From positions 62,001-126,000 of the forward strand of contig NZ_JAPDDS010000003.1 of assembly GCF_025950085.1 (NCBI RefSeq): DNA of 64,000 nucleotides, read 5' to 3'. A model generated the notes under the pieces. The model saw only the letters and a program-made list of their open reading frames with translations. It made no database searches and was not told where the DNA came from. This document shows positions 1-64,000 of the stretch, piece by piece (the stretch's first letter is position 1; every line of letters starts with the position of its first letter). A program made the translations under genes and the position numbers. The DNA is from Luteolibacter flavescens. GTDB taxonomy: Bacteria; Verrucomicrobiota; Verrucomicrobiia; Verrucomicrobiales; Akkermansiaceae.

Positions 1-34
1 GCCGATCCCCGGCCCGAAGCCCGCCTTGTCATGA
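1..34 (+). CDS. 3' end of an unidentified upstream gene (partial)
   Basis: A frame ending in Pro-Ala-Leu-Ser and a TGA at 32-34 overlaps the ATG of the next gene in the ATGA arrangement used by other coupled genes here (1110, 25639, 57404). Only ten residues are visible, so the product cannot be named. The overlap suggests the KAS III-like gene is not the first gene of its operon. Confidence 0.4.
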   Translation, partial: PIPGPKPALS

Positions 35-1113
35 ACTGCTACATCACCGGAACCGGATCCTTCCTGCCGGGCGAGCCCGTCGCGAATGCGGCCATCCCGG
101 ACTACATGGGAGAGCTGCCGGACGAGGCGCTGGTCCGCCGGAAGATCCTCCGCATGAACGGGATCAAGTCCCGCCACTACGCGCTCGATCGCGAGCAGCG
201 GGCGACGCACGACGTTTACGAAATGGCGGCGCTCGCGGCGAAGGCATGCCTCGATGGAAAGCCGCGCGGCATCACCTATCTCTCCGCCGGCTCGACGAAT
301 GCCCCGCTGGTCGGCCCCGGCCTCTCCAGCATCCTGCACTCGCGCCTCGCCGACCACGGGCTGGCTACCGATGCGCTGGAGATCAACTCGAACGCCGGGA
401 TCTGCACGTCGTCCGCGCAGGCATTCGTCAATGCGTGCCGCGCGGTGGCCTCGGGCGATCATCGCGAGGCGCTCTGCATCGGCGTGGAGCAACCGTCGGA
501 CATCCTGAAATCAAGCGTGATCCGGCCACCCGACGATCGCGACGAGCATGCGGAGCATCCGACCGGCTCGAAGTGGTTCATGTCCGTCTTCCTCCGCTCC
601 ATGCTCTCCGACGGAGCGGGTGCCGCACTGTTGTGCGGCGAGCCGGCGAGGGACCGGATCTCTTATCAGGTGGACTGGACCTACTCGCGCTCCTTCGCCC
701 ATGAGACCCCTCTCTGCATGAGCCTGGAGAGCCGCAGCCTGCTGCTCAGCCAGGACGTGGCAATCCTCGCGCGGCACATGAAGCCCTGCGTGGACCAGCT
801 CATGCGCGGTGCGATGGAGCGTCATGGGGCAAGGCTCGCGGACTACCGCGTGGTGCTGCCGCATCTTTCGTCCTTCTACTTCAAGAGCTACATGCTCGAT
901 GTGCTGAAGGAGCTGGGCGATGGCGCCGAGATCGACCACTGGACCAATCTCGAAACCGCCGGAAACACCGGTGCCGCCAGCATCTACATCATGCTGGACG
1001 AATACACGCGCAGCCACGCCCCGGCCCATGGCGAGAAGCTGCTGCTCTTCATCCCGGAGTCCGGGCAATTCAACTTCGTCGTCGTCAGCCTCACCACCAT
1101 CCATCCGTCATGA
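31..1113 (+). CDS. beta-ketoacyl-ACP synthase III-like protein
   Basis: This 360-residue thiolase-fold protein resembles FabH-type condensing enzymes, which join an acyl starter to a malonyl-ACP unit in the cytosol. The expected Cys-His-Asn triad is visible: Cys125 in NSNAGICTSS, His278 in LPHLSS and Asn312 in ETAGNTGAAS. Length is close to the 320-350 usual for FabH. The sequence is more divergent than a housekeeping FabH. Coupling to a flavin monooxygenase (ATGA overlap at 1110-1113) suggests a secondary lipid or natural-product pathway rather than bulk fatty acid synthesis; that role is inference. The ATG at 31 overlaps the stop of an upstream gene. Confidence 0.8.
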   Translation: MNCYITGTGSFLPGEPVANAAIPDYMGELPDEALVRRKILRMNGIKSRHYALDREQRATHDVYEMAALAAKACLDGKPRGITYLSAGSTNAPLVGPGLSSILHSRLADHGLATDALEINSNAGICTSSAQAFVNACRAVASGDHREALCIGVEQPSDILKSSVIRPPDDRDEHAEHPTGSKWFMSVFLRSMLSDGAGAALLCGEPARDRISYQVDWTYSRSFAHETPLCMSLESRSLLLSQDVAILARHMKPCVDQLMRGAMERHGARLADYRVVLPHLSSFYFKSYMLDVLKELGDGAEIDHWTNLETAGNTGAASIYIMLDEYTRSHAPAHGEKLLLFIPESGQFNFVVVSLTTIHPS

Positions 1114-2723
1114 GCACCAAACGACTCGCCATCATAGGGGCCGGCAGCAGCGGCCTGGTCACGCTGAAGCACGCGCTGGAGCGCCTGCCCGGCTGGGAGA
1201 TCACCTGCTTTGAAAAAGGCGGTACCACGGTGGGACGCTGGGGGAATCCCTATCCCGGCTTTTTCTCGACCTCGACGAAGTACACGACGCAATTCGCCTG
1301 CCACAAGAAGTGGGACTCCAGCGCGGACCCTGCCCAGAGAGAGGCGAAGGGCGACTTCTTCAAGGGCGATGAATACGGACGCTACCTGATGGATTTCGTG
1401 GCGAAGAACAACCTCGCGCCCCACATCCACCTGCACACCAGGATCAGCCGCATCTCCCGCGATCCGCAGGGATGGCGGCTCACCATCGACGACGGCGAGA
1501 CCCGCGAGGAAGTCTTTGACCGACTGGTGATATGCACCGGCCTGGCGGAAAACGTGAACGCGATCAATGCGCCGATCCCCACGGTGACGCCTTACGATCC
1601 GGTCCCTTCCGGCAAGACCGTCGTCGTCTTCGGCGGCGGTGAATCGGCAGCGGACTTCGCCCATCGCCTCGCGGATCCGAAGCTGGGCAACAAGGTGTAT
1701 CTTTCCCTGAAGGATGGCATCCGCGTGAGCCCGCGCTATCACCCGATCCGCGGCGTGCCGTCCGACTTCCTGCGGAATCGCCTGCTGCTCTCGATCCACC
1801 CCGACCTGCGGAATGCTATCGGCCAGAAATTCGTGGAAGCGCGCATCCGGCATCAGGAGTGGTTCGAGCGCGTCTTCAAGTCCTCGCCTCCCGGCCCGGA
1901 GCAAACCCCGAGCTTTCAGGAAAGGCGCAAGCACTGGGACGCGAAGCTGACCGCCCGGGCAAAGGACGATCTCTTCAATGTCTTCCACACGAAGAGCGAC
2001 GGCTTCCTCGACGATGTGGCGGACGGCCGCATCCAGATCATCGGCCCGCCGACCGACGAAAGCCACCGGCGCTATCATGACTTCGACCGCACGACGACGG
2101 TGGAGGTGGAGCCGGACATGCTGTGCCCGATGATCGGCTTCCGCTCCGGCCTGGCGGCGCTCTCCGGCGGGGAGATCCTGATCACGGACTTCCACCTCGC
2201 CTGCCTGCATGCGCGCCACGACGATCTTTTCCTCGTCGGCTTCGCCCGCCCCATCATCGGGAATATCCCGACAATGAGCGAGATGCAGGCGAAGCTGGTG
2301 ACCGGCATCATGGCGGGCTGGTACGAGCGCCCGGCGGATCTGGCGTCAAAGCAGGCGGAGAGCCGCGCGCGGCTGCTGCGGGACTTCCCCACGCTGAATA
2401 CCGAGACGATCCACCCGGTGGAGATGTTTCCCTACTGCGACGAGCTCGCCCGGCTGATGGGCAGCTTTCCCTCGCTGCGGAAGGTCGGCTCCTTCCGCCG
2501 ATGGATGAAGATCCAGCTCTCTCCCGCTTCGACGCTCCAGTATATGGACGACGACTACAATACGCGCGAAATGGACGAGCAGGTGATCCACACCCCGCCG
2601 GTGATCACCGTGCTGCTGGTGGCGATCAAGCTGCTGCTGGACCTGCCCTACCGGCTCGTCAGGGGCCCGCTCGCGCGGAGGCATTCGCAAACTTCGCTTC
2701 CCTTGGTGCCCGAGCGACCGTAA
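1110..2723 (+). CDS. flavin-containing monooxygenase / NAD(P)-binding protein
   Basis: The 537-residue protein has an N-terminal Rossmann FAD motif (GAGSSG, residues 10-15) and a second dinucleotide motif (VFGGGESAAD, about 173-182), the layout of class B flavin monooxygenases. Such enzymes use FAD and NADPH to oxygenate soft nucleophiles or ketones; the substrate cannot be told. A hydrophobic stretch near residues 500-520 followed by arginines may associate with the membrane. The start overlaps the stop of the KAS III-like gene by four bases, so the two are probably translationally coupled and work on the same product. Confidence 0.8.
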   Translation: MSTKRLAIIGAGSSGLVTLKHALERLPGWEITCFEKGGTTVGRWGNPYPGFFSTSTKYTTQFACHKKWDSSADPAQREAKGDFFKGDEYGRYLMDFVAKNNLAPHIHLHTRISRISRDPQGWRLTIDDGETREEVFDRLVICTGLAENVNAINAPIPTVTPYDPVPSGKTVVVFGGGESAADFAHRLADPKLGNKVYLSLKDGIRVSPRYHPIRGVPSDFLRNRLLLSIHPDLRNAIGQKFVEARIRHQEWFERVFKSSPPGPEQTPSFQERRKHWDAKLTARAKDDLFNVFHTKSDGFLDDVADGRIQIIGPPTDESHRRYHDFDRTTTVEVEPDMLCPMIGFRSGLAALSGGEILITDFHLACLHARHDDLFLVGFARPIIGNIPTMSEMQAKLVTGIMAGWYERPADLASKQAESRARLLRDFPTLNTETIHPVEMFPYCDELARLMGSFPSLRKVGSFRRWMKIQLSPASTLQYMDDDYNTREMDEQVIHTPPVITVLLVAIKLLLDLPYRLVRGPLARRHSQTSLPLVPERP

Positions 2724-2734
2724 TTCCTCCGGCC

Positions 2735-2983
2735 ATGCCTGAACTGCCCATCCTCTACATCAAGCCCGGCTGCCCGTGGTGCGATGACGTCGTGAACTAC
2801 CTGTCCAAGAAAAAGATCCCTGTGAAGGTGATGGTCGTCACCGGCAATCGAGAGGCGATGCAGGAGATGATCGATCTCTCCGGCCAATCAAAGGCCCCGA
2901 CCATGGACTGGCACGGCGACGTGCTCGCGGACTTCGGCGTGGAGGAGCTGGTGCCCTTCCTGCAGGAGCGCGGGGTCATCTGA
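2735..2983 (+). CDS. glutaredoxin family protein
   Basis: This 82-residue protein has a thioredoxin fold of glutaredoxin size. The redox motif is CPWC at residues 13-16, after a beta strand (LPILYIKPG), and the cis-proline loop is KAPTM near residue 56. Glutaredoxins reduce disulfides or glutathione-mixed disulfides in the cytosol. The ATG at 2735 is chosen because it gives the standard N-terminus; the same frame stays open upstream inside the monooxygenase gene but only as an overlap. It lies 11 bp after the monooxygenase and is probably the last gene of that operon. Confidence 0.85.
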   Translation: MPELPILYIKPGCPWCDDVVNYLSKKKIPVKVMVVTGNREAMQEMIDLSGQSKAPTMDWHGDVLADFGVEELVPFLQERGVI

Positions 2984-3000
2984 TCCCGTTCCATTTCACA

Positions 3001-3028
3001 GCCAGGCCCTCCGGACGGCGGGCCTGGC
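3001..3028 (+). terminator. hairpin after glutaredoxin gene
   Basis: A perfect 9-bp stem (3001-3009 with 3020-3028, loop 10 nt) begins 17 bp after the stop. There is no T-tract, so it may be a Rho-dependent or non-canonical terminator, or only stabilise the 3' end. Confidence 0.4.
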
Positions 3029-3039
3029 ATCCCGGAAAA

Positions 3040-3087
3040 GGAAAACCCGCTGACCGAGTCTGGGGGGACATGGTCAGCGGGTTTTCC
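3040..3087. other. cassette hairpin 1 (G6 loop)
   Basis: Perfect 15-bp stem 3041-3055 with 3072-3086, extendable by one pair, and a 16-nt loop containing CTGGGGGGAC. A4 before and T4 after the GC-rich core mean it could terminate transcription in either direction. Confidence 0.85.
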
Positions 3088-3340
3088 CGGGGTGTGCGTG
3101 TGTGTCAGAGTCTGTGGGGAGAGACCGGGGTGTCTTTTGGGGAGAGACTGCTGGTTTGCCTGGGGAGAGGCTGCTTGCCTGTGGGGAGAGGCTGGTTTTG
3201 CAAGTGTCGGCCGGCGGGGAAGTCGGCGTTGCTTACGTGGGAGATCATGTCCGATTTTTCCCCTCTTGCCATTACGCCATCGCGTATTTGCAGGAAAAAC
3301 TTGCAGATTTTTGCAGGATCTACCGCCCCTCTTGAAATGA

Positions 3341-3385
3341 GAAACCCGCTGACCAGATCGGGGGGATCCTGGTCAGCGGGCTTTC
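3341..3385. other. cassette hairpin 2 (G6 loop)
   Basis: 12-bp stem 3345-3356 with 3369-3380, extended by GAAA/TTTC around a bulged C3381; the loop ATCGGGGGGATC carries the G6 run. Confidence 0.85.
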
Positions 3386-3606
3386 CCGCGGGGGTGTGTC
3401 GTGTGTTCTGCTGAGCCTTCGGGGGGAAAGCCTCGGTCGTCTTGGGGGAGAGACTGTTTTGCAAGTTTCGGCCTTGGAGGATCGGCGTTGCTTACGTGGG
3501 ACATCATGTCCGATTTTCCCCGTGTCACAATAACGCCATGACGTATCCGTAGGATTGCGAAGGGATTGGTCGGCGGCGGACACGGAAAGGACCGGCATGA
3601 AAATGA

Positions 3607-3651
3607 GAAACCCGCTGACGATGTCGGGGGGATCATCGGCAGCGGGCTTTC
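3607..3651. other. cassette hairpin 3 (G6 loop)
   Basis: Stem 3611-3617 with 3640-3646 continues after one mismatch as CGAT/ATCG (3619-3622 with 3635-3638). The changed bases relative to hairpins 1 and 2 keep pairing, which supports selection on the structure. Confidence 0.75.
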
Positions 3652-3858
3652 CCGTGGGGTGTATTTTCCCGCGTCTTCGGGGGGAGAGAGCAGGTGTCTT
3701 TGGGGAGAGACTGTTTGCAAGTTTCGGCCTTGGGGGGATCGGCGTCGCTTACGTGGGACATCATGTCCGATTTTTCCCATGTCACAATAACGCCATGACG
3801 TATCAGTAGGATTGCGAGTCTCCGGGGCCGCCGCTCACGCTCCTACTTCCCGGAAAAG

Positions 3859-3904
3859 GAAAACCCGCTGACCGAGTCTGGGGGGACATGGTCAGCGGGT
3901 TTTC
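3859..3904. other. cassette hairpin 4 (G6 loop)
   Basis: 15-bp stem 3859-3873 with 3890-3904, identical to hairpin 1 including its loop. Confidence 0.85.
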
Positions 3905-4156
3905 CCGGGGTGTGCGTGTGTGTGAGTCTGTGGGGAGAGACCGGGGTGTCTTTTGGGGAGAGACTGTTGGTTTGCCTGGGGAGAGGCTGCCTGTCTGCGG
4001 GGAGAGACTGGTTTTGCAAGTGTCGGCCGGCGGGGAAGTCGGCGTTGCTTACGTGGGAGATCATGTCCGATTTCCCCCCTCTTGCCATTACGCCATCGCG
4101 TATTTGCAGGAAAAACTTGCAGATTTTTGCAGGATCTACCGCCCCTCTTGAAATGA

Positions 4157-4201
4157 GAAACCCGCTGACCAGATCGGGGGGATCCTGGTCAGCGGGCTTT
4201 C
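4157..4201. other. cassette hairpin 5 (G6 loop)
   Basis: Same sequence and fold as hairpin 2: stem 4161-4172 with 4185-4196. Confidence 0.85.
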
Positions 4202-4415
4202 CCGCGGGGGTGTGTCGTGTGTTCTGCTGAGCCTTCGGGGGGAAAGCCTCGGTCGTCTTGGGGGAGAGACTGTTTTGCAAGTTTCGGCTTCGGGGGATCG
4301 GCGTCGCTTACGTGGGACATCATGTCCGATTTTCCCCATGTCACAATAACGCCATGACGTATCCGTAGGATTGCGTGCTTTCAGACGCTTTTGGGTGCCC
4401 TCAGTCCCGGAAAAT

Positions 4416-4460
4416 GAAAAACCCGCTGACCGAGTCTGGGGGGACATAGTCAGCGGGTTT
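4416..4460. other. cassette hairpin 6 (G6 loop)
   Basis: 12-bp stem 4419-4430 with 4449-4460. One closing pair present in hairpins 1 and 4 is lost; the CTGGGGGGAC loop is kept. Confidence 0.8.
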
Positions 4461-4645
4461 CCCCCGGTGGTGTGTGTGTGTAAAAGTCGTCGTGGGGAGA
4501 GACTGGTCGTAAATCTCAGCCGGTGGGGTGGTCGGCGTTGCTTACGTGGGACATCATGTCCGGTTTTCCCGGGGTTGCCATTACGCCATGACGTATCATC
4601 GTGAAATAATTGCAGTTATTCCTGCAATACCCTTCGGAGCCCGAA

Positions 4646-5149
4646 TCAATCCTCGTTCCGCTCCATGGCGTAGGCCGTCATCACGCCTGCGACGATGGCC
4701 AGGCCACAGAAAGCCGGTGCACCCAGCAGGAAGGTCGTCGCGACAGCGCCTGCTGAAAGTAGCGCACAGAACGAACCCGCGACGTAAACCAGCAGCGGCA
4801 TGCCGATGCCCCAGAAAATGGGATTCCGCCCGCTGCACATGGACCCGATGAAGCAGACCAGCGAGGCCATGAGCATGGTGCCACCCGCGATGATGAGCGA
4901 GCGGATGAACCAGTCGTCCTGCCCGAACCACACGCCCGCCGCCCCGCCAAATACCAGGGATGCGACCACGGCGATGACGGTATTGATGATCCCCTCGCGC
5001 GACCCGGTCCACAAGCCCGCCTGGCGCTCGCCGCCTTCGTGACGCTGGCGGCACCGCTCCAGCTTTGCGGATTGTGCGAGTTGGTCATCGGCCAGACGGC
5101 GCTCTTCAGAGACCGGCGGATAGGGCGGAAGGGGGAGGTTCGTGGTCAT
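4646..5149 (-). CDS. multi-pass membrane protein, paralogue of the next gene
   Basis: The 167-residue protein has a charged, cytosol-like N-terminus of about 50 residues and four hydrophobic segments (about 54-74, 83-103, 110-133 and 138-160). It shares with the neighbouring protein the motifs FGGAAG-x-WF and GRNPI-x-WG-x-G-x-P, so the two are tandem paralogues. No family with known function was recognised. A GAGGG stretch lies just upstream of the ATG. Its 3' end is next to the hairpin array. Confidence 0.65.
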   Translation of the reverse strand: MTTNLPLPPYPPVSEERRLADDQLAQSAKLERCRQRHEGGERQAGLWTGSREGIINTVIAVVASLVFGGAAGVWFGQDDWFIRSLIIAGGTMLMASLVCFIGSMCSGRNPIFWGIGMPLLVYVAGSFCALLSAGAVATTFLLGAPAFCGLAIVAGVMTAYAMERNED

Positions 5150-5184
5150 ACCCTCACAATCGCAAACCCCGGTCCGAGATTTTC

Positions 5185-5212
5185 AAAAAATATGAATTAT
5201 CCCGATTCGGGG
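5185..5212 (-). terminator. possible terminator for the downstream paralogue gene
   Basis: Read on the minus strand, a short CCCGA/TCGGG stem (5201-5211) is followed by an AT-rich stretch with six T's (complement of 5185-5190), in the gap between the two paralogues. The stem is short. Confidence 0.35.
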
Positions 5213-5293
5213 AAACTCCGAGGTCGGAGAAGCTCGGCACAGAGAGATAGTCGCTCTCAGGCGATATTCCTTATCCGGGCTAAAAAGCGCCCT

Positions 5294-5743
5294 TCAAGCA
5301 GTCTCCGGACGGGAGAAAACCCCGTCGATCAGGAAAGAAGCCGTCGTTCCCGCGGCAATTGCCACTCCGAGGAAAAGCGGAGCGCCGTAGAGAAGCCCGA
5401 CGCTGTCGGCATGCCCGCTCACGAGCGCCACCAGCATCCCACCGAGATAGACCGCGAACGGGACGCCCATGCCCCATCGGATGGGATTCCTTCCAAACAG
5501 AAGGGATCCGGCGACTGCGACCAAGATCCCCATGAGAATCGTTCCGGCGGCGAGATGTGTTCCATGCATCAGCGTGGACGTTCCATCAGCCACGGCGAAC
5601 CAAGGACCGGCAGCACCACCGAACAGAAAAGCCGCACTCAGGACAAACATCGTGCCCGACCAACCGCATCCACTGCCCAGCCATGCCGGACGATTGGATC
5701 CCGCTTCGGATTCCTGTTTAGTGAGTTGAGGGCTTCCGATCAC
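5294..5743 (-). CDS. multi-pass membrane protein, paralogue of the 4646-5149 gene
   Basis: The 149-residue protein has four predicted membrane segments (about 29-48, 59-80, 86-108 and 113-135) and shares FGGAAG-x-WF and GRNPI-x-WG with its neighbour, from which it differs by a shorter N-terminus. The function is unknown. The start is a GTG at 5743 without a visible ribosome binding site, so the true N-terminus may differ. Codon use and GC are a little lower than in surrounding genes. It is read in the same direction as its paralogue, 144 bp away. Confidence 0.6.
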   Translation of the reverse strand: MIGSPQLTKQESEAGSNRPAWLGSGCGWSGTMFVLSAAFLFGGAAGPWFAVADGTSTLMHGTHLAAGTILMGILVAVAGSLLFGRNPIRWGMGVPFAVYLGGMLVALVSGHADSVGLLYGAPLFLGVAIAAGTTASFLIDGVFSRPETA

Positions 5744-5803
5744 GCGATTCAGAAAGCCGGAAGTTTCTTAACACCGCAAGCTTAAATCTTCCGAACTTTT
5801 TAG

Positions 5804-5827
5804 AAATCCGTCTTAATCGTCGGATTT
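5804..5827. promoter_or_regulatory. inverted repeat in divergent intergenic region
   Basis: AAATCCG at 5804-5810 and CGGATTT at 5821-5827 form a 7-bp dyad in the AT-rich 227-bp gap between the divergent membrane protein and Wzz-like genes. It could be an operator; this is only positional inference. Confidence 0.25.
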
Positions 5828-5970
5828 ATACTAACTCGGATTTCAAAATCCCAAGACAAGTGGTCCGTGACTTATCCTTGGCTGCGACGATCTATCCTCA
5901 AGGACCGGCTGCGGTCGCATGATGGAGGAACGTCCTCGACACCGCCGGGCCTACCTCCCAAGCTGCCTCC

Positions 5971-6828
5971 ATGCAAGCCGCCCCCACCTATCGATGGGGA
6001 CTTGGCTTTGTCGTGATGCGATGGCGGCACCTCTTCTGGGTCCTACCGCTGCTCGGATTGCTTGGCGGTCTCGGGATGCGGCTATGGGCCCTCTACTGCC
6101 CTGTGGCCGTCGGAGTGATTCAACCTCTGCCAAACTCAACTCGCAGCTTCTACCCCGACCCCGCGGAGGCGGCACTGGTGTGGAAATACACGGACACTCT
6201 CGCCGAGACTGTGGACTCCCTCAATCTCCAAGAGCGTTGGCAGCTCCCCCCCGATGAATGCGTCATCAAGCTGCGCGGGATGGTCCGTAGCGAGCATAGG
6301 TCCGGCTCGCCGTCCGTTGAAGTTCGTGTGACCGGGCAAGACAGGAGAGAATCCATCGAGATCTGGGAAGAACTGCTCAACCGCACGGCACACCATTTTT
6401 ATGCTCAGTATTCCGCAGCCGCCCAAGCGGAAATCGAATCGGCAACCGTGGATGTACGCGACTTGAAAAAGGAACTGGCTCAGGCACGGATGATATCGTC
6501 GGGGGGCAAAGGAGTCGACTCACCAGACCAGCAGGAACGCGAAGAGCGTATCGACGCTCTCCAGAGCAAATTGGATGCGGCTCAGGAAGCCCTCGTCGCT
6601 GCAAGATTACGTTTGCTCTCAGGGGAAACGAATGTCCTATACCTGCTGGTATACCCTCTGGAAATGCCAAGCATGCCCCCTTCCCCGATGGATCGGGACA
6701 CCCTCCTCTCCATCCTCCGCCACGGCGGGTGGGGAGCCGGGATTGGGATCATCCTGTCCGTCTTGCTGGCCTACCTGCTGGAGCTGCTGTTTCCCCGACG
6801 ACCTGCCGGGAGCGAAGCCGAGGGCTGA
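5971..6828 (+). CDS. Wzz-like (chain-length determinant type) membrane protein
   Basis: The 285-residue protein has one membrane segment near residues 19-42 and a second near 250-272, with a mainly soluble segment between them that is rich in charged heptads (about 150-215, likely coiled coil). This is the topology of Wzz/polysaccharide co-polymerases, in which the middle part is periplasmic. Sequence similarity is weak and no export gene lies next to it, so the assignment is by architecture. It stands alone between two unrelated transcription units. Confidence 0.5.
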   Translation: MQAAPTYRWGLGFVVMRWRHLFWVLPLLGLLGGLGMRLWALYCPVAVGVIQPLPNSTRSFYPDPAEAALVWKYTDTLAETVDSLNLQERWQLPPDECVIKLRGMVRSEHRSGSPSVEVRVTGQDRRESIEIWEELLNRTAHHFYAQYSAAAQAEIESATVDVRDLKKELAQARMISSGGKGVDSPDQQEREERIDALQSKLDAAQEALVAARLRLLSGETNVLYLLVYPLEMPSMPPSPMDRDTLLSILRHGGWGAGIGIILSVLLAYLLELLFPRRPAGSEAEG

Positions 6829-6929
6829 CCACTGCATTTCCTCTGGCGCGGTCGTGGCTCCGCGCTTACCCGCCATGGATTGAATCCAGGGAAGATTCCC
6901 CTTCCCCGCCTCCGTATCCCCTTTTCATC

Positions 6930-8090
6930 ATGGCCCGCCTTCATCGTCTCCTGCTCCTGTCCTCGTGCTTGCCGCTTCATGCCTTGCCGGAAGCGCCGCC
7001 CGCCGCTTTCCGCGCTCAGACGCTCGATGCGGAACTGGGCATTGGCTACGGGCTCTCGATCGCGGACATCGATGGCGACGGGAAGGACGACATCGTGCTG
7101 GTGGATGCGAAACAGACCGTGTGGTACCGGAATCCGGACTGGACGAAGCACCGGATGACCGGCGCGCTGACGAAGCTGGATCACGTGTGCGTCGCCGCCT
7201 GTGACATCGACCACGACAAGAAAGCCGAGGTTGCGATCGGTGCGGAGTGGAATCCCGGCGATACGAAGAACAGCGGTGCCGTCTTCACCCTCACCGCCCC
7301 GGAGGACCGGACGCAGGTATGGTCCGCGCAAAAGCAACACCATGAGCCGACCGTGCACCGGATGTATTGGGTGAAGGACGACGAGCAAAAACACTTCCTG
7401 GCCGTCCTGCCGCTCCACGGCTGCAACAACGTGAACACCGAGGGCGACGGCATCCGCTTCCTGGGCTACCGGCCGGTGCCCGACAAGGAGTGGCCGACCT
7501 TTCTCATCAACGACCAATTCCACCTCGCCCACAACTTCGACCCCGTGCCGTGGCCCGGCGTGACCGGCGAGGCGATGCTCGTGGCGTGCAAGGAAGGCGT
7601 CCACTTGCTCGAAAAAAGCGGCGACTCTTGGAAGCCGACCCGCATGACGGGAAAGGGCAGCGGCGAAGTGCGCCTCGGCAAGCTGCCCGATGGCAAGCGC
7701 ATGATCGCGACCATCGAGCCCTTCCACGGCAATGCCGTGGTCATCAATCCAGAGAACAAGGACGGCCTGTGGTCCGACAAGCGCATCGTGCTCGATGAAT
7801 CGCTCGCAGAGGGTCACGCGCTCGCCGCCGCCGACTTCCTCGGGCTGGGCCACGACCAGGTCATCGCCGGGTGGCGGAAGCCGAATACGGACAAGAAAGT
7901 CGGCATCCGCCTCTACGTCCCGACCGCCGCCGATGGCAGCACCTGGAAGCTCCACGCGACCATCGATGACAACACGATGGCCTGCGAGGACTTCAAGGTG
8001 GCCGACCTGAATGGCGACGGAAAGCCGGACATCATCGCCGCGGGCCGCTCGACGAAAAACCTCGTCGTCTATTGGAACGAACGGGAGTGA
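6930..8090 (+). CDS. secreted FG-GAP/VCBS repeat protein
   Basis: The start at 6930 gives a 386-residue protein with a signal peptide (MARLHRLLLLSSCLPLHALP); the frame is open further upstream but lacks a signal there. The mature part has FG-GAP-type calcium loops, for example IADIDGDGKDDIVLVD near residue 47 and VADLNGDGKPDIIAAG near the C-terminus, so it is predicted to form an extracellular beta-propeller. Such proteins bind calcium and sometimes polysaccharide or partner proteins; the ligand is unknown. The gene converges with a related FG-GAP gene at 8298-9485. Confidence 0.75.
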   Translation: MARLHRLLLLSSCLPLHALPEAPPAAFRAQTLDAELGIGYGLSIADIDGDGKDDIVLVDAKQTVWYRNPDWTKHRMTGALTKLDHVCVAACDIDHDKKAEVAIGAEWNPGDTKNSGAVFTLTAPEDRTQVWSAQKQHHEPTVHRMYWVKDDEQKHFLAVLPLHGCNNVNTEGDGIRFLGYRPVPDKEWPTFLINDQFHLAHNFDPVPWPGVTGEAMLVACKEGVHLLEKSGDSWKPTRMTGKGSGEVRLGKLPDGKRMIATIEPFHGNAVVINPENKDGLWSDKRIVLDESLAEGHALAAADFLGLGHDQVIAGWRKPNTDKKVGIRLYVPTAADGSTWKLHATIDDNTMACEDFKVADLNGDGKPDIIAAGRSTKNLVVYWNERE

Positions 8091-8204
8091 TCCCCTGCCC
8101 GCTTCATTTCAGCGGGAGTTCTTCCAGATCCGCGTCGGCTCGACGAATGTGCATGGGAATAGCTCGTCACCCCCGACGAGGTCGTAACCCATCCCATCTC
8201 CGGT

Positions 8205-8271
8205 ATTAAAAAAACCGCTCCCGCAGCGTCTCGCGTCCAGATGGCTGGGACGACGCTGTCGGAAGCGGCTT
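8205..8271 (-). terminator. Rho-independent terminator of the FG-GAP gene at 8298-9485
   Basis: On the minus strand a long GC stem (CCGCT/AGCGG 8215-8219 with 8264-8268; CAGCGTC/GACGCTG 8224-8230 with 8252-8258) is followed by seven T's (complement of 8208-8214), 27 bp after the stop codon. Confidence 0.75.
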
Positions 8272-8297
8272 GAGATGCTCTTACCGCTGGTCGTGGA

Positions 8298-9485
8298 TCA
8301 GCGGTGGATGATGTGGACGCCCTTCTTGCTGCCGGCGACGAATTCCAGCTTTCCATCGCCATCGATGTCCACGGCGAGGACTTGGCAGCCGACTCCGGAG
8401 TCATTGTCGATCACCTCGGGCTCCCAGCGCACGCCGTCGCCATCCTTGCGGTTGTAGAAGACCACGGCGAGGGCCGGGTCGCGCTCGCCCGGGTCATTGC
8501 CCATGTGCGCCCAGAAGCGCTTGCCGGTGATGAAGTCCATGCGACCGTCCTTGTCGAAGTCACCGGCATCCAGCGCGTGGAGTTGGCTGAATTGCAGGCC
8601 GCCGGGGCCGGTCTTCGAGCCATCCTCGGGAAGGATCTCGTGCGGGGTGAAGTTCACCTTGCCGTCCTTCGTTTCATTCTCATACCAGAAGAGGCCGTAG
8701 CCGTGGCCATTCAGCGCTGTCACGACGTCGTTGTCGCCGTCCTGATCGACATCGAAGACGAGCATCTGCGCGCCGCCCGGGCCGGAGAAGCGATACTGGT
8801 GCCAGGTCCACTTGCCGTCCTTCTCCTTCGGCTGCTCGAACCACCCGTCCTTCTCGACGATGTCCATGCGGCCGTCGCCATTCAGGTCGCCCACGCCGAT
8901 GCCGTGGAGGTAGGGCGTGTCGGTGCGCTTGTCCGAGATGGCGATGAAGGTCCATGGCTTCGTGACGTCCGACCAATCCGCCTCCGCGTAGCCGAACTTG
9001 CCGCCCTGCATGCAGACAAATTCCTTCTTCCCGTCGCCATCGATGTCCACCCACATGGGGCTCTCGTGCGCGGCCTCGGTCATCACGCGGTGGGCCACCC
9101 ATTCGCCGCCTTCCTTCCCGGGATTGATGTAGAGCGTAAGGTCCTTGCCGGGGTGGCTGGCCATGAGGATGTCATTCTTGCCGTCGCCATCCAGATCCTC
9201 CACCCAGCTCAGGAAGGAGTCTTCCATGTAGGAGCCGATGGGCATGGCCTTCCCTTCGCGGTAGGGCTTTGCCTCCTTGAAGTCCGGGCCCTTGATCCAG
9301 AAGGCACCGGCGACGAGGTCCTTCACGCCATCCCCGTCCACGTCACCGGCGGAGAGCCCCTCGGTGAGGAATTCGCGGGTCACCACGTGCTTTTTCCATG
9401 CGGAGCGGCCGGGGGTATTCGCGAGGGAAAAGGAAACGGCTGCCAGCAGGACACCGGCGGGCAGGAGAAGGGCGTGGGATTTCAT
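8298..9485 (-). CDS. secreted FG-GAP/VCBS repeat protein
   Basis: The start at 9485 gives 395 residues beginning with a clear signal peptide (MKSHALLLPAGVLLAAVSFS, then LANTP); upstream in-frame codons have no secretion signal. At least five Asp-rich loops of the FG-GAP type are visible, such as VDGDGVKDLVAG, LDGDGKNDILMA, IDGDGKKEFVC, LNGDGRMDIVEK and IDGDGKLEFVAG, so a calcium-binding beta-propeller is expected. It is related to the 6930-8090 protein but not a recent copy. It faces the SGNH hydrolase gene across a shared intergenic region with an 11-bp inverted repeat. Confidence 0.75.
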   Translation of the reverse strand: MKSHALLLPAGVLLAAVSFSLANTPGRSAWKKHVVTREFLTEGLSAGDVDGDGVKDLVAGAFWIKGPDFKEAKPYREGKAMPIGSYMEDSFLSWVEDLDGDGKNDILMASHPGKDLTLYINPGKEGGEWVAHRVMTEAAHESPMWVDIDGDGKKEFVCMQGGKFGYAEADWSDVTKPWTFIAISDKRTDTPYLHGIGVGDLNGDGRMDIVEKDGWFEQPKEKDGKWTWHQYRFSGPGGAQMLVFDVDQDGDNDVVTALNGHGYGLFWYENETKDGKVNFTPHEILPEDGSKTGPGGLQFSQLHALDAGDFDKDGRMDFITGKRFWAHMGNDPGERDPALAVVFYNRKDGDGVRWEPEVIDNDSGVGCQVLAVDIDGDGKLEFVAGSKKGVHIIHR

Positions 9486-9520
9486 GGATGGCTTGCTTGA
9501 TTGGAAACGCGCGAAAACGC

Positions 9521-9560
9521 CCGGGACTTTCGTGCCGCGGCAGGGACTTGAAAGTCCCGG
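9521..9560. promoter_or_regulatory. 11-bp perfect inverted repeat between divergent genes
   Basis: CCGGGACTTTC at 9521-9531 and GAAAGTCCCGG at 9550-9560 form a perfect dyad with an 18-nt spacer, and a further GGGACTT half site lies at 9543-9549. The element sits in the 102-bp gap between the divergent FG-GAP and SGNH hydrolase genes and could be a shared operator or a 5' UTR hairpin. Confidence 0.45.
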
Positions 9561-9587
9561 CCCGCCCGTATCGTCTGGGGATAGTCC

Positions 9588-10877
9588 ATGAATCGCTTCC
9601 TGATCCTCGCCGTCACGACTCTTGCATTCCCAATTTGTGCCAAGGACCTCGCGCCCCTGCCCGCCGAGCTCTCCGCCTACCAACTCGATCCCGCACCGGT
9701 GCCCGCTGGACTGTTGCTGAAGAAGGGCGACCGCATCGCCATCTGCGGCGACTCCATCACGGAGCAGAAGCAGTACTCGGTGATCATGGAAAGCTATCTC
9801 ACCGCCTGCCTGCCGGAGCTGGACATCACCTGCCGGCAGTACGGATGGGGTGGCGAGCAGGTGGGCGGCTTCCTCGGACGGCTGGAGAGCGACGTGCTCC
9901 GCTTCAAGCCGACTTTCGCGACCTCGTGCTACGGCATGAATGACTTCCGCTACGTGCCGTATGACGAGGGCATCGCCGCGGAGTATCGGAAGAACGAGAC
10001 CACGATGGTGCAGGCATTCAAGAAGGCGGGCGCGCGCGTGCTGTTAGGCTCGCCCGGGATCATCGATACCGTGCCGCACTGGGTCCACTCGGCGAAGGGC
10101 ACGAAGGAAGAGCTGAACGTGGCGCTTTCGAAGTTCCGCAACATCGGCATTCAGGTCGCGGCAGCGGAGAAGGTCGCCTTCGCCGATGTCTTCCGCCCGA
10201 TGCTGCTGGCGGACCACGAGGCGGAAAAACTGCATGGCCCGGAATTCCTCGTGGCGGGGAAGGACGGCGTACACCCGGAGTGGGCCGGGCAGGTGGTGAT
10301 GGCCTATGCCTTCCTGAAGGGCATGGGCATCGATGGCAACATCGGCACCATCACCATCGGCCGCTCGGGCAAGGCGACCGCCAGCGAGGGCCACAAGGTC
10401 GTCTCGTCCGATGGCGGCAAGATCACGATCCAGAGCGCGAAGCTGCCCTTCAGCCCCGGCCCGGGCGACGTGAAGAACCACGACTCGATCGCCGCCGGAC
10501 TCGCGCTGGTGCCCTTCGATGACGAGCTGAACCGCTTCACGCTGAAGATCGATTTCCCAGAAGCGGAAAACTACGATGTGACTTGGGGCGACACGACGAA
10601 GAGCTACACCGCGGACGCCCTGAGGAAGGGGGTGAATCTCGCGAAGGACTTCCCTAACAGCCCGCTGGTCCCCGCTTTCAAGCGCGTGTGGGACGCGGTC
10701 GCGGCGAAGCAGGACTACGAGACGCGCCAGATCAAGGCACTGGTCCACGGCCCGGAAGGCGCTGCGGACCTCGATGGCACCTTCGCCGTGACGGAGAAGG
10801 CGCGTGCGAAATTCGCCAAGGCGATCGCCGATGCGAAGCAGCCGGCCGAGCACGTGATCACCGTGACGGCAAAGTGA
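9588..10877 (+). CDS. secreted SGNH/GDSL hydrolase
   Basis: The 429-residue protein starts with a signal peptide (MNRFLILAVTTLAFPICAKD). The SGNH signatures are all present: GDSIT with the catalytic Ser near residue 56, the block II Gly in the WGGEQ region, GMND with the block III Asn near 116, and DGVHP with the Asp and His of block V near residue 225. Such enzymes are esterases or lipases, often deacetylating polysaccharide. The C-terminal 200 residues are longer than the catalytic core and not recognised. It may be co-transcribed with the aldo/keto reductase 49 bp downstream. Confidence 0.8.
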   Translation: MNRFLILAVTTLAFPICAKDLAPLPAELSAYQLDPAPVPAGLLLKKGDRIAICGDSITEQKQYSVIMESYLTACLPELDITCRQYGWGGEQVGGFLGRLESDVLRFKPTFATSCYGMNDFRYVPYDEGIAAEYRKNETTMVQAFKKAGARVLLGSPGIIDTVPHWVHSAKGTKEELNVALSKFRNIGIQVAAAEKVAFADVFRPMLLADHEAEKLHGPEFLVAGKDGVHPEWAGQVVMAYAFLKGMGIDGNIGTITIGRSGKATASEGHKVVSSDGGKITIQSAKLPFSPGPGDVKNHDSIAAGLALVPFDDELNRFTLKIDFPEAENYDVTWGDTTKSYTADALRKGVNLAKDFPNSPLVPAFKRVWDAVAAKQDYETRQIKALVHGPEGAADLDGTFAVTEKARAKFAKAIADAKQPAEHVITVTAK

Positions 10878-10926
10878 CGATGAACGCCTCATCGACACGC
10901 GGCGGATCGATGTCATGGTGCCCGGC

Positions 10927-11817
10927 ATGACCCGACGCGACACCTTCCGGCTGATGGCCGGTGGCCTGGCGATGAGCCAGGTCTCCGGCGCGGAATCCAC
11001 CTCCCCTGCCATGCTCACGCGCGCGATCCCCTCGACCGGCGAGAAGCTCCCGGTGATCGGCATGGGCACCTGGCAGACCTTCGACGTGGAGGACCCCGCA
11101 CCGATGGAAGAGGTGCTGAAGGTCTTCTCGGAACTCGGCGGCAAGCTGCTGGATTCCTCGCCGATGTATGGGAAGTCCGAGCAAGTCGCCGGTGACCTGC
11201 TGGGGAAGCTGGCTCTTCGCGACAAGCTCTTCGTCGCCACGAAGGTGTGGATCAAGGGCAAGGCCGAGGGCATCGCGCAGATGGAGTCCTCGATGAAGAA
11301 GCTCCGCGCGAAACCCATCGACCTGATGCAGGTGCACAACCTCGTGGATGTGGGCACGCAGCTCGATACCCTGCGCGGGTGGAAGAAGGACGGCACGGTC
11401 CGCTACCTCGGCATCACCCATTACACCGCGAGCCAGCACGGAGCGGTGGCGAAGCTGCTGGAATCCGAGGCGCTCGATTTCCTACAGATCAACTACTCCG
11501 TCGGCGAGCGAGAGGCGGAGGAGAGGCTGCTGCCGCTGGCCAAGGACAAGGGCGTGGCGGTCATCGCAAACCGGCCCTTCGCGGGCGGCGGGCTTTTCGC
11601 GAAGCTGCGTGAGAAACCACTGCCGGGATGGGCGAAGGAAATCGGCTGCGAGAGCTGGGCGCAGGTGATGCTGAAATTCGTGGTGTCACACCCCGCGATG
11701 ACCTGTGCGATCCCGGCGACATCGAAGGTGAAGCACCTCCGCGACAACATGCAGGCCGGTCACGGCACCATGCCGGACGAGGCGATGCGGAAGCGCATCG
11801 CCGCAGAGGTGGCGTGA
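10927..11817 (+). CDS. Tat-exported aldo/keto reductase
   Basis: Starting at 10927 the protein has 296 residues and begins MTRRDTFRLMAGG, a twin-arginine export signal; a start four codons earlier at 10915 is also open. The AKR catalytic residues are visible: Asp in KLLDSSPMYG, the Tyr of the same segment, Lys in ATKVW and His in MQVHN. AKRs reduce carbonyls with NADPH. Export by Tat implies folding with cofactor in the cytosol and action in the periplasm. The gene follows the SGNH hydrolase and converges with htpG across a palindromic repeat. Confidence 0.8.
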   Translation: MTRRDTFRLMAGGLAMSQVSGAESTSPAMLTRAIPSTGEKLPVIGMGTWQTFDVEDPAPMEEVLKVFSELGGKLLDSSPMYGKSEQVAGDLLGKLALRDKLFVATKVWIKGKAEGIAQMESSMKKLRAKPIDLMQVHNLVDVGTQLDTLRGWKKDGTVRYLGITHYTASQHGAVAKLLESEALDFLQINYSVGEREAEERLLPLAKDKGVAVIANRPFAGGGLFAKLREKPLPGWAKEIGCESWAQVMLKFVVSHPAMTCAIPATSKVKHLRDNMQAGHGTMPDEAMRKRIAAEVA

Positions 11818-11823
11818 CCAAAA

Positions 11824-11887
11824 GTGGCTGCGGCATCCTGCCGCAAGCCTGCACTGGAGGAGGCTTGCGGCAAGATGCCGCAGCCAC
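11824..11887. repeat. long palindromic repeat (REP-like) between convergent genes
   Basis: The arms 11824-11850 and 11861-11887 pair at 26 of 27 positions. One arm recurs at 41262-41291 and part of it at 58820-58838, so this is a dispersed repeat. Lying between the convergent aldo/keto reductase and htpG genes, it may also act as a bidirectional terminator. Confidence 0.8.
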
Positions 11888-11907
11888 GATTGATCACGAT
11901 CACAGGG

Positions 11908-13752
11908 TCAACCCATCGCCTTTTCCATCAGCGCGTTCATGCGCTTCACTGTTTCGCGGGCATCGTCGAGGAGGCCTGCGGCGATGAGGGCATTGTCGAA
12001 GAGCTGGCCGGCCACCAGTTTCGCGAGTTCCGGATTCGACTCGCTGGTCTCTGCGAGCTTTTTCACGAGCGGGTGGCGCGGGTTGATCTCCAGCTCCACC
12101 TTCACCTCGTCTTTGAAGTTCTCATCCATCGCCTTCATCATGCGGCGCATCTGCGGCGTCATGCCGTCCTGCGGGACCAGCGCGATGACCGGGCTGTCCA
12201 CGAGACGCTTGCCGCTCGCGACGCTGGTGACCTTGTCGCCCAGCTCTTCCTGGAGGAAGGAGCACAGCTTGCCCGTCGCCTCTTCGCTGAGTGCGTCGCC
12301 CTCGTTCGCGCTGTCTTCCAGCTCCACGCCCGCGTGGCTGATGGAGACCAGCTTCTTGCCGTCGAATTCACCGAGCGACTCGACGACGTATTCGTCCACC
12401 GGATCGGTGAAATACACGACCTCCAGCCCGCGGGCCTTGAAGGCCTCGATGTACGGGCTCGTCTCGAGCTGCGCGCGGCTGGCTCCGACGATGTAGTAGA
12501 TCTTGTCCTGGCCGTCCTTCGCACGCGCGGCGTAGTCGGCGAAGCTGGAGAGCTTGCCCTCCTCCGTCATCGAGGACTCGAAGCGCAGCAGCTTCGCGAT
12601 GCCGTCCTTGCTCGCGTAGTCGGTGGCGACGCCTTCCTTGAAGAAACGGTCGAATTTCTTGTAGAACGCCTGGAACTTCTCCGGGTCCGCCTCGGCTTCC
12701 TTCTCGAACATCTTCACCACGCGCTTCGAGATCACGCTGCCGAGCTTCCGCACCAGCGCGCTGTCCTGCATCGTCTCGCGGGAAATGTTCAGCGGCAGGT
12801 CAGCGCTATCGATCACGCCCTTGAGGAAGCGCATCCACTCCGGCAGCAGGCCCTTCGGCGAGGAATCGATGAGCACCTTCTTGCAATACAGCGCGACGGC
12901 AGGCTCGGTCTTCTGCATGCCCCAGCGCTCCATGTTTTCGTCCGGGACGAAGATCAGCGCGTTGATCGCGATCGGTGCATCGGCGCTGAAGTGCAGGCGG
13001 TAGGACGGATCGCTGTAGCCGTGGCAGGCGAACTGGTAGAATTCCTTGTACTCCTCCTCGGTGATGTCGGCCTTGTTCTTCAGCCACAGCGCCTCGACCT
13101 TGTTGATGCGCTCGCCATTCAGGTGGATCGGGAAGCCGACGAAATTGCTATAGCGCTCGATGAGGTGCTTCACCCGCGTGTCTTCGGCGAATTCCGCGTG
13201 CTCCTCCTTCAGGTGCAGCACGATCTTCACGCCGCGCTCCAGGCCGCTGGCCTCCTCGATCGAGTAGCCGCTCACGCCATCGCTGGTCCACAGCAGGTCC
13301 TCGCCCTCCACGCGCCAGGAGCGGGTGAAGACCTCCACCTTCTCCGCCACCATGAAGGCCGAGTAGAAGCCGACGCCGAACTGGCCGATCATGTTCGCGG
13401 GAGAGTTGCCGCTCTCCTTCATCGCCGTGAGGAAGGCCTTCGTGCCCGAGTGCGCGATGGTGCCGAGATTCTCCACCAGCTCGCCGCGAGTCATGCCGAT
13501 GCCGCGGTCTGCGATGGTCACGGTGCGGGCTTCCTTGTCCGTGGTGATGTGGATCTCCAGAGGCAGCGCGGCGTCGTGGATGTCCTTTTCCGTGCCCTGC
13601 AGGTGGCGCAGCTTCTCCATCGAGTCCGAGGCATTCGACACCAGTTCGCGGAGGAAGATCTCACGGTCGGTGTAGAGGGAGTGGACGACGAGGTCGAGGA
13701 GCTGCTTGATTTCGGCCTGGAAGGAGTGCGTTTCGAGAGTGGCTTCGCTCAT
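11908..13752 (-). CDS. htpG: molecular chaperone HtpG (Hsp90)
   Basis: The start at 13752 gives 614 residues (MSEATLETHSFQAEIKQLLD), the usual HtpG N-terminus and length; the frame is open 41 codons further but without homology. The GHKL ATPase motifs are clear: ELVSNASDSMEKL, DRGIGMT and GQFGVGFYSAF in the first 130 residues, followed by the middle client-binding domain and C-terminal dimerisation domain. HtpG remodels client proteins in the cytosol using ATP. The gene is monocistronic here. Confidence 0.95.
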   Translation of the reverse strand: MSEATLETHSFQAEIKQLLDLVVHSLYTDREIFLRELVSNASDSMEKLRHLQGTEKDIHDAALPLEIHITTDKEARTVTIADRGIGMTRGELVENLGTIAHSGTKAFLTAMKESGNSPANMIGQFGVGFYSAFMVAEKVEVFTRSWRVEGEDLLWTSDGVSGYSIEEASGLERGVKIVLHLKEEHAEFAEDTRVKHLIERYSNFVGFPIHLNGERINKVEALWLKNKADITEEEYKEFYQFACHGYSDPSYRLHFSADAPIAINALIFVPDENMERWGMQKTEPAVALYCKKVLIDSSPKGLLPEWMRFLKGVIDSADLPLNISRETMQDSALVRKLGSVISKRVVKMFEKEAEADPEKFQAFYKKFDRFFKEGVATDYASKDGIAKLLRFESSMTEEGKLSSFADYAARAKDGQDKIYYIVGASRAQLETSPYIEAFKARGLEVVYFTDPVDEYVVESLGEFDGKKLVSISHAGVELEDSANEGDALSEEATGKLCSFLQEELGDKVTSVASGKRLVDSPVIALVPQDGMTPQMRRMMKAMDENFKDEVKVELEINPRHPLVKKLAETSESNPELAKLVAGQLFDNALIAAGLLDDARETVKRMNALMEKAMG

Positions 13753-13932
13753 AGGGAGTTGAGTGGCTAGGGGCCGCGAAAATAGCGGGCGATTCCCGGC
13801 TGTCAAAGCGCGAGCGAAAGCGGCGGAAAAGCCGGATCCGCGGAGGATCGGCAAATTCTTCGGTGGTGTCGCCACGCATCCTTGCTTTGGTACAGGCCGA
13901 CCCCCTAAAAATACGGGAAACCCGGAATAGCC

Positions 13933-15429
13933 ATGTCAGAAAACCCTTCCCGCCGCCCCCGCATCCTCGTCGTCACGCCGGAAATCACCTATTTGCCGGA
14001 GGGAATGGGCAACCTCGCCCAGCGGATGTGCGCGAAGGCCGGTGGACTGGCAGACGTCTCGGCCTCGCTGGTGAAGGCACTCTATGACCAGGGCGCGGAC
14101 GTCCATGTGGCGCTGCCGAACTACCGCCGGATGTTCCACCTCGATGTGGCGAGCGTCTTCGACAATGAATTCGAGAAGGTCAGCCGGGCGCTGCCCGAGC
14201 AGCGCATCCACCTCGCGCAGGACCGCGTCTTCTACCACCGCTCCAGCGTCTATGGCGCGGAGAATCACCTCATCGCCCTGGCCTTCCAGCGCGAGGTGAT
14301 CAATCACACCATCCCGCAGGTGCGGCCGGACCTGATCCACTGCAATGACTGGATGACCGGCCTCATCCCGGCAGTGGCGAAGCGCTACGGCATCAAGTCG
14401 CTCTTCACCGTCCACAATATCCACTCCGAGCACCTCACGCTGGCGCAGATCGAGGACCGGGGAATCGACGCCGCGGACTTCTGGCAGCAGTGCTACTTCC
14501 GCCGTGCGCCGTGGAACTACGAGGAAAGCCGTGCGAACAACCCGGTGGACCTGCTCACCACGGGCATCCTCTCCGCCGACCACGTGAATACGGTCAGCCC
14601 GACCTTCCTCGAGGAGATCGTCCACGGGCACCATCACTTCATCCCGGATGCGATCCGGAACCAGCTCCGCGAGAAGCATCGCGAAGGCCGGGCCACCGGC
14701 ATCCTGAACGCGCCGGACCCGGTCTTCGATCCCGCGACGGACCCCTATCTGAAGAACCACTTCACCGCCGCGACGCACGCCGAGGGCAAGCTGAAGAACA
14801 AGCTGGAGCTGCAGGAACGGCTCGGCCTGATGGGAGATCCGGACGTGCCGCTCTTCTTCTGGCCCTCGCGCCTCGATCCCGTGCAGAAGGGATGTCAGCT
14901 CCTCGGCGAGATCCTTCACTCGCTCGTCACGCAGAACCGCATCCAGATCGCGATCATCGCGAGCGGCGCCTACAAGAACCACTTCCACGACATCGTGAAC
15001 CGCCATCGCTTCCACGGTCAGGTGGCGGTGCGGGATTTCGATGAAGGGCTCTCGCACCTCGGCTACGCGGCCAGCGACTTCATCTTCATGCCATCCTCCT
15101 TCGAGCCCTGCGGACTGCCGCAGATGATCGCACCGAAGTATGGCAGCCTGACCATCGCCCACGATACAGGCGGCCTGCACGATACCGTGGAGCCCTTTGA
15201 CGCCGATGCGGACAAGGGCAATGGCTTCCTCTTCCAGCACTTCAATGGCGACGGCCTGCGCTGGGCGGTGAACGAGGCCCTGCGCTTTTACCACGCCGGA
15301 GAGGAGCACCGGGTGCACCACCGCGCCCGCATCATGAATGAAGCCGTGGCCACCTTCAACCACGAGGCCACCGCCGCAGCCTATATCAAGCGCTACGAGC
15401 AGATGCTGGATACCGAGGTGATGGCGTGA
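13933..15429 (+). CDS. glgA: glycogen/starch synthase (GT5)
   Basis: The 498-residue protein has the two Rossmann domains of GT-B enzymes. The ADP-glucose-binding signature KAGGLADV is at residues 35-42, and the C-terminal donor-site block SSFEPCGLPQMIAPKYG with TGGLHDTV fits GT5 synthases. It extends alpha-1,4-glucan from ADP-glucose in the cytosol. An extra stretch before KAGGLADV (LPEGMGNLAQRMCA) and a region near residues 225-285 differ from the enterobacterial enzyme. A hairpin begins at the stop codon. No other glycogen gene is nearby. Confidence 0.85.
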   Translation: MSENPSRRPRILVVTPEITYLPEGMGNLAQRMCAKAGGLADVSASLVKALYDQGADVHVALPNYRRMFHLDVASVFDNEFEKVSRALPEQRIHLAQDRVFYHRSSVYGAENHLIALAFQREVINHTIPQVRPDLIHCNDWMTGLIPAVAKRYGIKSLFTVHNIHSEHLTLAQIEDRGIDAADFWQQCYFRRAPWNYEESRANNPVDLLTTGILSADHVNTVSPTFLEEIVHGHHHFIPDAIRNQLREKHREGRATGILNAPDPVFDPATDPYLKNHFTAATHAEGKLKNKLELQERLGLMGDPDVPLFFWPSRLDPVQKGCQLLGEILHSLVTQNRIQIAIIASGAYKNHFHDIVNRHRFHGQVAVRDFDEGLSHLGYAASDFIFMPSSFEPCGLPQMIAPKYGSLTIAHDTGGLHDTVEPFDADADKGNGFLFQHFNGDGLRWAVNEALRFYHAGEEHRVHHRARIMNEAVATFNHEATAAAYIKRYEQMLDTEVMA

Positions 15430-15448
15430 GGAGCGGGTCACGCTCCTC
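15428..15448 (+). terminator. hairpin at the end of glgA
   Basis: GAGGAGCG (15428-15435) pairs with CGCTCCTC (15441-15448) and overlaps the glgA stop codon. There is no T-tract, so termination is uncertain. Confidence 0.45.
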
Positions 15449-15454
15449 CTAACG

Positions 15455-15487
15455 CAAAACGCGGGCCGCCCGATGGACGACCCGCGC
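15455..15487 (-). terminator. terminator of the beta-strand repeat protein gene
   Basis: On the minus strand a 12-bp stem with two G-U pairs (15475-15486 with 15460-15471) and a 3-nt loop is followed by TTTTGCG, 31 bp after the stop codon. Confidence 0.7.
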
Positions 15488-15517
15488 TTGGAATCAATCT
15501 AACAACACCAGCCGGTC

Positions 15518-18500
15518 TCAGGGCTTCGTCGCGACGACGCGGCCGAAGAGCTTCTGGCCGACGGCATTCGTGCGGGGAATGCGGACCACCACGGTATCGA
15601 AGTCCGCGGATGGGGAATCCTCCGTAATCGTCACTCCGCCCGCGGACACAGGACCGAGGGTGGCGAAGTCGGTCCACGAGCCGAGGGTCGTGGAGAACTG
15701 CACCTTCACCACCGCATCAGCTTCGGAGGCATCCGAGCGACGGAAGGTGAGAATCAGGTCATTCGCATCCAGGGTCTGCTTCGGCAGGATCGACAGGTCA
15801 TTCGATCCCGGTCCGACCGGGATGCCGCCGAGCACGTACTCCAGCACGTTGCTGATGCCGTCGCCGTCCGCATCCTGCTCCGGCCCGTCATTCACGCCGA
15901 CGGTGAAGGGATAGGAAGAAGCCCAGGCGGTGTAGCCGTTTCCAGCCGGAGGAGGACCCACGCGAATCTTGCCGGTACCGGTGATGAAGCCGGGATCGGT
16001 GCTCGAGTCATACACGCCGTTGGCCTTCACCTGGCCATTGATCGTCAGCGAGCCCACCTGGTCGGTGGACGTGTGCGTCAGATTCAGCACGGCTCCCGTC
16101 GCTCCGATGACCACTGCGGAGGTGTCGGAAAGCACCGGCTTGGTGATCGACAGCGTGCCCGCAGTCACGGTGGTGCTGCCGGTGTAGGTATTGTCCCCGG
16201 AGAGCGTCCAGGTGCCGGCATCGATCTTTTCCACCGCGGTGATGGTATTTGCGCCCACGCCGTTCGAGATCACGCCGCTCACCGAGTTCGCAGCGGTGGA
16301 GGTGCCTCCGAGGATGAGGTTGCGGAGCACGTTGAAGCCGTTCGTCACATTGCCCGTGATGGACAGCGAGTCCGCCATGGAGCGGATGATCGTGTGACCG
16401 CCGCCGTCCAGCAGCGAGATGTTGCCGGAGATGACGTTGTTCCCGCTGACATTCGAGACCGCATAGCCGATGGCGCCGGTGCCCGTTCCATCATTGCTGA
16501 GGATGAGGTTGTTCGGAATGGTGATGCCCCCCTCAATGTGAAGGGCACCGGTGCGGGTCCGGTTGGTGTAGGTGCTGCCACCGAGCGCTCCACCGTTTTG
16601 CAGGACCATGATCCCGGTTTCGACCCGTGTCGTGCCATTGTGGGTATTCGCCGAGTTAAGGATCAATGTGCCGGTCCCCTGCTTGGCCAGCCACAGCGAA
16701 GCCGATCCTCCATTGGCAAGAGTGCCGCTGAAGGTGTTGGTATTGGTCCCTGCCGTATTCACGACCAGCGTGCGAGCGTGAGATGCTCCGTTCACGATGG
16801 TTCCCGTACCTGTAAGCCCGCCCACCGTGAGATCGCCACTCTCGGCTTCGGTCGCGCCCGGGCGATTCATCTGCACGGTCCCGCCGTTGACCGCGAGGGT
16901 TCCGTTCACGACGCTTGCCGCACCGAAGGAGCCCACGCTGGTGAGGACGAGCGTCCCGCTGCCCGTCTTCGTGATGCCGTGAGCGGGGCTCTTGAGCTCA
17001 CCCACGGTGAGCGTGCTGCCATTCACCGCCACGATGCGATCGGTGCCCAGGCCATTCGCCGTCACTTCGCCGGAGCCCATGTCCAGGCTGTGCGTGCCGG
17101 TGAAAGTGAAGTCTCCGCCCCAGGTCTGACGCTTCGACGACGTGAGCACGACGTCCGCCGCGCTCGTGTTGTCCAAGGTGGTGCCGCCGTGGATGGTGAA
17201 GATACCGGTGGTGCCGCCGCCGAGTGCTCCGGCGCTGTTCAGGTTCAGGCTGCCCGCGTCGAGGACGAGTCCACCGGTGAAGGTATTCGCGCCGCTCAGG
17301 GTCAGATTGCCCGTGCCCGACTTCGTGATGGTGCCTGCATTCGCACCCGCGATGGGGTTTGCATAGACATTGCTGGCACCATCCAAATTCAGGATGAGCT
17401 GGGCGTCGTTCGTGATCGTGGAGGAAGAGGCGATCGAGCCTGCTCCCGTCACCTCGAGGATACCGCCATTGATGGTGGTGGCACCCGTGTAGGTATTCGG
17501 GGTGGAAAGCGTGAGCTTCCCTGCGAGGCTCTTCGTCAGGGACCCGCCCTGGATGCCAGAGCCATTCGTGCTACCAATGACGTAATCGGTGAAGGCCGCC
17601 TCGATGATCGTGATCGAGGGCGTTACGTTCGACGCGAGATTCACGTCGGTCCGTGTCGCGCCATCGTCGAAGCTGACCGCGCTGCCATTCGTGAATTCGG
17701 CCGGGTTGCTTTGCTGGCTCCAGTTCCGCGAACCGCCAACGGCCGCGGTGGTCCAATCGGAGCTCTGGTTGCCAGTCCACTTCAAGGTCTCGCCCGTCAC
17801 GCGCACGACGATCTCGCTGCCGGTATTCACCAGTGTCGCGGTCTGCGTCGGATTCAGTCCCGGCATCGTGCCGAGCACGAAGTGCGATGCATTCCCCACC
17901 GAGGTGTAGGTCTCGTAGTCGATCACCGTGTAATCCGAACCCGAGGTCCAGGAACCTGCGGTATTCGTCATGTTCACGACCACGCTGGCCGGGGTTGTCG
18001 TCGTGAGGGACTGGGAGAGGATGAATTGCTCCGCATAGGGACCATTGGCCCGGATATTCAGGGTGGCTGCTCCCTGGAAGGTGAGCGAGTTCACCGTGGT
18101 GAACGCACCGAGGCCATTGCCCGGGATGACCGTATTCGCCACCGCGTCGGCGACGGTGAGGCTGTTAATGATGCCCGGGCCTTCGACCGTGCCCTGTGTC
18201 AGCGTGACCGGCGGAAGGATGTTGGTGGAGAGGGAATTCGCCGCGATTAGGAAGCGGGCTCCGCTGCCATTGACCGTGACGCCGCTGCTGGTGTCAAAGG
18301 GCTGCGCATTGCTCACCGTCAACGTGCCCGCAGTCACCGTCGTGGGGCCGGTGTAGGTGTTCGCATTGCTCACCAGCAGGGTGCCCGCGCCAGCCTTCGT
18401 CAGGCCGCCATTCGAGACGACACCGGAGAGCACCACGTCATTCGCGACGGTGGTGTCGTTGACGGTGATGGTGCGTGTGCCTCCGTTCAGGTTCGTCGCA

Positions 18501-19276
18501 CCGGAGAAATTGAGCTGGTTGTTGATGCCCACCACGCCGGCGGTGAAGTCCGCCTGCACCACGAGCGCATTGCCCAGGTTGCGGTTCGCGGCGCGCGGGA
18601 CGATCTCGCCGCCATTCATCGTGATCGGGCCGGTGCCGAAGCCCGCGTTGTTGCTCACGTGGAACTTGCCTGCATTAAGCGTGGTGCCGCCGGTGTAGGT
18701 ATTCGCGACGGTGAAATAGATCGCGCCCGTGCCGTTCTTCGTGACGCCGCCGGAGCCGCTGACCACGCCCGTCACCTGAATGCTGTTCCCTCCTTGGTTC
18801 GCGACATCGCCCACGGCTGCCGTGTCAATGACGAGGCTGCTATTGAGGACTACCGGCGCGGTGATCTGGTCGAGAACGTTATTGTTTGCCGCCGCCTTCG
18901 TTATCGTGGCCGGGCTGCCAAGATTGTCGAAGATGAGGCTGCCGCCACCCGTGCCATTGATCGTGACGGTCCAATAAGCCGAACCCGGGTCGCCGAAAGT
19001 GAGTGCGCCCACCGTGCGGGAAGTCCCGGCGAGCGAGACGACCTTGTTGTTGGTGCTGTAGTTGAGATTGAAGTTCGCGACGTCCCCGGCGGAGGTCGGG
19101 ATGCCGGCGGACCAGTTGACGGCATCGCCCCAGTTTCCGTTGGGGGTGGTGCCGTTGTTCAGCCAGTTCGAAGTGATCGCCATGGCACTGGGTGCGGCAG
19201 TGGCGAGGACGAGCGCTGAGGCGAGAAGAGCAGAGCGACTGGTAATGCGGGTTTTGTACATATCCTTGGGCTTCAT
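15518..19276 (-). CDS. autotransporter-associated beta-strand repeat surface protein
   Basis: The start at 19276 gives 1252 residues with a signal peptide (cleavage after APSAMA). The body is made of many passenger-type repeats of the pattern L-x-K-x-G-x-GTL-x-LS-x-x-NTYTG-x-T (TIGR02601), predicted to form a long beta-helix. Near the C-terminus a calcium-binding segment (DADGDGISNVLEYVLGG) and a beta-rich tail follow, a layout common in Verrucomicrobiota. No C-terminal membrane barrel is visible, so secretion is not by a classical autotransporter route. It is likely an adhesin or matrix protein. The upstream 400 bp hold no gene. Confidence 0.85.
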   Translation of the reverse strand: MKPKDMYKTRITSRSALLASALVLATAAPSAMAITSNWLNNGTTPNGNWGDAVNWSAGIPTSAGDVANFNLNYSTNNKVVSLAGTSRTVGALTFGDPGSAYWTVTINGTGGGSLIFDNLGSPATITKAAANNNVLDQITAPVVLNSSLVIDTAAVGDVANQGGNSIQVTGVVSGSGGVTKNGTGAIYFTVANTYTGGTTLNAGKFHVSNNAGFGTGPITMNGGEIVPRAANRNLGNALVVQADFTAGVVGINNQLNFSGATNLNGGTRTITVNDTTVANDVVLSGVVSNGGLTKAGAGTLLVSNANTYTGPTTVTAGTLTVSNAQPFDTSSGVTVNGSGARFLIAANSLSTNILPPVTLTQGTVEGPGIINSLTVADAVANTVIPGNGLGAFTTVNSLTFQGAATLNIRANGPYAEQFILSQSLTTTTPASVVVNMTNTAGSWTSGSDYTVIDYETYTSVGNASHFVLGTMPGLNPTQTATLVNTGSEIVVRVTGETLKWTGNQSSDWTTAAVGGSRNWSQQSNPAEFTNGSAVSFDDGATRTDVNLASNVTPSITIIEAAFTDYVIGSTNGSGIQGGSLTKSLAGKLTLSTPNTYTGATTINGGILEVTGAGSIASSSTITNDAQLILNLDGASNVYANPIAGANAGTITKSGTGNLTLSGANTFTGGLVLDAGSLNLNSAGALGGGTTGIFTIHGGTTLDNTSAADVVLTSSKRQTWGGDFTFTGTHSLDMGSGEVTANGLGTDRIVAVNGSTLTVGELKSPAHGITKTGSGTLVLTSVGSFGAASVVNGTLAVNGGTVQMNRPGATEAESGDLTVGGLTGTGTIVNGASHARTLVVNTAGTNTNTFSGTLANGGSASLWLAKQGTGTLILNSANTHNGTTRVETGIMVLQNGGALGGSTYTNRTRTGALHIEGGITIPNNLILSNDGTGTGAIGYAVSNVSGNNVISGNISLLDGGGHTIIRSMADSLSITGNVTNGFNVLRNLILGGTSTAANSVSGVISNGVGANTITAVEKIDAGTWTLSGDNTYTGSTTVTAGTLSITKPVLSDTSAVVIGATGAVLNLTHTSTDQVGSLTINGQVKANGVYDSSTDPGFITGTGKIRVGPPPAGNGYTAWASSYPFTVGVNDGPEQDADGDGISNVLEYVLGGIPVGPGSNDLSILPKQTLDANDLILTFRRSDASEADAVVKVQFSTTLGSWTDFATLGPVSAGGVTITEDSPSADFDTVVVRIPRTNAVGQKLFGRVVATKP

Positions 19277-19676
19277 GGGTCTCTTGATGGGTTGGGAGAG
19301 TTTGAAAACGGACGCTTGGGATTCGTCCGTATCTGGAGCGCGAGTATTCCCGACAAAACCCGACAAAATTTTTGCATGCTCCCTGGCGGAAAATTCGCAC
19401 CGCCGGAATCGGCCCCACACGGAGCTTTCGCTACTCGTTGTCATACAACAACAAGACCTTTGAAAACCCCATTCCCCGGACGGAAAAATCACGGAATAGA
19501 CCCCGGATTACCGTGTCATTAAAATAGCGATATCCCCTCACCTCCTCTATCGCCGCGAAAAATAAGGCGACCGGGACAAGGACAAGCACGTGTTACCATC
19601 GCGAGAAGCGCGATAATCGGACTTTCTCATCACTTGTCCTGCTCCTGCCGGACTAGGACGTAAGGACCGAAGTGAC
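19277..19676. other. 400-bp gap: upstream region of the surface protein gene
   Basis: No gene was found. The stretch holds a tandem decamer CCCGACAAAA (19349-19358 and 19359-19368), a short hairpin ATCGCG/CGCGAT (19598-19603 with 19609-19614) and separated GGACAAG/CTTGTCC sequences. It should contain the promoter of the 19276 minus-strand gene and the 3' region of the DUF2237 gene, but no convincing -35/-10 pair was identified. Confidence 0.6.
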
Positions 19677-20045
19677 TCAGCGCATCGCGTGTGCCTCCAA
19701 ATCCGCGAGATCGACAAACTCGAGCGCAGATTCATGGGTGGACTCCAGCACCACCGCGGGCGCGTGCCCGGCATCCAGCGCCTCCTTCCAACGCGCAGCA
19801 CAGAGGCACCAACGGTCGCCGGGATTTAGCCCGGGGAAATCATACTCCGGGCGCGGCGTGCTGAGGTCGTTCCCTCGGGACCTTGACCAGGCGAGAAATT
19901 CTTCCGTCACCGAGGCACAGACTACATGAACGCCGACATCCCCGCGGCCCGTGCGGCAGCAGCCATCGCGGAAAAAGCCAGTCATCGGATTGGTCGAGCA
20001 GGATTGCAGGACCCCGCCGATCACGTTTCTTCGCTCCGTCGCCAT
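19677..20045 (-). CDS. DUF2237 family protein
   Basis: The start at 20045 gives 122 residues (MATERRNVIGGVLQSCSTNP). The conserved DUF2237 segments are present: PMTGFFRDGCCRTG, SRGNDLSTPRPEYDFPGL and GDRWCLCAARW, which include several conserved cysteines. The family is a small cytosolic protein of unknown biochemical role found widely in bacteria; the Cys-rich pattern suggests metal or redox chemistry, which is inference. It is a lone gene read away from the MITE-like element. Confidence 0.85.
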   Translation of the reverse strand: MATERRNVIGGVLQSCSTNPMTGFFRDGCCRTGRGDVGVHVVCASVTEEFLAWSRSRGNDLSTPRPEYDFPGLNPGDRWCLCAARWKEALDAGHAPAVVLESTHESALEFVDLADLEAHAMR

Positions 20046-20525
20046 ATCTCGGCAAGCTAGCCGAAGGATGTGATTCGTCCAACACGAGCTTGGTGACAAA
20101 TCTTGCGGTTGGACTCTGGCGAGCAGGAACGTGCGGGCTATGTAGCTGGGCGACTGCGTCGCTCAGGCTGGGTGCGGCTTGTAGATCGCCTCCGGGAACG
20201 ATTCTCCAGCGGGAGGGAGGGCCTTGGAGACAACTCGCGAGCGGCGATTTCAGGCGGGGCACGAGAAGCCTGAACGACGAAGTCGTTCAGCTACGCCTGC
20301 TGCGAAAACTTTCGTAGCGAAAGGGCTGCGCCCTTTCGGCGGGGCGAGGCATCTCACAAGATCGCCGCCCCGACTTTCAACGCGGACCGCACCCAGCCTG
20401 AACGACGCAGTCGTTCAGCTACTCTCTACTCTGGTCATCCAGCGGCTGAGGGAAAACGCGCATCCTCTGAGAAGGGATGCGCAGCTTGGAGGCGGCACCC
20501 GTGGCATTTTCCGGGCGTCCCATTC
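20046..20525. other. 480-bp gap: palindromic element and ccoG upstream region
   Basis: No gene was found. Most of the stretch is the inverted-repeat element at 20142-20422. A separate 8-bp hairpin GCGCATCC/GGATGCGC (20458-20465 with 20475-20482) lies about 45 bp before ccoG and may be a 5' UTR structure. Confidence 0.6.
20142..20422. repeat. MITE/REPIN-like element with 36-bp terminal inverted repeats
   Basis: The ends 20142-20177 and 20387-20422 are inverted copies matching at 33 of 36 positions, each containing a palindrome with a CTGAACGAC/GTCGTTCAG-type stem. A third palindrome of the same kind is internal (20270-20290), and a perfect 9-bp stem with a 3-nt loop lies at 20318-20338. No protein is encoded and no target-site duplication is obvious. 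It resembles non-autonomous palindromic elements mobilised by REP-associated transposases, none of which is in this window. Confidence 0.75.
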
Positions 20526-21935
20526 ATGCCCGTCCAGGTCCAGAAGCAGAAGCGTCCGAATCTCGACTCCGTCACCACGATCAATCAGGACGGGTCGCGC
20601 TTCTTTCTCCATACCGCGGACGTCTCGGGGAAATGGACCACGGCGAGGCGGGTCTTCGGGGCCGCGCTGATCGCGGTCTACATCGCCCTGCCCTGGATCC
20701 CGGTCAATGGCAGCCCGGCGCTGTTCTTCGACGTGGAGCAGCGGCGTTTCCATGTCTTCGGCCTCACGCTGGTGCCGCAGGACCTGTGGGTGATGTTCTT
20801 CGGCGTCACCGGGCTCGGCTTCACGCTGTTCTTTGTCACCGCGCTGCTGGGTCGCCTGTGGTGTGGCTGGGCGTGTCCCTACACGGTCTTCCTCGATCAC
20901 GTCTTCCGCCGCATCGAACGGCTGGCCGAGGGTGATGCAGTCGCACGCCGCAAGCTCGATGCTGCGCCGTGGGCTGCCGGGAAGATCACCCGCCGCGGGG
21001 TGAAGCACCTGCTCTACGCGATCTGCGCCACCCTCATCGCGCACATTTTCCTCTCTTACTTCGTCTCGATCCCACGGCTCTACGAGCACATGCACGAGGG
21101 CCCGCTGGCACACGCCACGTCATTCGGCATCGTCGTTTTCCTCACGCTCGCGCTGTGGTTCTGCTTCGGGTGGTTCCGCGAGCAATTCTGCGTGATCATG
21201 TGCCCCTACGGCCGCCTGCAGAGCGCGCTCACGGACGACGACACGATCAATGTCGGCTACGACGAAAAGCGTGGCGAACCCCGTGGCGCGAAGGGCAAGG
21301 CAACCGGCGACTGCATCGACTGCCGGCGCTGCGTGAATGTCTGCCCGACCGGCATCGACATCCGCAACGGCCTCCAGCTCGAGTGCATCGGATGCGCCGC
21401 CTGCATCGACGCCTGCGACGACATCATGACGAAGGTCGGCCGGCCGAAAGGTCTGGTGCGCTATGATTCCCTGAATGGCCTGACGGGCAAGAAGCGCCGC
21501 TTCATCCGGCCGCGTGTGATCGCCTATACGGTGCTCGGCGCGATGGGCTTGCTGGCTTTTTCCATCGCCGGGTGGCGTCAGGCGCGGCCCTTCACCGCGG
21601 ACTTCACCCGCATGCGCGGGCAGCCCTTCTACGCCGACGCCACCGCGATAAGGAACCACTACCAGGTCCGCTTTCACAACAAGCGCAACCAGCCCGCGCG
21701 CTTCACACTGCACCTCGCGGATGCGCCAACCGGCTACACGCTCAGCGGTGCGGACGCCGAGGTGGAAGTGCCGCCGCGCGGAGAGATCACGCGCCCGGCC
21801 ATCGTAGTCGCTCCCGTTTCCGAATACCGCGGAGCCACCGATCTCCGCATCGAGGTCCGGGCCCAGCCCGGCGACGTGGTGCTCCGCCACGAGATGCGCT
21901 TCCTCGGTCCCGATCTCCAGAATCCTCAAAACTGA
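20526..21935 (+). CDS. ccoG: cytochrome c oxidase accessory protein CcoG (FixG/RdxA)
   Basis: The 469-residue membrane ferredoxin has an N-terminal membrane region (segments near 45-62, 85-112, 160-178 and 195-215), the FixG motif GRLWCGWACPYTVFLDHVFR and the second CP motif MCPYGRLQSA. Two [4Fe-4S] motifs follow: CIDCRRCVNVCP and CIGCAACIDACD. A further membrane segment near 332-350 and a C-terminal Ig-like periplasmic domain complete the family layout. CcoG is thought to reduce copper for assembly of cbb3-type cytochrome oxidase. It heads an operon with two further membrane proteins. Confidence 0.92.
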   Translation: MPVQVQKQKRPNLDSVTTINQDGSRFFLHTADVSGKWTTARRVFGAALIAVYIALPWIPVNGSPALFFDVEQRRFHVFGLTLVPQDLWVMFFGVTGLGFTLFFVTALLGRLWCGWACPYTVFLDHVFRRIERLAEGDAVARRKLDAAPWAAGKITRRGVKHLLYAICATLIAHIFLSYFVSIPRLYEHMHEGPLAHATSFGIVVFLTLALWFCFGWFREQFCVIMCPYGRLQSALTDDDTINVGYDEKRGEPRGAKGKATGDCIDCRRCVNVCPTGIDIRNGLQLECIGCAACIDACDDIMTKVGRPKGLVRYDSLNGLTGKKRRFIRPRVIAYTVLGAMGLLAFSIAGWRQARPFTADFTRMRGQPFYADATAIRNHYQVRFHNKRNQPARFTLHLADAPTGYTLSGADAEVEVPPRGEITRPAIVVAPVSEYRGATDLRIEVRAQPGDVVLRHEMRFLGPDLQNPQN

Positions 21936-21941
21936 CCCGCC

Positions 21942-22088
21942 ATGAATACCGAACGCCCCGCCTTCTTCATCCGTCATCCGTGGATCTTCGTCTGCTTCGC
22001 CTTCCTCCTGCTCATCACCGCATGGGGCGCGCTGATCACCGTCGCCGTAAAGCACGCTCCGCAGCAGATCGAGGTGAATACCAAGTGA
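21942..22088 (+). CDS. 48-residue single-span membrane protein in cco operon
   Basis: An ATG 6 bp after ccoG opens a 48-residue frame (MNTERPAFFIRHPWIFVCFA at the start, ending IEVNTK) with one membrane segment near residues 13-36. It sits where fixH or ccoS normally lies, 10 bp before the next gene, so it is probably expressed and may be a reduced FixH-like or oxidase-maturation subunit. No family was recognised; the role rests on position alone. Confidence 0.65.
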   Translation: MNTERPAFFIRHPWIFVCFAFLLLITAWGALITVAVKHAPQQIEVNTK

Positions 22089-22098
22089 AAATGCCGCC

Positions 22099-22806
22099 AT
22101 GGACCTGACCCTCGCCGGGGCCCTCGTGGCCGGACTCGCCACCAGCCTGCACTGCGCCGGCATGTGCGGCCCGCTGGCCTGCGGGGTCGGCATGCTGGCG
22201 AAGAGCGAGGGCGAACGCATGGCTGCTGCCACGGCCTACCACGCCGGTCGCCTCACCTCCTACACTGCCATCGGCACGCTGTGCGGGGCCTTGGGGAAGG
22301 AGCCGCTGGGATGGTTCTTCCACTCGCCCGCGGTGCTCCTGCCATGGGCACTCGTGGCGGCGCTGCTGATGCTGGCCACGGGGCTGGAGAAGAAGATCCC
22401 GAGACCCGCATTCCTGATGCGCTTCATCGCCAGGCAGCGCTTCAGGGCGCAGCGGCTGCCGGTCACCGCCGGTGCGGGATTGACCGGGCTCTTCACGCCC
22501 TTCCTTCCCTGCGGACCTCTCTATGCCGTCTTCATCGCGCTGCTGGCCTCGGGCTCCGCGGCGCGCGGGGCGGAGGTCGCACTCGCCTTCGGCCTCGGCA
22601 CGGTCCCGCTGCTATGGGTGGCGCAGCATCAGTTCCAGCGGCTGAGGACCAAGCTGAAGCCCGCGGGCATGCTGCGCATCCAGCGCGGCCTCGCCCTGAT
22701 CACCGCGCTGATCCTCGCGTGGCGGCTGCACGACACGATCCCACTCGGAAGGCCGGAAGTGGTCCAAGACCAAACCCAGGAACAACTTCCCTCCTGCTGC
22801 CACTGA
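22099..22806 (+). CDS. sulfite exporter TauE/SafE-like membrane protein (cytochrome oxidase assembly type)
   Basis: The 235-residue protein has six to seven membrane segments and the motif SLHCAGMCGPLACG near residues 16-29, with a matching FLPCGPLYAV later. This is the pattern of the SafE/DsbD_2-like proteins encoded beside ccoG and thought to help copper or redox handling during oxidase assembly. The C-terminus ends LPSCCH, a possible metal-binding tail. Its place 10 bp after the small membrane gene supports a single maturation operon. No oxidase structural gene is in the window. Confidence 0.75.
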   Translation: MDLTLAGALVAGLATSLHCAGMCGPLACGVGMLAKSEGERMAAATAYHAGRLTSYTAIGTLCGALGKEPLGWFFHSPAVLLPWALVAALLMLATGLEKKIPRPAFLMRFIARQRFRAQRLPVTAGAGLTGLFTPFLPCGPLYAVFIALLASGSAARGAEVALAFGLGTVPLLWVAQHQFQRLRTKLKPAGMLRIQRGLALITALILAWRLHDTIPLGRPEVVQDQTQEQLPSCCH

Positions 22807-22812
22807 GCCCGC

Positions 22813-24009
22813 TCAGCGTAGGAAGACCAGGCTATCGAAATACCACTGCGCGATCTTCCATCCGCCGAACATCCAAGTCAGCGCACCGAGGATCAGAAAG
22901 GGTCCGAATGGAAGCGGCCTGCCAAAACCGATGCGCCCGAGCACCGCGGCCACGATGGCATACAGCGACGCGGCAAAAAGGCTGAAGAGCACGCCGACCC
23001 AGCCGAAGAAGGCACCGATGCCACCCATCAGATAAACGTCGCCCATGCCCATCGCTTCGCGCGGGATCACGACCTTCGTTCCCATGCCCTCCAGCGACTT
23101 CAGGTCATCCAGCGCGATCACTTTTCCGCCGGGCAGCTCGATCTGGTGCTCGCGGATGATCACCTCCCCTGCCCCGTGGCTTTCGCCATTCGCCGAGACC
23201 TCGGTGGTGGTCAGGATCAGACGGTCGGACTTGCGGTAGAAGATGTCCCACCAGGCGGTCTTCTCGCCATCCATCTCGAAGAAGATCGGATCCTCCTCGT
23301 TGTCCGGCTCGATCAGCTTCCAAGCGACCGGATCCTTGTAATCCATCTTCTTTTTTCCGAAGGCGAGCTTGCCTAACAGCACCATGCACCAGAGGCCGCA
23401 GCCGCCGATGATGCCGCCGAGCACGGACTGCTTCAAGCCGTCCTTCAGCAGCGCTGCCTGCGTGGACCAGCCGGAGAGATCCGAGAGCTGCGGCCACAGC
23501 GCCGCGGCGGCGACACCCGCCACCATGATCGCCACGCTGAAGGAGATCGGGATGATCATGTGCTCGATGTCGATGAAGACGATCGCCATGAACAATGAAG
23601 CCATAATCCACAGCGGAAGGACGGCTCCGAGCTCCGGCCTCAGGAACGATCCGAGCGGCACCGACGTCTGGAGGAACCACCAGATGGCGGTAAAGAGCAG
23701 TGCGGTGAGCAACTCGACGCCGAAATAGCGGAAGGCGATCGGCGACCTGCAGTTCGAGCACTTCCCGCGCAGCCACAGCCAGCTCACCAGCGGGATATTC
23801 AGCCGCATCGGAATCTCGGACTTGCACTTGGGGCAGAAGGAGCGCTTCGGCTCATTCACCGAAAGGCCAATCGGCACGCGGTAGATGACCACGTTCAGGA
23901 ACGACCCGATGCAGGCACCGATGAGGAAGGCAGGCACGAACCAGACCGGGTGGGCCAAGGATGGGAAAATCTCGATCAAGGTGGCGGCATTCAATCTGAG
24001 TGAAAGCAT
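22813..24009 (-). CDS. prepilin peptidase (A24 family) with large insertion
   Basis: The start at 24009 gives 398 residues, against about 220-290 for PilD/GspO. The N-terminal methylase part has the two zinc CxxC pairs (C59/C62 and C84/C87). The peptidase aspartates are visible in FIDIEHMIIP (D147) and GMGDVYLMGG (D324). Between them, residues about 218-318 form a hydrophilic insert not needed by the family. The enzyme cleaves and N-methylates type IV pilin or pseudopilin leaders at the inner membrane. It stands alone and converges with the SafE-like gene, with 6 bp between stops. Confidence 0.88.
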   Translation of the reverse strand: MLSLRLNAATLIEIFPSLAHPVWFVPAFLIGACIGSFLNVVIYRVPIGLSVNEPKRSFCPKCKSEIPMRLNIPLVSWLWLRGKCSNCRSPIAFRYFGVELLTALLFTAIWWFLQTSVPLGSFLRPELGAVLPLWIMASLFMAIVFIDIEHMIIPISFSVAIMVAGVAAAALWPQLSDLSGWSTQAALLKDGLKQSVLGGIIGGCGLWCMVLLGKLAFGKKKMDYKDPVAWKLIEPDNEEDPIFFEMDGEKTAWWDIFYRKSDRLILTTTEVSANGESHGAGEVIIREHQIELPGGKVIALDDLKSLEGMGTKVVIPREAMGMGDVYLMGGIGAFFGWVGVLFSLFAASLYAIVAAVLGRIGFGRPLPFGPFLILGALTWMFGGWKIAQWYFDSLVFLR

Positions 24010-24088
24010 TTCGGAAATCCGAAATTTCTGCCGCCATCGGGTGCCTTCCCGGGCTTGCCTCGATGGCATCGCGAGGCATTGTAGCCGC

Positions 24089-25642
24089 GTGATCCGGATC
24101 TTGGGCTTGATGATATGTTTTTGCGGGGCGGCGCTGGCAGTGCCTACCCCGCCGGACCCGGCGTCCGTGGCGGTGCTCTACAATTCCTCCTCCGCGGACT
24201 CGAAGGCTCTGGCCGAATTCTACGCGAAGGCGCGGAACATTCCTGCCGATCATCTGGTCGGGTTGGAATTGCCGGACTCCGAGGAAATCTCGCGCAAGGA
24301 CTTCGACGACAAGCTGCGCAACCGCCTGATCCGCGAATATGACCGCCGGGAGTGGTGGGTCCGCGGCCGGGGAGCGGATGGCAAGCTTGTACCGACCGAG
24401 CTGAAGATCCGCATCCTCGTCTGCATGCGCGGGGTGCCGAGCCGCGTCACGGGCACCGGCCCAGCCCTGCCGCCACCCGCGGGCGAGCAGCCTTTCACCC
24501 GCACCACCCAGGCGTCCGTGGATTCCGAGCTGGCGCTGCTGGGAGTCGAGGGCGTGCAAGTGGAGGCCGTGGTGAACAATCCCTACTTCAAGCAGGAGAA
24601 GACCATCGCCGAGGCGAAGCTGCCGATGACCTTGGTGGGCCGCATCGACGGGCCGACGAAGGAAGTCTGCGCGCGGATGATCAAGGACGCCGTGGAGGCA
24701 GAAAACACCGGCCTCTGGGGCATGTCCGTGATCGATCTCTCCCAGATGTATCCGGAGCATGTCGAAGGCGATCCGGCGATGGAAAAGGTCGCGAAGGCAC
24801 ATCGCGACGCCGGGATTCCGGTGATCATCGACCGGAACAAGGAGACCCTGCCGCTCAACTACCCGCTCCGCGATACCGCCCTGTATTTCGGCTGGTATGA
24901 TTGGAACATCAACGGCCCCTTCGTGAACCAACCCTTCAAGTTCAAGAAGGGCGCGGTGGCGGCCCATCTGCACTCCTTCAGCGCCGGTCAGCTCCGCGAC
25001 ACCACGAAGAACTGGTGCGCGGGACTGCTGTCGAAGGGTGCCGCGGCCACGCTCGGGAATGTCTATGAACCCTACCTCCCGCTGACCCACAATTTCGACA
25101 TCTTCAACGACCGCCTCATGGCCGGCTACACGCTCGTGGAGGCGGCCTACATGTCGGTGCCTGTGCTCTCGTGGCAAAACGTGGTGCTGGGCGACCCGCT
25201 CTACCGCCCCTTCCTCCACCTCGACGGTGGCGGTGAAAAAGCCGACGAGGATCGCGACTACCGCGCGCTGCGACTGGCGAATCTCCGCTGGAAGGAAGAC
25301 CCGAAGCAACTCGACGCCATGCTGCTGGATGCTGCGGACCGACTGAAAAGCGGCACCCTCGTGGAAGCGGTCGGCCTTTCGCGCGCCGCCCGCAAGGAGG
25401 AAGCCTTGGCCACCGCTGACTTCCGAAAAGCGAAGCTCTACTTCGCGGACAAGCCGGATCGCCTGCGCATGGACCTGCACCTCGCCACCATGGCGCGGGA
25501 GGCGGGCAAGAAGTCCGAGGCCATCGACCTGCTGCGCGGGGCCCGCACCCTGTATGCAGACATCCCGGAAGTGATCGCCCCTGCCACGTGGGCCGCCATC
25601 CTTGAGCCACCGCCGGCCCAGCCTCAACCGCCGAAGAAATGA
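24089..25642 (+). CDS. TIGR03790 family secreted protein
   Basis: The GTG at 24089 gives 517 residues with a signal peptide (residues 1-18, ending GAALA); the ATG at 24110 is an alternative but leaves too short a signal. The body matches the TIGR03790 family by its opening SVAVLYNSSSADSKALAEFY and the later LSWQNVVLGDPLYRPF. The family has no known function and occurs in Verrucomicrobiota, Planctomycetota and related phyla. A C-terminal helical part (about 400-510) looks like degenerate TPRs. The stop overlaps the start of the DUF2851 gene. Confidence 0.75.
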   Translation: MIRILGLMICFCGAALAVPTPPDPASVAVLYNSSSADSKALAEFYAKARNIPADHLVGLELPDSEEISRKDFDDKLRNRLIREYDRREWWVRGRGADGKLVPTELKIRILVCMRGVPSRVTGTGPALPPPAGEQPFTRTTQASVDSELALLGVEGVQVEAVVNNPYFKQEKTIAEAKLPMTLVGRIDGPTKEVCARMIKDAVEAENTGLWGMSVIDLSQMYPEHVEGDPAMEKVAKAHRDAGIPVIIDRNKETLPLNYPLRDTALYFGWYDWNINGPFVNQPFKFKKGAVAAHLHSFSAGQLRDTTKNWCAGLLSKGAAATLGNVYEPYLPLTHNFDIFNDRLMAGYTLVEAAYMSVPVLSWQNVVLGDPLYRPFLHLDGGGEKADEDRDYRALRLANLRWKEDPKQLDAMLLDAADRLKSGTLVEAVGLSRAARKEEALATADFRKAKLYFADKPDRLRMDLHLATMAREAGKKSEAIDLLRGARTLYADIPEVIAPATWAAILEPPPAQPQPPKK

Positions 25643-27009
25643 CCGACTACGCCCGGCTGCTGGCCGCCGTGTGGGAACGGCCCGCCGTGGCGGAGTCGCC
25701 GCCGCTTTCCCTGCCTCCGGAGCTGGAGTTGCAGGCGCTGTGGTTCGCGGGAGCCTTCGGCAGGGATTTCCGTGACACCGCCGGAACTACGATACGCGTC
25801 GTACAATTCGGAGAATGGAACCGCTCGGCCGGTCCTGATTTCCTGCATGCGGCCATCGAGACCGGCAGCGAGGTCCATCGCGGCCCCATCGAGCTCGACA
25901 TGCGGCCGTCCGATTGGGAGGCGCACGGCCACGGGGCCGATCCTGCTTTCGGAGACACCGTGCTGCACGTCGTCTTCAGCCATGGCGGACCGGAGAGCTT
26001 CACGCGCACCCACGATCATCGCGAAGTACCGCGGGTGGTGATTCCACGGGATCTGCTGGAGCAAGCCCTGCAGCAACCGCGGCGCGAGACGGCCATCGCC
26101 ACGCCCGGTCGCTGCGTGCTGCCGCTGGCAAACATGCCACCGGTCTCCGTGGCGGCGCTGCTTCGCGAGGCCGCGGAACATCGCGCTGCGAGGAAGGCCG
26201 CACGCCTGCTGCGCACCACGGACGCGCATGGCCGGGATGCCGCACTCTATCAGGCCGTGGCGGAGACGCTCGGCTACCGCTCAAATGCGTTGGCGATGCG
26301 CCTGCTCTCCCAACGGATGCCGCTGGCCGCCCTGCGAGAAGAACCCGCCCACACCGAGGCGCTGCTTTTCGGAGCTGCGGGATTCCTTTCGCCGGATCTC
26401 CATGAGAAGGCGCCGCCCGACACCCGCGAGCATCTGCGCGGGCTATGGGAGACGTGGTGGAAGGTCCGCGGCCAATGGGAATCCGCCCACGCCATCCCGT
26501 GGAAAGCCGGCGGGCAACGACCCGCGAATCACCCGCACCGCCGCGTGGCCGCACTCGCCGCCATCGTGCGGGAGTGGCCGAAATTCAGGAAGCTCGCCAC
26601 ATCCCTGCCACTCGATGCGGACGCGCTGGTGAAGATGCTGTCGAAGCTCGACGACCCTTTCTGGACAAGGCGCTACACGCTCTCCTCCGCGGCCGCAGCC
26701 CGTCCGCTCGCGCTCTTCGGAAAAGCGCAGGCCATCGAGTTGCTCGCGAATCACCTCTTCCCCCTCGCCCTCCATGAGGGCGAGTCCTACGAGCGCTATG
26801 CGAAGCTCGCGGCGGGCGCGCGGAATGAAAAGGTGCGCCGCTGCGCCATTCGCCTCTTCGGTAGCGAGGATGCGGCGGGCACGTGGCTGAAGAAGGCCGC
26901 CCACCATCAGGCGATGCTCCAGATCTACCACGACTTCTGCCTGGAAGACTCGAGCGATTGCGCCAACTGCCCCTTTCCGGAGCAGTTGGCACAGTGGAGA
27001 AACCGCTGA
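25639..27009 (+). CDS. DUF2851 family protein
   Basis: The 456-residue cytosolic protein begins with the family block ELELQALWFAG and VVQFGEWNRSAGPDF, followed by GPIELDMRPSDW and LHVVFSHGG, which look like the nuclease-like fold predicted for DUF2851. The C-terminus carries CLEDSSDCANCPFPEQL, a small Cys cluster typical of the family. The function is unknown; the E-x-D pattern hints at metal-dependent chemistry. The ATGA overlap with the TIGR03790 gene suggests coupling, although one product is exported and the other is not. Confidence 0.75.
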   Translation: MTDYARLLAAVWERPAVAESPPLSLPPELELQALWFAGAFGRDFRDTAGTTIRVVQFGEWNRSAGPDFLHAAIETGSEVHRGPIELDMRPSDWEAHGHGADPAFGDTVLHVVFSHGGPESFTRTHDHREVPRVVIPRDLLEQALQQPRRETAIATPGRCVLPLANMPPVSVAALLREAAEHRAARKAARLLRTTDAHGRDAALYQAVAETLGYRSNALAMRLLSQRMPLAALREEPAHTEALLFGAAGFLSPDLHEKAPPDTREHLRGLWETWWKVRGQWESAHAIPWKAGGQRPANHPHRRVAALAAIVREWPKFRKLATSLPLDADALVKMLSKLDDPFWTRRYTLSSAAAARPLALFGKAQAIELLANHLFPLALHEGESYERYAKLAAGARNEKVRRCAIRLFGSEDAAGTWLKKAAHHQAMLQIYHDFCLEDSSDCANCPFPEQLAQWRNR

Positions 27010-27012
27010 CCC

Positions 27013-28119
27013 TTACGGCAGCTTCACGCGGAAGGCACGGAAGGGATACTCCACCTTGTCCTCGCCACCGTGATACTTCGGCGCGCGGTTGATCTGCGCG
27101 CAGGTGAGATAGAGGTAGCCATCGGAACCGACTCCCATCGAGTCCGGCCAGATCAGGCGATCGTCCGTGACCAGCGTGTGGACCTTGCCTTCCGGGGTCA
27201 CATACTTGATCGCCTTGTCAGCCGAGGCCGTGACGAAGACATTCCCCTTCGCATCCGCGACCATCCCGTGGCAGACGCCGGTCTCCGCGACCATCTCGAC
27301 GTGCTTGCCCAGTTCCACATCCGACAGCGAAGCGTCCGCGAGATGCTGCGTCGGGATGCGGTAGAGCTTCGTCTGGTTGATCGCTCGGTAGTAGAAGTAC
27401 TTCTCGTCCTTCGTCAGCGCGATCCCGTTCACATTGGAGGAGAAGGGCTTTCCATCGCCATCCACCACGTCCTTGCCGTCGAGGTGCAGCTTGAAATCCG
27501 GATCGGCCAACGTGGACGGATGCTCTTTGAGCGCGATGCGGGACTTGCCGCTCTCCAGATCCAGCACGACGATCGCCTTTAGGCCCGGGTCAGACAAATA
27601 GGCAAGCCCGTGGCCGAGGTCCACGCAAACGTCATTGATCGCGCTCTTGTCCTTCGGCAGGTCGGGAAAGTCATAGACCTTCGCTACCTCGTTCTTGGCG
27701 AGGTCGATCCTCACCAGCTTGAAGTACCCGCCTTCACGTCCGCCCTCCTTGCCGAAGATCGACGCCGCCGCTCCGGGTGCCGAGTCCAGCACCCAGAGGT
27801 GGTTCGCCTTGTCCACGAAGAGGTCCTGCACGTTCACGAAATGCGTGTCGGGCTTTTCCGTCACACGGCGGTTCCACTCGTCATCGGGGAAGGGCTTGCG
27901 TTCTCCTCCGACGATTTCCGTGAGGCCGTAGAGGAAGGGCTCCTTGTAGGGAAACGACACGAAGACGCGGTTCGGCTCCGATGCCACGGCCATGCCGATG
28001 GGCTGGTTTTTGCCAAAAGAGGCCACTTCCTCGAGCTTGGCGGGTTCCGCCCGTGAGATCGCCGTCGCCGCCATGAGAACCGCGAGAATTCCCCTGCCTC
28101 CGTTCAATGTCCGTTTCAT
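27013..28119 (-). CDS. secreted Yellow/major royal jelly-like beta-propeller protein
   Basis: The 368-residue protein has a signal peptide (MKRTLNGGRGILAVLMAATA then ISRAEP). The sequence FVNVQDLFVDKANHLWVLDS, followed by VYDFPDLPKDKSAINDVCVD and IWPDSMGVGSDGYLYLT, is the pattern of the Yellow/MRJP family and the SMP-30-like propellers. Bacterial members bind small ligands or act on lactones or aromatic compounds; the substrate is unknown. The stop lies 3 bp from that of the convergent DUF2851 gene. Confidence 0.75.
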   Translation of the reverse strand: MKRTLNGGRGILAVLMAATAISRAEPAKLEEVASFGKNQPIGMAVASEPNRVFVSFPYKEPFLYGLTEIVGGERKPFPDDEWNRRVTEKPDTHFVNVQDLFVDKANHLWVLDSAPGAAASIFGKEGGREGGYFKLVRIDLAKNEVAKVYDFPDLPKDKSAINDVCVDLGHGLAYLSDPGLKAIVVLDLESGKSRIALKEHPSTLADPDFKLHLDGKDVVDGDGKPFSSNVNGIALTKDEKYFYYRAINQTKLYRIPTQHLADASLSDVELGKHVEMVAETGVCHGMVADAKGNVFVTASADKAIKYVTPEGKVHTLVTDDRLIWPDSMGVGSDGYLYLTCAQINRAPKYHGGEDKVEYPFRAFRVKLP

Positions 28120-28242
28120 CAGCCTGCGACGCTAGCCGGGAGCGGTGCCCGCGCAACCCGAAGACCGGGATCAGGGGCACAATCCCGCCTTGCCGCCCGG
28201 CGGCGCGCCTGATTCCATCCGCGCCCCAACCCGCATAAGACC

Positions 28243-29823
28243 ATGGCCAACAAGGACAGCACCGACCCCGCCCGCATGGAGAAAATCGTCTCCCTTTGCA
28301 AACGCCGCGGCTTCATTTTCCAAGCAGGCGAGCTCTACGGCGGTCTCAATGGATGCTGGGACTACGGTCCGCTCGGTGCCGAGCTGAAGCGAAACCTGAA
28401 GGACTACTGGTGGCGCAAGACCGTCCAGGAGCGCGATGACGTGCTCGGCATGGACGGCGCGATCCTGACCATGCCGCAGGTCCTGAAGTCCTCCGGCCAC
28501 CTCGACAGCTTCAGCGACCCGATGTGCGACTGCCTTCTTTCCAAGGCCCGCCTCCGCGCCGACCAGGTGCCAGCGCAGGATGGCACTGCCGTGTATTTCA
28601 AGGGCGCGAAGCACGAAGCCACCGGCTGGAGCGTCGAGCGCGTCTTCGCGGTTCTCGTGGCCCCGGGCAAGGACCCGATCGAGTCGCACAAGACCGCCCG
28701 CAAGTTCTACGGCGAGCTGATGCCGGACAAGAAGATCTCCCCGAAGGAACTCGAGCTCATCGAAGACCGCCGCGAGGAAGTCACCGGCACCACGTCCTTC
28801 AATCCGGACAATGGCAGCCTTCTCACCGATCCGCGTGAGTTCAACCTCATGTTCAAGACGAAGATGGGTGCGTCCGCAGACGACAACGATCCATCGTCGG
28901 ACGCCTACCTTCGCCCGGAGACCGCGCAGTCGATCTTCGTGCAATACAAGAACGTGCTGGATTCGAACCGCATCAAGCTGCCCTTCGGCATCGCTCAGAT
29001 CGGCAAGTCCTTCCGCAACGAGATCAACCCGCGCAACTACACTTTCCGTAGCCGCGAGTTCGAGCAAATGGAGATCGAGTACTTCTGCCGCCCTGAAGAT
29101 GGCCTGCGCCTCACCGACGAGTGGCTGGAAGCCCGCCTGAACTTCTACGCCGAGATCGGCATCCCACGCGAGAAGCTGCACATCCTCGACATCCCCGATG
29201 GCGAGCGAGCCTTCTACTCTCAGAAAACCTACGACATCGAGTACGAGTTCCCCTTCGGCGTGCAGGAGCTGGAAGGCGTGGCCTACCGCACCGACTACGA
29301 CCTCGGCGTGCACCAGAAGGGCTCCGGCAAACCTCTCGAATACTTCGACGAGGAAACGAAGGAGCGCTTTCTTCCTCACGTCGTCGAGCCGTCGGCCGGT
29401 TGCGACCGCACCGTCCTCGCACTGATCTGCGAGGCCTACGACTTCGAGAAGCTCACCGATGAAAAGGGCAAGGACGACTCCCGTGAGGTCCTCCGCTTCG
29501 TCCCGCGCATGGCTCCCGTGAAGGTCGGCATCTTCCCGCTTCTGAAGAAGAACGAGGAGCAGGTCCGCATCTGCAAGGAGATCCAGAAGAAGCTTCAGCC
29601 GTGGATGACCGTCTTCTACGACGACGGCGGATCCGTCGGTAAGCGCTATCGTCGCCAGGACGAGTGCGGCACGCCCTTCTGCATCACCGTCGACTTCGAC
29701 ACCCTCGGCGAAAACGGCGAGGAACTGAAGAACACCGTCACCATCCGTCACCGCGACTCGATGGAGCAGGAGCGCCTGCCGGTCGATTCCCTGCTGACCT
29801 GGCTGCTCGAGCGCGTGCGCTGA
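28243..29823 (+). CDS. glyQS: glycine--tRNA ligase (dimeric type)
   Basis: The 526-residue class II synthetase charges tRNA-Gly. Family blocks are present: FIFQAGELYGGLNGCWDYGP at the N-terminus, the glycine pocket near FSDPMCDC, motif 2 in SFRNEINPRNYTFRSREFEQ, and motif 3 in VEPSAGCDRTVLAL, followed by the anticodon-binding domain (PVKVGIFPLLKKNEEQ). This is the alpha2 type, not the alpha2-beta2 type of most Proteobacteria. A strong terminator follows. The start is preceded by a gap of 123 bp from a divergent gene. Confidence 0.95.
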   Translation: MANKDSTDPARMEKIVSLCKRRGFIFQAGELYGGLNGCWDYGPLGAELKRNLKDYWWRKTVQERDDVLGMDGAILTMPQVLKSSGHLDSFSDPMCDCLLSKARLRADQVPAQDGTAVYFKGAKHEATGWSVERVFAVLVAPGKDPIESHKTARKFYGELMPDKKISPKELELIEDRREEVTGTTSFNPDNGSLLTDPREFNLMFKTKMGASADDNDPSSDAYLRPETAQSIFVQYKNVLDSNRIKLPFGIAQIGKSFRNEINPRNYTFRSREFEQMEIEYFCRPEDGLRLTDEWLEARLNFYAEIGIPREKLHILDIPDGERAFYSQKTYDIEYEFPFGVQELEGVAYRTDYDLGVHQKGSGKPLEYFDEETKERFLPHVVEPSAGCDRTVLALICEAYDFEKLTDEKGKDDSREVLRFVPRMAPVKVGIFPLLKKNEEQVRICKEIQKKLQPWMTVFYDDGGSVGKRYRRQDECGTPFCITVDFDTLGENGEELKNTVTIRHRDSMEQERLPVDSLLTWLLERVR

Positions 29824-29858
29824 GAGAGAAGCCAGAGACAAGTTTACAGACACCAGAA

Positions 29859-29885
29859 AGGGCGCGGTTTTCCGCGCCCTTTTTT
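29859..29885 (+). terminator. Rho-independent terminator of glycyl-tRNA synthetase gene
   Basis: GGGCGCGG (29860-29867) pairs with CCGCGCCC (29872-29879) around TTTT and is followed by six T's. Confidence 0.92.
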
Positions 29886-29895
29886 CGTCGGTCCG

Positions 29896-29949
29896 TGAGG
29901 AGTGTCGGCGTTCCGTCGACACGGGTGGACGGAACGTCCACCCTCCTCA
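29896..29949. repeat. cloverleaf-like palindromic element
   Basis: An outer stem (29896-29902 with 29943-29949) encloses two hairpins, 29902-29907 with 29917-29922 and 29924-29931 with 29935-29942. An alternative perfect 9-bp stem, 29909-29917 with 29928-29936, uses the same bases. No protein gene overlaps it, and it lies between the glyQS terminator and the EF-hand lipoprotein gene. Confidence 0.65.
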
Positions 29950-29961
29950 GATGGCCCCCAC

Positions 29962-30273
29962 TCAATGAACGTCCGGCACCGGCAGGTCGATCACGCGCTC
30001 AGCTTCCCAGCGGGTGATCTTGCCGTCCTTGTTCGTGTCGTAGTGCTTCATCATGGCATCCAGCTCCTCGGGATCGGGCTTGGTGGTGCCCGCTCCTGCC
30101 TCGGTGATCCCCTGCTCGATCTCCTTCCGCGTCAGGACTCCGTCGCCGTTGTAGTCGAAGCGGTCGAATTTCTCCAGCAGCGACATCATCTTGCGACCGT
30201 GGGCAGCCTCGGTGTGCTCATCGATGGTCGCACAGGCGGAGAACAGGAACGGCAGGAGGACGAGGCGTTTCAT
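29962..30273 (-). CDS. EF-hand lipoprotein
   Basis: The start at 30273 gives 103 residues with a lipoprotein signal (MKRLVLLPFLFSAC). Two EF-hand loops are intact: DYNGDGVLTRKE and DTNKDGKITRWE, each with Asp, Asn and Glu ligands at the expected positions, so the protein should bind two calcium ions at the cell envelope. A start 22 codons upstream is possible but lacks a signal at its N-terminus. The gene is divergent from rlmH with 86 bp between starts. Confidence 0.8.
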   Translation of the reverse strand: MKRLVLLPFLFSACATIDEHTEAAHGRKMMSLLEKFDRFDYNGDGVLTRKEIEQGITEAGAGTTKPDPEELDAMMKHYDTNKDGKITRWEAERVIDLPVPDVH

Positions 30274-30359
30274 TACCCGATGTTCTTTCCCAAAGCCCGC
30301 GCGGGGACAAGCGGGAAAGCAGGTTGACCGGGTCAGCATGACAAGGGAATCCTGCCGCC

Positions 30360-30800
30360 ATGCGCGTCCGCATCCTCGCTGCCGGAAAGCCCGCCCTGGC
30401 CTATGCCAAGAGCGGGGTGGACGAGTATCTCAAGCGCCTGGGCCGATACGGCAGCTACGAGCTGGAGTATCTGAAGGCGGGCGATTCGACGACAGTCTCC
30501 GCGACGTTGTTAGAGCGGTCCGCGGGGAACTTCCGCATCGCCATGGACGAGCGCGGCGAGGTGCTGGCCACGCAGGCATGGGCGGATAAATTCGCCTCGC
30601 TGGAACTGCGCGGCGAGATCAAGGCAGTCAGCTTCCTCATCGGAGCATCCGATGGCCATACGGAAGAACTGCGCCGCACCTGCGACGCCGTCTGGTCGCT
30701 CTCGCGCCTGACGATGCAGCACGAGCTGGCACTCGTCGTCCTGCTGGAGCAGCTCTACCGCGTCGCGACCTTGCGGCGCGGCGAGCCGTATCACCGGTGA
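30360..30800 (+). CDS. rlmH: 23S rRNA pseudouridine(1915) N3-methyltransferase RlmH
   Basis: The 146-residue SPOUT methyltransferase methylates pseudouridine 1915 of 23S rRNA in the assembled 70S ribosome. The trefoil-knot cofactor site is visible in VSFLIGASDGHTEELRR, and the family C-terminus MQHELALVVLLEQLYRVATL is followed by GEPYHR. Length fits the usual 155. It is a single gene between two minus-strand genes. Confidence 0.92.
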   Translation: MRVRILAAGKPALAYAKSGVDEYLKRLGRYGSYELEYLKAGDSTTVSATLLERSAGNFRIAMDERGEVLATQAWADKFASLELRGEIKAVSFLIGASDGHTEELRRTCDAVWSLSRLTMQHELALVVLLEQLYRVATLRRGEPYHR

Positions 30801-30816
30801 AGGCCGGGCCTCCGGA

Positions 30817-32337
30817 TCAGTTGATCGTCACGGGAATGACGACCCGGTTGTTGTCGTAGTTCGTCTCCGGCAGGATGTGGTCCGGATTCACCGTCACCTC
30901 GAGCTGGTAGGTGCCCGCGGGGAGCGTATCGATCTCGATCCACTGGCCGGGCAGGCCGCTGTCATAAACATCGCCCCAGCCCGCCTGGATGCCCTGGCTG
31001 CTGCAGGTGAATTTCTTCCGGACATTCGCGCCGCGGTCCCAGCGGTTCGTGTCGAGCAGGCAAAAGCTCACCTTGCGACCGACGCGCAGCTCATTCCCTT
31101 CCATGTCCAGCAAGCGGGAGGAGGCGAAGCCCTTGAAGTGGTAATGATTGTGGCACTCCTGGAATTCGAAGAAGGGATTTCCCTCCGGATCCGGCATCAC
31201 CATGTCCTGTCCGCCCACGTTCCGGATCTCGGTGGTGTAGCGCAGCAGGCGGCGCTCGCCGGCGTCGATCATCCCCTCCTGCACCTCGCAGGATACGGGG
31301 TCAAAGGTCTCCGTGCTGACATAGGGCTGCAGCACGATACCCCACGGCATGAGATCAGCGCCATCACCCGCGACGTAGGCCATCACCGTGCGGCCGGAGT
31401 AGATGGAGGCTGCGTCCACGGCGATGTAGTAATCACCCGCGGTCGTCTCCGGGATCACCACGCGGTTATTGCTGCGGACGAAGGACGTGTCGCCCTTTGC
31501 GGGCTTGCCCACCGGAGGAATGGTGCCGTGGCCGACGGACACGGTCGATTTCCCCTTCCCGCCTTCGGCGACCACCACGAGCTTCTGATTCGCGGGGACG
31601 GAGATGCGGAAGATATGCCTGCCACCCTTCGCACTGGCGAGGTGGTGCACGGTGCCGAGGCTGTCCAGATCGCGGACATCACCGGCGGGATGAACTTGAT
31701 AGAAGCCCTCCGTCACCGGGCCCACGGCACCCTTCGATGTGAATGCGCGGGCCTTCACCGTGGTGTCGGCGGTGAGCGTCAGGCTGGCGGGCACCACGGG
31801 AGACGTGGCATCGGGCTCGCTGCCATCCGTGGTGTAGCGGACGGTGGAACCTTTCGCCTTCAGGGTGAAAGTCGCACTGCCCGTGTAGATGCCAGGCGGA
31901 GGATTCATCGTGACCGCGGGCGCGGCACCCTTCTCCTGCTTCAGCGCCGCGAGGATCCTCACTCCATTGTAGCCGCCGTTTGCCCCCTGGGTTCCGATGT
32001 ACCAGATACCCGGCTCCGGGGCCTCCACGACGAGCCGCTGGCGCGTGCCGGGAAAACGCGAGCTGTAGGGCGCACCCGCACCATTGTAGCCCGGATGGAC
32101 CGCCCTGCGCACGAAGAGCTGCAGATTTCCCGTGCCGCCATTCGTCGTGACGGTCAGGCGGGTGGTGCCTTCCGGAACGACCAGACGATAGACCGTCAGC
32201 CCGTGGGGATCGGTCGTCGTCAGGCCCGCCATGGGCACGCCGCCCTGCACCACCTTTGGGAACGGAGTCACCTCCTCGTGGGCAAGCACCGGCAGCGAGC
32301 AGAGAAGTCCGACCAAGAGGGGTAGCACGGGTTTCAT
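30817..32337 (-). CDS. secreted lysyl-oxidase-like protein with PPC and chitobiase-C-like domains
   Basis: The start at 32337 gives 506 residues with a signal peptide (MKPVLPLLVGLLCSLPVLAH). Domains in order: a pre-peptidase C-terminal (PPC) beta domain (about 35-135), an Ig-like chitobiase C-terminal-type segment (about 140-215, with VRYTTDGSEPDATSPVV), a second PPC-like domain (about 225-320), and a C-terminal lysyl-oxidase fold. The last has ECHNHYHFKGF, the copper-ligand His cluster of lysyl oxidases, and VSFCLLDTNRWD. Lysyl oxidases deaminate lysine side chains in secreted proteins. The gene lies 44 bp downstream of sufS on the same strand. Confidence 0.8.
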   Translation of the reverse strand: MKPVLPLLVGLLCSLPVLAHEEVTPFPKVVQGGVPMAGLTTTDPHGLTVYRLVVPEGTTRLTVTTNGGTGNLQLFVRRAVHPGYNGAGAPYSSRFPGTRQRLVVEAPEPGIWYIGTQGANGGYNGVRILAALKQEKGAAPAVTMNPPPGIYTGSATFTLKAKGSTVRYTTDGSEPDATSPVVPASLTLTADTTVKARAFTSKGAVGPVTEGFYQVHPAGDVRDLDSLGTVHHLASAKGGRHIFRISVPANQKLVVVAEGGKGKSTVSVGHGTIPPVGKPAKGDTSFVRSNNRVVIPETTAGDYYIAVDAASIYSGRTVMAYVAGDGADLMPWGIVLQPYVSTETFDPVSCEVQEGMIDAGERRLLRYTTEIRNVGGQDMVMPDPEGNPFFEFQECHNHYHFKGFASSRLLDMEGNELRVGRKVSFCLLDTNRWDRGANVRKKFTCSSQGIQAGWGDVYDSGLPGQWIEIDTLPAGTYQLEVTVNPDHILPETNYDNNRVVIPVTIN

Positions 32338-32381
32338 GCCGCGGAGCTTCAACGCTCCCCCGCCAAAGGCAAAGCCTAACT

Positions 32382-33590
<1,209 letters not shown>

Positions 33591-33641
33591 GTGCGGGCAA
33601 GGGAAACGAGGCCCGGGCCAATTGCACGGGAAAAAACAAAC

Positions 33642-34502
33642 TCAGGGCTGCGGCGGCAGGTGCTCGCTGCAGTATTCCTTCCCGTCCGGGAGCGTGTAGA
33701 ATTCCAGATCGCCTGAATCCCGCTCAGTGCGACCGCAGGTCTCACAGCGGTGGAATGCCTGCGAATCCACGCGGCTCGCCACTTGGAATTTCCGGCGGCG
33801 CTCGGCGGCCTTCACGAGCGACTTGCGGCCATGGATGACGTCCGGAAGCACCCAGAGGAGGTACGGCAGCAGGGTCGGCACGGTGATGGCAAGGTTGGAA
33901 GGATCCCTGAAGACATTGAGGAGCATCAGGATGCCGGTGATCCAACCAAGTATCCGCACCTGGACCGGAATCAGGAAAAAGAGCGCGAACTCCACCCGGG
34001 GAAACAAGGTCGCGAACGCGAGGAAGAGCGAGATGTAGAGCATGCTCCCGCTCGCCAACAAACCGGGATCAAAGATGAACTGGGAGACCGCCAGCCCGAC
34101 CCATGCAGTCAGGATATACAAGGTCAGCCTGGTGGAACCCCAGGCTTCCTCCAACGAATCGCTGATCAGGAAGGAAATCCGGACCGCGAAGAACAGGAAC
34201 AGCACGCCAATGGGTGTGAACCTCTGCATGCCCATCGGAGCGAAAAGGAACGTGAACACCCGCCACACCTCACCGGAAAGAATCTTCGCGCGGTCGAAAT
34301 CCAGCATCGCGGCGAAGTCCGGGCGCGTCCATTGGCACGCGTAAGCGATGACGCCGAGAAACGTCAGATACTTGAACAGCCCCGGAAAATGAAGCCAGTC
34401 AAAGCGCCGTTCAATCTTATCAAGCCATCGCACGGGGCGAAGCAAAGCCGCGCAGCCACGGACTGACAAGGCCCAAGCGGGTTTCCGGAGGGCTACCCCC
34501 AC
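33642..34502 (-). CDS. rhomboid/derlin-like membrane protein with C-terminal Cys cluster
   Basis: The 286-residue protein has about six membrane segments and the rhomboid-like stretch LSGEVWRVFTFLFAP in the loop after the first, but no GxSG serine motif and no catalytic His were found, so it is probably not a protease. The C-terminal tail has CETCGRTERDSGDLEFYTLP and EYCSEH, which could form a zinc site. The start is a GTG at 34502 overlapping a GGAGG stretch; a GTG at 34433 is an alternative. It follows the DUF4230 gene by 20 bp. Confidence 0.65.
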   Translation of the reverse strand: MGVALRKPAWALSVRGCAALLRPVRWLDKIERRFDWLHFPGLFKYLTFLGVIAYACQWTRPDFAAMLDFDRAKILSGEVWRVFTFLFAPMGMQRFTPIGVLFLFFAVRISFLISDSLEEAWGSTRLTLYILTAWVGLAVSQFIFDPGLLASGSMLYISLFLAFATLFPRVEFALFFLIPVQVRILGWITGILMLLNVFRDPSNLAITVPTLLPYLLWVLPDVIHGRKSLVKAAERRRKFQVASRVDSQAFHRCETCGRTERDSGDLEFYTLPDGKEYCSEHLPPQP

Positions 34503-34522
34503 CCCTCCGGTCCAGCGGGGAG

Positions 34523-35167
34523 CTACTTCTTCTCCGCCCGCTCGACCTTCACATCACCGGTGCCCAGCAGATCCTTCAGCCGCGTGCGCATCGTGCTCTC
34601 CACAATCTCCAGCACCCCGCTCCGTTGCGCCTCGGAGCGCATCTGGAGGCGCAGGTCGCGGAGGAGCTGCGCACGGTCGTCGGGCGTGATGCTGTTCCAC
34701 CAGCCGCTCTCTTCATTCAGCGGCTGGAAGTCGATCAGCTCCACCGAGAGGATCTGCGGCGCGGGGAACTGGGCCACTGGCGTATTCCCGTCCATCCTGA
34801 GCGAAACACCGGGCTGCAGCTTGTAGCCGGCAGTCACTCGATACTCGCCGCGCACGATGAGGCGCTTCTTCCCACCGGAGAAATACTTCAGGATGAAGGT
34901 CTCGTTCTCAAAGCTGCGGGTGGCGCTCATCTTCAGCTCCACCAGCGCGAGCTCGGTGATCTCGGACTGCGAGACGATCTCGGCCCTGCCCTCGACCACC
35001 CGGGTGTCGGAATTCGTGATCGCACCGAGTACCTTCTCCAGTCCCGACACGGTGCCCCCTACCCCTCGCTCGAAGGTCCGGATGCCGAACCACGCGAGGA
35101 CGACCACGGTCGCCAGCAAGGCGATCCAGCGCAGCGTTTTCCAGAGTTCGGGATGATGGGCAGACAT
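34523..35167 (-). CDS. DUF4230 membrane-anchored protein
   Basis: The start at 35167 gives 214 residues with one N-terminal membrane anchor (about 10-30). The DUF4230 pattern is seen in VVEGRAEIVSQSEITELALV, then IVRGEYRVTAGYKL and the C-terminal AQLLRDLRLQMRSEAQRSGV. The family is a beta-rich extracytoplasmic domain of unknown role. It probably shares a transcript with the rhomboid-like gene. Confidence 0.7.
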   Translation of the reverse strand: MSAHHPELWKTLRWIALLATVVVLAWFGIRTFERGVGGTVSGLEKVLGAITNSDTRVVEGRAEIVSQSEITELALVELKMSATRSFENETFILKYFSGGKKRLIVRGEYRVTAGYKLQPGVSLRMDGNTPVAQFPAPQILSVELIDFQPLNEESGWWNSITPDDRAQLLRDLRLQMRSEAQRSGVLEIVESTMRTRLKDLLGTGDVKVERAEKK

Positions 35168-35277
35168 GATTGATGACACTAGGGCGCGCGGCCCGCGCCC
35201 GGGCAAGTGGGGATTCTTACTGCTCTTGGAATGAGGATTTTGCGCAAATCCGTGTTTGGCATTTCCAGCGGCATCGC

Positions 35278-35808
35278 ATGGAGTCCGTGCCAGCCGATTT
35301 TCCCATCGTGAAAGCATACGAACTCTTCACCGCCGCCGATCCCGCCCTCGCCACCCAGATGCTCGACTGGTTCCGCGAACACGACCGGAACATCTACAAG
35401 TCCGCTGTGGCCACGCTCGCCCAGAGCAAGAAACTCCGCCTCGTCTTCGTCCAGAAGAAGCCGCTGCCCGAGCAGTATGCCTGGATCCTGAAGACCCTGC
35501 GCAGCAAGCAGTCCGACACCATCGGCGAGCACCTGCTCCAGGCATGGTTCATGGCCGGAAACCAGGATCTGCTGGCCCAATTCTGCGACGCCATGGGCAT
35601 CGAGCATGACGGCAAGGGCTCCGTGACCGGTGACCTCCCTGCCGAACTCGACGCGGCCAAGCTCGACGGAGCCGTGGACACCCTCGTGGCTGCCCACGAC
35701 CCGAAGCTCGTGACGCTTTACCTCTACGTTTTCAATCTCCAGCGCGCCGGTGGCTGGGACACGCTGACTGCCAAGCTCGCGAGCGACTCGCGTCTGGTGC
35801 TCGCCTGA
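35278..35808 (+). CDS. conserved hypothetical helical protein
   Basis: The ATG at 35278 gives 176 residues (MESVPADFPIVKAYELFTAA). The frame is open to 35170 but that part looks non-coding. The protein is cytosolic, mainly helical, and has no recognised domain; the repeated pattern L-x-x-W/F-x-x-x-x-x-D suggests helical hairpins. It is a single gene between divergent and convergent neighbours. Confidence 0.65.
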   Translation: MESVPADFPIVKAYELFTAADPALATQMLDWFREHDRNIYKSAVATLAQSKKLRLVFVQKKPLPEQYAWILKTLRSKQSDTIGEHLLQAWFMAGNQDLLAQFCDAMGIEHDGKGSVTGDLPAELDAAKLDGAVDTLVAAHDPKLVTLYLYVFNLQRAGGWDTLTAKLASDSRLVLA

Positions 35809-35833
35809 CGACCCCGATCAAGCGGGAACGGGG

Positions 35834-36397
35834 TCACCACTGGAACCGTTCCCGCCACGAGTCCGCCAGCTCGCTAGCCGCGAGGCTGGCCAGTCCGTCG
35901 GCATGGGTGATCTCCAGCCCGGCCTCGGTGACGCGGCGGATCGTGACATCTCGGAAGATCTTCCCCTGGCGGGTCGATAGCTCGGCGAGCTTTTCGCCAG
36001 CGGCCGCCCCGCGGATCTGTCGGCAATACCTGCCCCGGTAGTCCTCAAACTCGGCGCGGAGGCGGACGACATCGTCTGCCAGACCCTGCCGCTGTCTCGC
36101 GAGTGCCTCCGCCTTCGGCCTGGCCTTTCGCAGGGACTCGCCAACCTGCTTCCACTCGTTGTGGGTGGCAATGAGGCCTTGGCCCTTTTCCCAGTCTTGG
36201 CGGAGAATCGCGATTTGGTTCAGGGTGCTCTCCTTGGCCTTTTCTTCCATGGCCACGTCCTTCGAGACCTCGGCGCGACTGCTGGTCGCCTTGAAGCGCC
36301 CCTGAAGCAGGGCACCGCCGCCGACCCCGACAGCGATGAGGGCAAAGAGGCCCCCGATGAGAACCGGGGTGCCTGATTCAGAAGTGAAGAATGACAT
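35834..36397 (-). CDS. membrane-anchored coiled-coil protein with small beta module (cluster member 4)
   Basis: The 187-residue protein has an N-terminal membrane segment (about 12-31), a coiled coil (about 40-125) and a C-terminal module, GEKLAELSTRQGKIFRDVTI then RRVTEAGLEITHADG and ASELAD. The module is shared with the 340- and 308-residue proteins of the cluster. The function is unknown. It starts 4 bp after the stop of the preceding gene and is the last gene of the four. Confidence 0.7.
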   Translation of the reverse strand: MSFFTSESGTPVLIGGLFALIAVGVGGGALLQGRFKATSSRAEVSKDVAMEEKAKESTLNQIAILRQDWEKGQGLIATHNEWKQVGESLRKARPKAEALARQRQGLADDVVRLRAEFEDYRGRYCRQIRGAAAGEKLAELSTRQGKIFRDVTIRRVTEAGLEITHADGLASLAASELADSWRERFQW

Positions 36398-36401
36398 CCT
36401 G

Positions 36402-37424
36402 TCAGGGATTGGCCGGAGCGGCCTTTTCTTTCGCGGCGTCGCGGACCTTTTGAATGTCTTGGGTCGCGGTTTTCACCTCGGCATTCAGTTTCGCGATGTC
36501 CTCGTCAAACTTGCGGATATCGGCCTGCAGCTTGGGGATGGAATTGCGGGTATCCTCCGCCTTCTTCCTCATCTGCTTGAGCTGCTGCTCCATCTGGGGA
36601 GCACGGCTGACAGCCTTTCTCCTCTCGGCGTTGATCTTTCCTTCCTGATTGGAGATCTCGATCTGGAACCGCGGGCCGGCATCGACAGCCATCTTCAGAC
36701 GGTCCTCCGCACCTTTCCTCGCATCGCTCTTTTCGCGGATCGCGGTGTTCAGTTCGCCGATGCGCTGTTGCAGCTTGGCGACCTCGACATTGTCCTCGTG
36801 CACCGCGGTGCCTTGGCTCGCCGCGAGGAGGATGGCCTTCTTCTTCTCGTCGCTGAGCTGATAGAGATCCCGGAGGTCATCCGGAAGCTCCTCGGCAGGC
36901 ACGGTGACGGGGCCGGAGTGAGCCATGAGGCGCATGCCGGTGTGATCGACTCCGAGCACCTTCACATCTTCATAGACCCTGCCGGAGACGGTCTTGAATT
37001 CCTTGAGTTCCTTGCCTTGGGCTTCCGGCCAGACCTGCGCGCGGTACTGATCCTTGTAGGCTTCCCACTTCTCGTCGATGGCCACGAGTTCGGCCTTCGT
37101 CGCCTCGATCTTCTGGGCGAGCTCGGTCTTGATACTTCCCTCGTTCTCGACCTTCCGCTCTGCGGTCTTCACCTCGCGGGCGATGTCAGCACGGGTGCCT
37201 GCATCTTCTTCCTTCTTCCGGAAGGACTCGATCTCGCCCTTGCGGCTGGTGATGATCGATTCCTGCTCGCGGATCACCGAGGAGATGAGGGGCTTGCCAC
37301 CCTGCATGCTCTCGTCGAACACGAGGAAATAGAGCAACGCGAAACCGCCTAGGACGATCAACGCAATGAAGGTCCCGATCACGCCGGGACCTCGACTGCT
37401 GGAAAGTAGATCTGAAAATGACAT
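36402..37424 (-). CDS. membrane-anchored coiled-coil protein with central beta module (cluster member 3)
   Basis: The 340-residue protein has a membrane anchor (about 14-36), a coiled coil (about 45-130), a central module (GKELKEFKTVSGRVYEDVKV then LGVDHTGMRLMAHSG and PAEELPDDLRDLY, about 136-190) and a second long coiled coil to the C-terminus. The module resembles SHD1-like small beta barrels seen in Verrucomicrobiota, but this is weak. An AAGGAG ribosome binding site lies 9 nt before the ATG. It may form a filament or scaffold at the envelope. Confidence 0.72.
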   Translation of the reverse strand: MSFSDLLSSSRGPGVIGTFIALIVLGGFALLYFLVFDESMQGGKPLISSVIREQESIITSRKGEIESFRKKEEDAGTRADIAREVKTAERKVENEGSIKTELAQKIEATKAELVAIDEKWEAYKDQYRAQVWPEAQGKELKEFKTVSGRVYEDVKVLGVDHTGMRLMAHSGPVTVPAEELPDDLRDLYQLSDEKKKAILLAASQGTAVHEDNVEVAKLQQRIGELNTAIREKSDARKGAEDRLKMAVDAGPRFQIEISNQEGKINAERRKAVSRAPQMEQQLKQMRKKAEDTRNSIPKLQADIRKFDEDIAKLNAEVKTATQDIQKVRDAAKEKAAPANP

Positions 37425-37444
37425 GGGAGATATCTCCTTTGGAT

Positions 37445-37780
37445 TCAGCGGACGGCGTACTTGCGCTGGTAGGCGGCGAAGTCCTTTTCAAGCTTCGCCT
37501 TCTCATCCTCAAGCCCCTCGACCTCCGCTTCAAGGCGGGCGATTTCCTCCACATTGGCCGCGGACTCCGCTTTCAGCTTTTCAAGGTCCTTGGTCTGGTC
37601 CGGTGGCAAGTTGCCGAGACGCTCGCGGAGCAGGGAAAGCTCGCCATCCAGCTTGGTGATTTCCGCGCGCTGCTCGTCACGCTTGCGGACCAATTCCGGA
37701 TCTTCGCCGCAGGAGCCCAAAAACAATGCACATCCAAGCACGACGAGCGGGCGGGACATCTGAAACAATCTCGATTTCAT
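37445..37780 (-). CDS. coiled-coil lipoprotein (cluster member 2)
   Basis: The 111-residue protein has a lipoprotein signal (VLGCALFLGSCGED, lipid on the Cys near residue 24), then an almost continuous coiled coil with leucine and charged heptads. It lacks the beta module of its neighbours. No Shine-Dalgarno is visible before the ATG at 37780; the second Met (residue 8) would also give a good lipoprotein signal. Its stop is 20 bp before the next gene. Confidence 0.65.
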   Translation of the reverse strand: MKSRLFQMSRPLVVLGCALFLGSCGEDPELVRKRDEQRAEITKLDGELSLLRERLGNLPPDQTKDLEKLKAESAANVEEIARLEAEVEGLEDEKAKLEKDFAAYQRKYAVR

Positions 37781-37835
37781 GAGGAGGTAAAGGGGGGGTG
37801 ATGACAGCGATCACTGGCTCGTCCGGGAGCGCCGG

Positions 37836-38762
37836 TCAGCGCTGCGGGGTGTAAGTCCAATTCCGCGAAACCGACCGGAATGAAGGCGTCGCTGGCGCAC
37901 GGTAGGGCGCTGGCGCGCAGTAGGTCCGTGTGGGCACGTAGTAGTAGCGGGTGCGGTAGCTCCGGTAGCCGCGGTAGTAGGGATACCAGATGGAGCGGCC
38001 ATTGCTGAAGGGTCTGGCCTCTTCGCGCAATGCCGATGTGGAACCGGAATTCCGCGCGCTCGACCGGCTGGCCGCAGCGGCGGCATTCGAGGCGGCGATC
38101 TGACGCTGCTCCTGGCGCTCGGCCAGCAGCACTTCCTGGCGGGCAGCCTCGCGCTTTTCACTGGCTGCCACTCCCTGCTCCACCCAGGCATCGTAGGCAG
38201 AAGCGATCTCGGATTCTTCCTGGATCGCCTCCCGAGCCACCGCGGTGTCCAGGGCAAACGCGTCCCGGTTGGTCGGGCTCAGTTGATCGGCGGACAGGCG
38301 GGCAGTGCCGGTGGAGTGGCGGAATTCCACACCCACGTCCGTCACCCGCGTGATGACCACCTCGTTGAAAATCTTGCCATTGGACCCGGCGAGCGAATCG
38401 AGCGTGCGCCCCACAGCAGCCAAGCGGGTCTTCTTCACCCACTCGCTTCTCAGCTCGGCCATGCTGTCTTCCTGATCCGCCAGATCCTGACGCAATTGAT
38501 CGGCGATCACCAGAAGATCGGCGCGATGCTTCTCGGTCTGTGCGTGCAGGTCCGTCAGTTCCTTTTCTTCAAGACGAGCTGTCTCCAGCTTCTCAAGACG
38601 CATCTCGAGAACCTTCACCTGATGAACGAGTTCGATACGCTTCGTCTCGAGCCCCCACCATTCGGAATTTGCCTGCGCCTGACGGGATTCCCGGCAGGAG
38701 GGCATGAACAATGAGACCGCTGCAGCAGCGATCATCAGGCGGGGAGGAGTTAGCGCCGTCAT
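37836..38762 (-). CDS. lipoprotein with coiled coil, beta module and Tyr/Arg-rich tail (cluster member 1)
   Basis: The 308-residue protein has a lipoprotein signal (MIAAAAVSLFMPSC from residue 10), a coiled coil (about 35-115), the shared module (GRTLDSLAGSNGKIFNEVVI then TRVTDVGVEFRHSTG and SADQLSP), an Ala/Ser/Glu-rich helix, and a C-terminal tail rich in Tyr, Arg and Pro. It leads the four-gene minus-strand cluster; the gap of 55 bp to the next gene allows a single transcript. The function is unknown. Confidence 0.68.
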   Translation of the reverse strand: MTALTPPRLMIAAAAVSLFMPSCRESRQAQANSEWWGLETKRIELVHQVKVLEMRLEKLETARLEEKELTDLHAQTEKHRADLLVIADQLRQDLADQEDSMAELRSEWVKKTRLAAVGRTLDSLAGSNGKIFNEVVITRVTDVGVEFRHSTGTARLSADQLSPTNRDAFALDTAVAREAIQEESEIASAYDAWVEQGVAASEKREAARQEVLLAERQEQRQIAASNAAAAASRSSARNSGSTSALREEARPFSNGRSIWYPYYRGYRSYRTRYYYVPTRTYCAPAPYRAPATPSFRSVSRNWTYTPQR

Positions 38763-38961
38763 CTGGGAAAAGTTGAGCGAATGGAGGAACGATCTACAAG
38801 GCGGAATCTTTCACCTGATATAGCACCTGCCAAGCGTTGGTGACCACTTCACGCGATTTTCACATGGCGGCTCTTCAAAACGGCGGGATTCCTTTCGCAG
38901 CGATGCCTGAATTCCGACTTGTATGACAGATTGAAGCCAGCCAGAACCCTCCACGACCGCC

Positions 38962-39939
38962 ATGCCGACCCGTGTACTTCTGACCACCTGCAGCTTCCAG
39001 GATACTCCCGGACCCCATCATGCCCAACTGGAGGGCCAAGGCTTCGAAATCGTCCGCGAGCGGGGCCCGCTGAGCGAGGCCCGGATGCTGGAGCTGGCCG
39101 GTGAATTCGACGCCTTCCTCTGCGGTGACGATGCCATCACCCGCGCGGTGATCGACAAGAGCCTGCCGCGCCTGCGCGTGATCTCGAAATACGGCATCGG
39201 CCTCGACAAGATCGACATCGCCGCGACGAAGGAGCTCGGCATCCCCGTGCTTTTCACTCCCGGTGTGAATCACACGACCGTGGCCGAGCACACCTTTTGT
39301 CTGCTGCTCGCCATGCAGAAGCACCTCGTGGAGACCGTGAATGCCACCCGCCAGGGCAACTGGCTGCGCCTGACCGGCCACGAGTTGTGGCGCAAGCGCA
39401 TCGGCCTCATCGGCATGGGCCGCATCGGCCAGGAAGTGGCCCGCCGCGCCCACGGCTTCGACATGGAGATCCATGGCTTCGGGAATTTCTGGCCGGAAGA
39501 TATCGCTGCCCAATACGGCGTGATCCGCCACGATACCGTGGAGTCGCTTTTCGCCGCCGTGGACATCATCAGCCCGCACACGAAGCTGACGAAGGACACC
39601 CACCACCTGATCAACCGCGAGCGCCTAGCCCTCATGAAGGAAGGCTCCTACATCGTGAACACCGGCCGCGGCGAACTCGCCGACTCCGATGCGATCATCG
39701 AGGCCCTCGATTCCGGACGACTCGCCGGCTACGGCACCGACGTGATGGAGGTGGAGCCCCCGCCAGCCGATCACCCGCTGCTTTCGCACCCGAAGGCGAT
39801 CGTCACCTCGCACATCGGCTCGCGCACCTTCGAAAGCGTGCCACGCCAAGCCGGCATGGCGCTCGACAACCTGCTGAACTTCCTCTCCGGCACCGGCCCG
39901 ATCGCTTGCGCGAACGGCGTGATTCCTTCCGTTGAATGA
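38962..39939 (+). CDS. D-2-hydroxyacid dehydrogenase (phosphoglycerate dehydrogenase-like)
   Basis: The 325-residue NAD-dependent enzyme has the nucleotide motif LIGMGRIGQEVARR and the family's catalytic residues: Arg in NTGRGELAD, Glu in DVMEVEPPP and His in TSHIGSRTF. It lacks the ACT domain of serine-pathway SerA, so the substrate may be another 2-hydroxyacid. A PfkB sugar kinase gene lies 220 bp downstream on the same strand, which would fit sugar-acid metabolism, but this is only inference. Confidence 0.85.
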   Translation: MPTRVLLTTCSFQDTPGPHHAQLEGQGFEIVRERGPLSEARMLELAGEFDAFLCGDDAITRAVIDKSLPRLRVISKYGIGLDKIDIAATKELGIPVLFTPGVNHTTVAEHTFCLLLAMQKHLVETVNATRQGNWLRLTGHELWRKRIGLIGMGRIGQEVARRAHGFDMEIHGFGNFWPEDIAAQYGVIRHDTVESLFAAVDIISPHTKLTKDTHHLINRERLALMKEGSYIVNTGRGELADSDAIIEALDSGRLAGYGTDVMEVEPPPADHPLLSHPKAIVTSHIGSRTFESVPRQAGMALDNLLNFLSGTGPIACANGVIPSVE

Positions 39940-40053
39940 TTTCCGGACCGGGATGGATAGGATGGATGGGATGAGAATGCCCACGTCATCCTGAAGGCCA
40001 TCCTGATCTGCTTCTTCCAGCTCCATCCATCTGCCTGCCTCAAATCCGGCTAC

Positions 40054-40081
40054 TCATCTGCGTCTATCCCGTTCATCTGCG
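40054..40081. repeat. short direct repeat before the kinase gene
   Basis: TCATCTGCG occurs at 40054-40062 and 40073-40081 in the 220-bp gap; GGATGGAT/ATCCATCC sequences around 39952-40027 form further dyads. No promoter was identified with confidence. Confidence 0.35.
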
Positions 40082-40159
40082 GTTGAAATCTGACAGCCCG
40101 ATTAACGCAGACGTACCAAGCATCGCTTTCCAAAAATCCCATCCATCCCTTTCAAAGCC

Positions 40160-41257
40160 ATGTCCCTGACCCTTCGCACCGCTGCCTCCTGCCAGTTCGA
40201 TATCATCTCGCTGGGTGAAATCATGCTCCGCCTCGATCCCGGCGACGGCCGGGTCCGCACCACGCGCCAGTTCACCGCTTGGGAAGGCGGCGGCGAATAC
40301 AATGTCGCCCGCGGTCTGCGCCGCTGCTTCGGCAAGCGTGCCGCGGTGGTCACCGCCTTCGCGGAGAACGATGTGGGCCGCCTGATCGAGGACTTCATCC
40401 TGCAGGGCGGCGTGGATACCCGCTTCGTCCAGTGGAAGCCCTTCGACGGCATCGGCCGCACCATCCGCAACGGCCTGAATTTCACCGAGCGTGGCTTTGG
40501 CATCCGCGGAGCAAAGGGCACTCCGGACCGCGGCATCACCGCCGCCAGCCAGATGAAGCCGGGCGATGTCGATTGGGACGACGTTTTCGGCAAGCACGGA
40601 GCCCGCTGGTTCCACACCGGTGGCATCTTCGCCGCGCTCTCCGAAACCACCGCCGAACTCACCATCGAGGCCTGCAAGAAGGCGAAGGAATACGGCACCA
40701 TCGTCGCCTATGACCTCAACTACCGCCCCTCCCTCTGGAAGTCGATCGGCGGCCAGGCGAAGGCGCAGGAAGTGAACCGCGAGATCGCCAAGTATGTCGA
40801 TGTGATGATCGGCAACGAGGAAGACTTCACGGCCTCCCTCGGCTTCGAGGTGGAAGGCGTGAGCGAGCACATCACCGGCATCGAGGTGGACAACTTCAAG
40901 AACATGATCGAGCGGGCGGTGAAGGATTTCCCGAACTTCCAGGTGGTCGCCACCACGCTGCGCGACGTCCACAGCGCCACCATCAACGACTGGGGCGCTG
41001 TCTGCTGGCACGCAGGCGAATTCCACGAGGCTACGCACCGTCCGAAGCTCGAGATTTACGACCGCGTCGGCGGCGGCGACTCCTTCGCCTCCGGCCTCGC
41101 CTACGGCTTCATGGAGTTCAATGACGCCAAGCTGGCGGTCGAGTATGGTGCCGCCCACGGTGCCCTCGCCATGACCACCCCCGGCGACACCACCATGGCC
41201 ACCGTGGATGAAGTGAAGAAGCTCGTCGGCGGCGGCTCCGCGCGAGTGGACCGCTGA
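40160..41257 (+). CDS. PfkB-family sugar kinase (2-dehydro-3-deoxygluconate kinase-like)
   Basis: The 365-residue ribokinase-fold protein begins DIISLGEIMLRLDPGDGR and has the PfkB signature DRVGGGDSFASGLAYG with the catalytic Asp; the N-terminal block EGGGEYNVARGL replaces the usual GGA-x-x-N. The arrangement is that of KDG kinases, which phosphorylate 2-keto-3-deoxygluconate. It is somewhat longer than the usual 310-340 because of an insert near residues 110-135. Probable role: pectin or alginate sugar-acid breakdown. Confidence 0.8.
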   Translation: MSLTLRTAASCQFDIISLGEIMLRLDPGDGRVRTTRQFTAWEGGGEYNVARGLRRCFGKRAAVVTAFAENDVGRLIEDFILQGGVDTRFVQWKPFDGIGRTIRNGLNFTERGFGIRGAKGTPDRGITAASQMKPGDVDWDDVFGKHGARWFHTGGIFAALSETTAELTIEACKKAKEYGTIVAYDLNYRPSLWKSIGGQAKAQEVNREIAKYVDVMIGNEEDFTASLGFEVEGVSEHITGIEVDNFKNMIERAVKDFPNFQVVATTLRDVHSATINDWGAVCWHAGEFHEATHRPKLEIYDRVGGGDSFASGLAYGFMEFNDAKLAVEYGAAHGALAMTTPGDTTMATVDEVKKLVGGGSARVDR

Positions 41258-41261
41258 GCCC

Positions 41262-41291
41262 GTGGCCGCGGCATCCTGCCGCAAGCCTGCA
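41262..41291. repeat. single arm of the dispersed REP-like repeat
   Basis: These 30 bases match one arm of the palindrome at 11824-11887 with one change, starting 4 bp after the kinase gene stop. The second arm is missing. Confidence 0.7.
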
Positions 41292-41401
41292 CGCGATCGG
41301 CACCAGCCCGCGTCACGCACAACCTTAGCAGTTGCGTGACAGTTAGCAAATTCCGGTCTGCGGTCTTGCACGCGGGCGGTCTTCCTGCGAGGCCGTGCCG
41401 C

Positions 41402-42913
41402 GTGAGTTCGCCATTTTTCCGTTTACTGGTCCTCCCGGTCCTTTTCTCGGCAGTTGCCCATGCGGATCTGGACGACTGGCGGGTCTCGCAGTTGCCCGTC
41501 GCTTCGGCCGGCGACAACAACTGGTACTTCTTCCCCGACATCGCGAAGACCCCGCGGGTGCTGGTGAAGGCCACCGGCACGGGGAACAACGTGAACCGCC
41601 GCCTCCTCACCGGCGGCCCGCCGGTCTGGACGGCCGAGCCAGCCACAGCAACGCCGAGCTTGAACAAGCAAGGCATCTCCGTGCCTTTCCTGAACGGCAT
41701 GTTCCTCATCGCCGCGCACAACAACGCGCTGCGAATGACCTTCCTCAATGCCTCCGGAGCCGCCACGGCTTCCGAGCTCATCGACAGCACGGTGCCGGTC
41801 ACGTCCACCGGACTCAGCGCCGCCTTGGATCCGGATGGAAACCTCCACGTGATCTACATTGGCAGGTCGGGAACCTCGACTGAGACCATCCGCTACGCAC
41901 GCCGCACGACATCCGGTAGCTGGATCAAGACGAACCTGGACCTGAGCACGACGACGAGCCCCTTCATCAGAAACACGGTGATCCTGCCGTCCTCGCCGAC
42001 ATCGGCGACCGTCTACGCCTCGATGAAGACAGGCACCGTGGTCTCCCTGCTCCGTCTGAGCATCAGCATCACCGGGACTCTCCCCCGCTTCTCCAATCCC
42101 GCGAACCTCGGCAACAACATCGCCGAGCCGATCGCAGGCAACCGCCTCGGCGGTGCTGACCGGGTGTATTACTTCCTCTCCAATGGCCAGCAGAGTGCCT
42201 GGAACATGAGGCAGGTGAATGACCCCGATCCCATCCAGACGATCGGCCTCGCACTGCCCACGAGCATCATCTGCAAGCCCGGCCCGGACAACAAACAGCG
42301 GGTGGTGTGGCTCGATGGCCTCGGCAAGAAGATCCACTACCTGAAGCCATCGACCGATCCGCAGAAGGTATTCGATGTCCTCCACCCGGTGACGGGCACG
42401 ACCGGCTCCGCCGAAGTGCGCGGGCTTCACTTCGATCCCAGCGACACTCCCTACCTGCTCTACCGCAACAATAGCTCGCAGGGCTTCATCGCCTACCCGG
42501 ACGAGAATTTCGATTCGGACGGCAATGGCCGCGCGGACCTGCTCGACTTCGCCTTCAACTCGACGAAAGCAGGCATCGACGTCCTGCCACCCGGCCCTGC
42601 CGCACCCGGGCTACCGCTCTCGGAGAACAAGTTCAAGTTCCGCATCCCCACCATCGGGTCCGCATTCGTGAATGGCACGGGTGGCATCCAGAGCACGAAG
42701 AACCTGATCTACAGCGTGCAGACTTCCACGAACGCGATCAACTGGACCACGCTCGGCTCGGGTAGCCCGCTCTTCTTCGTAGAGCACAGCTCCACCGGGA
42801 CATTCCCGGATCAGGTGAAGACGTTCACGGTGATGTACAACGAGACCATCCCCGCAGCGCCTTCGAGGCGATTCTTCCGAGTGAAGGTCACGCGCCCCGC
42901 CGTCGCCTATTGA
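41402..42913 (+). CDS. secreted hypothetical protein
   Basis: A GTG at 41402 gives 503 residues with a signal peptide (SSPFFRLLVLPVLFSAVAHA); GAGG lies about 10 nt before. The frame is open from a GTG at 41336, but that would bury the signal. The mature part is beta-rich and repetitive (GNNVNRRLLTGG; PDGNLHVIYIGR; PGPDNKQRVVWLDGL), suggesting a propeller-like fold, and ends in a region with SDGNGRADLLDFAFN, a calcium-loop type common at the C-termini of verrucomicrobial secreted proteins. The function is unknown. Confidence 0.65.
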   Translation: MSSPFFRLLVLPVLFSAVAHADLDDWRVSQLPVASAGDNNWYFFPDIAKTPRVLVKATGTGNNVNRRLLTGGPPVWTAEPATATPSLNKQGISVPFLNGMFLIAAHNNALRMTFLNASGAATASELIDSTVPVTSTGLSAALDPDGNLHVIYIGRSGTSTETIRYARRTTSGSWIKTNLDLSTTTSPFIRNTVILPSSPTSATVYASMKTGTVVSLLRLSISITGTLPRFSNPANLGNNIAEPIAGNRLGGADRVYYFLSNGQQSAWNMRQVNDPDPIQTIGLALPTSIICKPGPDNKQRVVWLDGLGKKIHYLKPSTDPQKVFDVLHPVTGTTGSAEVRGLHFDPSDTPYLLYRNNSSQGFIAYPDENFDSDGNGRADLLDFAFNSTKAGIDVLPPGPAAPGLPLSENKFKFRIPTIGSAFVNGTGGIQSTKNLIYSVQTSTNAINWTTLGSGSPLFFVEHSSTGTFPDQVKTFTVMYNETIPAAPSRRFFRVKVTRPAVAY

Positions 42914-42974
42914 CGGCAGGCATTCACGGCTTGCGGCGCGGGCCGGGAGTGCTGCTAGAGTCCGCGGCCCCCTC

Positions 42975-45900
42975 ATGGATTTGTTTCTCACCGTTACGGT
43001 CAGCCTGGCCGCCGTGTTTGCTGCCGCCGTCCTCGCATGGCGTGCAGGTCGTGCCAGCATGCCATCTCCCGCGAAGCCGGAGCCTCCCGCTCCAGCGCCG
43101 GAGGAGAAGCCGGAAGCCCCCGCCGAGGAGACCGAGAAGGAAGTGAAGAGCTTCCACGATCTCGCCTCGGACCTCGACGACGCCTGGAACAAGTCCCCTA
43201 CCCTCGATTCATTCCGCGCATCGGAGACCCTGCGCGAGGCCATTGAGGAAGCCACGGCCCGGGACATACCGGAGGCGGACCTGCTCGGCTACGCACGACG
43301 CGGCAGCAGCCTCGTCGCCGTGCTCGCGCTGGAGATCCTGGCGGACAAGGACGATCGCGAGCACGCCGCCTTCGAGCAGGTGATCACCGGCCGCATCGAT
43401 ACCGAGGACGGCACGGATCGCGAGCATGCCTTCGCACTGCTCCATCACACTGCACGCGGCCCGGTGGTGCCGGTGGCGATGAAGGTGCTCCGCGCGAACC
43501 TCTGGAAATGGGATGACGCGGAGGAAGCCGGTCACTTCGGCGGCTTCCTCACACTGCGCCGCGATGCCGGGGAGAGCCCGTCCTTTGGCTCGCCAATGCC
43601 GAAGCTCGACGGCAGCGACAAGAGCAACCTCGAAGATATCTTCCGACGCATCGCCGACGATCTCGTGAATCCGCTACGGGACGAGATGAACCATACCACC
43701 TCGGACAACTCGGCATCGCGTGGCTTCCTCGCGGACTTCGCACGCGTGCTCGATCCCGTGGGCGATACCTTCGACGATGGCAGCCCGCTGGTCGCTACAC
43801 CGGAGCTTGAGAAGAACGCCACGCGCCTCGCGGAAATGCTGCTGGGCGAGGACGGCGCTGCCATTCGCTGCCCGCTGCTGGTCGGCGAGAAGGGCAGCGG
43901 AAAGTCCGCGTTGCTCCGGCTCGCGGCGCGTCGCTTGCAGGAAGCAGGCTTCACCGTCTTCGAGGCATCCGGCCCGGACCTCGTCTCCGGCCAGTGCTAT
44001 CTCGGGGATCTGGAGAAGCGCGTCCGCGGCATGCTGCGCATTCTGGAGAGTGAGAAATTCGTCTGGCTGGTGCCGTCGATGGGCGAGCTCATCCCCGCGG
44101 GCCGCACCCGGAACAGCGAGACCGGCGTCTTCGATCTGGTGCTGCCTCGACTGCTCGCAGGGAAGATCCGCGTGCTGAGCGAGATCCGCCCCGGCGTGCT
44201 CGACAAGCTGGCGGGAGAGGCCCCGCGCCTGCCGACCGCGATGTCGCTCGTCCGCCTCCAGCCACCGGGCGAAAAGGAGTCGCTCGACCTCGCCGCCGAG
44301 TGGGTGGCCAAGCACACCGGCCAGCGCGGAACCACGCTGAAGACGGATCGCATCCAACTCCAGGAAGCATCCCAGCTCGCGGCCCAGTTTTTCCCCGGCC
44401 CCGCATTGCCCGGCCGTCTTTTCCTGCTGCTGAAAGCGGCGCTGCATCAAGCAGCCGAGACCGGCGGTGGAGTCCGCGTGCTGGATCGCGAGCTTCTGTT
44501 GGAGAGCATTGCCGCGACCACTGGCATGCCGATCGAGATGCTCGATGACGCGCGTCCGCTCGACCTCGAAAAGGTCCGCGAGCTTTTCTCGCGCGGCGTG
44601 ATGGGTCAGCCCGAGGCGGTGGATACTCTCGTCTCGCGCCTCGCGATGATGAAGGCGGGCCTCACCGACCCAACGCGACCACAAGGTGTCTTCCTCTTCG
44701 CGGGCCCCACCGGCACGGGCAAGACGGAGCTGGCGAAGACGCTGGCGCAGTATCTCTTCGGAGCGCCGGACCGCATGCTGCGGATCGACATGAGCGAGCT
44801 CCAGAGCGGCAATCACCAGCGGCTCACCGGCCCGCAGAATTCGCTCGCCAGCCAGATCCGCCAGCAGCCGTTCTCGGTGGTACTGCTCGATGAATTCGAA
44901 AAGGCGGACATCTCCGCATGGGACCTCTTCCTCCAGGTCTTCGATGACGGGCGGCTGACCGACTCGGCGGGCAATACCGCCGACTTCCGCCACGCCATCA
45001 TCATCCTCACGTCGAATCTCGGTGCCAAGGTCGCGCAAGGCGTGCCGCTCGGCTTCGGCGCGGGAGCGAACGACGATTTCCGCCCGGATGAGATCGAGAA
45101 AGCGGTCGCGCAGGCTTTCCGCCCGGAATTCGTCAACCGCATCGACCGCGTGCTGTGCTTCCGTCCGCTGTCTCGGGAGACGATGCGAGCGATCCTGTCC
45201 GCACAGCTCAAACGCGCCACCTCGCGTCGCGGCCTGCGCCTGCGCCCGTGGGTGATCGACTTCGATACCAGCGCGACCGAGTTCCTGCTGGAGCAGGGCT
45301 TCTCCCCCACCCTCGGCGCGAGACCGCTGCACCGGGCGATCGACCGGCACCTGCTGGGCCCGCTTGCGGAGGCCATCGTGCGCGGAGAGTTCGCGGGAGG
45401 CGAAGACCTCGTCTTCATCTATGAAAAGGACGGCCGGCTGCGCTGGGACCTCGCGTCGGACAGCCCTGCCGAGGAAATACCGGTCACGGAGGAAGAGCTG
45501 CCGCCCCTTTCGCCACGGAGGCTGGTCCTCAGTCCGGCTGGCAATCGCGAGGAGATCCAGTCCCTGATGCTCCGCCTCACCGACCTCGCCAGCCTGATCG
45601 AGCTGGATGCCTTTCACGAGCGTCGCGCCGCGATCTTCGAGGCGATGTCGGCGGATGGCTTCTGGACGAGCGCCGGGCGCTTCGCCGTCCTGGGCGAGGC
45701 CGAGTACATCGACCGCATCGAGTCCGCCGTGGCCGCGGCGAGGAAGACCCTGCAGCGGGTATCGTCAAACCTGCCCGCCCCCGTCCCGCTGCGCGCGCTG
45801 ATTTCCAAGATGGCGCTGCGCATCCACCTGCTGGAGCAGGCATGGCCGGATGCGACCGAAGGCAAGCCCTCCGCCGCGTGGGTCGCCCTGCGCCCCGTGG

Positions 45901-46331
45901 ACGACAGCCCGAAGTCGCTCGCATTTGCCAAGGTGCTGGCCGGGATGATCGACCAGTGGGCCGAGGCTCGCGGCATGCAGGTGGAGACGCTGAAGCTGGC
46001 CGGATGGAGCCGGGCATGGAGCATCGAGGGCTTTGCAGCGCTCCGCATCCTGGAGGCCGAGTGCGGCCTGCATGTCGGGGAAGAAGGCGGGCTCGGAGAA
46101 ACTGCGCGCGTGGAAATCACCACCACCGCGCAGCCGCCTGAACCGGCCTCCATGCTTTCCGCGCCCATCGCGACGCTGGCGGCACATGCGCTTGAAGCGG
46201 CCCGAAGCACGGAAGTCGTTCGCCGTTATCAGGAGCGCCCGACCCCGCTCGTGCGCGACCGCCGACGGGGCTTCCGCACCGGACGTCTGGATCTCGTGCT
46301 GGCTGGCCATTTCGACCTGATCGACTCCTGA
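42975..46331 (+). CDS. membrane-anchored Clp-type double AAA+ protein with degenerate motifs
   Basis: The 1118-residue protein has an N-terminal membrane segment (4-24), a Pro/Glu linker, a helical domain (about 60-250), a first AAA module with Walker A GEKGSGKS (304-311), and a second with Walker A GPTGTGKT (577-584) and Walker B VVLLDEFEKAD. It also has the sensor-2 motif GARPLHRAID, as in ClpB, and a 280-residue C-terminal extension. The first module has PS where Walker B should be DE (FVWLVPSMGE), and the second lacks the GYVG pore loop (RLTGPQNSLASQI). There is no ClpB middle domain. It may be a structural or regulatory ATPase rather than a disaggregase. Confidence 0.8.
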   Translation: MDLFLTVTVSLAAVFAAAVLAWRAGRASMPSPAKPEPPAPAPEEKPEAPAEETEKEVKSFHDLASDLDDAWNKSPTLDSFRASETLREAIEEATARDIPEADLLGYARRGSSLVAVLALEILADKDDREHAAFEQVITGRIDTEDGTDREHAFALLHHTARGPVVPVAMKVLRANLWKWDDAEEAGHFGGFLTLRRDAGESPSFGSPMPKLDGSDKSNLEDIFRRIADDLVNPLRDEMNHTTSDNSASRGFLADFARVLDPVGDTFDDGSPLVATPELEKNATRLAEMLLGEDGAAIRCPLLVGEKGSGKSALLRLAARRLQEAGFTVFEASGPDLVSGQCYLGDLEKRVRGMLRILESEKFVWLVPSMGELIPAGRTRNSETGVFDLVLPRLLAGKIRVLSEIRPGVLDKLAGEAPRLPTAMSLVRLQPPGEKESLDLAAEWVAKHTGQRGTTLKTDRIQLQEASQLAAQFFPGPALPGRLFLLLKAALHQAAETGGGVRVLDRELLLESIAATTGMPIEMLDDARPLDLEKVRELFSRGVMGQPEAVDTLVSRLAMMKAGLTDPTRPQGVFLFAGPTGTGKTELAKTLAQYLFGAPDRMLRIDMSELQSGNHQRLTGPQNSLASQIRQQPFSVVLLDEFEKADISAWDLFLQVFDDGRLTDSAGNTADFRHAIIILTSNLGAKVAQGVPLGFGAGANDDFRPDEIEKAVAQAFRPEFVNRIDRVLCFRPLSRETMRAILSAQLKRATSRRGLRLRPWVIDFDTSATEFLLEQGFSPTLGARPLHRAIDRHLLGPLAEAIVRGEFAGGEDLVFIYEKDGRLRWDLASDSPAEEIPVTEEELPPLSPRRLVLSPAGNREEIQSLMLRLTDLASLIELDAFHERRAAIFEAMSADGFWTSAGRFAVLGEAEYIDRIESAVAAARKTLQRVSSNLPAPVPLRALISKMALRIHLLEQAWPDATEGKPSAAWVALRPVDDSPKSLAFAKVLAGMIDQWAEARGMQVETLKLAGWSRAWSIEGFAALRILEAECGLHVGEEGGLGETARVEITTTAQPPEPASMLSAPIATLAAHALEAARSTEVVRRYQERPTPLVRDRRRGFRTGRLDLVLAGHFDLIDS

Positions 46332-46610
46332 AATGGGGCCGTTGGAAACCCCGAACGGGTGAGCCGATCCCGCGCTTCCGGAAGTGCATTCTGAGCCCTC
46401 CGGGAGAATTTAGGACGTGTTTACTTCCTTTAGTTCCACACATTTCAGTGGAGGCCTTGCAACTTGTCGGCGAGCGTGGCATTCCCGCCCCGATCCCAAG
46501 TGATTCGCCGGTTCGCGCAAAAAAGACCGGCGGCCACGGACAGATCGACATTCATGAAAATGCCCGGGGAAACCCGGCGGGAACTTCCCCCAGAGAGCGT
46601 CCCGTGAATC

Positions 46611-49600
46611 ATGAGCCAACTTCCGATCGAGCAGCTTCCAAAGCGCACACCGCGTCCTTGGCTGGAGGCGTTTTGGGCCGGTCAAGCGGAAGCGCTGAAA
46701 CTGATCCTCTCCGGCTTGCCGGTGGAAAGCGTGCTGGAGCACATCTCGCGCTGGATCGAGGAGATGTCGGACGAGGGAACCCTTTGCTCCATCTTCCTGG
46801 CGAATGATGAAGGCACCCACCTGACCTTGGCGGCGGCACTACGGCTTCCCGCAGATTTCATCAGCGCGGTACGGCGTTTGCCGGTCAAAGACGGGGTCGA
46901 TTCGCTGGGCAATTGGCTGGCCTGTGGCGAACCGGTGCTGAGTGAAGCCAACCCCACCACTACCTGGCCCGTCGCTCGCGAACAGGCGATCAGCCACGGG
47001 CTGAAGTCATGCTGGTCTGTGCCGGTCATCTCGGCGGATGGCGCATGGCTGGGGAGCATGGCTTATCATCGCCGGGATCATCTCATGCCTCAGGCGGAGG
47101 ATCTCGCCCAAGCGGAATCCGCCGCGAAGCTGGTGGGGCTGGTGATCGAACGCGGCCGCGCACCGGAGAAGAACGCTCATTCGAAATCCACCGCGCGCCC
47201 GCCCCGAGTCGGCGGCGGCGGGATGGACCTGACCGGGACCTTGGAAACGATCCCGGAGGCCTTTTTTACCCTGAACCGCGACTGGCGATTCACCTATGTG
47301 AACCAGGCGGCGGAATCGATGCTGAGGAAGAGCCGCGGAGAGATTCTCGACCGGGTGATCTGGGAAACCTTCCCGAGCGTCTGCGGCACCGCGGTGGAGC
47401 ACACCTACCGCAGTGTGATGGAGCACGGAAAGCCGGGCGTGCTGGATGAGTTCTTTCACCCTCCGCTCGGCCAATGGTTCGAGATCCGCGTGCTCCCTGC
47501 GGATGGCGGGCTGGCGGTCTATTTCCGCGACGTGACCGCCCAGCGGCAGCCGCGCGAACAACTGCGGCTGCTGGAAGCCTGCGTCGCCCGGATCAACGAT
47601 CTGGTCATCATCACGAATGCCGGCGAGGTGGATGAGCCGGGGCCGCGCATCCTCTTCGTCAACGACGCCTTCACCCGCATCACGGGCTACTCCCGCGAGG
47701 AGGCGATCGGGCGGTCGCCGCGGTTTCTCCAGGGGCCGAAAAGCCCGCGTTCCGAACTCGACCGCATCCGCCTGGCGCTGAAGCGCTGCGAACCGGTCCG
47801 TGCGGAATTGCTCAACTACAAGAAGAACGGTGACGAGCTCTGGCTGGAAGTAGACATCGTGCCCGTGGCCGGAGCCAATGGCCGCGCCGCCTATCAGGTG
47901 GGAGTGATGCGCGACGCCACCGAGCGAAAGCGGGCGGAGGAAGAAGCGCGAATCACAGAGGAACGCTACGTCCGCCAGCGCAATGCCCTGATCACGCTGA
48001 CCGACCTCTCGCCAGAGACAGCCGACAGCGACGAGAGCGCTTTCCAACGCATCACCGAGACCCATGCACGGGCGCTGGGCGTGTCGAGGGTCGGCATCTG
48101 GCGATACAATGCCGACCGCTCGGCCATTCACTGTGTCGATCTCTACGACCAGGATGCCCACCGACACATCAGCGGCATGCTGCTGACGGCAGAGACCTGC
48201 CCCGCCTACTTCCAGGCGATGGAGGAGGCGGACGTGATCGCCGCGGACCAGGCGCAGAGCGATCCGAGGACTTGTGACTTCGCGGAAAGCTATCTTGATC
48301 CGCTGGGCATCACCTCCGTGCTCGGCGCCCCGATCCATCTGGTGGGCGGCATTGACGGCATCCTCAGCAGCGAGCATGTGGGACCGCCCCGGACATGGAC
48401 CGGTGATGAAAAGACCTTCGCCGCCGCCGTCGCGAATATCGTGTCGCTGACCTTGGAGGGCTCCGAGCGTCAGCGGGCGGAAGACTCCGTGCGGGAGACG
48501 CGCAAGCGCTTCGAGGTGGTGGCGCGCGCGACCAATGATGCGGTGTGGGACTGGGATTTCTCGACCAACGAGATCTGGTGGAACGAGGGCTTCGAGACGA
48601 TGTTCGGCTTCAAGCGCAGCGAGGTCGAACCGTCCGCCGAGTCCTGGTATCACCGCATTCATCCCGCGGATGCACGGCGCGTGCTCCCGGGCCTCCGCCA
48701 CACCATCACCCAGGGCGGGGACCATTGGTCGGACGAGTATCGTTTCCAATGTGCCGACGGCAGCTATGCCTACGTGCTCGACCGGGGATTCGTGATCCGG
48801 GACGAGACCGGTCGCGCGATCCGCATGGTGGGCGGCATGACCGACCTGACCTCGCGGAAGCAGTGGGAGCAGGATCTGGCACGCCTCAACCGTGCCCTCC
48901 ACATGCTGAGCGCCAGCAATGAGGCGGTGACCCGCGCGACCGACGAGCAGCACCTGCTGGAGGAAATCTGCCGCCTCGCCGTGAATACCGGCGGCTACCG
49001 CATGGCGTGGGTCGGCTACGCGCGCGACGACGCGGACCGGACCATCGAGCCGATGGCGAGGGCCGGCGCGGAGGAGGGCTACCTCGATACCATCCGGCTC
49101 TCCTGGAGCGAGGACTGCCCCACCGGCAAGGGACCGGCCGGGCGCACCATCCGTACCGGCGAGACCGTGGTATGCCGCGACATCGCCATGGAGAGCGCTT
49201 TCTTCCACTGGCTGGATGAGGCGCACGCCCGCGGCTACCGCAGCGTCATCTGCCTGCCGCTGCGCGATGGGGACCGGGTCTTCGGCCTGCTCGCGCTCTA
49301 TTCCTCGGAGATCCAGCAGGCGGCGAGCGACGAGATCTCCCTGCTGCGCCAGTTGGCGGACGACCTCGCATTCGGCATCAGCACGCTGCGCTCCCGTCAG
49401 GAGATGCGCCGTACGGAAGACGTGGTTCTGAAGGTGGCCCAAGCGGTTTCCTCCGGCACGGGCACCGAGTTCTTCGACCTGCTGACGTCGAACATGATCG
49501 AGGCGCTGGGTGCCCATGGCGGTCACATCGCCCGGCTCAACCCGGAAGAACTATCCGTCACCACCCTGTCCCTGGTGATGGGTGGAAAGCGGGAGGAAAA

Positions 49601-51386
49601 CGTCACCTACAGCCTCCTCGGGACGCCGTGTGCGAATGTCCGCGAGGGCCGGATGTGTATCTTCGAGCGCGGGGTGCAAGAGACCTTTCCCGACGACCAT
49701 TTCCTGGTCGTCCACGGCATCCACGCCTATGCGGGCATCCCTCTGCTCCATCGCGATGGGTCGGTGGCGGGCATCATGGTGGTCATCTTTGACAAGCCGC
49801 TGGAAGAGACAGGGCTGGTGCAATCGACGCTACAGATCTTCGCCGCGCGGGCCTCGGCGGAACTCGACCGGCAGATGGCCGACGCCCGCATCCGCGATCA
49901 GGCATCGCTGCTCGACCGGGCACGCGATGCCATCCTGGTGCGAAACCTCGACCACCGCATCAGCTACTGGAACAAGAGCGCCGAGCGGCTCTACGGCTGG
50001 ACCGCGGAAGAAGTCATCGGGAGCTCGGTGGAAACGCTGCTCTACCGGGACACGAAGGATTTCCGCGCTGCCTGCCAAACCGTCATCGAGACTGGTGAAT
50101 GGCTGGGCGAACTCCAGCACTTCGCCCGGGATGGTCGCCAACTCACCGTGGAAGGCCGCTGGACGCTGCTCTACGACGAGAACGGTAAACCGCGGAATAT
50201 CCTCACGATCAACACGGACATCACCGAGCACCGCCAGCTCCAGCAGCAGTTCCTCCGCGCGCAGCGGCTGGAAAGCATCGGCACGCTCGCCGGCGGCATC
50301 GCCCATGACCTGAACAACGTGCTCGCGCCGATCAGCATGTCGATCGAGCTGCTGAATTCCGAGGTGACCTCGGACCGCGGGCGGGAGCTGCTCGCCACAC
50401 TGGCGGGAAGCGCACGGCGCGGGGCGGACATGGTGCGGCAGGTGCTGTCCTTTGCCCGCGGGATGGAGGGCCGACGACTGGAAGTCCACGCGCGCCGCCT
50501 CGTGAGCGATGTGGAGAACATCGTCCGCGATACCTTTCCGAAGGACATCACGCTCGACATCCGCGTGCCGCGCAATGTGTGGACACTTCAGGGCGACCCC
50601 ACCCAGCTCCACCAGGTGCTGATCAATCTCTGCGTGAACGCCCGCGACGCGATGCCGCGGGGCGGGTCCATCTGCATCAGTGCGGAGAATATGGATCTCG
50701 ACCCCAAGGGGGCGGCCTCCGAACCGGGGGTGAAGCCCGGCCCCTACGTCCGGATTAGCGTGGAAGACTCGGGTTCCGGTATCCCGACACAGCATCTGGA
50801 GAAGATCTTCGAGCCGTTTTTCACCACCAAGGAATTCGGCAAGGGCACCGGACTCGGCCTGCCCACGTCGCTGGCCATCATCAAGAGCCATGGTGGCTTC
50901 ATCCGCGCCGCCAGCCCTCCCGGGCGCGGGGCTCGCTTCGACGTCTTCCTGCCCGGACTGCCCGGCACCGGGGAATCCGCGCTCGACCAGAGCGACAGCC
51001 CCCTGCCCCGTGGCCACGGCGAGACCATCCTGATCGCGGACGATGAGGAATTCGTCCGCAGCATCACCGGCCGCACCCTGGAGTCCTTCGGCTATCAGGT
51101 CCTACTCGCGGCCGGTGGCAGTGAGGCGGTGGATTTGTATCGCGAGCACGGCGCGGAGATCTCCGCCGTCATCACGGACATGATGATGCCCGGCATGGAC
51201 GGCGCATCGGTCATCCGGGCGCTTGCAGCCCTCGATCCGGAGGTCAAAATCATCGCCTCCAGCGGCGTGACCGCCCATGACGCCCGCGCCCGCGAAGCCA
51301 GCGATTGTGTCCGACATTTTCTTCCCAAGCCCTGCAGCGCTGAAACTTTACTAAAAGTGCTAAAACGTGTCGTCTCCGACGCGTAG
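46611..51386 (+). CDS. hybrid sensor histidine kinase with multiple GAF and PAS domains
   Basis: The 1591-residue soluble protein has GAF (about 25-190), PAS (205-310), PAS-PAC (313-445), GAF (451-620), PAS (628-755), GAF (755-925), GAF (935-1090) and PAS (1093-1213) domains. HisKA follows with His1232 in GGIAHDLNNVLAP, then a HATPase (N box LINLCVNARDAM, G boxes DSGSGIP and GTGLGL) and a C-terminal receiver with Asp1523 in VITDMMMPGMDG. No membrane segment is present, so the signal is cytosolic, such as redox, a small ligand or light. A sigma-54 activator gene follows 96 bp later, which makes it the likely partner. The gap before the gene holds no obvious promoter. Confidence 0.92.
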   Translation: MSQLPIEQLPKRTPRPWLEAFWAGQAEALKLILSGLPVESVLEHISRWIEEMSDEGTLCSIFLANDEGTHLTLAAALRLPADFISAVRRLPVKDGVDSLGNWLACGEPVLSEANPTTTWPVAREQAISHGLKSCWSVPVISADGAWLGSMAYHRRDHLMPQAEDLAQAESAAKLVGLVIERGRAPEKNAHSKSTARPPRVGGGGMDLTGTLETIPEAFFTLNRDWRFTYVNQAAESMLRKSRGEILDRVIWETFPSVCGTAVEHTYRSVMEHGKPGVLDEFFHPPLGQWFEIRVLPADGGLAVYFRDVTAQRQPREQLRLLEACVARINDLVIITNAGEVDEPGPRILFVNDAFTRITGYSREEAIGRSPRFLQGPKSPRSELDRIRLALKRCEPVRAELLNYKKNGDELWLEVDIVPVAGANGRAAYQVGVMRDATERKRAEEEARITEERYVRQRNALITLTDLSPETADSDESAFQRITETHARALGVSRVGIWRYNADRSAIHCVDLYDQDAHRHISGMLLTAETCPAYFQAMEEADVIAADQAQSDPRTCDFAESYLDPLGITSVLGAPIHLVGGIDGILSSEHVGPPRTWTGDEKTFAAAVANIVSLTLEGSERQRAEDSVRETRKRFEVVARATNDAVWDWDFSTNEIWWNEGFETMFGFKRSEVEPSAESWYHRIHPADARRVLPGLRHTITQGGDHWSDEYRFQCADGSYAYVLDRGFVIRDETGRAIRMVGGMTDLTSRKQWEQDLARLNRALHMLSASNEAVTRATDEQHLLEEICRLAVNTGGYRMAWVGYARDDADRTIEPMARAGAEEGYLDTIRLSWSEDCPTGKGPAGRTIRTGETVVCRDIAMESAFFHWLDEAHARGYRSVICLPLRDGDRVFGLLALYSSEIQQAASDEISLLRQLADDLAFGISTLRSRQEMRRTEDVVLKVAQAVSSGTGTEFFDLLTSNMIEALGAHGGHIARLNPEELSVTTLSLVMGGKREENVTYSLLGTPCANVREGRMCIFERGVQETFPDDHFLVVHGIHAYAGIPLLHRDGSVAGIMVVIFDKPLEETGLVQSTLQIFAARASAELDRQMADARIRDQASLLDRARDAILVRNLDHRISYWNKSAERLYGWTAEEVIGSSVETLLYRDTKDFRAACQTVIETGEWLGELQHFARDGRQLTVEGRWTLLYDENGKPRNILTINTDITEHRQLQQQFLRAQRLESIGTLAGGIAHDLNNVLAPISMSIELLNSEVTSDRGRELLATLAGSARRGADMVRQVLSFARGMEGRRLEVHARRLVSDVENIVRDTFPKDITLDIRVPRNVWTLQGDPTQLHQVLINLCVNARDAMPRGGSICISAENMDLDPKGAASEPGVKPGPYVRISVEDSGSGIPTQHLEKIFEPFFTTKEFGKGTGLGLPTSLAIIKSHGGFIRAASPPGRGARFDVFLPGLPGTGESALDQSDSPLPRGHGETILIADDEEFVRSITGRTLESFGYQVLLAAGGSEAVDLYREHGAEISAVITDMMMPGMDGASVIRALAALDPEVKIIASSGVTAHDARAREASDCVRHFLPKPCSAETLLKVLKRVVSDA

Positions 51387-51482
51387 CGATTTGCAACGTT
51401 TCTTCACCTATTACTACCCATCCGGCGCTTTGTCATACAGGCTCTGGACATCTCCGAAAGCTCACCCAACTTACCCGACTCG

Positions 51483-52841
51483 ATGCCGCCCAGCTTAGAA
51501 GAGCAACCCAATCTATTGATTGTCGATGACGACGAGACGATCCAGCGCCTGCTGGTGATCGCCGCGAAGGATCACGGCTGGAGGCCAAGGACGGCCGGCA
51601 GCGGCATGGCAGCGCTTGACGGGCTGGACGACTCCATCGAGGCGGTGGTGCTCGATCACGGACTCCCGGACATCGACGGACTCCAGACCTTGGAACGGCT
51701 GCGCCAGGCGAAATCGAACTTGCCGGTGATCATGCTCACCGGGCTCAACGATGCCGAAACGGCAGTAAGGGCATTGCGAGCCGGAGCGGCCGATTACCTC
51801 ACGAAACCCTTCGAGCTGAAGCGACTTTTCGACCTGCTTCGGCAGATCCGCCTCGACCGGTCCGAGCCCGCTCCGACCTCGGCGGGAAGCACCCTCAAGC
51901 CCGCGGCAGCCGATGGCCTACGCAGCGCGAATCAGCGCGTGCGCGAGCTGCTCCGCCGGCTGGAGAAGGCCGCATCGCTGGACACCACGATCCTGCTGAC
52001 CGGCGAGAGCGGCACCGGCAAGACCTACTTCGCCAAAGAGATCCACCGCCTGAGCCCGCGCGCCGCGGAGGAATTCATCCCGGTGAGCTGCCCCGCCCTG
52101 CCGCGGGAACTGCTGGAGTCGGAGCTTTTCGGCCATGAGAAGGGCTCCTTCACCGGTGCCACTGCCAGCCGTGCAGGCCGCTTCGAGCAGGCATCGAAGG
52201 GCACCATCTTCCTCGACGAGATCGGCGACCTGCCCGCGGAACTCCAGCCGAAGCTGCTGAATGTGCTGCAGGACCGGGAATTCTTCCGCGTGGGTGGAAA
52301 CAAGATCCTGAGGACCAATGCCCGGGTGATCGCCGCCACGAACGTGGACCTCCACGCCAAGGTCGCCGATGGCAGCTTCCGGGAGGACCTCTATTACCGG
52401 CTCAATATCATCGAGCTCCCCATCCCGCCGCTGCGGGAGCGCAAGGACGACCTTCCCGGCCTGACTGCGGCCATCCTGGGCCGGATCGCGGCGCGGCGCG
52501 GCAATGACGGCTGGACGCTGACCTCCGGGGCCAGCGCTGCCCTCGCCGCCTTCGACTGGCCGGGTAATATCCGCCAGCTCGAGAACGTGCTCGAGCGCGC
52601 CACCGCCTTCACGGATCGCGATGAGCTCGGCGAGCAGGACCTCGTCCCGCTGCTGGAAAGCCGTCGCGAAGGCCCTGCCAGCGGCGGCGGTGCCAAGGTG
52701 CGCACCCTCCACGAACTGGAGCGCGAAACCTTCCTCGAAGCCTACCGCCGGACCGGCGGCAACAAGGCGAAGACCGCCCGGGAGCTGGGCGTTTCCGAGC
52801 GCACCGTTTACAACCTGCTGGAGCGCCACGGACTGAAGTGA
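51483..52841 (+). CDS. sigma-54-dependent response regulator (NtrC family)
   Basis: The 452-residue protein has a receiver (Asp58 in VVLDHGLPDIDG, Lys108 in TKPF), a sigma-54 AAA domain with Walker A GESGTGKT (174-181), the sigma-54 contact loop GSFTGA (221-226; the usual form is GAFTGA) and Walker B IFLDEIGDL, and a Fis-type HTH at the C-terminus (NKAKTARELGVSERTVYNLL). It should activate RNA polymerase-sigma-54 at promoters of the TGGCAC-N5-TTGC type when phosphorylated, probably by the hybrid kinase encoded just upstream. Two such promoters lie in the adjacent non-coding region. Confidence 0.92.
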   Translation: MPPSLEEQPNLLIVDDDETIQRLLVIAAKDHGWRPRTAGSGMAALDGLDDSIEAVVLDHGLPDIDGLQTLERLRQAKSNLPVIMLTGLNDAETAVRALRAGAADYLTKPFELKRLFDLLRQIRLDRSEPAPTSAGSTLKPAAADGLRSANQRVRELLRRLEKAASLDTTILLTGESGTGKTYFAKEIHRLSPRAAEEFIPVSCPALPRELLESELFGHEKGSFTGATASRAGRFEQASKGTIFLDEIGDLPAELQPKLLNVLQDREFFRVGGNKILRTNARVIAATNVDLHAKVADGSFREDLYYRLNIIELPIPPLRERKDDLPGLTAAILGRIAARRGNDGWTLTSGASAALAAFDWPGNIRQLENVLERATAFTDRDELGEQDLVPLLESRREGPASGGGAKVRTLHELERETFLEAYRRTGGNKAKTARELGVSERTVYNLLERHGLK

Positions 52842-52870
52842 TCCATGGACGGGCAGCGGATCTCCGCTGC

Positions 52871-52909
52871 ATGATTTTCAGCGGAAGTTGAAAATCATAC
52901 ATTCTTTTT
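52871..52909 (+). terminator. terminator of the NtrC-type gene
   Basis: A perfect 10-bp stem (52871-52880 with 52889-52898) is followed by ACATTCTTTTT. A further hairpin, GCAGCGGA/TCCGCTGC (52853-52860 with 52863-52870), directly precedes it. Confidence 0.6.
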
Positions 52910-52923
52910 GATCAACCCGCCGC

Positions 52924-52942
52924 GTTGCGAATTCGCGGCAAC
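52924..52942. promoter_or_regulatory. possible activator-binding dyad upstream of sRNA 1
   Basis: GTTGC-N9-GCAAC (52924-52942) lies 48-66 bp before the first sigma-54 promoter. A related TTGC-N8-GCAA dyad precedes the second promoter. It is a candidate upstream activating sequence. Confidence 0.35.
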
Positions 52943-52989
52943 TTGCCCATTTCATTGAACATGAGGCAATGATGTAATGTCAGTATGAT

Positions 52990-53005
52990 TGGCATGGCGG
53001 ATGCC
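52990..53005 (+). promoter_or_regulatory. sigma-54 promoter of sRNA 1
   Basis: TGGCATGGCGGATGCC keeps the invariant GG-N10-GC spacing of -24/-12 promoters. The -12 C at 53004 puts the start near 53016, directly before the hairpin at 53017. Confidence 0.7.
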
Positions 53006-53015
53006 ATATGACTCT

Positions 53016-53190
53016 TGTTCTCTGGGGGGAGAACTGGAGTCGGAAGGCTCCGCTATGCAACATACCAAACCGTCGGGTGGAAGGTCTCTCCGGAGGCCCC
53101 CCCGGCGGTGAGGGGTAGAGCCCCGCAGCCATCGCAACCTGCGACTGAAGACGCCTGTAATTCCGTGCGTTCTGACGCTTCGTTATTTTC
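53016..53190 (+). ncRNA. candidate sigma-54-dependent small RNA 1
   Basis: The predicted RNA opens with the hairpin GTTCTCTGGGGGGAGAAC (53017-53034, loop TGGGGG). One base later comes a GGAGT/GCTCC hairpin (53036-53040 with 53047-53051), then single-stranded GCTATGCAA (53052-53060). Further 3' are a structured region with ACCGTCGGG/CCCGGCGGT stems, an inner GGTCTC/GAGGCC hairpin and a GGGG-CCCC hairpin. The 3' end is a guess: a short GCGT/ACGC stem followed by TTCGTTATTTT ends near 53190. Short frames across it show no coding character. The same 5' layout recurs in RNA 2. Confidence 0.6.
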
Positions 53191-53262
53191 CAATTATCAC
53201 GGCAACAAGCATCCTGATATACATGGATTACTTATGAAATGATTTCTTCCGGTTCTGAAATT

Positions 53263-53280
53263 ATTGCACCGTGAAGCAAT
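53263..53280. promoter_or_regulatory. possible activator-binding dyad upstream of sRNA 2
   Basis: ATTGC-N8-GCAAT lies 77-94 bp before the second sigma-54 promoter. Confidence 0.3.
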
Positions 53281-53356
53281 CTGATCCAGCTTCCCGAATC
53301 CACCTGAAAATTTCAATCAACTCAACAAAAGCGAGTTACAACACCGCCGATTCATT

Positions 53357-53372
53357 TGGCACGCTGCCTGCC
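53357..53372 (+). promoter_or_regulatory. sigma-54 promoter of sRNA 2
   Basis: TGGCACGCTGCCTGCC has the full TGGCACG -24 box and the GC of the -12 box at the right spacing. The start is predicted near 53383, just before the hairpin at 53384. Confidence 0.75.
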
Positions 53373-53382
53373 AATACGTAGG

Positions 53383-53490
53383 CGTTCTCTGGGGGGAGAA
53401 CTTGGGCTTCCCAGCCCGCTATCCAATCCAATCTCCCGCTGGCTGCGCGATCTCTCATGAGGTCCCTCCAGCGGGGGATTGGATTGATTG
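53383..53490 (+). ncRNA. candidate sigma-54-dependent small RNA 2
   Basis: The 5' hairpin (53384-53401) is identical to that of RNA 1. It is followed after two bases by GGGCT/AGCCC (53404-53408 with 53413-53417) and then GCTATCCAA (53418-53426). A 19-bp stem with one wobble pair (53424-53442 with 53468-53486) closes the predicted RNA; it has no T-tract, so the transcript could run on to the rlpA terminator near 53600. Neither RNA is recognised as a known family. Confidence 0.6.
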
Positions 53491-53565
53491 CTTCAAGGGG
53501 GGATCGCCTCTCCACCACCTATCTCTTTCCACCGCGACCTCCGGCTGCCAGATCTGCCAACCGGC

Positions 53566-53604
53566 AAAAAAAAGGCCCCCCTCCGGATGTCCGGAAGAGG
53601 GCGG
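53566..53604 (-). terminator. terminator of rlpA
   Basis: On the minus strand a GC-rich stem built around TCCGGA is followed by eight T's (complement of 53566-53573), about 36 bp after the rlpA stop. Confidence 0.8.
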
Positions 53605-53639
53605 ATTGATAAAGGGCGAGGAAGGGCGTGTCGGAACGG

Positions 53640-54065
53640 TCAGTTGTCCGACACCTTCAGCACCTCGACTTTCACCGGCACGATGCCTCGTGCGCGAAAG
53701 CCAAGCCGCTGGGCGACTCCTTCTGTGACGTCGATCACGCGACCCTTGGTATAGGGCCCACGGTCGTTGATACGCACCACCTCGGACTTGCCGTTGGAAA
53801 GATTGGTCACGCGGACCTTCGTTCCCATGGGCAGGGTCTTGTGAGCGGCGGTCGCAGCATGGTCGCTGAGACGCTCTCCGCTCGCGGTGCGGGTGCCGCC
53901 ATTGCAGCGGACACCATACCAGGAAGCCTTGCCGTGCTGGACGGACGAGACTTTCCACTCCGTCGCACCAGAGGGCTGGTTCGACGCGGTAGCCTGCGTG
54001 GTGCAGGACGGTAGCATTAGGGCTCCGGCGATGGCCAGGGCCACGGACTTTAGGTTCCGGGTCAT
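53640..54065 (-). CDS. rlpA: RlpA-family septal ring lytic transglycosylase-like lipoprotein
   Basis: The start at 54065 gives 141 residues with a lipoprotein signal (lipobox LPSC). The double-psi beta-barrel of RlpA is complete: GKASWYG, TASGE, AAHKTLPMGTKVRVTN and VRINDRGPY, where the last Asp is catalytic in active members. There is no SPOR domain. RlpA proteins cleave peptidoglycan glycan strands lacking stem peptides. The gene is read toward the two candidate small RNAs, so the region between it and the sigma-54 activator is convergent. Confidence 0.85.
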   Translation of the reverse strand: MTRNLKSVALAIAGALMLPSCTTQATASNQPSGATEWKVSSVQHGKASWYGVRCNGGTRTASGERLSDHAATAAHKTLPMGTKVRVTNLSNGKSEVVRINDRGPYTKGRVIDVTEGVAQRLGFRARGIVPVKVEVLKVSDN

Positions 54066-54263
54066 GGTTTCGTGTCGGTGTTTACCTCGCGCTGAACGCG
54101 AGGCCGCGGGGTTTAGGGACTGGAAAACCGTGCCGCAAGCCCAATCTGACACTTACCGAAATGCCACAATTCAATAAAAATCAATGATTTATTTAAATTT
54201 ACTTAAGATCGCTTAACTTTTATTCTCCACTTCGGCCCCGCTTTTGCTACGCGTCAGGGTGAA

Positions 54264-54935
54264 ATGAACTCGTGGATTCCTTCCTGCCGCGACCGGTTCA
54301 CCCTGTCGGATTTTACCTTCCTCAGCAGCGTCCTTTCCCCCGGCGGAGAGCGACAGCATCTCTGGATGCTATGGGAGGATCCGGAGGCGCTGCGGGAGAT
54401 GCTGGACCTGAAGGAAGTCCTCCGTGCGCTGATCGACTCGACCGCGGCGCTGGGCGTTTCCCCCGGGTTTTATTTCTACGTGCTGGTCCGCCACTCCTTC
54501 CTGGAGGCAGGCATCACCGACCCGGGCATGGCGGACTACGTGGCCGGGGTGATGGTCCAGAGGCTGGCCAGCGACACGGGCGATCCCCTACGCAGCCTGC
54601 CCACCGGGCTCACCCACGCCGCGGACTTCGTCGCGATCCTGGAGTCGGCACAGGGCCGCATGCGATTTCACCTGCAGCTTGAGGCCGGGAATCAGTTTCT
54701 GGTTCTCACCGGGCTTTTCCCCGGCTTCATCACGCGCCGCTGCCAACGCCGGGGCGCGCCGGGAGTGCCCTTTTACGAAGACTTCGCCCGCCGGGCCTAT
54801 CGGGATGCAGCGGACAACCGCAGCGCTCCGCAGGACGCGCCCCGGCGGATGCTCGGCGAACTCTCCGAAGTCTTGCCCCACGCGCGGCTTTCGCTGAACA
54901 AGATGGCGGAAGAGTTCGTCTTCCTCGGCGATTGA
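54264..54935 (+). CDS. conserved hypothetical protein
   Basis: The 223-residue protein is cytosolic and mostly helical, with conserved-looking blocks FYFYVLVRHSFLEAGITDPG, FLVLTGLFPGFI and PFYEDFARRAYRDA. No named family was recognised. GGTG lies a few bases before the ATG and the upstream region is AT-rich (54165-54230). The cupin gene follows 15 bp later, so the two are probably co-transcribed. Confidence 0.7.
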   Translation: MNSWIPSCRDRFTLSDFTFLSSVLSPGGERQHLWMLWEDPEALREMLDLKEVLRALIDSTAALGVSPGFYFYVLVRHSFLEAGITDPGMADYVAGVMVQRLASDTGDPLRSLPTGLTHAADFVAILESAQGRMRFHLQLEAGNQFLVLTGLFPGFITRRCQRRGAPGVPFYEDFARRAYRDAADNRSAPQDAPRRMLGELSEVLPHARLSLNKMAEEFVFLGD

Positions 54936-54950
54936 AGCTGGGATTGCCGC

Positions 54951-55304
54951 ATGGAAATCCGCGCGCTCGACCAGCAACCGCCGTTCACTACGAAGGACGG
55001 CTCGACCATCCGCAGCATTCTCGACTCGGCGAATGCCCCGGTGAAAAACCAGAGCCTCGCCGAAGCGACCATTCCCGCAGGCGGCTCGACCCAGCGTCAC
55101 TGGCATCGCGAAAGTGAGGAATTCTACTTCCTGCTGGAGGGCCACGGCACCATGGAAATCGACGGCGAGACCCGCGAAGTCGGCCCCGGCGATGCCATCC
55201 TCATCCCCGCCGGTGCCTGGCACCAGATCACCGCCACCGAGCGCCTGCGCTTCCTCTGCTGCTGCGCCCCACCCTACCGACACGAAGACACCTACTTCGA
55301 GTAG
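54951..55304 (+). CDS. cupin domain protein
   Basis: The 117-residue single-cupin protein has motif 1 in HWHRESEEFYFLLEGHG, with the two His and Glu metal ligands, and motif 2 in GPGDAILIPAGAWHQI, with the last His. Such small cupins bind a divalent metal and act as isomerases, dioxygenases or sensors. The partner upstream is of unknown function, so the substrate cannot be told. Confidence 0.85.
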   Translation: MEIRALDQQPPFTTKDGSTIRSILDSANAPVKNQSLAEATIPAGGSTQRHWHRESEEFYFLLEGHGTMEIDGETREVGPGDAILIPAGAWHQITATERLRFLCCCAPPYRHEDTYFE

Positions 55305-55457
55305 GCAGCCGAAAGTGCCTACCGACATCCTGCCGGGAGCGGGGCCGGGTGGAGAAAGATACCTGAGCCACCACTCCGGAATTCCCTTTGAATACCGGGC
55401 GCACGGAAGCCGTCTTGTTCATCACTCTGGATTCTGACATCTCGGATTTGTCACGTC

Positions 55458-57407
55458 ATGCTCCCCCGTCCTCTCGTATTCTCCGCCTGCTTTCTCCTTG
55501 CGATGTTCGCAGGCCGGGCAATTCGCGGGGTGAAATCCCTGCCGGATGATAGATCCCTGGGTGTTACTGAGGGGGCGGCACCGGTCATCGCTCCCATGCC
55601 GCGTGGCTTGGACGACCTCGCGACACGAATCTGGCTTGCGGATAATCTTCCGACTGCGAGCAGCGAGCGACTGGAGGAAATCGCTGCCAGTCTGCTCAAC
55701 GTGCCGGATCTGGATGACAGGGCGTGGATCGGCCTCTTTTCCTGCTGGTTTGAGAAGGCCCCGCGTGCCGCATGGGCCTTCGCCGCTGGACGAAGTGACC
55801 TGCGCGGGATCGCCCTGGAGGAATGGGCGAAACTCGATCCCGGAAATGCCAGGGAATCCCTTGGACCACTATCGCCGGACGACCTCCTGGCGCTATTCCG
55901 CGGTGCTGTGGAGAAAGACGTGCTCACAGCCTTCCGCCTGCTTGATGAAGCATCCGCGGGAGATGCGTCATTGCTGGATTTGTCCACCATCGCTTCCCAA
56001 TTGGAGCGAGTTCGCATCGCTGACCTCGCGAGCCGGGACCCCGAGTTCGCAAGCTTCTGGGTGGATCGCCTGGACTTACGGTACGCCGAGGGAGCTCTCC
56101 TATTGGGACGTTGGAAGAACGATCCCGCCGCCGCGACGGAGTGGCTGGGCAGACAGGAGCATCCCGCAGATCTGCTGGGCGAGCTCGCATCCTTCACCTA
56201 CTACGATGACTACAGTCCGGCCTTGATGGATTTCGTGGCCGGAAACTTTCCTGCCGGGAACAGGCGAATGGAAGCAATCCAAAGGATGCTTGAACAGATC
56301 GCCTACAAGGATCCCGAATTCGCCGCCAGCGAAGCGAGCCGAGTTATACCTGACGACGGGCTGAGAGCGGAAGCCATCGGAAAGATCGCAAGCTTGGTGG
56401 CTGACACCGACTTCGACAAAGCATGGTCTCTGCTCGACACCTTGGATCCATCGATCCAAGGCCTCCGGAGGGTGTCGCTACCAAAGATTGAAACCCAGCC
56501 GGAGCTGGCGACCGGGAACACGGTGCGCGCATTTCAATACGGATTTCACCTCACCAGCATGCGCGGGCTCGAATCACCGGGCAACGTGAGAAGCAATCTT
56601 TTGGAGAGCCTCATATATACCGACAAGGATGAGGCCATCCGACTGATGGAGAAGATACCTGCAAAGGATTTCCATTACGTGGGATCCTCGGCCTTCGCCA
56701 CGTGGGCTGCACGGGACTATCGAGACGCGGTGCTCTGGCTTGCGGAAAAGCGAAGCACAGGAACAGGAGGAGACATCGGGGATATCCTGGATCTGGTGCA
56801 GGTCGATGCCATGAGGCAAGAAGTTCCCGCACTCATCGAAAGCCTGCAACCCGGCACCGTCCGGAGTGCGTTGGTCGCCCTGCATGCCGAGGATCTCGCC
56901 GAATCTGATCCACTCTCTGCCATCGCATTCGCACGCGAGGCGACCACCGCGGATGTAGGAGTGTCCCGGGCTTATGCCACTTGGGCGGATCACAATCCCC
57001 TCGAGGCTCTGGAATACCTCAAGGACGACGATGCGGCCCCCCTTGAGGCATGGAAAAGCGTGGTACGGCAGTCCTTCAAAGAGGCTCCCGAAAGGACAGC
57101 ACTGGTGATCAGCGCCCTTCCAAGCGGCGACGCCCGTGATTCCGCGATTTCATCGGTGCTGACACTGCTTGAAGACAGTGATCCCCTGTCGTCGGGGGCG
57201 TGGGCACTGTTCATCACCGACGAAAATTCGCGGAAAGCCAGGTTCGGTTCCATGATCGAAAAGCTCACCATGGACCTGCGCGCCGCACACGATCCCGCAA
57301 CTGCGGAAGAATTGCGCCAGCAGGTGGAAGACGCCGCAGGCCTGTCCGATACAGAACGCCAACTTTGGCTGGATCGCATCGATCTTGAATTCCCGGAAGC
57401 CCGATGA
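55458..57407 (+). CDS. secreted/anchored helical-repeat protein
   Basis: The 649-residue protein has an N-terminal signal or anchor (about 5-21) and then a long solenoid of helical hairpins carrying the loose motif W-x-x-x-DP-x-x-A-x-x-WL (RWKNDPAAATEWLG; WAARDYRDAVLWLAEK; WADHNPLEALEYLK). This is a lineage-specific family of Verrucomicrobiota; the function is unknown. Its stop overlaps the start of a shorter paralogue in the ATGA arrangement, so the two are coupled. Confidence 0.7.
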   Translation: MLPRPLVFSACFLLAMFAGRAIRGVKSLPDDRSLGVTEGAAPVIAPMPRGLDDLATRIWLADNLPTASSERLEEIAASLLNVPDLDDRAWIGLFSCWFEKAPRAAWAFAAGRSDLRGIALEEWAKLDPGNARESLGPLSPDDLLALFRGAVEKDVLTAFRLLDEASAGDASLLDLSTIASQLERVRIADLASRDPEFASFWVDRLDLRYAEGALLLGRWKNDPAAATEWLGRQEHPADLLGELASFTYYDDYSPALMDFVAGNFPAGNRRMEAIQRMLEQIAYKDPEFAASEASRVIPDDGLRAEAIGKIASLVADTDFDKAWSLLDTLDPSIQGLRRVSLPKIETQPELATGNTVRAFQYGFHLTSMRGLESPGNVRSNLLESLIYTDKDEAIRLMEKIPAKDFHYVGSSAFATWAARDYRDAVLWLAEKRSTGTGGDIGDILDLVQVDAMRQEVPALIESLQPGTVRSALVALHAEDLAESDPLSAIAFAREATTADVGVSRAYATWADHNPLEALEYLKDDDAAPLEAWKSVVRQSFKEAPERTALVISALPSGDARDSAISSVLTLLEDSDPLSSGAWALFITDENSRKARFGSMIEKLTMDLRAAHDPATAEELRQQVEDAAGLSDTERQLWLDRIDLEFPEAR

Positions 57408-58801
57408 AGCGCCTCCTTCTCCCCATGATCGCCATGGCGGGCTTTGCCGCGGGTTGGTCCCTGCCGGATGGGCCAGAGCCGTCCGACAGCGCGGCTGTCG
57501 CATCGAATGCGGTGGAGACCACCGGACGGGAGCAGCGGAAGCGGGATCTATCCGAGCAACTGCTGGACGAGCAGGAACGGATGACACTCCACAAGAGCAC
57601 AGCATCTTTGGCCGAGCTTCTGGCGACGGGACATGAATGCCAATTCAACGAGGAGGACATTGTCCGCCTGGTCACGATGAATCCCGCGGGAGCGATGGAC
57701 TTCCTGCTCACCAATCCAGTCGCGCCATCAAACTACGCCGTGATGGTGACCGAAGCATGGGCCCGCCGTGACCCGGATCGGGCCATCGCCTACCTGCGCA
57801 CGAAGTCCAGCTACCTGGCGGATGACTGCCTTGCAAAGGCCCTGCCGGTCATCTACCTCTCCCGACCAAAGCTGGTGGCAGAGGTACTACGCTCGAAATC
57901 CGCACAGTGGCAGGAGCGATATCTCAATGAACTTTTCGGCGAGACTTTTCGGGTGAGGAAATCCGGTGCTCCTCCTGAGCAAGAGTCGGATGATCCATTC
58001 TTCGATGATGGCCAATGGACCGAGGTCCGTTTCGGAGCTGATTTGTTGGATTGTCTCGCCAGCGACTACTTGCGCGAGAAGGCAAAGGCCCGCTGGGAGC
58101 GCAACGAGGATGACGAACCGACAACTCCCGGAAGGCAGACATCTCCTCCCGATCCTCACACGTGGAATCCCGCGACCTATGACAAGAACGACTATCACCA
58201 ACGGTCACAGCTTTTCGACGAGCTCAGAACCAATAGTGAAGAGACCGTCAATCTGATCGCAGCCAACGGAAATGAAGCGGCCCGGGGGTTGGCGATGAGT
58301 TCGATCATGGGAAGATTCCCATCCGATCCGGAAAAATGGCCCGAAGCCCTGGAAAGCCTGGAAGCTCCGATGCAACAACTCGGAGTGATTCCTAGCGGTC
58401 CCCCAAGCCACTTCGAAATGGGACCGATCCTATACGGAGAGGCCGCGGGACAATGGATAGACCGGCAACCGCTGGCACTACGTCGGGCCTGGGCACTATC
58501 CTTTGTTGAAAGATGGGTGCAAGTTGACCCTCGGGCAGCGCTTGCCTGGGCGGAGGCCCTGCCAAAGGAAGCAAACCGCGACGCGGCATTCCAGATCGGG
58601 CTCCAGATATGGACCCACGAGGATCCGCTGACTGCGGTGGCACGGGTCGAGGACCTGCCACAGGGAGAACTTCGTGAGGCGGCGATTTCCAATGCAGCAG
58701 CGACTTGGGACTGCATTGATCCCGCTGCTGCACGTCAGTGGGTGGGGGGACTGGCCGAAAGCCCCGGAAAGACGCGGGCATTGGAACGGCTGAAGCGATG
58801 A
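57404..58801 (+). CDS. secreted/anchored helical-repeat protein, paralogue
   Basis: The 465-residue protein has an N-terminal hydrophobic signal (MKRLLLPMIAMAGFAAGWSL) and repeats of the same W-x-x-x-DP-x-A type (AWARRDPDRAIAYL; WVQVDPRAALAWAEAL; WTHEDPLTAVARVE; WDCIDPAAARQWVG). A Glu/Asp-rich insert lies near residues 185-260. Overlap with the upstream paralogue suggests they are made in fixed ratio and may interact. Confidence 0.7.
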   Translation: MKRLLLPMIAMAGFAAGWSLPDGPEPSDSAAVASNAVETTGREQRKRDLSEQLLDEQERMTLHKSTASLAELLATGHECQFNEEDIVRLVTMNPAGAMDFLLTNPVAPSNYAVMVTEAWARRDPDRAIAYLRTKSSYLADDCLAKALPVIYLSRPKLVAEVLRSKSAQWQERYLNELFGETFRVRKSGAPPEQESDDPFFDDGQWTEVRFGADLLDCLASDYLREKAKARWERNEDDEPTTPGRQTSPPDPHTWNPATYDKNDYHQRSQLFDELRTNSEETVNLIAANGNEAARGLAMSSIMGRFPSDPEKWPEALESLEAPMQQLGVIPSGPPSHFEMGPILYGEAAGQWIDRQPLALRRAWALSFVERWVQVDPRAALAWAEALPKEANRDAAFQIGLQIWTHEDPLTAVARVEDLPQGELREAAISNAAATWDCIDPAAARQWVGGLAESPGKTRALERLKR

Positions 58802-58819
58802 GCGAGGTGTCCTGCTCCG

Positions 58820-58838
58820 GGCAGGATGCCGGGGCCAC
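58820..58838. repeat. fragment of the dispersed REP-like repeat
   Basis: These 19 bases are the reverse complement of part of the arm found at 11824 and 41262, with one difference from the 41262 copy. An adjoining TCCTGC/GCAGGA stem (58810-58815 with 58821-58826) forms a hairpin just after the helical-repeat gene. Confidence 0.55.
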
Positions 58839-58956
58839 TTTGCCGCGAGGATGAGATGCAAGCAGGCCGGACCGGTCGCGGCGATGGGAAACGGGGCCGA
58901 TTCTCCCACGGGGCAAGCGCTTGCCGGATGAAAGCGGACCCGTTAGACAGGGACAC

Positions 58957-59691
58957 GTGGAACCAAAGAAGCCCGCATTCATTCCCAAGTCCTGGGACCT
59001 CCCTGAATCGATTCGCAAGCGTCTGGGTGACGCCGCCGGCCGCCAGCGCCTGATGGACGAGGACGGCCATCTGCTCTTCATCCTCCACCAACCTCCGCAG
59101 CCGGAGGACGATGAGGTGCGAAAGCCGGTCCTGATCTGGGGCCAGCCGAGCGGCGAGTGGAAGAGCTCGCCTGAGGGTGGCGGCCTCGCCGCGCTGGACG
59201 CTCACATGGAAAGCTACCGGAAGAATATTCACGCGCTCGACGAGGCCGTGGAGGCCGCGAAGAGCCCGCGGCAATTCTTCGACATCATGAAGAAGGTGAA
59301 TCCCCTGCTGCGCGCCACGCGGAACCTGCTGGCGGTGATGCAGGAGGCCCGCGAGGCGCGACAGGACGAGCGACGACTGATCAACTTCCGCGACCGTGCG
59401 GTGGACCTAGAGCGGGCCATCGACCTGGTCGCCTCCGACGCGAAGGACGGCATGGAATTCGCGCTGGCGGAGAATACCGAGGAGCAGTCCCGCTTTGCCC
59501 ACGCTGCGGCGCTTGAGGCGAGGAAGCTGAACCGGCTGGCCGCCTTCTTCTTCCCTCTGGCTACGCTGGTGGCAGTTTTCGGGATCAATCCGCCGAGCGA
59601 GGTAATGACTATGCCCGGCTTCTGGCTGGTGATCGCCGCCGGGGTCGCAGCAGGGCTAGTGATCCGGATGATTCCGACCAGCAAGTCCTAG
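58957..59691 (+). CDS. short CorA-like membrane protein
   Basis: The GTG at 58957, with AGGGA a few bases before, gives 244 residues; a TTG at 58921 is an alternative. The protein has a soluble N-terminal part with a long helical region (about 85-195) and two C-terminal membrane segments. The first ends in VFGINPP, where CorA Mg2+ channels have GMN. The layout is that of CorA-like transporters, but it is shorter than the usual 310-350 and the GMN signature is altered, so transport is unproven. Its last 36 bases overlap the convergent MFS gene. Confidence 0.65.
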   Translation: MEPKKPAFIPKSWDLPESIRKRLGDAAGRQRLMDEDGHLLFILHQPPQPEDDEVRKPVLIWGQPSGEWKSSPEGGGLAALDAHMESYRKNIHALDEAVEAAKSPRQFFDIMKKVNPLLRATRNLLAVMQEAREARQDERRLINFRDRAVDLERAIDLVASDAKDGMEFALAENTEEQSRFAHAAALEARKLNRLAAFFFPLATLVAVFGINPPSEVMTMPGFWLVIAAGVAAGLVIRMIPTSKS

Positions 59692-60972
59692 GCGGCCGCG
59701 CCACGCCCACGCGAAGAAGAGGGCGATCATCACAGCCACCGCCGGCATCTGCCACAGCAAGGCCGCGCGGAAGGCATCGTCACCGTGCGTTTCCTTCATG
59801 CGGGCCAGCAGGATGGAGAACCCGAGCGAGACGCTGCCGTAGCCGAGATTGAATGCCAGCCCACGGACGCTGAGCAGCGTTGCCCGCTGGGAAGATGTCG
59901 CCGAGGCATGCAGATGGCGGCTGACGGTAAAGCCGACGAGGCCTAACAAGGTCATCAGGAGCATCGAGGGAAGGACGCCGAACCACGGCCAAGCCGGGGC
60001 CAGCAGACCCAGCGCCACGACCGCCAGGGCCCCTGCAATGCCGAGCACGCCGAGCGGCGAGAAGCGGGCATTCAACTTTCGCGCGATCTCCGGGACGAAG
60101 AAACTCAGCATGCCGGTGGCCGCGCCGATCAGGCCGAATGCCCACTCGGGGATGGAGATCAGCCGCAGATACTCGCTGTTCACCGTCGCGAAATTCCGCG
60201 CCACGGAATCGATGAGCAGGCCACCGAAGATGATGACCGCGATGGAGCGGGTGGTGAATGCCATCTTCGCCGTGCGCAATGTCAGGCGGAAGGCGGAGGC
60301 GCATCGAGCCGCGGCGGTGCCGATCGCGTGGTGGGGTGTCTCCTCCATCCGCAGCGCGATCACCACGCATGCGAGCGCCTGGCAAAAGACCACGGCGACG
60401 GGAAGCCGGTGGGCGATATCGAGAGGGATCACGATGCCGATCTTCGCCAGCCACGAGGGATCGTAGAGCAGGCCGCCGAGTGCCATGGCGAGGAGGAGGC
60501 CGACGGCCCGCCAACGCATTGCCGCTCCCATCACCTCGTCCCAGGCGCTTTCCCTCCCCTCCTCCGGCAGCGAGTCGTAAGCAAGCGCCTCGTCCGCGCC
60601 GCTGGCTGCCGCCTCCGAGGTGCCGGAGAGCAGGCGATTCAGGATGCAGAGCGCGAAGAGCAGCGTGCCACCGTCCTTCGGAGCCAGCAGCAGGATGGCC
60701 ATCTCCACGACCATCAGCATCGAGGCGAAGACCACCAGTTTCTTGCGCCCCAGCGTATCGGCCAGCGCACCGGACGGCACCTCCAAGACGAAGATCGCCA
60801 GCGCCCACACCAGATTCAGCAGGACAAAGCGCTCCAGCGTCAGCCCGAGGTCGGTGAAAAAGACCGCCAGCACCGGGTAGTAGGCCCGTGCATTGTAGAG
60901 CACGGTGAAGAGCACATAGAGCCGCGCATTCCGATGGGCAAAGGGCCCGGTGCGGCGGAGAAGCGAGGACAC
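59656..60972 (-). CDS. MFS transporter
   Basis: The 438-residue protein has 12 predicted membrane segments. The MFS loop motif between helices 2 and 3 is visible as GALADTLGRKKLVV. It begins with a GTG at 60972. Substrate is not evident; the set of family members it resembles includes drug and sugar exporters. The 3' end overlaps the convergent CorA-like gene by 36 bp. Confidence 0.8.
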   Translation of the reverse strand: MSSLLRRTGPFAHRNARLYVLFTVLYNARAYYPVLAVFFTDLGLTLERFVLLNLVWALAIFVLEVPSGALADTLGRKKLVVFASMLMVVEMAILLLAPKDGGTLLFALCILNRLLSGTSEAAASGADEALAYDSLPEEGRESAWDEVMGAAMRWRAVGLLLAMALGGLLYDPSWLAKIGIVIPLDIAHRLPVAVVFCQALACVVIALRMEETPHHAIGTAAARCASAFRLTLRTAKMAFTTRSIAVIIFGGLLIDSVARNFATVNSEYLRLISIPEWAFGLIGAATGMLSFFVPEIARKLNARFSPLGVLGIAGALAVVALGLLAPAWPWFGVLPSMLLMTLLGLVGFTVSRHLHASATSSQRATLLSVRGLAFNLGYGSVSLGFSILLARMKETHGDDAFRAALLWQMPAVAVMIALFFAWAWRGRLGLAGRNHPDH

Positions 60973-61102
60973 GGGCTAGGTGTGAGCGTGCGTCGCGGGT
61001 CTGTCATGCGAATTGTGGCCGGACCGGAAATCGTGTGTTCTTGTCATCGGTGGAAAAATCCGGCATCAGGCATCGCTTAATCACCGGGCTCCGTCTGAAA
61101 CC

Positions 61103-61441
61103 ATGACCGAAGATCGTTCGCAGGAAAGCGACAGGCGCAAGGACCGGGACATCGCCGCCCATATCTTCACCACCTCCTCGGTCATGGTCGGGCTCTGCCT
61201 CACCATCATCAGCGTGGTTCGCTCGCTGCCCCGGCCGGGCCAGCTTGAGACGGCGGTGGACGACCTCATCGCGATCGCAGCGCTGGTCTTCCTACTGGCG
61301 TGCTTCCTCAGCTACGCGGTGCTGCGGTCCCGACATTTGCGGCGGATGCACCGGGTCGAGTCCTTGGCAGACGGGGTTTTTCTGCTAGGTTTGACTCTGC
61401 TCGCCGTCGCCTGCGGGTTGTTCGTGTGGACCATCCTTTGA
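61103..61441 (+). CDS. small three-span membrane protein
   Basis: The ATG at 61103 gives 112 residues: a charged N-terminus, then membrane segments near 20-38, 54-75 and 88-110. It resembles the size and topology of DUF202-type proteins but no firm family match was seen. It lies 10 bp before the AcvB/VirJ-like gene and so may belong to the lysyl-lipid operon. Confidence 0.6.
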   Translation: MTEDRSQESDRRKDRDIAAHIFTTSSVMVGLCLTIISVVRSLPRPGQLETAVDDLIAIAALVFLLACFLSYAVLRSRHLRRMHRVESLADGVFLLGLTLLAVACGLFVWTIL

Positions 61442-61451
61442 GCCTCCTTTC

Positions 61452-62252
61452 ATGAGCGGAAAGCGAAAGTCGATCTGGCGGCGGGTGATGTGGCTGCTGC
61501 TGGCCATCGTCGTCGCCTTGCTGGTGAAATTCATCCTGCACCTGCTGCTGCCGCGCAATGTCCCTGCGAGCGGCGAGATGCTGCGGCTGGAGCTGGCCGG
61601 CGGACCATTCGACGTGCCGTGTTTCACGGGCGAGGAGAGGCCGAAGGGCATCGTCATCCTCGGCACGGGCGATGGCGGATGGTCTTACTGGGAAGAGAAT
61701 ACGGCGAAGCACCTGATGGCGCAGGGCTATGCGGTCGGTGGCTGGGACTGCCGGAAATTTGCCGACACCCGCACCTACGGGCAGACTGAGCTCGCCGCCG
61801 GATATCTGGCCGCGGTGGATGCGGTGAAGAAGCGCACGCATGCCGCCAAGGACGTGCCCATCTGGTATGGCGGATGGTCCACCGGCGCGGAGCAATCGCT
61901 GGCAGCAGCCACGGCGCCGGACCGCCCGGAGCATCTGGTGGGCCTGCTGCTCGCCGCGCCCGGCACGCGCGCGCGCTACGGCATCACCACGGGAGACCTG
62001 CTGGGCGCGACACCCACCGGCCCGGATACCTTCGCGCTTGAGGACATGGCGAAGAAGCTCTCCGGCGTGGCCGTGGCGCAAATCGCCGCCGGGCTCGACC
62101 CGATGGATGACACGGACTGGATCAAGACCATCTCCGTGCCGCACCGTATCTTTGACCTGCCCGGCAAGCCGCACGACATGGGTGGCGCCGGACCGGAATT
62201 CCAAGCCAAGCTGGACGAAGCCATCGCATGGACCCTCGAGACCCGACGCTAA
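61452..62252 (+). CDS. AcvB/VirJ-like alpha/beta hydrolase
   Basis: The 266-residue protein has an N-terminal membrane anchor (about 11-33) and an AcvB/VirJ-type hydrolase domain: ILGTGDGGWSYWEENTAKHL, then GGWDCRKFADTRTY, then the nucleophile elbow GGWSTGAEQSL in place of the usual GYSFGAD. AcvB proteins hydrolyse lysyl-phosphatidylglycerol in the periplasm of several bacteria. The start of an mprF gene overlaps its end by 25 bp, which strongly supports the same role here. Confidence 0.72.
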   Translation: MSGKRKSIWRRVMWLLLAIVVALLVKFILHLLLPRNVPASGEMLRLELAGGPFDVPCFTGEERPKGIVILGTGDGGWSYWEENTAKHLMAQGYAVGGWDCRKFADTRTYGQTELAAGYLAAVDAVKKRTHAAKDVPIWYGGWSTGAEQSLAAATAPDRPEHLVGLLLAAPGTRARYGITTGDLLGATPTGPDTFALEDMAKKLSGVAVAQIAAGLDPMDDTDWIKTISVPHRIFDLPGKPHDMGGAGPEFQAKLDEAIAWTLETRR

Positions 62253-64000
62253 CTCCCGAGCCGGACGAGATCGAAGCCGCACCGCCACCGCTCTGGCGCG
62301 CACGCCTGGCGCGGATCGGCGCGATGCTATGGGTGCTGCTCTGCGCGTGGGCGCTCTATGGACTGCACAAGGAGTGGTCAGGCTTTCACCTCTCGGATCT
62401 GGATGATGCGCTGGCACGCATCGGCCCGAGTCATCTGGCCATGGCGCTGGGATTCACCGTGCTCAGCTACGCTGCGAATGCGGCCCTCTCGCTGCTCGCG
62501 GAGCGCTGGCTGGGCCACCCGCTGCGAAGGCCGTGGCGGGATCTGGCAGTGGCATTCATCTCGAGTGCCTTCAGCATGAATGCCGGGGGCACAGTCCTCG
62601 GGGGTGGCAGCATCCGCATGCGCTTCGCCGCGTCGCAGGGCCTGAGCGTGCCGGAGGTGGGGAAGATCATGATGTTCGGCGGACTGGCCGGATGGGCCGG
62701 GCATCTCTTCCTGTGCGGCGCGCTGCTGACCTTCGCAGCGCCGCCGGTGGAGTGGCTGCCGACGGGAGCGGCCAGGGGCATCGGCATCGTGCTGATGATC
62801 GTGCCGCTCATTGGCATCTTCGTCGGGAAGCTCTGGCGGAAGGGATGGCCCTCACCTGCCCTCGCACTGCTCACGTTGGCAGTCTCGATCATCGACTGGC
62901 TGGGGGCGGGCCTCGCGATGTGGGCGCTCTTCCCCGATGGCATGCCGATCGATGCGGCGTCCTTCGTCGCGGTGGTCGTGATCGCCCAAGCGGTGGCTGC
63001 ATTCACCCACGTGCCGGGCGGTGTGGGTGTGCTGGAGCTGACCATCACGAAGGCGGTCGGCACTGCCATCGCCGCACCGGTGCTGGCCGGAGCGCTGGTG
63101 ACGTACCGCATCCTCTACTATCTGCTGCCATTCTTCTCCGCGATCCTGCTGCTCGGCATCCGCGAGATGCGGCTGAGGAGGACCGTGCTGAAAAAAGGCG
63201 GCACGCTGGTGATGCGCGGCTGGAGCATGGTCGCGCCGCGGCTCGCCTCGCTGCTCGCGCTCGGCGGTGGCTTCATGCTGCTGCTTTCGGCAAACACGCC
63301 GATGGAACCGGCGCGCCGCGACGGCATGGCGGACTGGGTGCCGCTGCCCTTCGTGGAAGGCTCGCACTTCATGTCCAGCCTCGCTGGCGCCCTGCTCATC
63401 CTGCTGGCCCGCGGACTCCAGAGGCGGGTGCAGGCGGCGTGGTGGCTGACCGTCGTGCTGATGGCCGCAGCGATTCCGTTCTCACTGGTGAAGGGTTTCG
63501 ACTGGGAGGAGGCGGTGGTGCTCTCGGTGATGCTTGGATTCCTGCTGCCCTTCCGCGGCTACTTCCATCGGCATGCACCGCTGTGGACGCAGCGCTTCAC
63601 CTTTGGCTGGTGGCTCATGCTGCTGTCGCTGGCGGGAGTGGCGCTGTGGCTGGGATTCTTTTCCGCGCGCCATGTCCCCTACGAGCGCGGGCTGTGGTGG
63701 GACTTCACGCTGGATGGCGATGTCCCGCGCTTCATGCGTGCAGCGGTAGGTGCAGGCTGCGTCTTCATTCTCATCGCGCTCGCTCAGGCGCTGCGACCGG
63801 GAAGACCACGCGAACTGGTCCGCACCGATCCGCAGGTGATCGAGCGCCTCGTCCACGAGAGCAGCCACACCTATGCGGCGCTCGCCTTCCTCGGCGACAA
63901 GGAATTCTCCGTCTCCACCGATGGACGCAGCGGCCTGATGCATGCGGACCAGGGCCGCAGCCGCATCGTCATGGGCGACCCCATCGGCGATACCGAGGAG
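62228..64000 (+). CDS. mprF: bifunctional lysylphosphatidylglycerol flippase/synthetase MprF (3' truncated by window)
   Basis: The ATG at 62228 opens a frame that runs without stop to the window end (591 codons). The N-terminal flippase part has the family motifs SSAFSMNAGGTVLGGGSIRM and THVPGGVGVLE and many membrane segments; the last residues (AALAFLGDKEFSVSTDGRSG) are the start of the DUF2156 aminoacyl-transferase domain. MprF attaches lysine or another amino acid from tRNA to phosphatidylglycerol and flips the product to the outer leaflet, which protects against cationic peptides. It overlaps the AcvB-like gene, its likely antagonist. Confidence 0.88.
   Translation, partial: MDPRDPTLTPEPDEIEAAPPPLWRARLARIGAMLWVLLCAWALYGLHKEWSGFHLSDLDDALARIGPSHLAMALGFTVLSYAANAALSLLAERWLGHPLRRPWRDLAVAFISSAFSMNAGGTVLGGGSIRMRFAASQGLSVPEVGKIMMFGGLAGWAGHLFLCGALLTFAAPPVEWLPTGAARGIGIVLMIVPLIGIFVGKLWRKGWPSPALALLTLAVSIIDWLGAGLAMWALFPDGMPIDAASFVAVVVIAQAVAAFTHVPGGVGVLELTITKAVGTAIAAPVLAGALVTYRILYYLLPFFSAILLLGIREMRLRRTVLKKGGTLVMRGWSMVAPRLASLLALGGGFMLLLSANTPMEPARRDGMADWVPLPFVEGSHFMSSLAGALLILLARGLQRRVQAAWWLTVVLMAAAIPFSLVKGFDWEEAVVLSVMLGFLLPFRGYFHRHAPLWTQRFTFGWWLMLLSLAGVALWLGFFSARHVPYERGLWWDFTLDGDVPRFMRAAVGAGCVFILIALAQALRPGRPRELVRTDPQVIERLVHESSHTYAALAFLGDKEFSVSTDGRSGLMHADQGRSRIVMGDPIGDTEE

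Follow-up and report, generated by a model that had tools for sequence, protein, structure and literature searches.

Two paralogous, lineage-specific structured RNAs of ~100 nt are probably encoded in the gap behind a sigma-54 activator gene of Luteolibacter flavescens, where they would form an output arm of the adjacent kinase/activator gene pair. The gap lies within a 64,000-nt stretch of the genome, termed here the window. Comparison of genomes supports the RNA family itself, the geometry of its promoters, the sites upstream of them, the covariation of its stems, its linkage to the kinase and activator genes and its co-occurrence with the activator.

Two predicted RNA elements in a convergent gap

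The genome to which the window belongs (G000; 5.9 Mb in 71 contigs) has an rpoN gene. In the window the activator gene (+ strand) and an rlpA-like gene (− strand) converge, and the gap between them is 798 bp. The locus is laid out as follows, the upstream sites being given without strand:

46611–51386, +, sensor histidine kinase gene (ORF and Pfam: PAS, GAF, HisKA/HATPase and a C-terminal receiver domain)
51483–52841, +, NtrC-type response regulator/sigma-54 activator gene (Pfam: receiver, Sigma54_activat and Fis-type HTH), presumed to encode the activator of the RNAs
52867–52881, upstream site 1 of RNA1, CTGCATGATTTTCAG (two mismatches to CTGCAANNNTTGCAG)
52888–52902, second, weak upstream site of RNA1, TTGAAAATCATACAT (21 bp downstream of site 1; ranked outside the top three of this copy)
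52990–53005, +, sigma-54 −24/−12 promoter of RNA1, TGGCATGGCGGATGCC (from sequence)
53016–53117, +, RNA1, predicted transcript spanning hairpins 1–3, with its predicted start near +1
53017–53034, +, hairpin 1 of RNA1 (7-bp stem, GGGG loop)
53036–53051, +, hairpin 2 of RNA1, GGAGTC-GGAA-GGCTCC (fold and covariation)
53063–53117, +, hairpin 3 of RNA1, long (fold and covariation; a second script sets slightly wider limits)
53234–53248, degenerate upstream site 1 of RNA2 (position expected from relatives; not among the three best)
53255–53269, upstream site 2 of RNA2, CTGAAATTATTGCAC (two mismatches)
53357–53372, +, sigma-54 −24/−12 promoter of RNA2, TGGCACGCTGCCTGCC (from sequence)
53383–53486, +, RNA2, predicted small RNA spanning hairpins 1–3, with its predicted start near +1
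53384–53401, +, hairpin 1 of RNA2, the same as that of RNA1 (18-mer scan and fold)
53403–53418, +, hairpin 2 of RNA2, TGGGCT-TCCC-AGCCCG (covariation)
53424–53486, +, hairpin 3 of RNA2 (27 pairs, about −44 kcal/mol)
53640–54152, −, rlpA-like gene (named by eye)

An initial annotation had described here two GG-N10-GC promoters, each followed at equal spacing by the same 18-nt hairpin (GTTCTCTGGGGGGAGAAC), by a second hairpin that is changed yet paired (GGAGTC-GGAA-GGCTCC against GGGCT-TCCC-AGCCC) and by a GCTAT-N-CAA tail (GCTATGCAA in copy 1, GCTATCCAA in copy 2). All of these elements exist at the positions it gave, with 12 bases between the −12 C and hairpin 1 in both copies; the description was incomplete in that hairpin 3, the upstream sites and a third copy in the genome had been overlooked. 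Allowing up to three mismatches, the 18-mer occurs at only two places in the window (in 100 shuffles the mean is 0.01 and none reaches two), and both window copies fold better than all of 200 shuffles (z −3.8 and −6.0). The third copy is unlinked to these (G000:C9:125463-125545, − strand). It has TTTTTT after hairpin 3 and lies downstream of a gene whose product ends in what we take to be a PEP-CTERM-like motif.

Distribution and structure of the RNA family

Elsewhere in the genus the exact hairpin recurs as a pair (spacing ~0.9–1.05 kb) in five genomes and singly, near the same genes, in a sixth; in seven genomes of the window's genus the RNA has these genes as neighbours. A promoterless exact match (G007:C10:287608) was rejected as chance, as were 13 of the 15 near-matches listed, which likewise had no promoter; the other two (G000:C9 and G007:C5) are true copies. 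Two covariance models were then used. Model R1, comprising promoter, hairpin 1 and hairpin 2 from 14 copies, was run on 97 relatives and 260 genomes of the family; model R2, from 25 copies, was applied to samples of 386 genomes from the order and 387 from the phylum. R1 gave only three matches at E ≤ 1 in the window's genome. R2 found the RNA in 13 of the 386 order genomes (2 of 50 genera), and six of the 387 genomes in the phylum sample matched, one of which (G599) was a bare promoter box and was rejected. The genomes are mostly drafts. In the order and phylum searches the filters were stricter and only a small number of candidates was scored in each genome, so that weak members could have escaped.

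The initial annotation had taken the two copies for members of a real RNA family, and covariance-model searches of Verrucomicrobiota genomes and of Rfam bear this out with covarying homologues in relatives and no Rfam family. The 25 copies analysed come from 13 genomes of two genera of one Verrucomicrobiota family (16 copies in seven genomes of the window's genus and nine in six genomes of the other); to these two genera the RNA seems, from sequence, to be confined. Left out of the 25 were a second copy in G012 (C149:2863-2943; hairpin 1 intact, −12 GC changed to GT), a decayed copy in G008 and a diverged copy in G181. At the gathering score, Rfam has no family in the window or in nine loci with other copies; at E ≤ 10 the region 52840–53660 gave six sub-threshold matches, none to a known sigma-54 sRNA. 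Weak sub-threshold matches of hairpin 3 of copy 2 (53416–53493) to animal microRNA precursors probably reflect the long hairpin only. A search of viral contigs with the promoter-plus-hairpin-1 pattern gave no match.

Weak model matches in G055, G047 and G290 were rejected, being sigma-54 boxes before dnaK (named by eye) without hairpin 1, as was one in G028 (C12:56309), a box before an ammonium-transporter-like gene (by eye). The position of dnaK directly behind a sigma-54 box in these three genomes, which belong to other genera of the family, suggests sigma-54 control of dnaK there.

A −24/−12 box stands at the distance from the structured RNA that is right for a sigma-54-dependent regulatory RNA. 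In a search without promoter requirement, 14 of 15 exact hairpin matches had a GG-N10-GC box at the same distance; the 25 copies were selected with a GG-N10-GC or GG-N10-GG filter, so that the box in 25 of 25 is partly by construction, though all 25 read GC where GG was allowed. The spacing from the −12 C to hairpin 1 is 12 bases in 20 copies, with 11 bases in three others and 13 in the last two, which places the start of hairpin 1 near the predicted +1. The sigma-54 dependence proposed in the initial annotation is strengthened by these boxes, and likewise by the upstream sites, the rpoN gene and the co-occurrence with the activator.

Covariation was scored in two alignments. In A4 the rows were cut at the end of a best hairpin 2 picked by script, such that its counts lean towards structure, and one row (G007c_1) is misaligned; A5, made of uncut 46-nt stretches, serves as its control and agrees. 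Over hairpins 1 and 2 of A4, 89.7% of cells are paired (80.6% when shuffled), 33 cells are changed on both sides (11.2 when shuffled, at most 11 when slid) and the covariation score is 0.295, a value reached by none of 500 shuffles and compared with at most 0.123 for slid alignments. The corresponding A5 values are 92.7% (84.5% shuffled), 25 cells (7.7 shuffled, reached by none of 500; at most 8 slid) and 0.268 (at most 0.108 slid). Further pair types in A4 show no excess over shuffles, 392 of 500 reaching the observed value. Because related sequences are not independent, p-values here and below overstate. The earlier observation of second stems that change while staying paired thus extends across the family: hairpin 2 covaries above both shuffled and slid controls. 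Summed over the 25 copies, the most stable hairpin within 38 nt downstream of hairpin 1 has −187.6 kcal/mol, against a mean of −62.8 and a lowest value of −89.3 in 200 shuffled sets; taken alone, hairpin 2 reaches p ≤ 0.05 in 15 of the copies, and eight have a UUCG loop in this region.

Hairpin 1 is nearly invariant. Its closing pair is U·G (15 copies), C-G (8) or U-A (2) around a constant GGGG; the outermost pair is absent in five copies and a few have one inner mismatch. Hairpin 3 was found by script in all 25 copies, with 14–30 pairs, and among the first 14 copies has 10 cells with two-sided changes against 2.8, with at most 7 when slid. Near its end 13 of 25 copies have a run of at least four T or at least five T in eight, and hairpin 3 looks like a terminator in many copies; both window copies lack such a T-rich stretch. 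When 14 copies were folded, 12 beat all 200 shuffles, while G010_1 was reached by three and G012_1 by 73. Transcription of the + strand fits the structure, since the G·U pairs of hairpins 1 and 2 would be A·C on the other strand. A leader peptide was dropped as a candidate on the grounds that the long open frame through the RNA begins upstream of the predicted +1.

Upstream sites and the kinase/activator genes

A 15-bp palindrome, CTGCAANNNTTGCAG (CTGCAA-N3-TTGCAG), is common to the regions upstream of the promoters. Summed over the 25 copies, the best sites have 53 mismatches and the lowest of 200 shuffled sets has 100, in a test that is partly circular because the motif was read from the sequences being scored. 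A site with up to three mismatches lies at −120 to −161 from hairpin 1 in 24 of 25 copies, mostly near −151 or −130; the exception, an unlinked copy in G010 (G010c_1), has no recognisable site. Site pairs with up to four mismatches are most commonly spaced by 21 bp (11 pairs), and the position of the weak site 2 of RNA1 holds a second site in several relatives.

Independent support comes from nine further genomes with an activator ortholog, which were not used to derive the motif. In six of these, a sigma-54 box near the activator gene has two sites (0–3 mismatches, 19–21 bp apart), and the other sigma-54 boxes in these genomes are without such pairs. A scan of 13 genomes for paired sites with up to three mismatches found four RNA promoters and four other places; a reversed control pattern also gave four places, so the four non-RNA places fit chance.

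Homologs of the kinase gene adjoin the RNAs in most relatives, and for 21 of the 25 copies the distance to the kinase or activator gene, to one side or the other, is no more than about 4.5 kb. Between the two G003 copies and the kinase gene is another large ORF. The G195 copy is linked to the kinase gene only, as the contig ends there; in one genome the kinase gene is preceded by three copies at 309-bp spacing. An activator ortholog (E ≤ 1e-140) is present in 22 of 260 family genomes, which include all 13 RNA genomes. The RNA (E ≤ 1e-3) is thus found in 13 of 22 genomes with the ortholog and in 0 of 238 without it (Fisher p about 2e-16, ignoring kinship). Three more genomes matched the RNA model at E 0.001–0.01: two of the matches are dnaK promoters, and the third genome, G008, which is without the activator ortholog, has only the decayed copy, with a broken hairpin 1, beside rlpA (G008:C9:301436-301518, − strand).

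Nine of the 22 activator genomes gave no match in the family scan, from which it follows that the activator can work without the RNA. One of them, G181, has the diverged copy, which by eye keeps the GGGG loop. Five (G180, G214, G215, G223 and G224) have the sites and a sigma-54 box but lack hairpin 1; open reading frames follow in some of them. In the remaining three (G179, G211 and G225) no site/box pair was seen near the activator gene; the only box in G179 and G225 is inside the coding region of the activator itself, and the activator of G211 is near a contig end. The activator probably controls the RNA along with other targets. In G215 (about 4108, − strand) and G180 (about 7046, − strand) the sites and box precede a similar 162-aa ORF with hydrophobic stretches, and in G223 (about 9787, + strand) an ORF that by eye resembles a LuxR-type response regulator.

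Proposed circuit, other readings and known systems

In the circuit that we propose, a signal would act through the kinase to phosphorylate the activator, which would bind the CTGCAA-N3-TTGCAG sites about 150 and 130 bp upstream and open sigma-54 polymerase at the −24/−12 box. The RNA would start with the 5′-terminal GGGG-loop hairpin, followed by the freely covarying hairpin and the long third hairpin. Here we infer that the elements are transcribed, which activator binds, that the RNAs act in trans and what the loop does. As the GGGG is constant beside a freely changing hairpin 2, the loop can be read as the contact point: it is likely the part that does the work, either by base-pairing to C-rich mRNA or as a protein-binding site, and hairpins 2 and 3 likely provide spacing, stability and termination. 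A kissing interaction between the GGGG loop and a C-run in hairpin 3 was dropped, the C-run being absent in several copies including window copy 2, as was CsrA-type binding, for which the GGA sits in a stem.

A gene termed here X bears on the alternatives. It follows copy 1, between the copies, in five of the seven same-genus genomes with the RNA (G003, G007, G009, G010 and G015), with its likely ATG 113–154 nt beyond the first base of hairpin 1, the choice of start codon in G003 being doubtful; in G007 an unlinked copy, too, has an X gene behind it. The X protein has a variable, proline-rich N-terminal part and, by eye, three hydrophobic stretches in its C-terminal part, and evolves fast, with 24–36% identity to the first of the six. 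None of the six X proteins reaches a Pfam cut-off (two matches at E 0.07 and 0.23), and X has no match in the seven genomes of the other genus that were searched, in the window's genome or in G012. Two X paralogs that lack the RNA, hairpin 1 included (G015:C60 and G003:C1), are immediately preceded by a sigma-54 box. X can therefore do without the RNA, and it is probably a member of the same regulon, a small one. By eye, CTGCA...TGCAG palindromes are present upstream of these two paralogs.

This arrangement could mean that the elements are 5′ leaders capping or regulating an mRNA, as copy 1 probably is for X in the five relatives, with window copy 1 as a relic. Of the six copies that precede X, only G003_1 has the T-rich stretch near the end of hairpin 3, as this reading would have it. 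For the elements as a whole we nevertheless consider it quite improbable: X is unmatched in the other genus, in the window's genome and in G012, its two paralogs have the box and no hairpin 1, many other copies end in terminator-like hairpins, and window copy 1 keeps its promoter, one good site and hairpins 1–3 even though X is gone. That retention favours a function of its own, although the loss of X may be recent, and window copy 1 in particular may be an mRNA leader or relic instead of a stand-alone sRNA. The start regions of X contain CCCC in 7 of 8 cases against 20% of 95 background ORFs, a post hoc comparison among related genes with a background of which many are probably not genes. One could accordingly imagine one module with two uses, a free sRNA (copy 2 and others) and a fixed leader (copy 1–X), the GGGG pairing with the C-rich, Shine-Dalgarno-poor start of X both in cis and in trans and the former leader in the window, with X gone, having become an sRNA; we regard this as speculative and on the whole unlikely.

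Somewhat less doubtful, as a tentative possibility, is that the RNA sequesters an RNA-binding protein through its exposed GGGG loop, in the manner of CrcZ, and does not pair with mRNA. A constant loop beside a hairpin free to change would suit this, as would the dosage provided by multiple copies, which fits titration (three in tandem in one genome), and the lack of an Hfq match in the window's genome (PF17209; the control matched in 5 of 14 genomes, and with the assembly 97.5% complete a miss is possible). The RNA has however a single GGGG loop, no repeated binding motif was seen, and no candidate protein emerged, Hfq having been sought. Chance similarity, or a DNA-level repeat without RNA function, is scarcely credible; the ordinary folding energy of G012_1 is in its favour, but it is contradicted by covariation above controls, promoter geometry, the same gene neighbours in seven genomes of the genus, the upstream-site scores and the co-occurrence with the activator. 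Our preferred reading thus remains that of paralogous RNAs driven by the neighbouring kinase and activator.

Circuits of this layout are known. GlmY/GlmZ are sigma-54 dependent, and Rfam holds models of Qrr, CrcZ and GlmY/GlmZ; membership of the present RNAs in any of these three is unsupported, since there is no Rfam match. Model R2 run over 79 other loci found nothing at E below 0.85, and the match at that value was a bare promoter.

The closest parallel is Pxr, for which the passages cited here describe genes for a kinase (PxrK) and a sigma-54 response regulator (PxrR), followed after a 262-nt gap by an RNA of about 108 nt with three predicted stem-loops and a sigma-54 promoter with enhancer (PMC5568312, PMC5684412, PMC10217877, PMC11928866). 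According to the same passages the loop of the first stem-loop is essential, stem-loops 1 and 2 are conserved and the third is most variable; pxr has tandem paralogs in Cystobacter, the genomes concerned have no Hfq and the RNA is reported from myxobacteria only; and a neighbouring gene, pxrA, is a likely target, with predicted pairing mainly in the third stem-loop (PMC5568312, PMC5684412, PMC10217877, PMC11928866). The Verrucomicrobiota locus likewise has kinase and sigma-54 regulator genes adjoining the RNA gene, predicted sigma-54 promoters with upstream enhancer-type sites, predicted ~100-nt RNAs with three stem-loops, tandem paralogs and, in the window's genome, no Hfq match. Unlike Pxr, it combines a constant hairpin 1 with a freely variable hairpin 2, has a GGGG first loop and often two upstream sites, and in some species the RNA is followed immediately by a gene, with no clear terminator between them; the contact proposed here is loop 1 and not the third stem-loop.

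In the Pseudomonadaceae, CbrA-CbrB-CrcZ/CrcY/CrcX is described in the cited text as a kinase and an NtrC-type regulator closely followed by a sigma-N-dependent regulatory RNA that forms a unit of its own, the paralogous RNAs having family-specific synteny and CrcZ binding Hfq/Crc (PMC8871633). Its kinase/regulator/RNA layout, paralogy and family-specific synteny are shared by the present RNAs, which differ from CrcZ in having no Rfam match and, in the window's genome, no Hfq match. The VanO/LuxO-Qrr systems of vibrios comprise, in the account cited, paralogous sRNAs that each have a sigma-54 promoter and activator box, one sRNA being located next to the activator gene, with a predicted 3′ terminator and action with Hfq on the mRNA of a quorum-sensing regulator (PMC3352281). 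Several predicted paralogous RNAs with sigma-54 promoters and activator sites, some beside an activator gene and many with a terminator-like third hairpin, are found here too, whereas an Rfam match and, in the absence of an Hfq match in the window's genome, the Hfq-dependent action of Qrr have no counterpart. GlrK-GlrR-GlmY/GlmZ of enterobacteria is described in its cited source as a two-component system driving sRNAs (PMC7602753), and differs in its Rfam membership, its partners and its organism. The best reading is of a new RNA within a known kind of circuit, with the layout of Pxr, CrcZ and Qrr, the comparison with Pxr being one of layout and predicted structure.

Circuits of kinase, activator, sigma-54 and sRNA have been described previously in vibrios, pseudomonads, enterobacteria and myxobacteria; among the matches listed in the open-licence PMC literature no paper deals with a sigma-54 sRNA from Verrucomicrobiota. 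Should its sequence prove unrelated to the RNAs of those groups, the Verrucomicrobiota family would suggest that this circuit layout arose more than once, and it offers a testable RNA regulator in a phylum without one among those matches. With its restriction to two genera, a decayed copy in a genome without the activator, a tandem triplication and an apparent dual use as sRNA and leader, the family makes a case for studying the birth, duplication and loss of an RNA.
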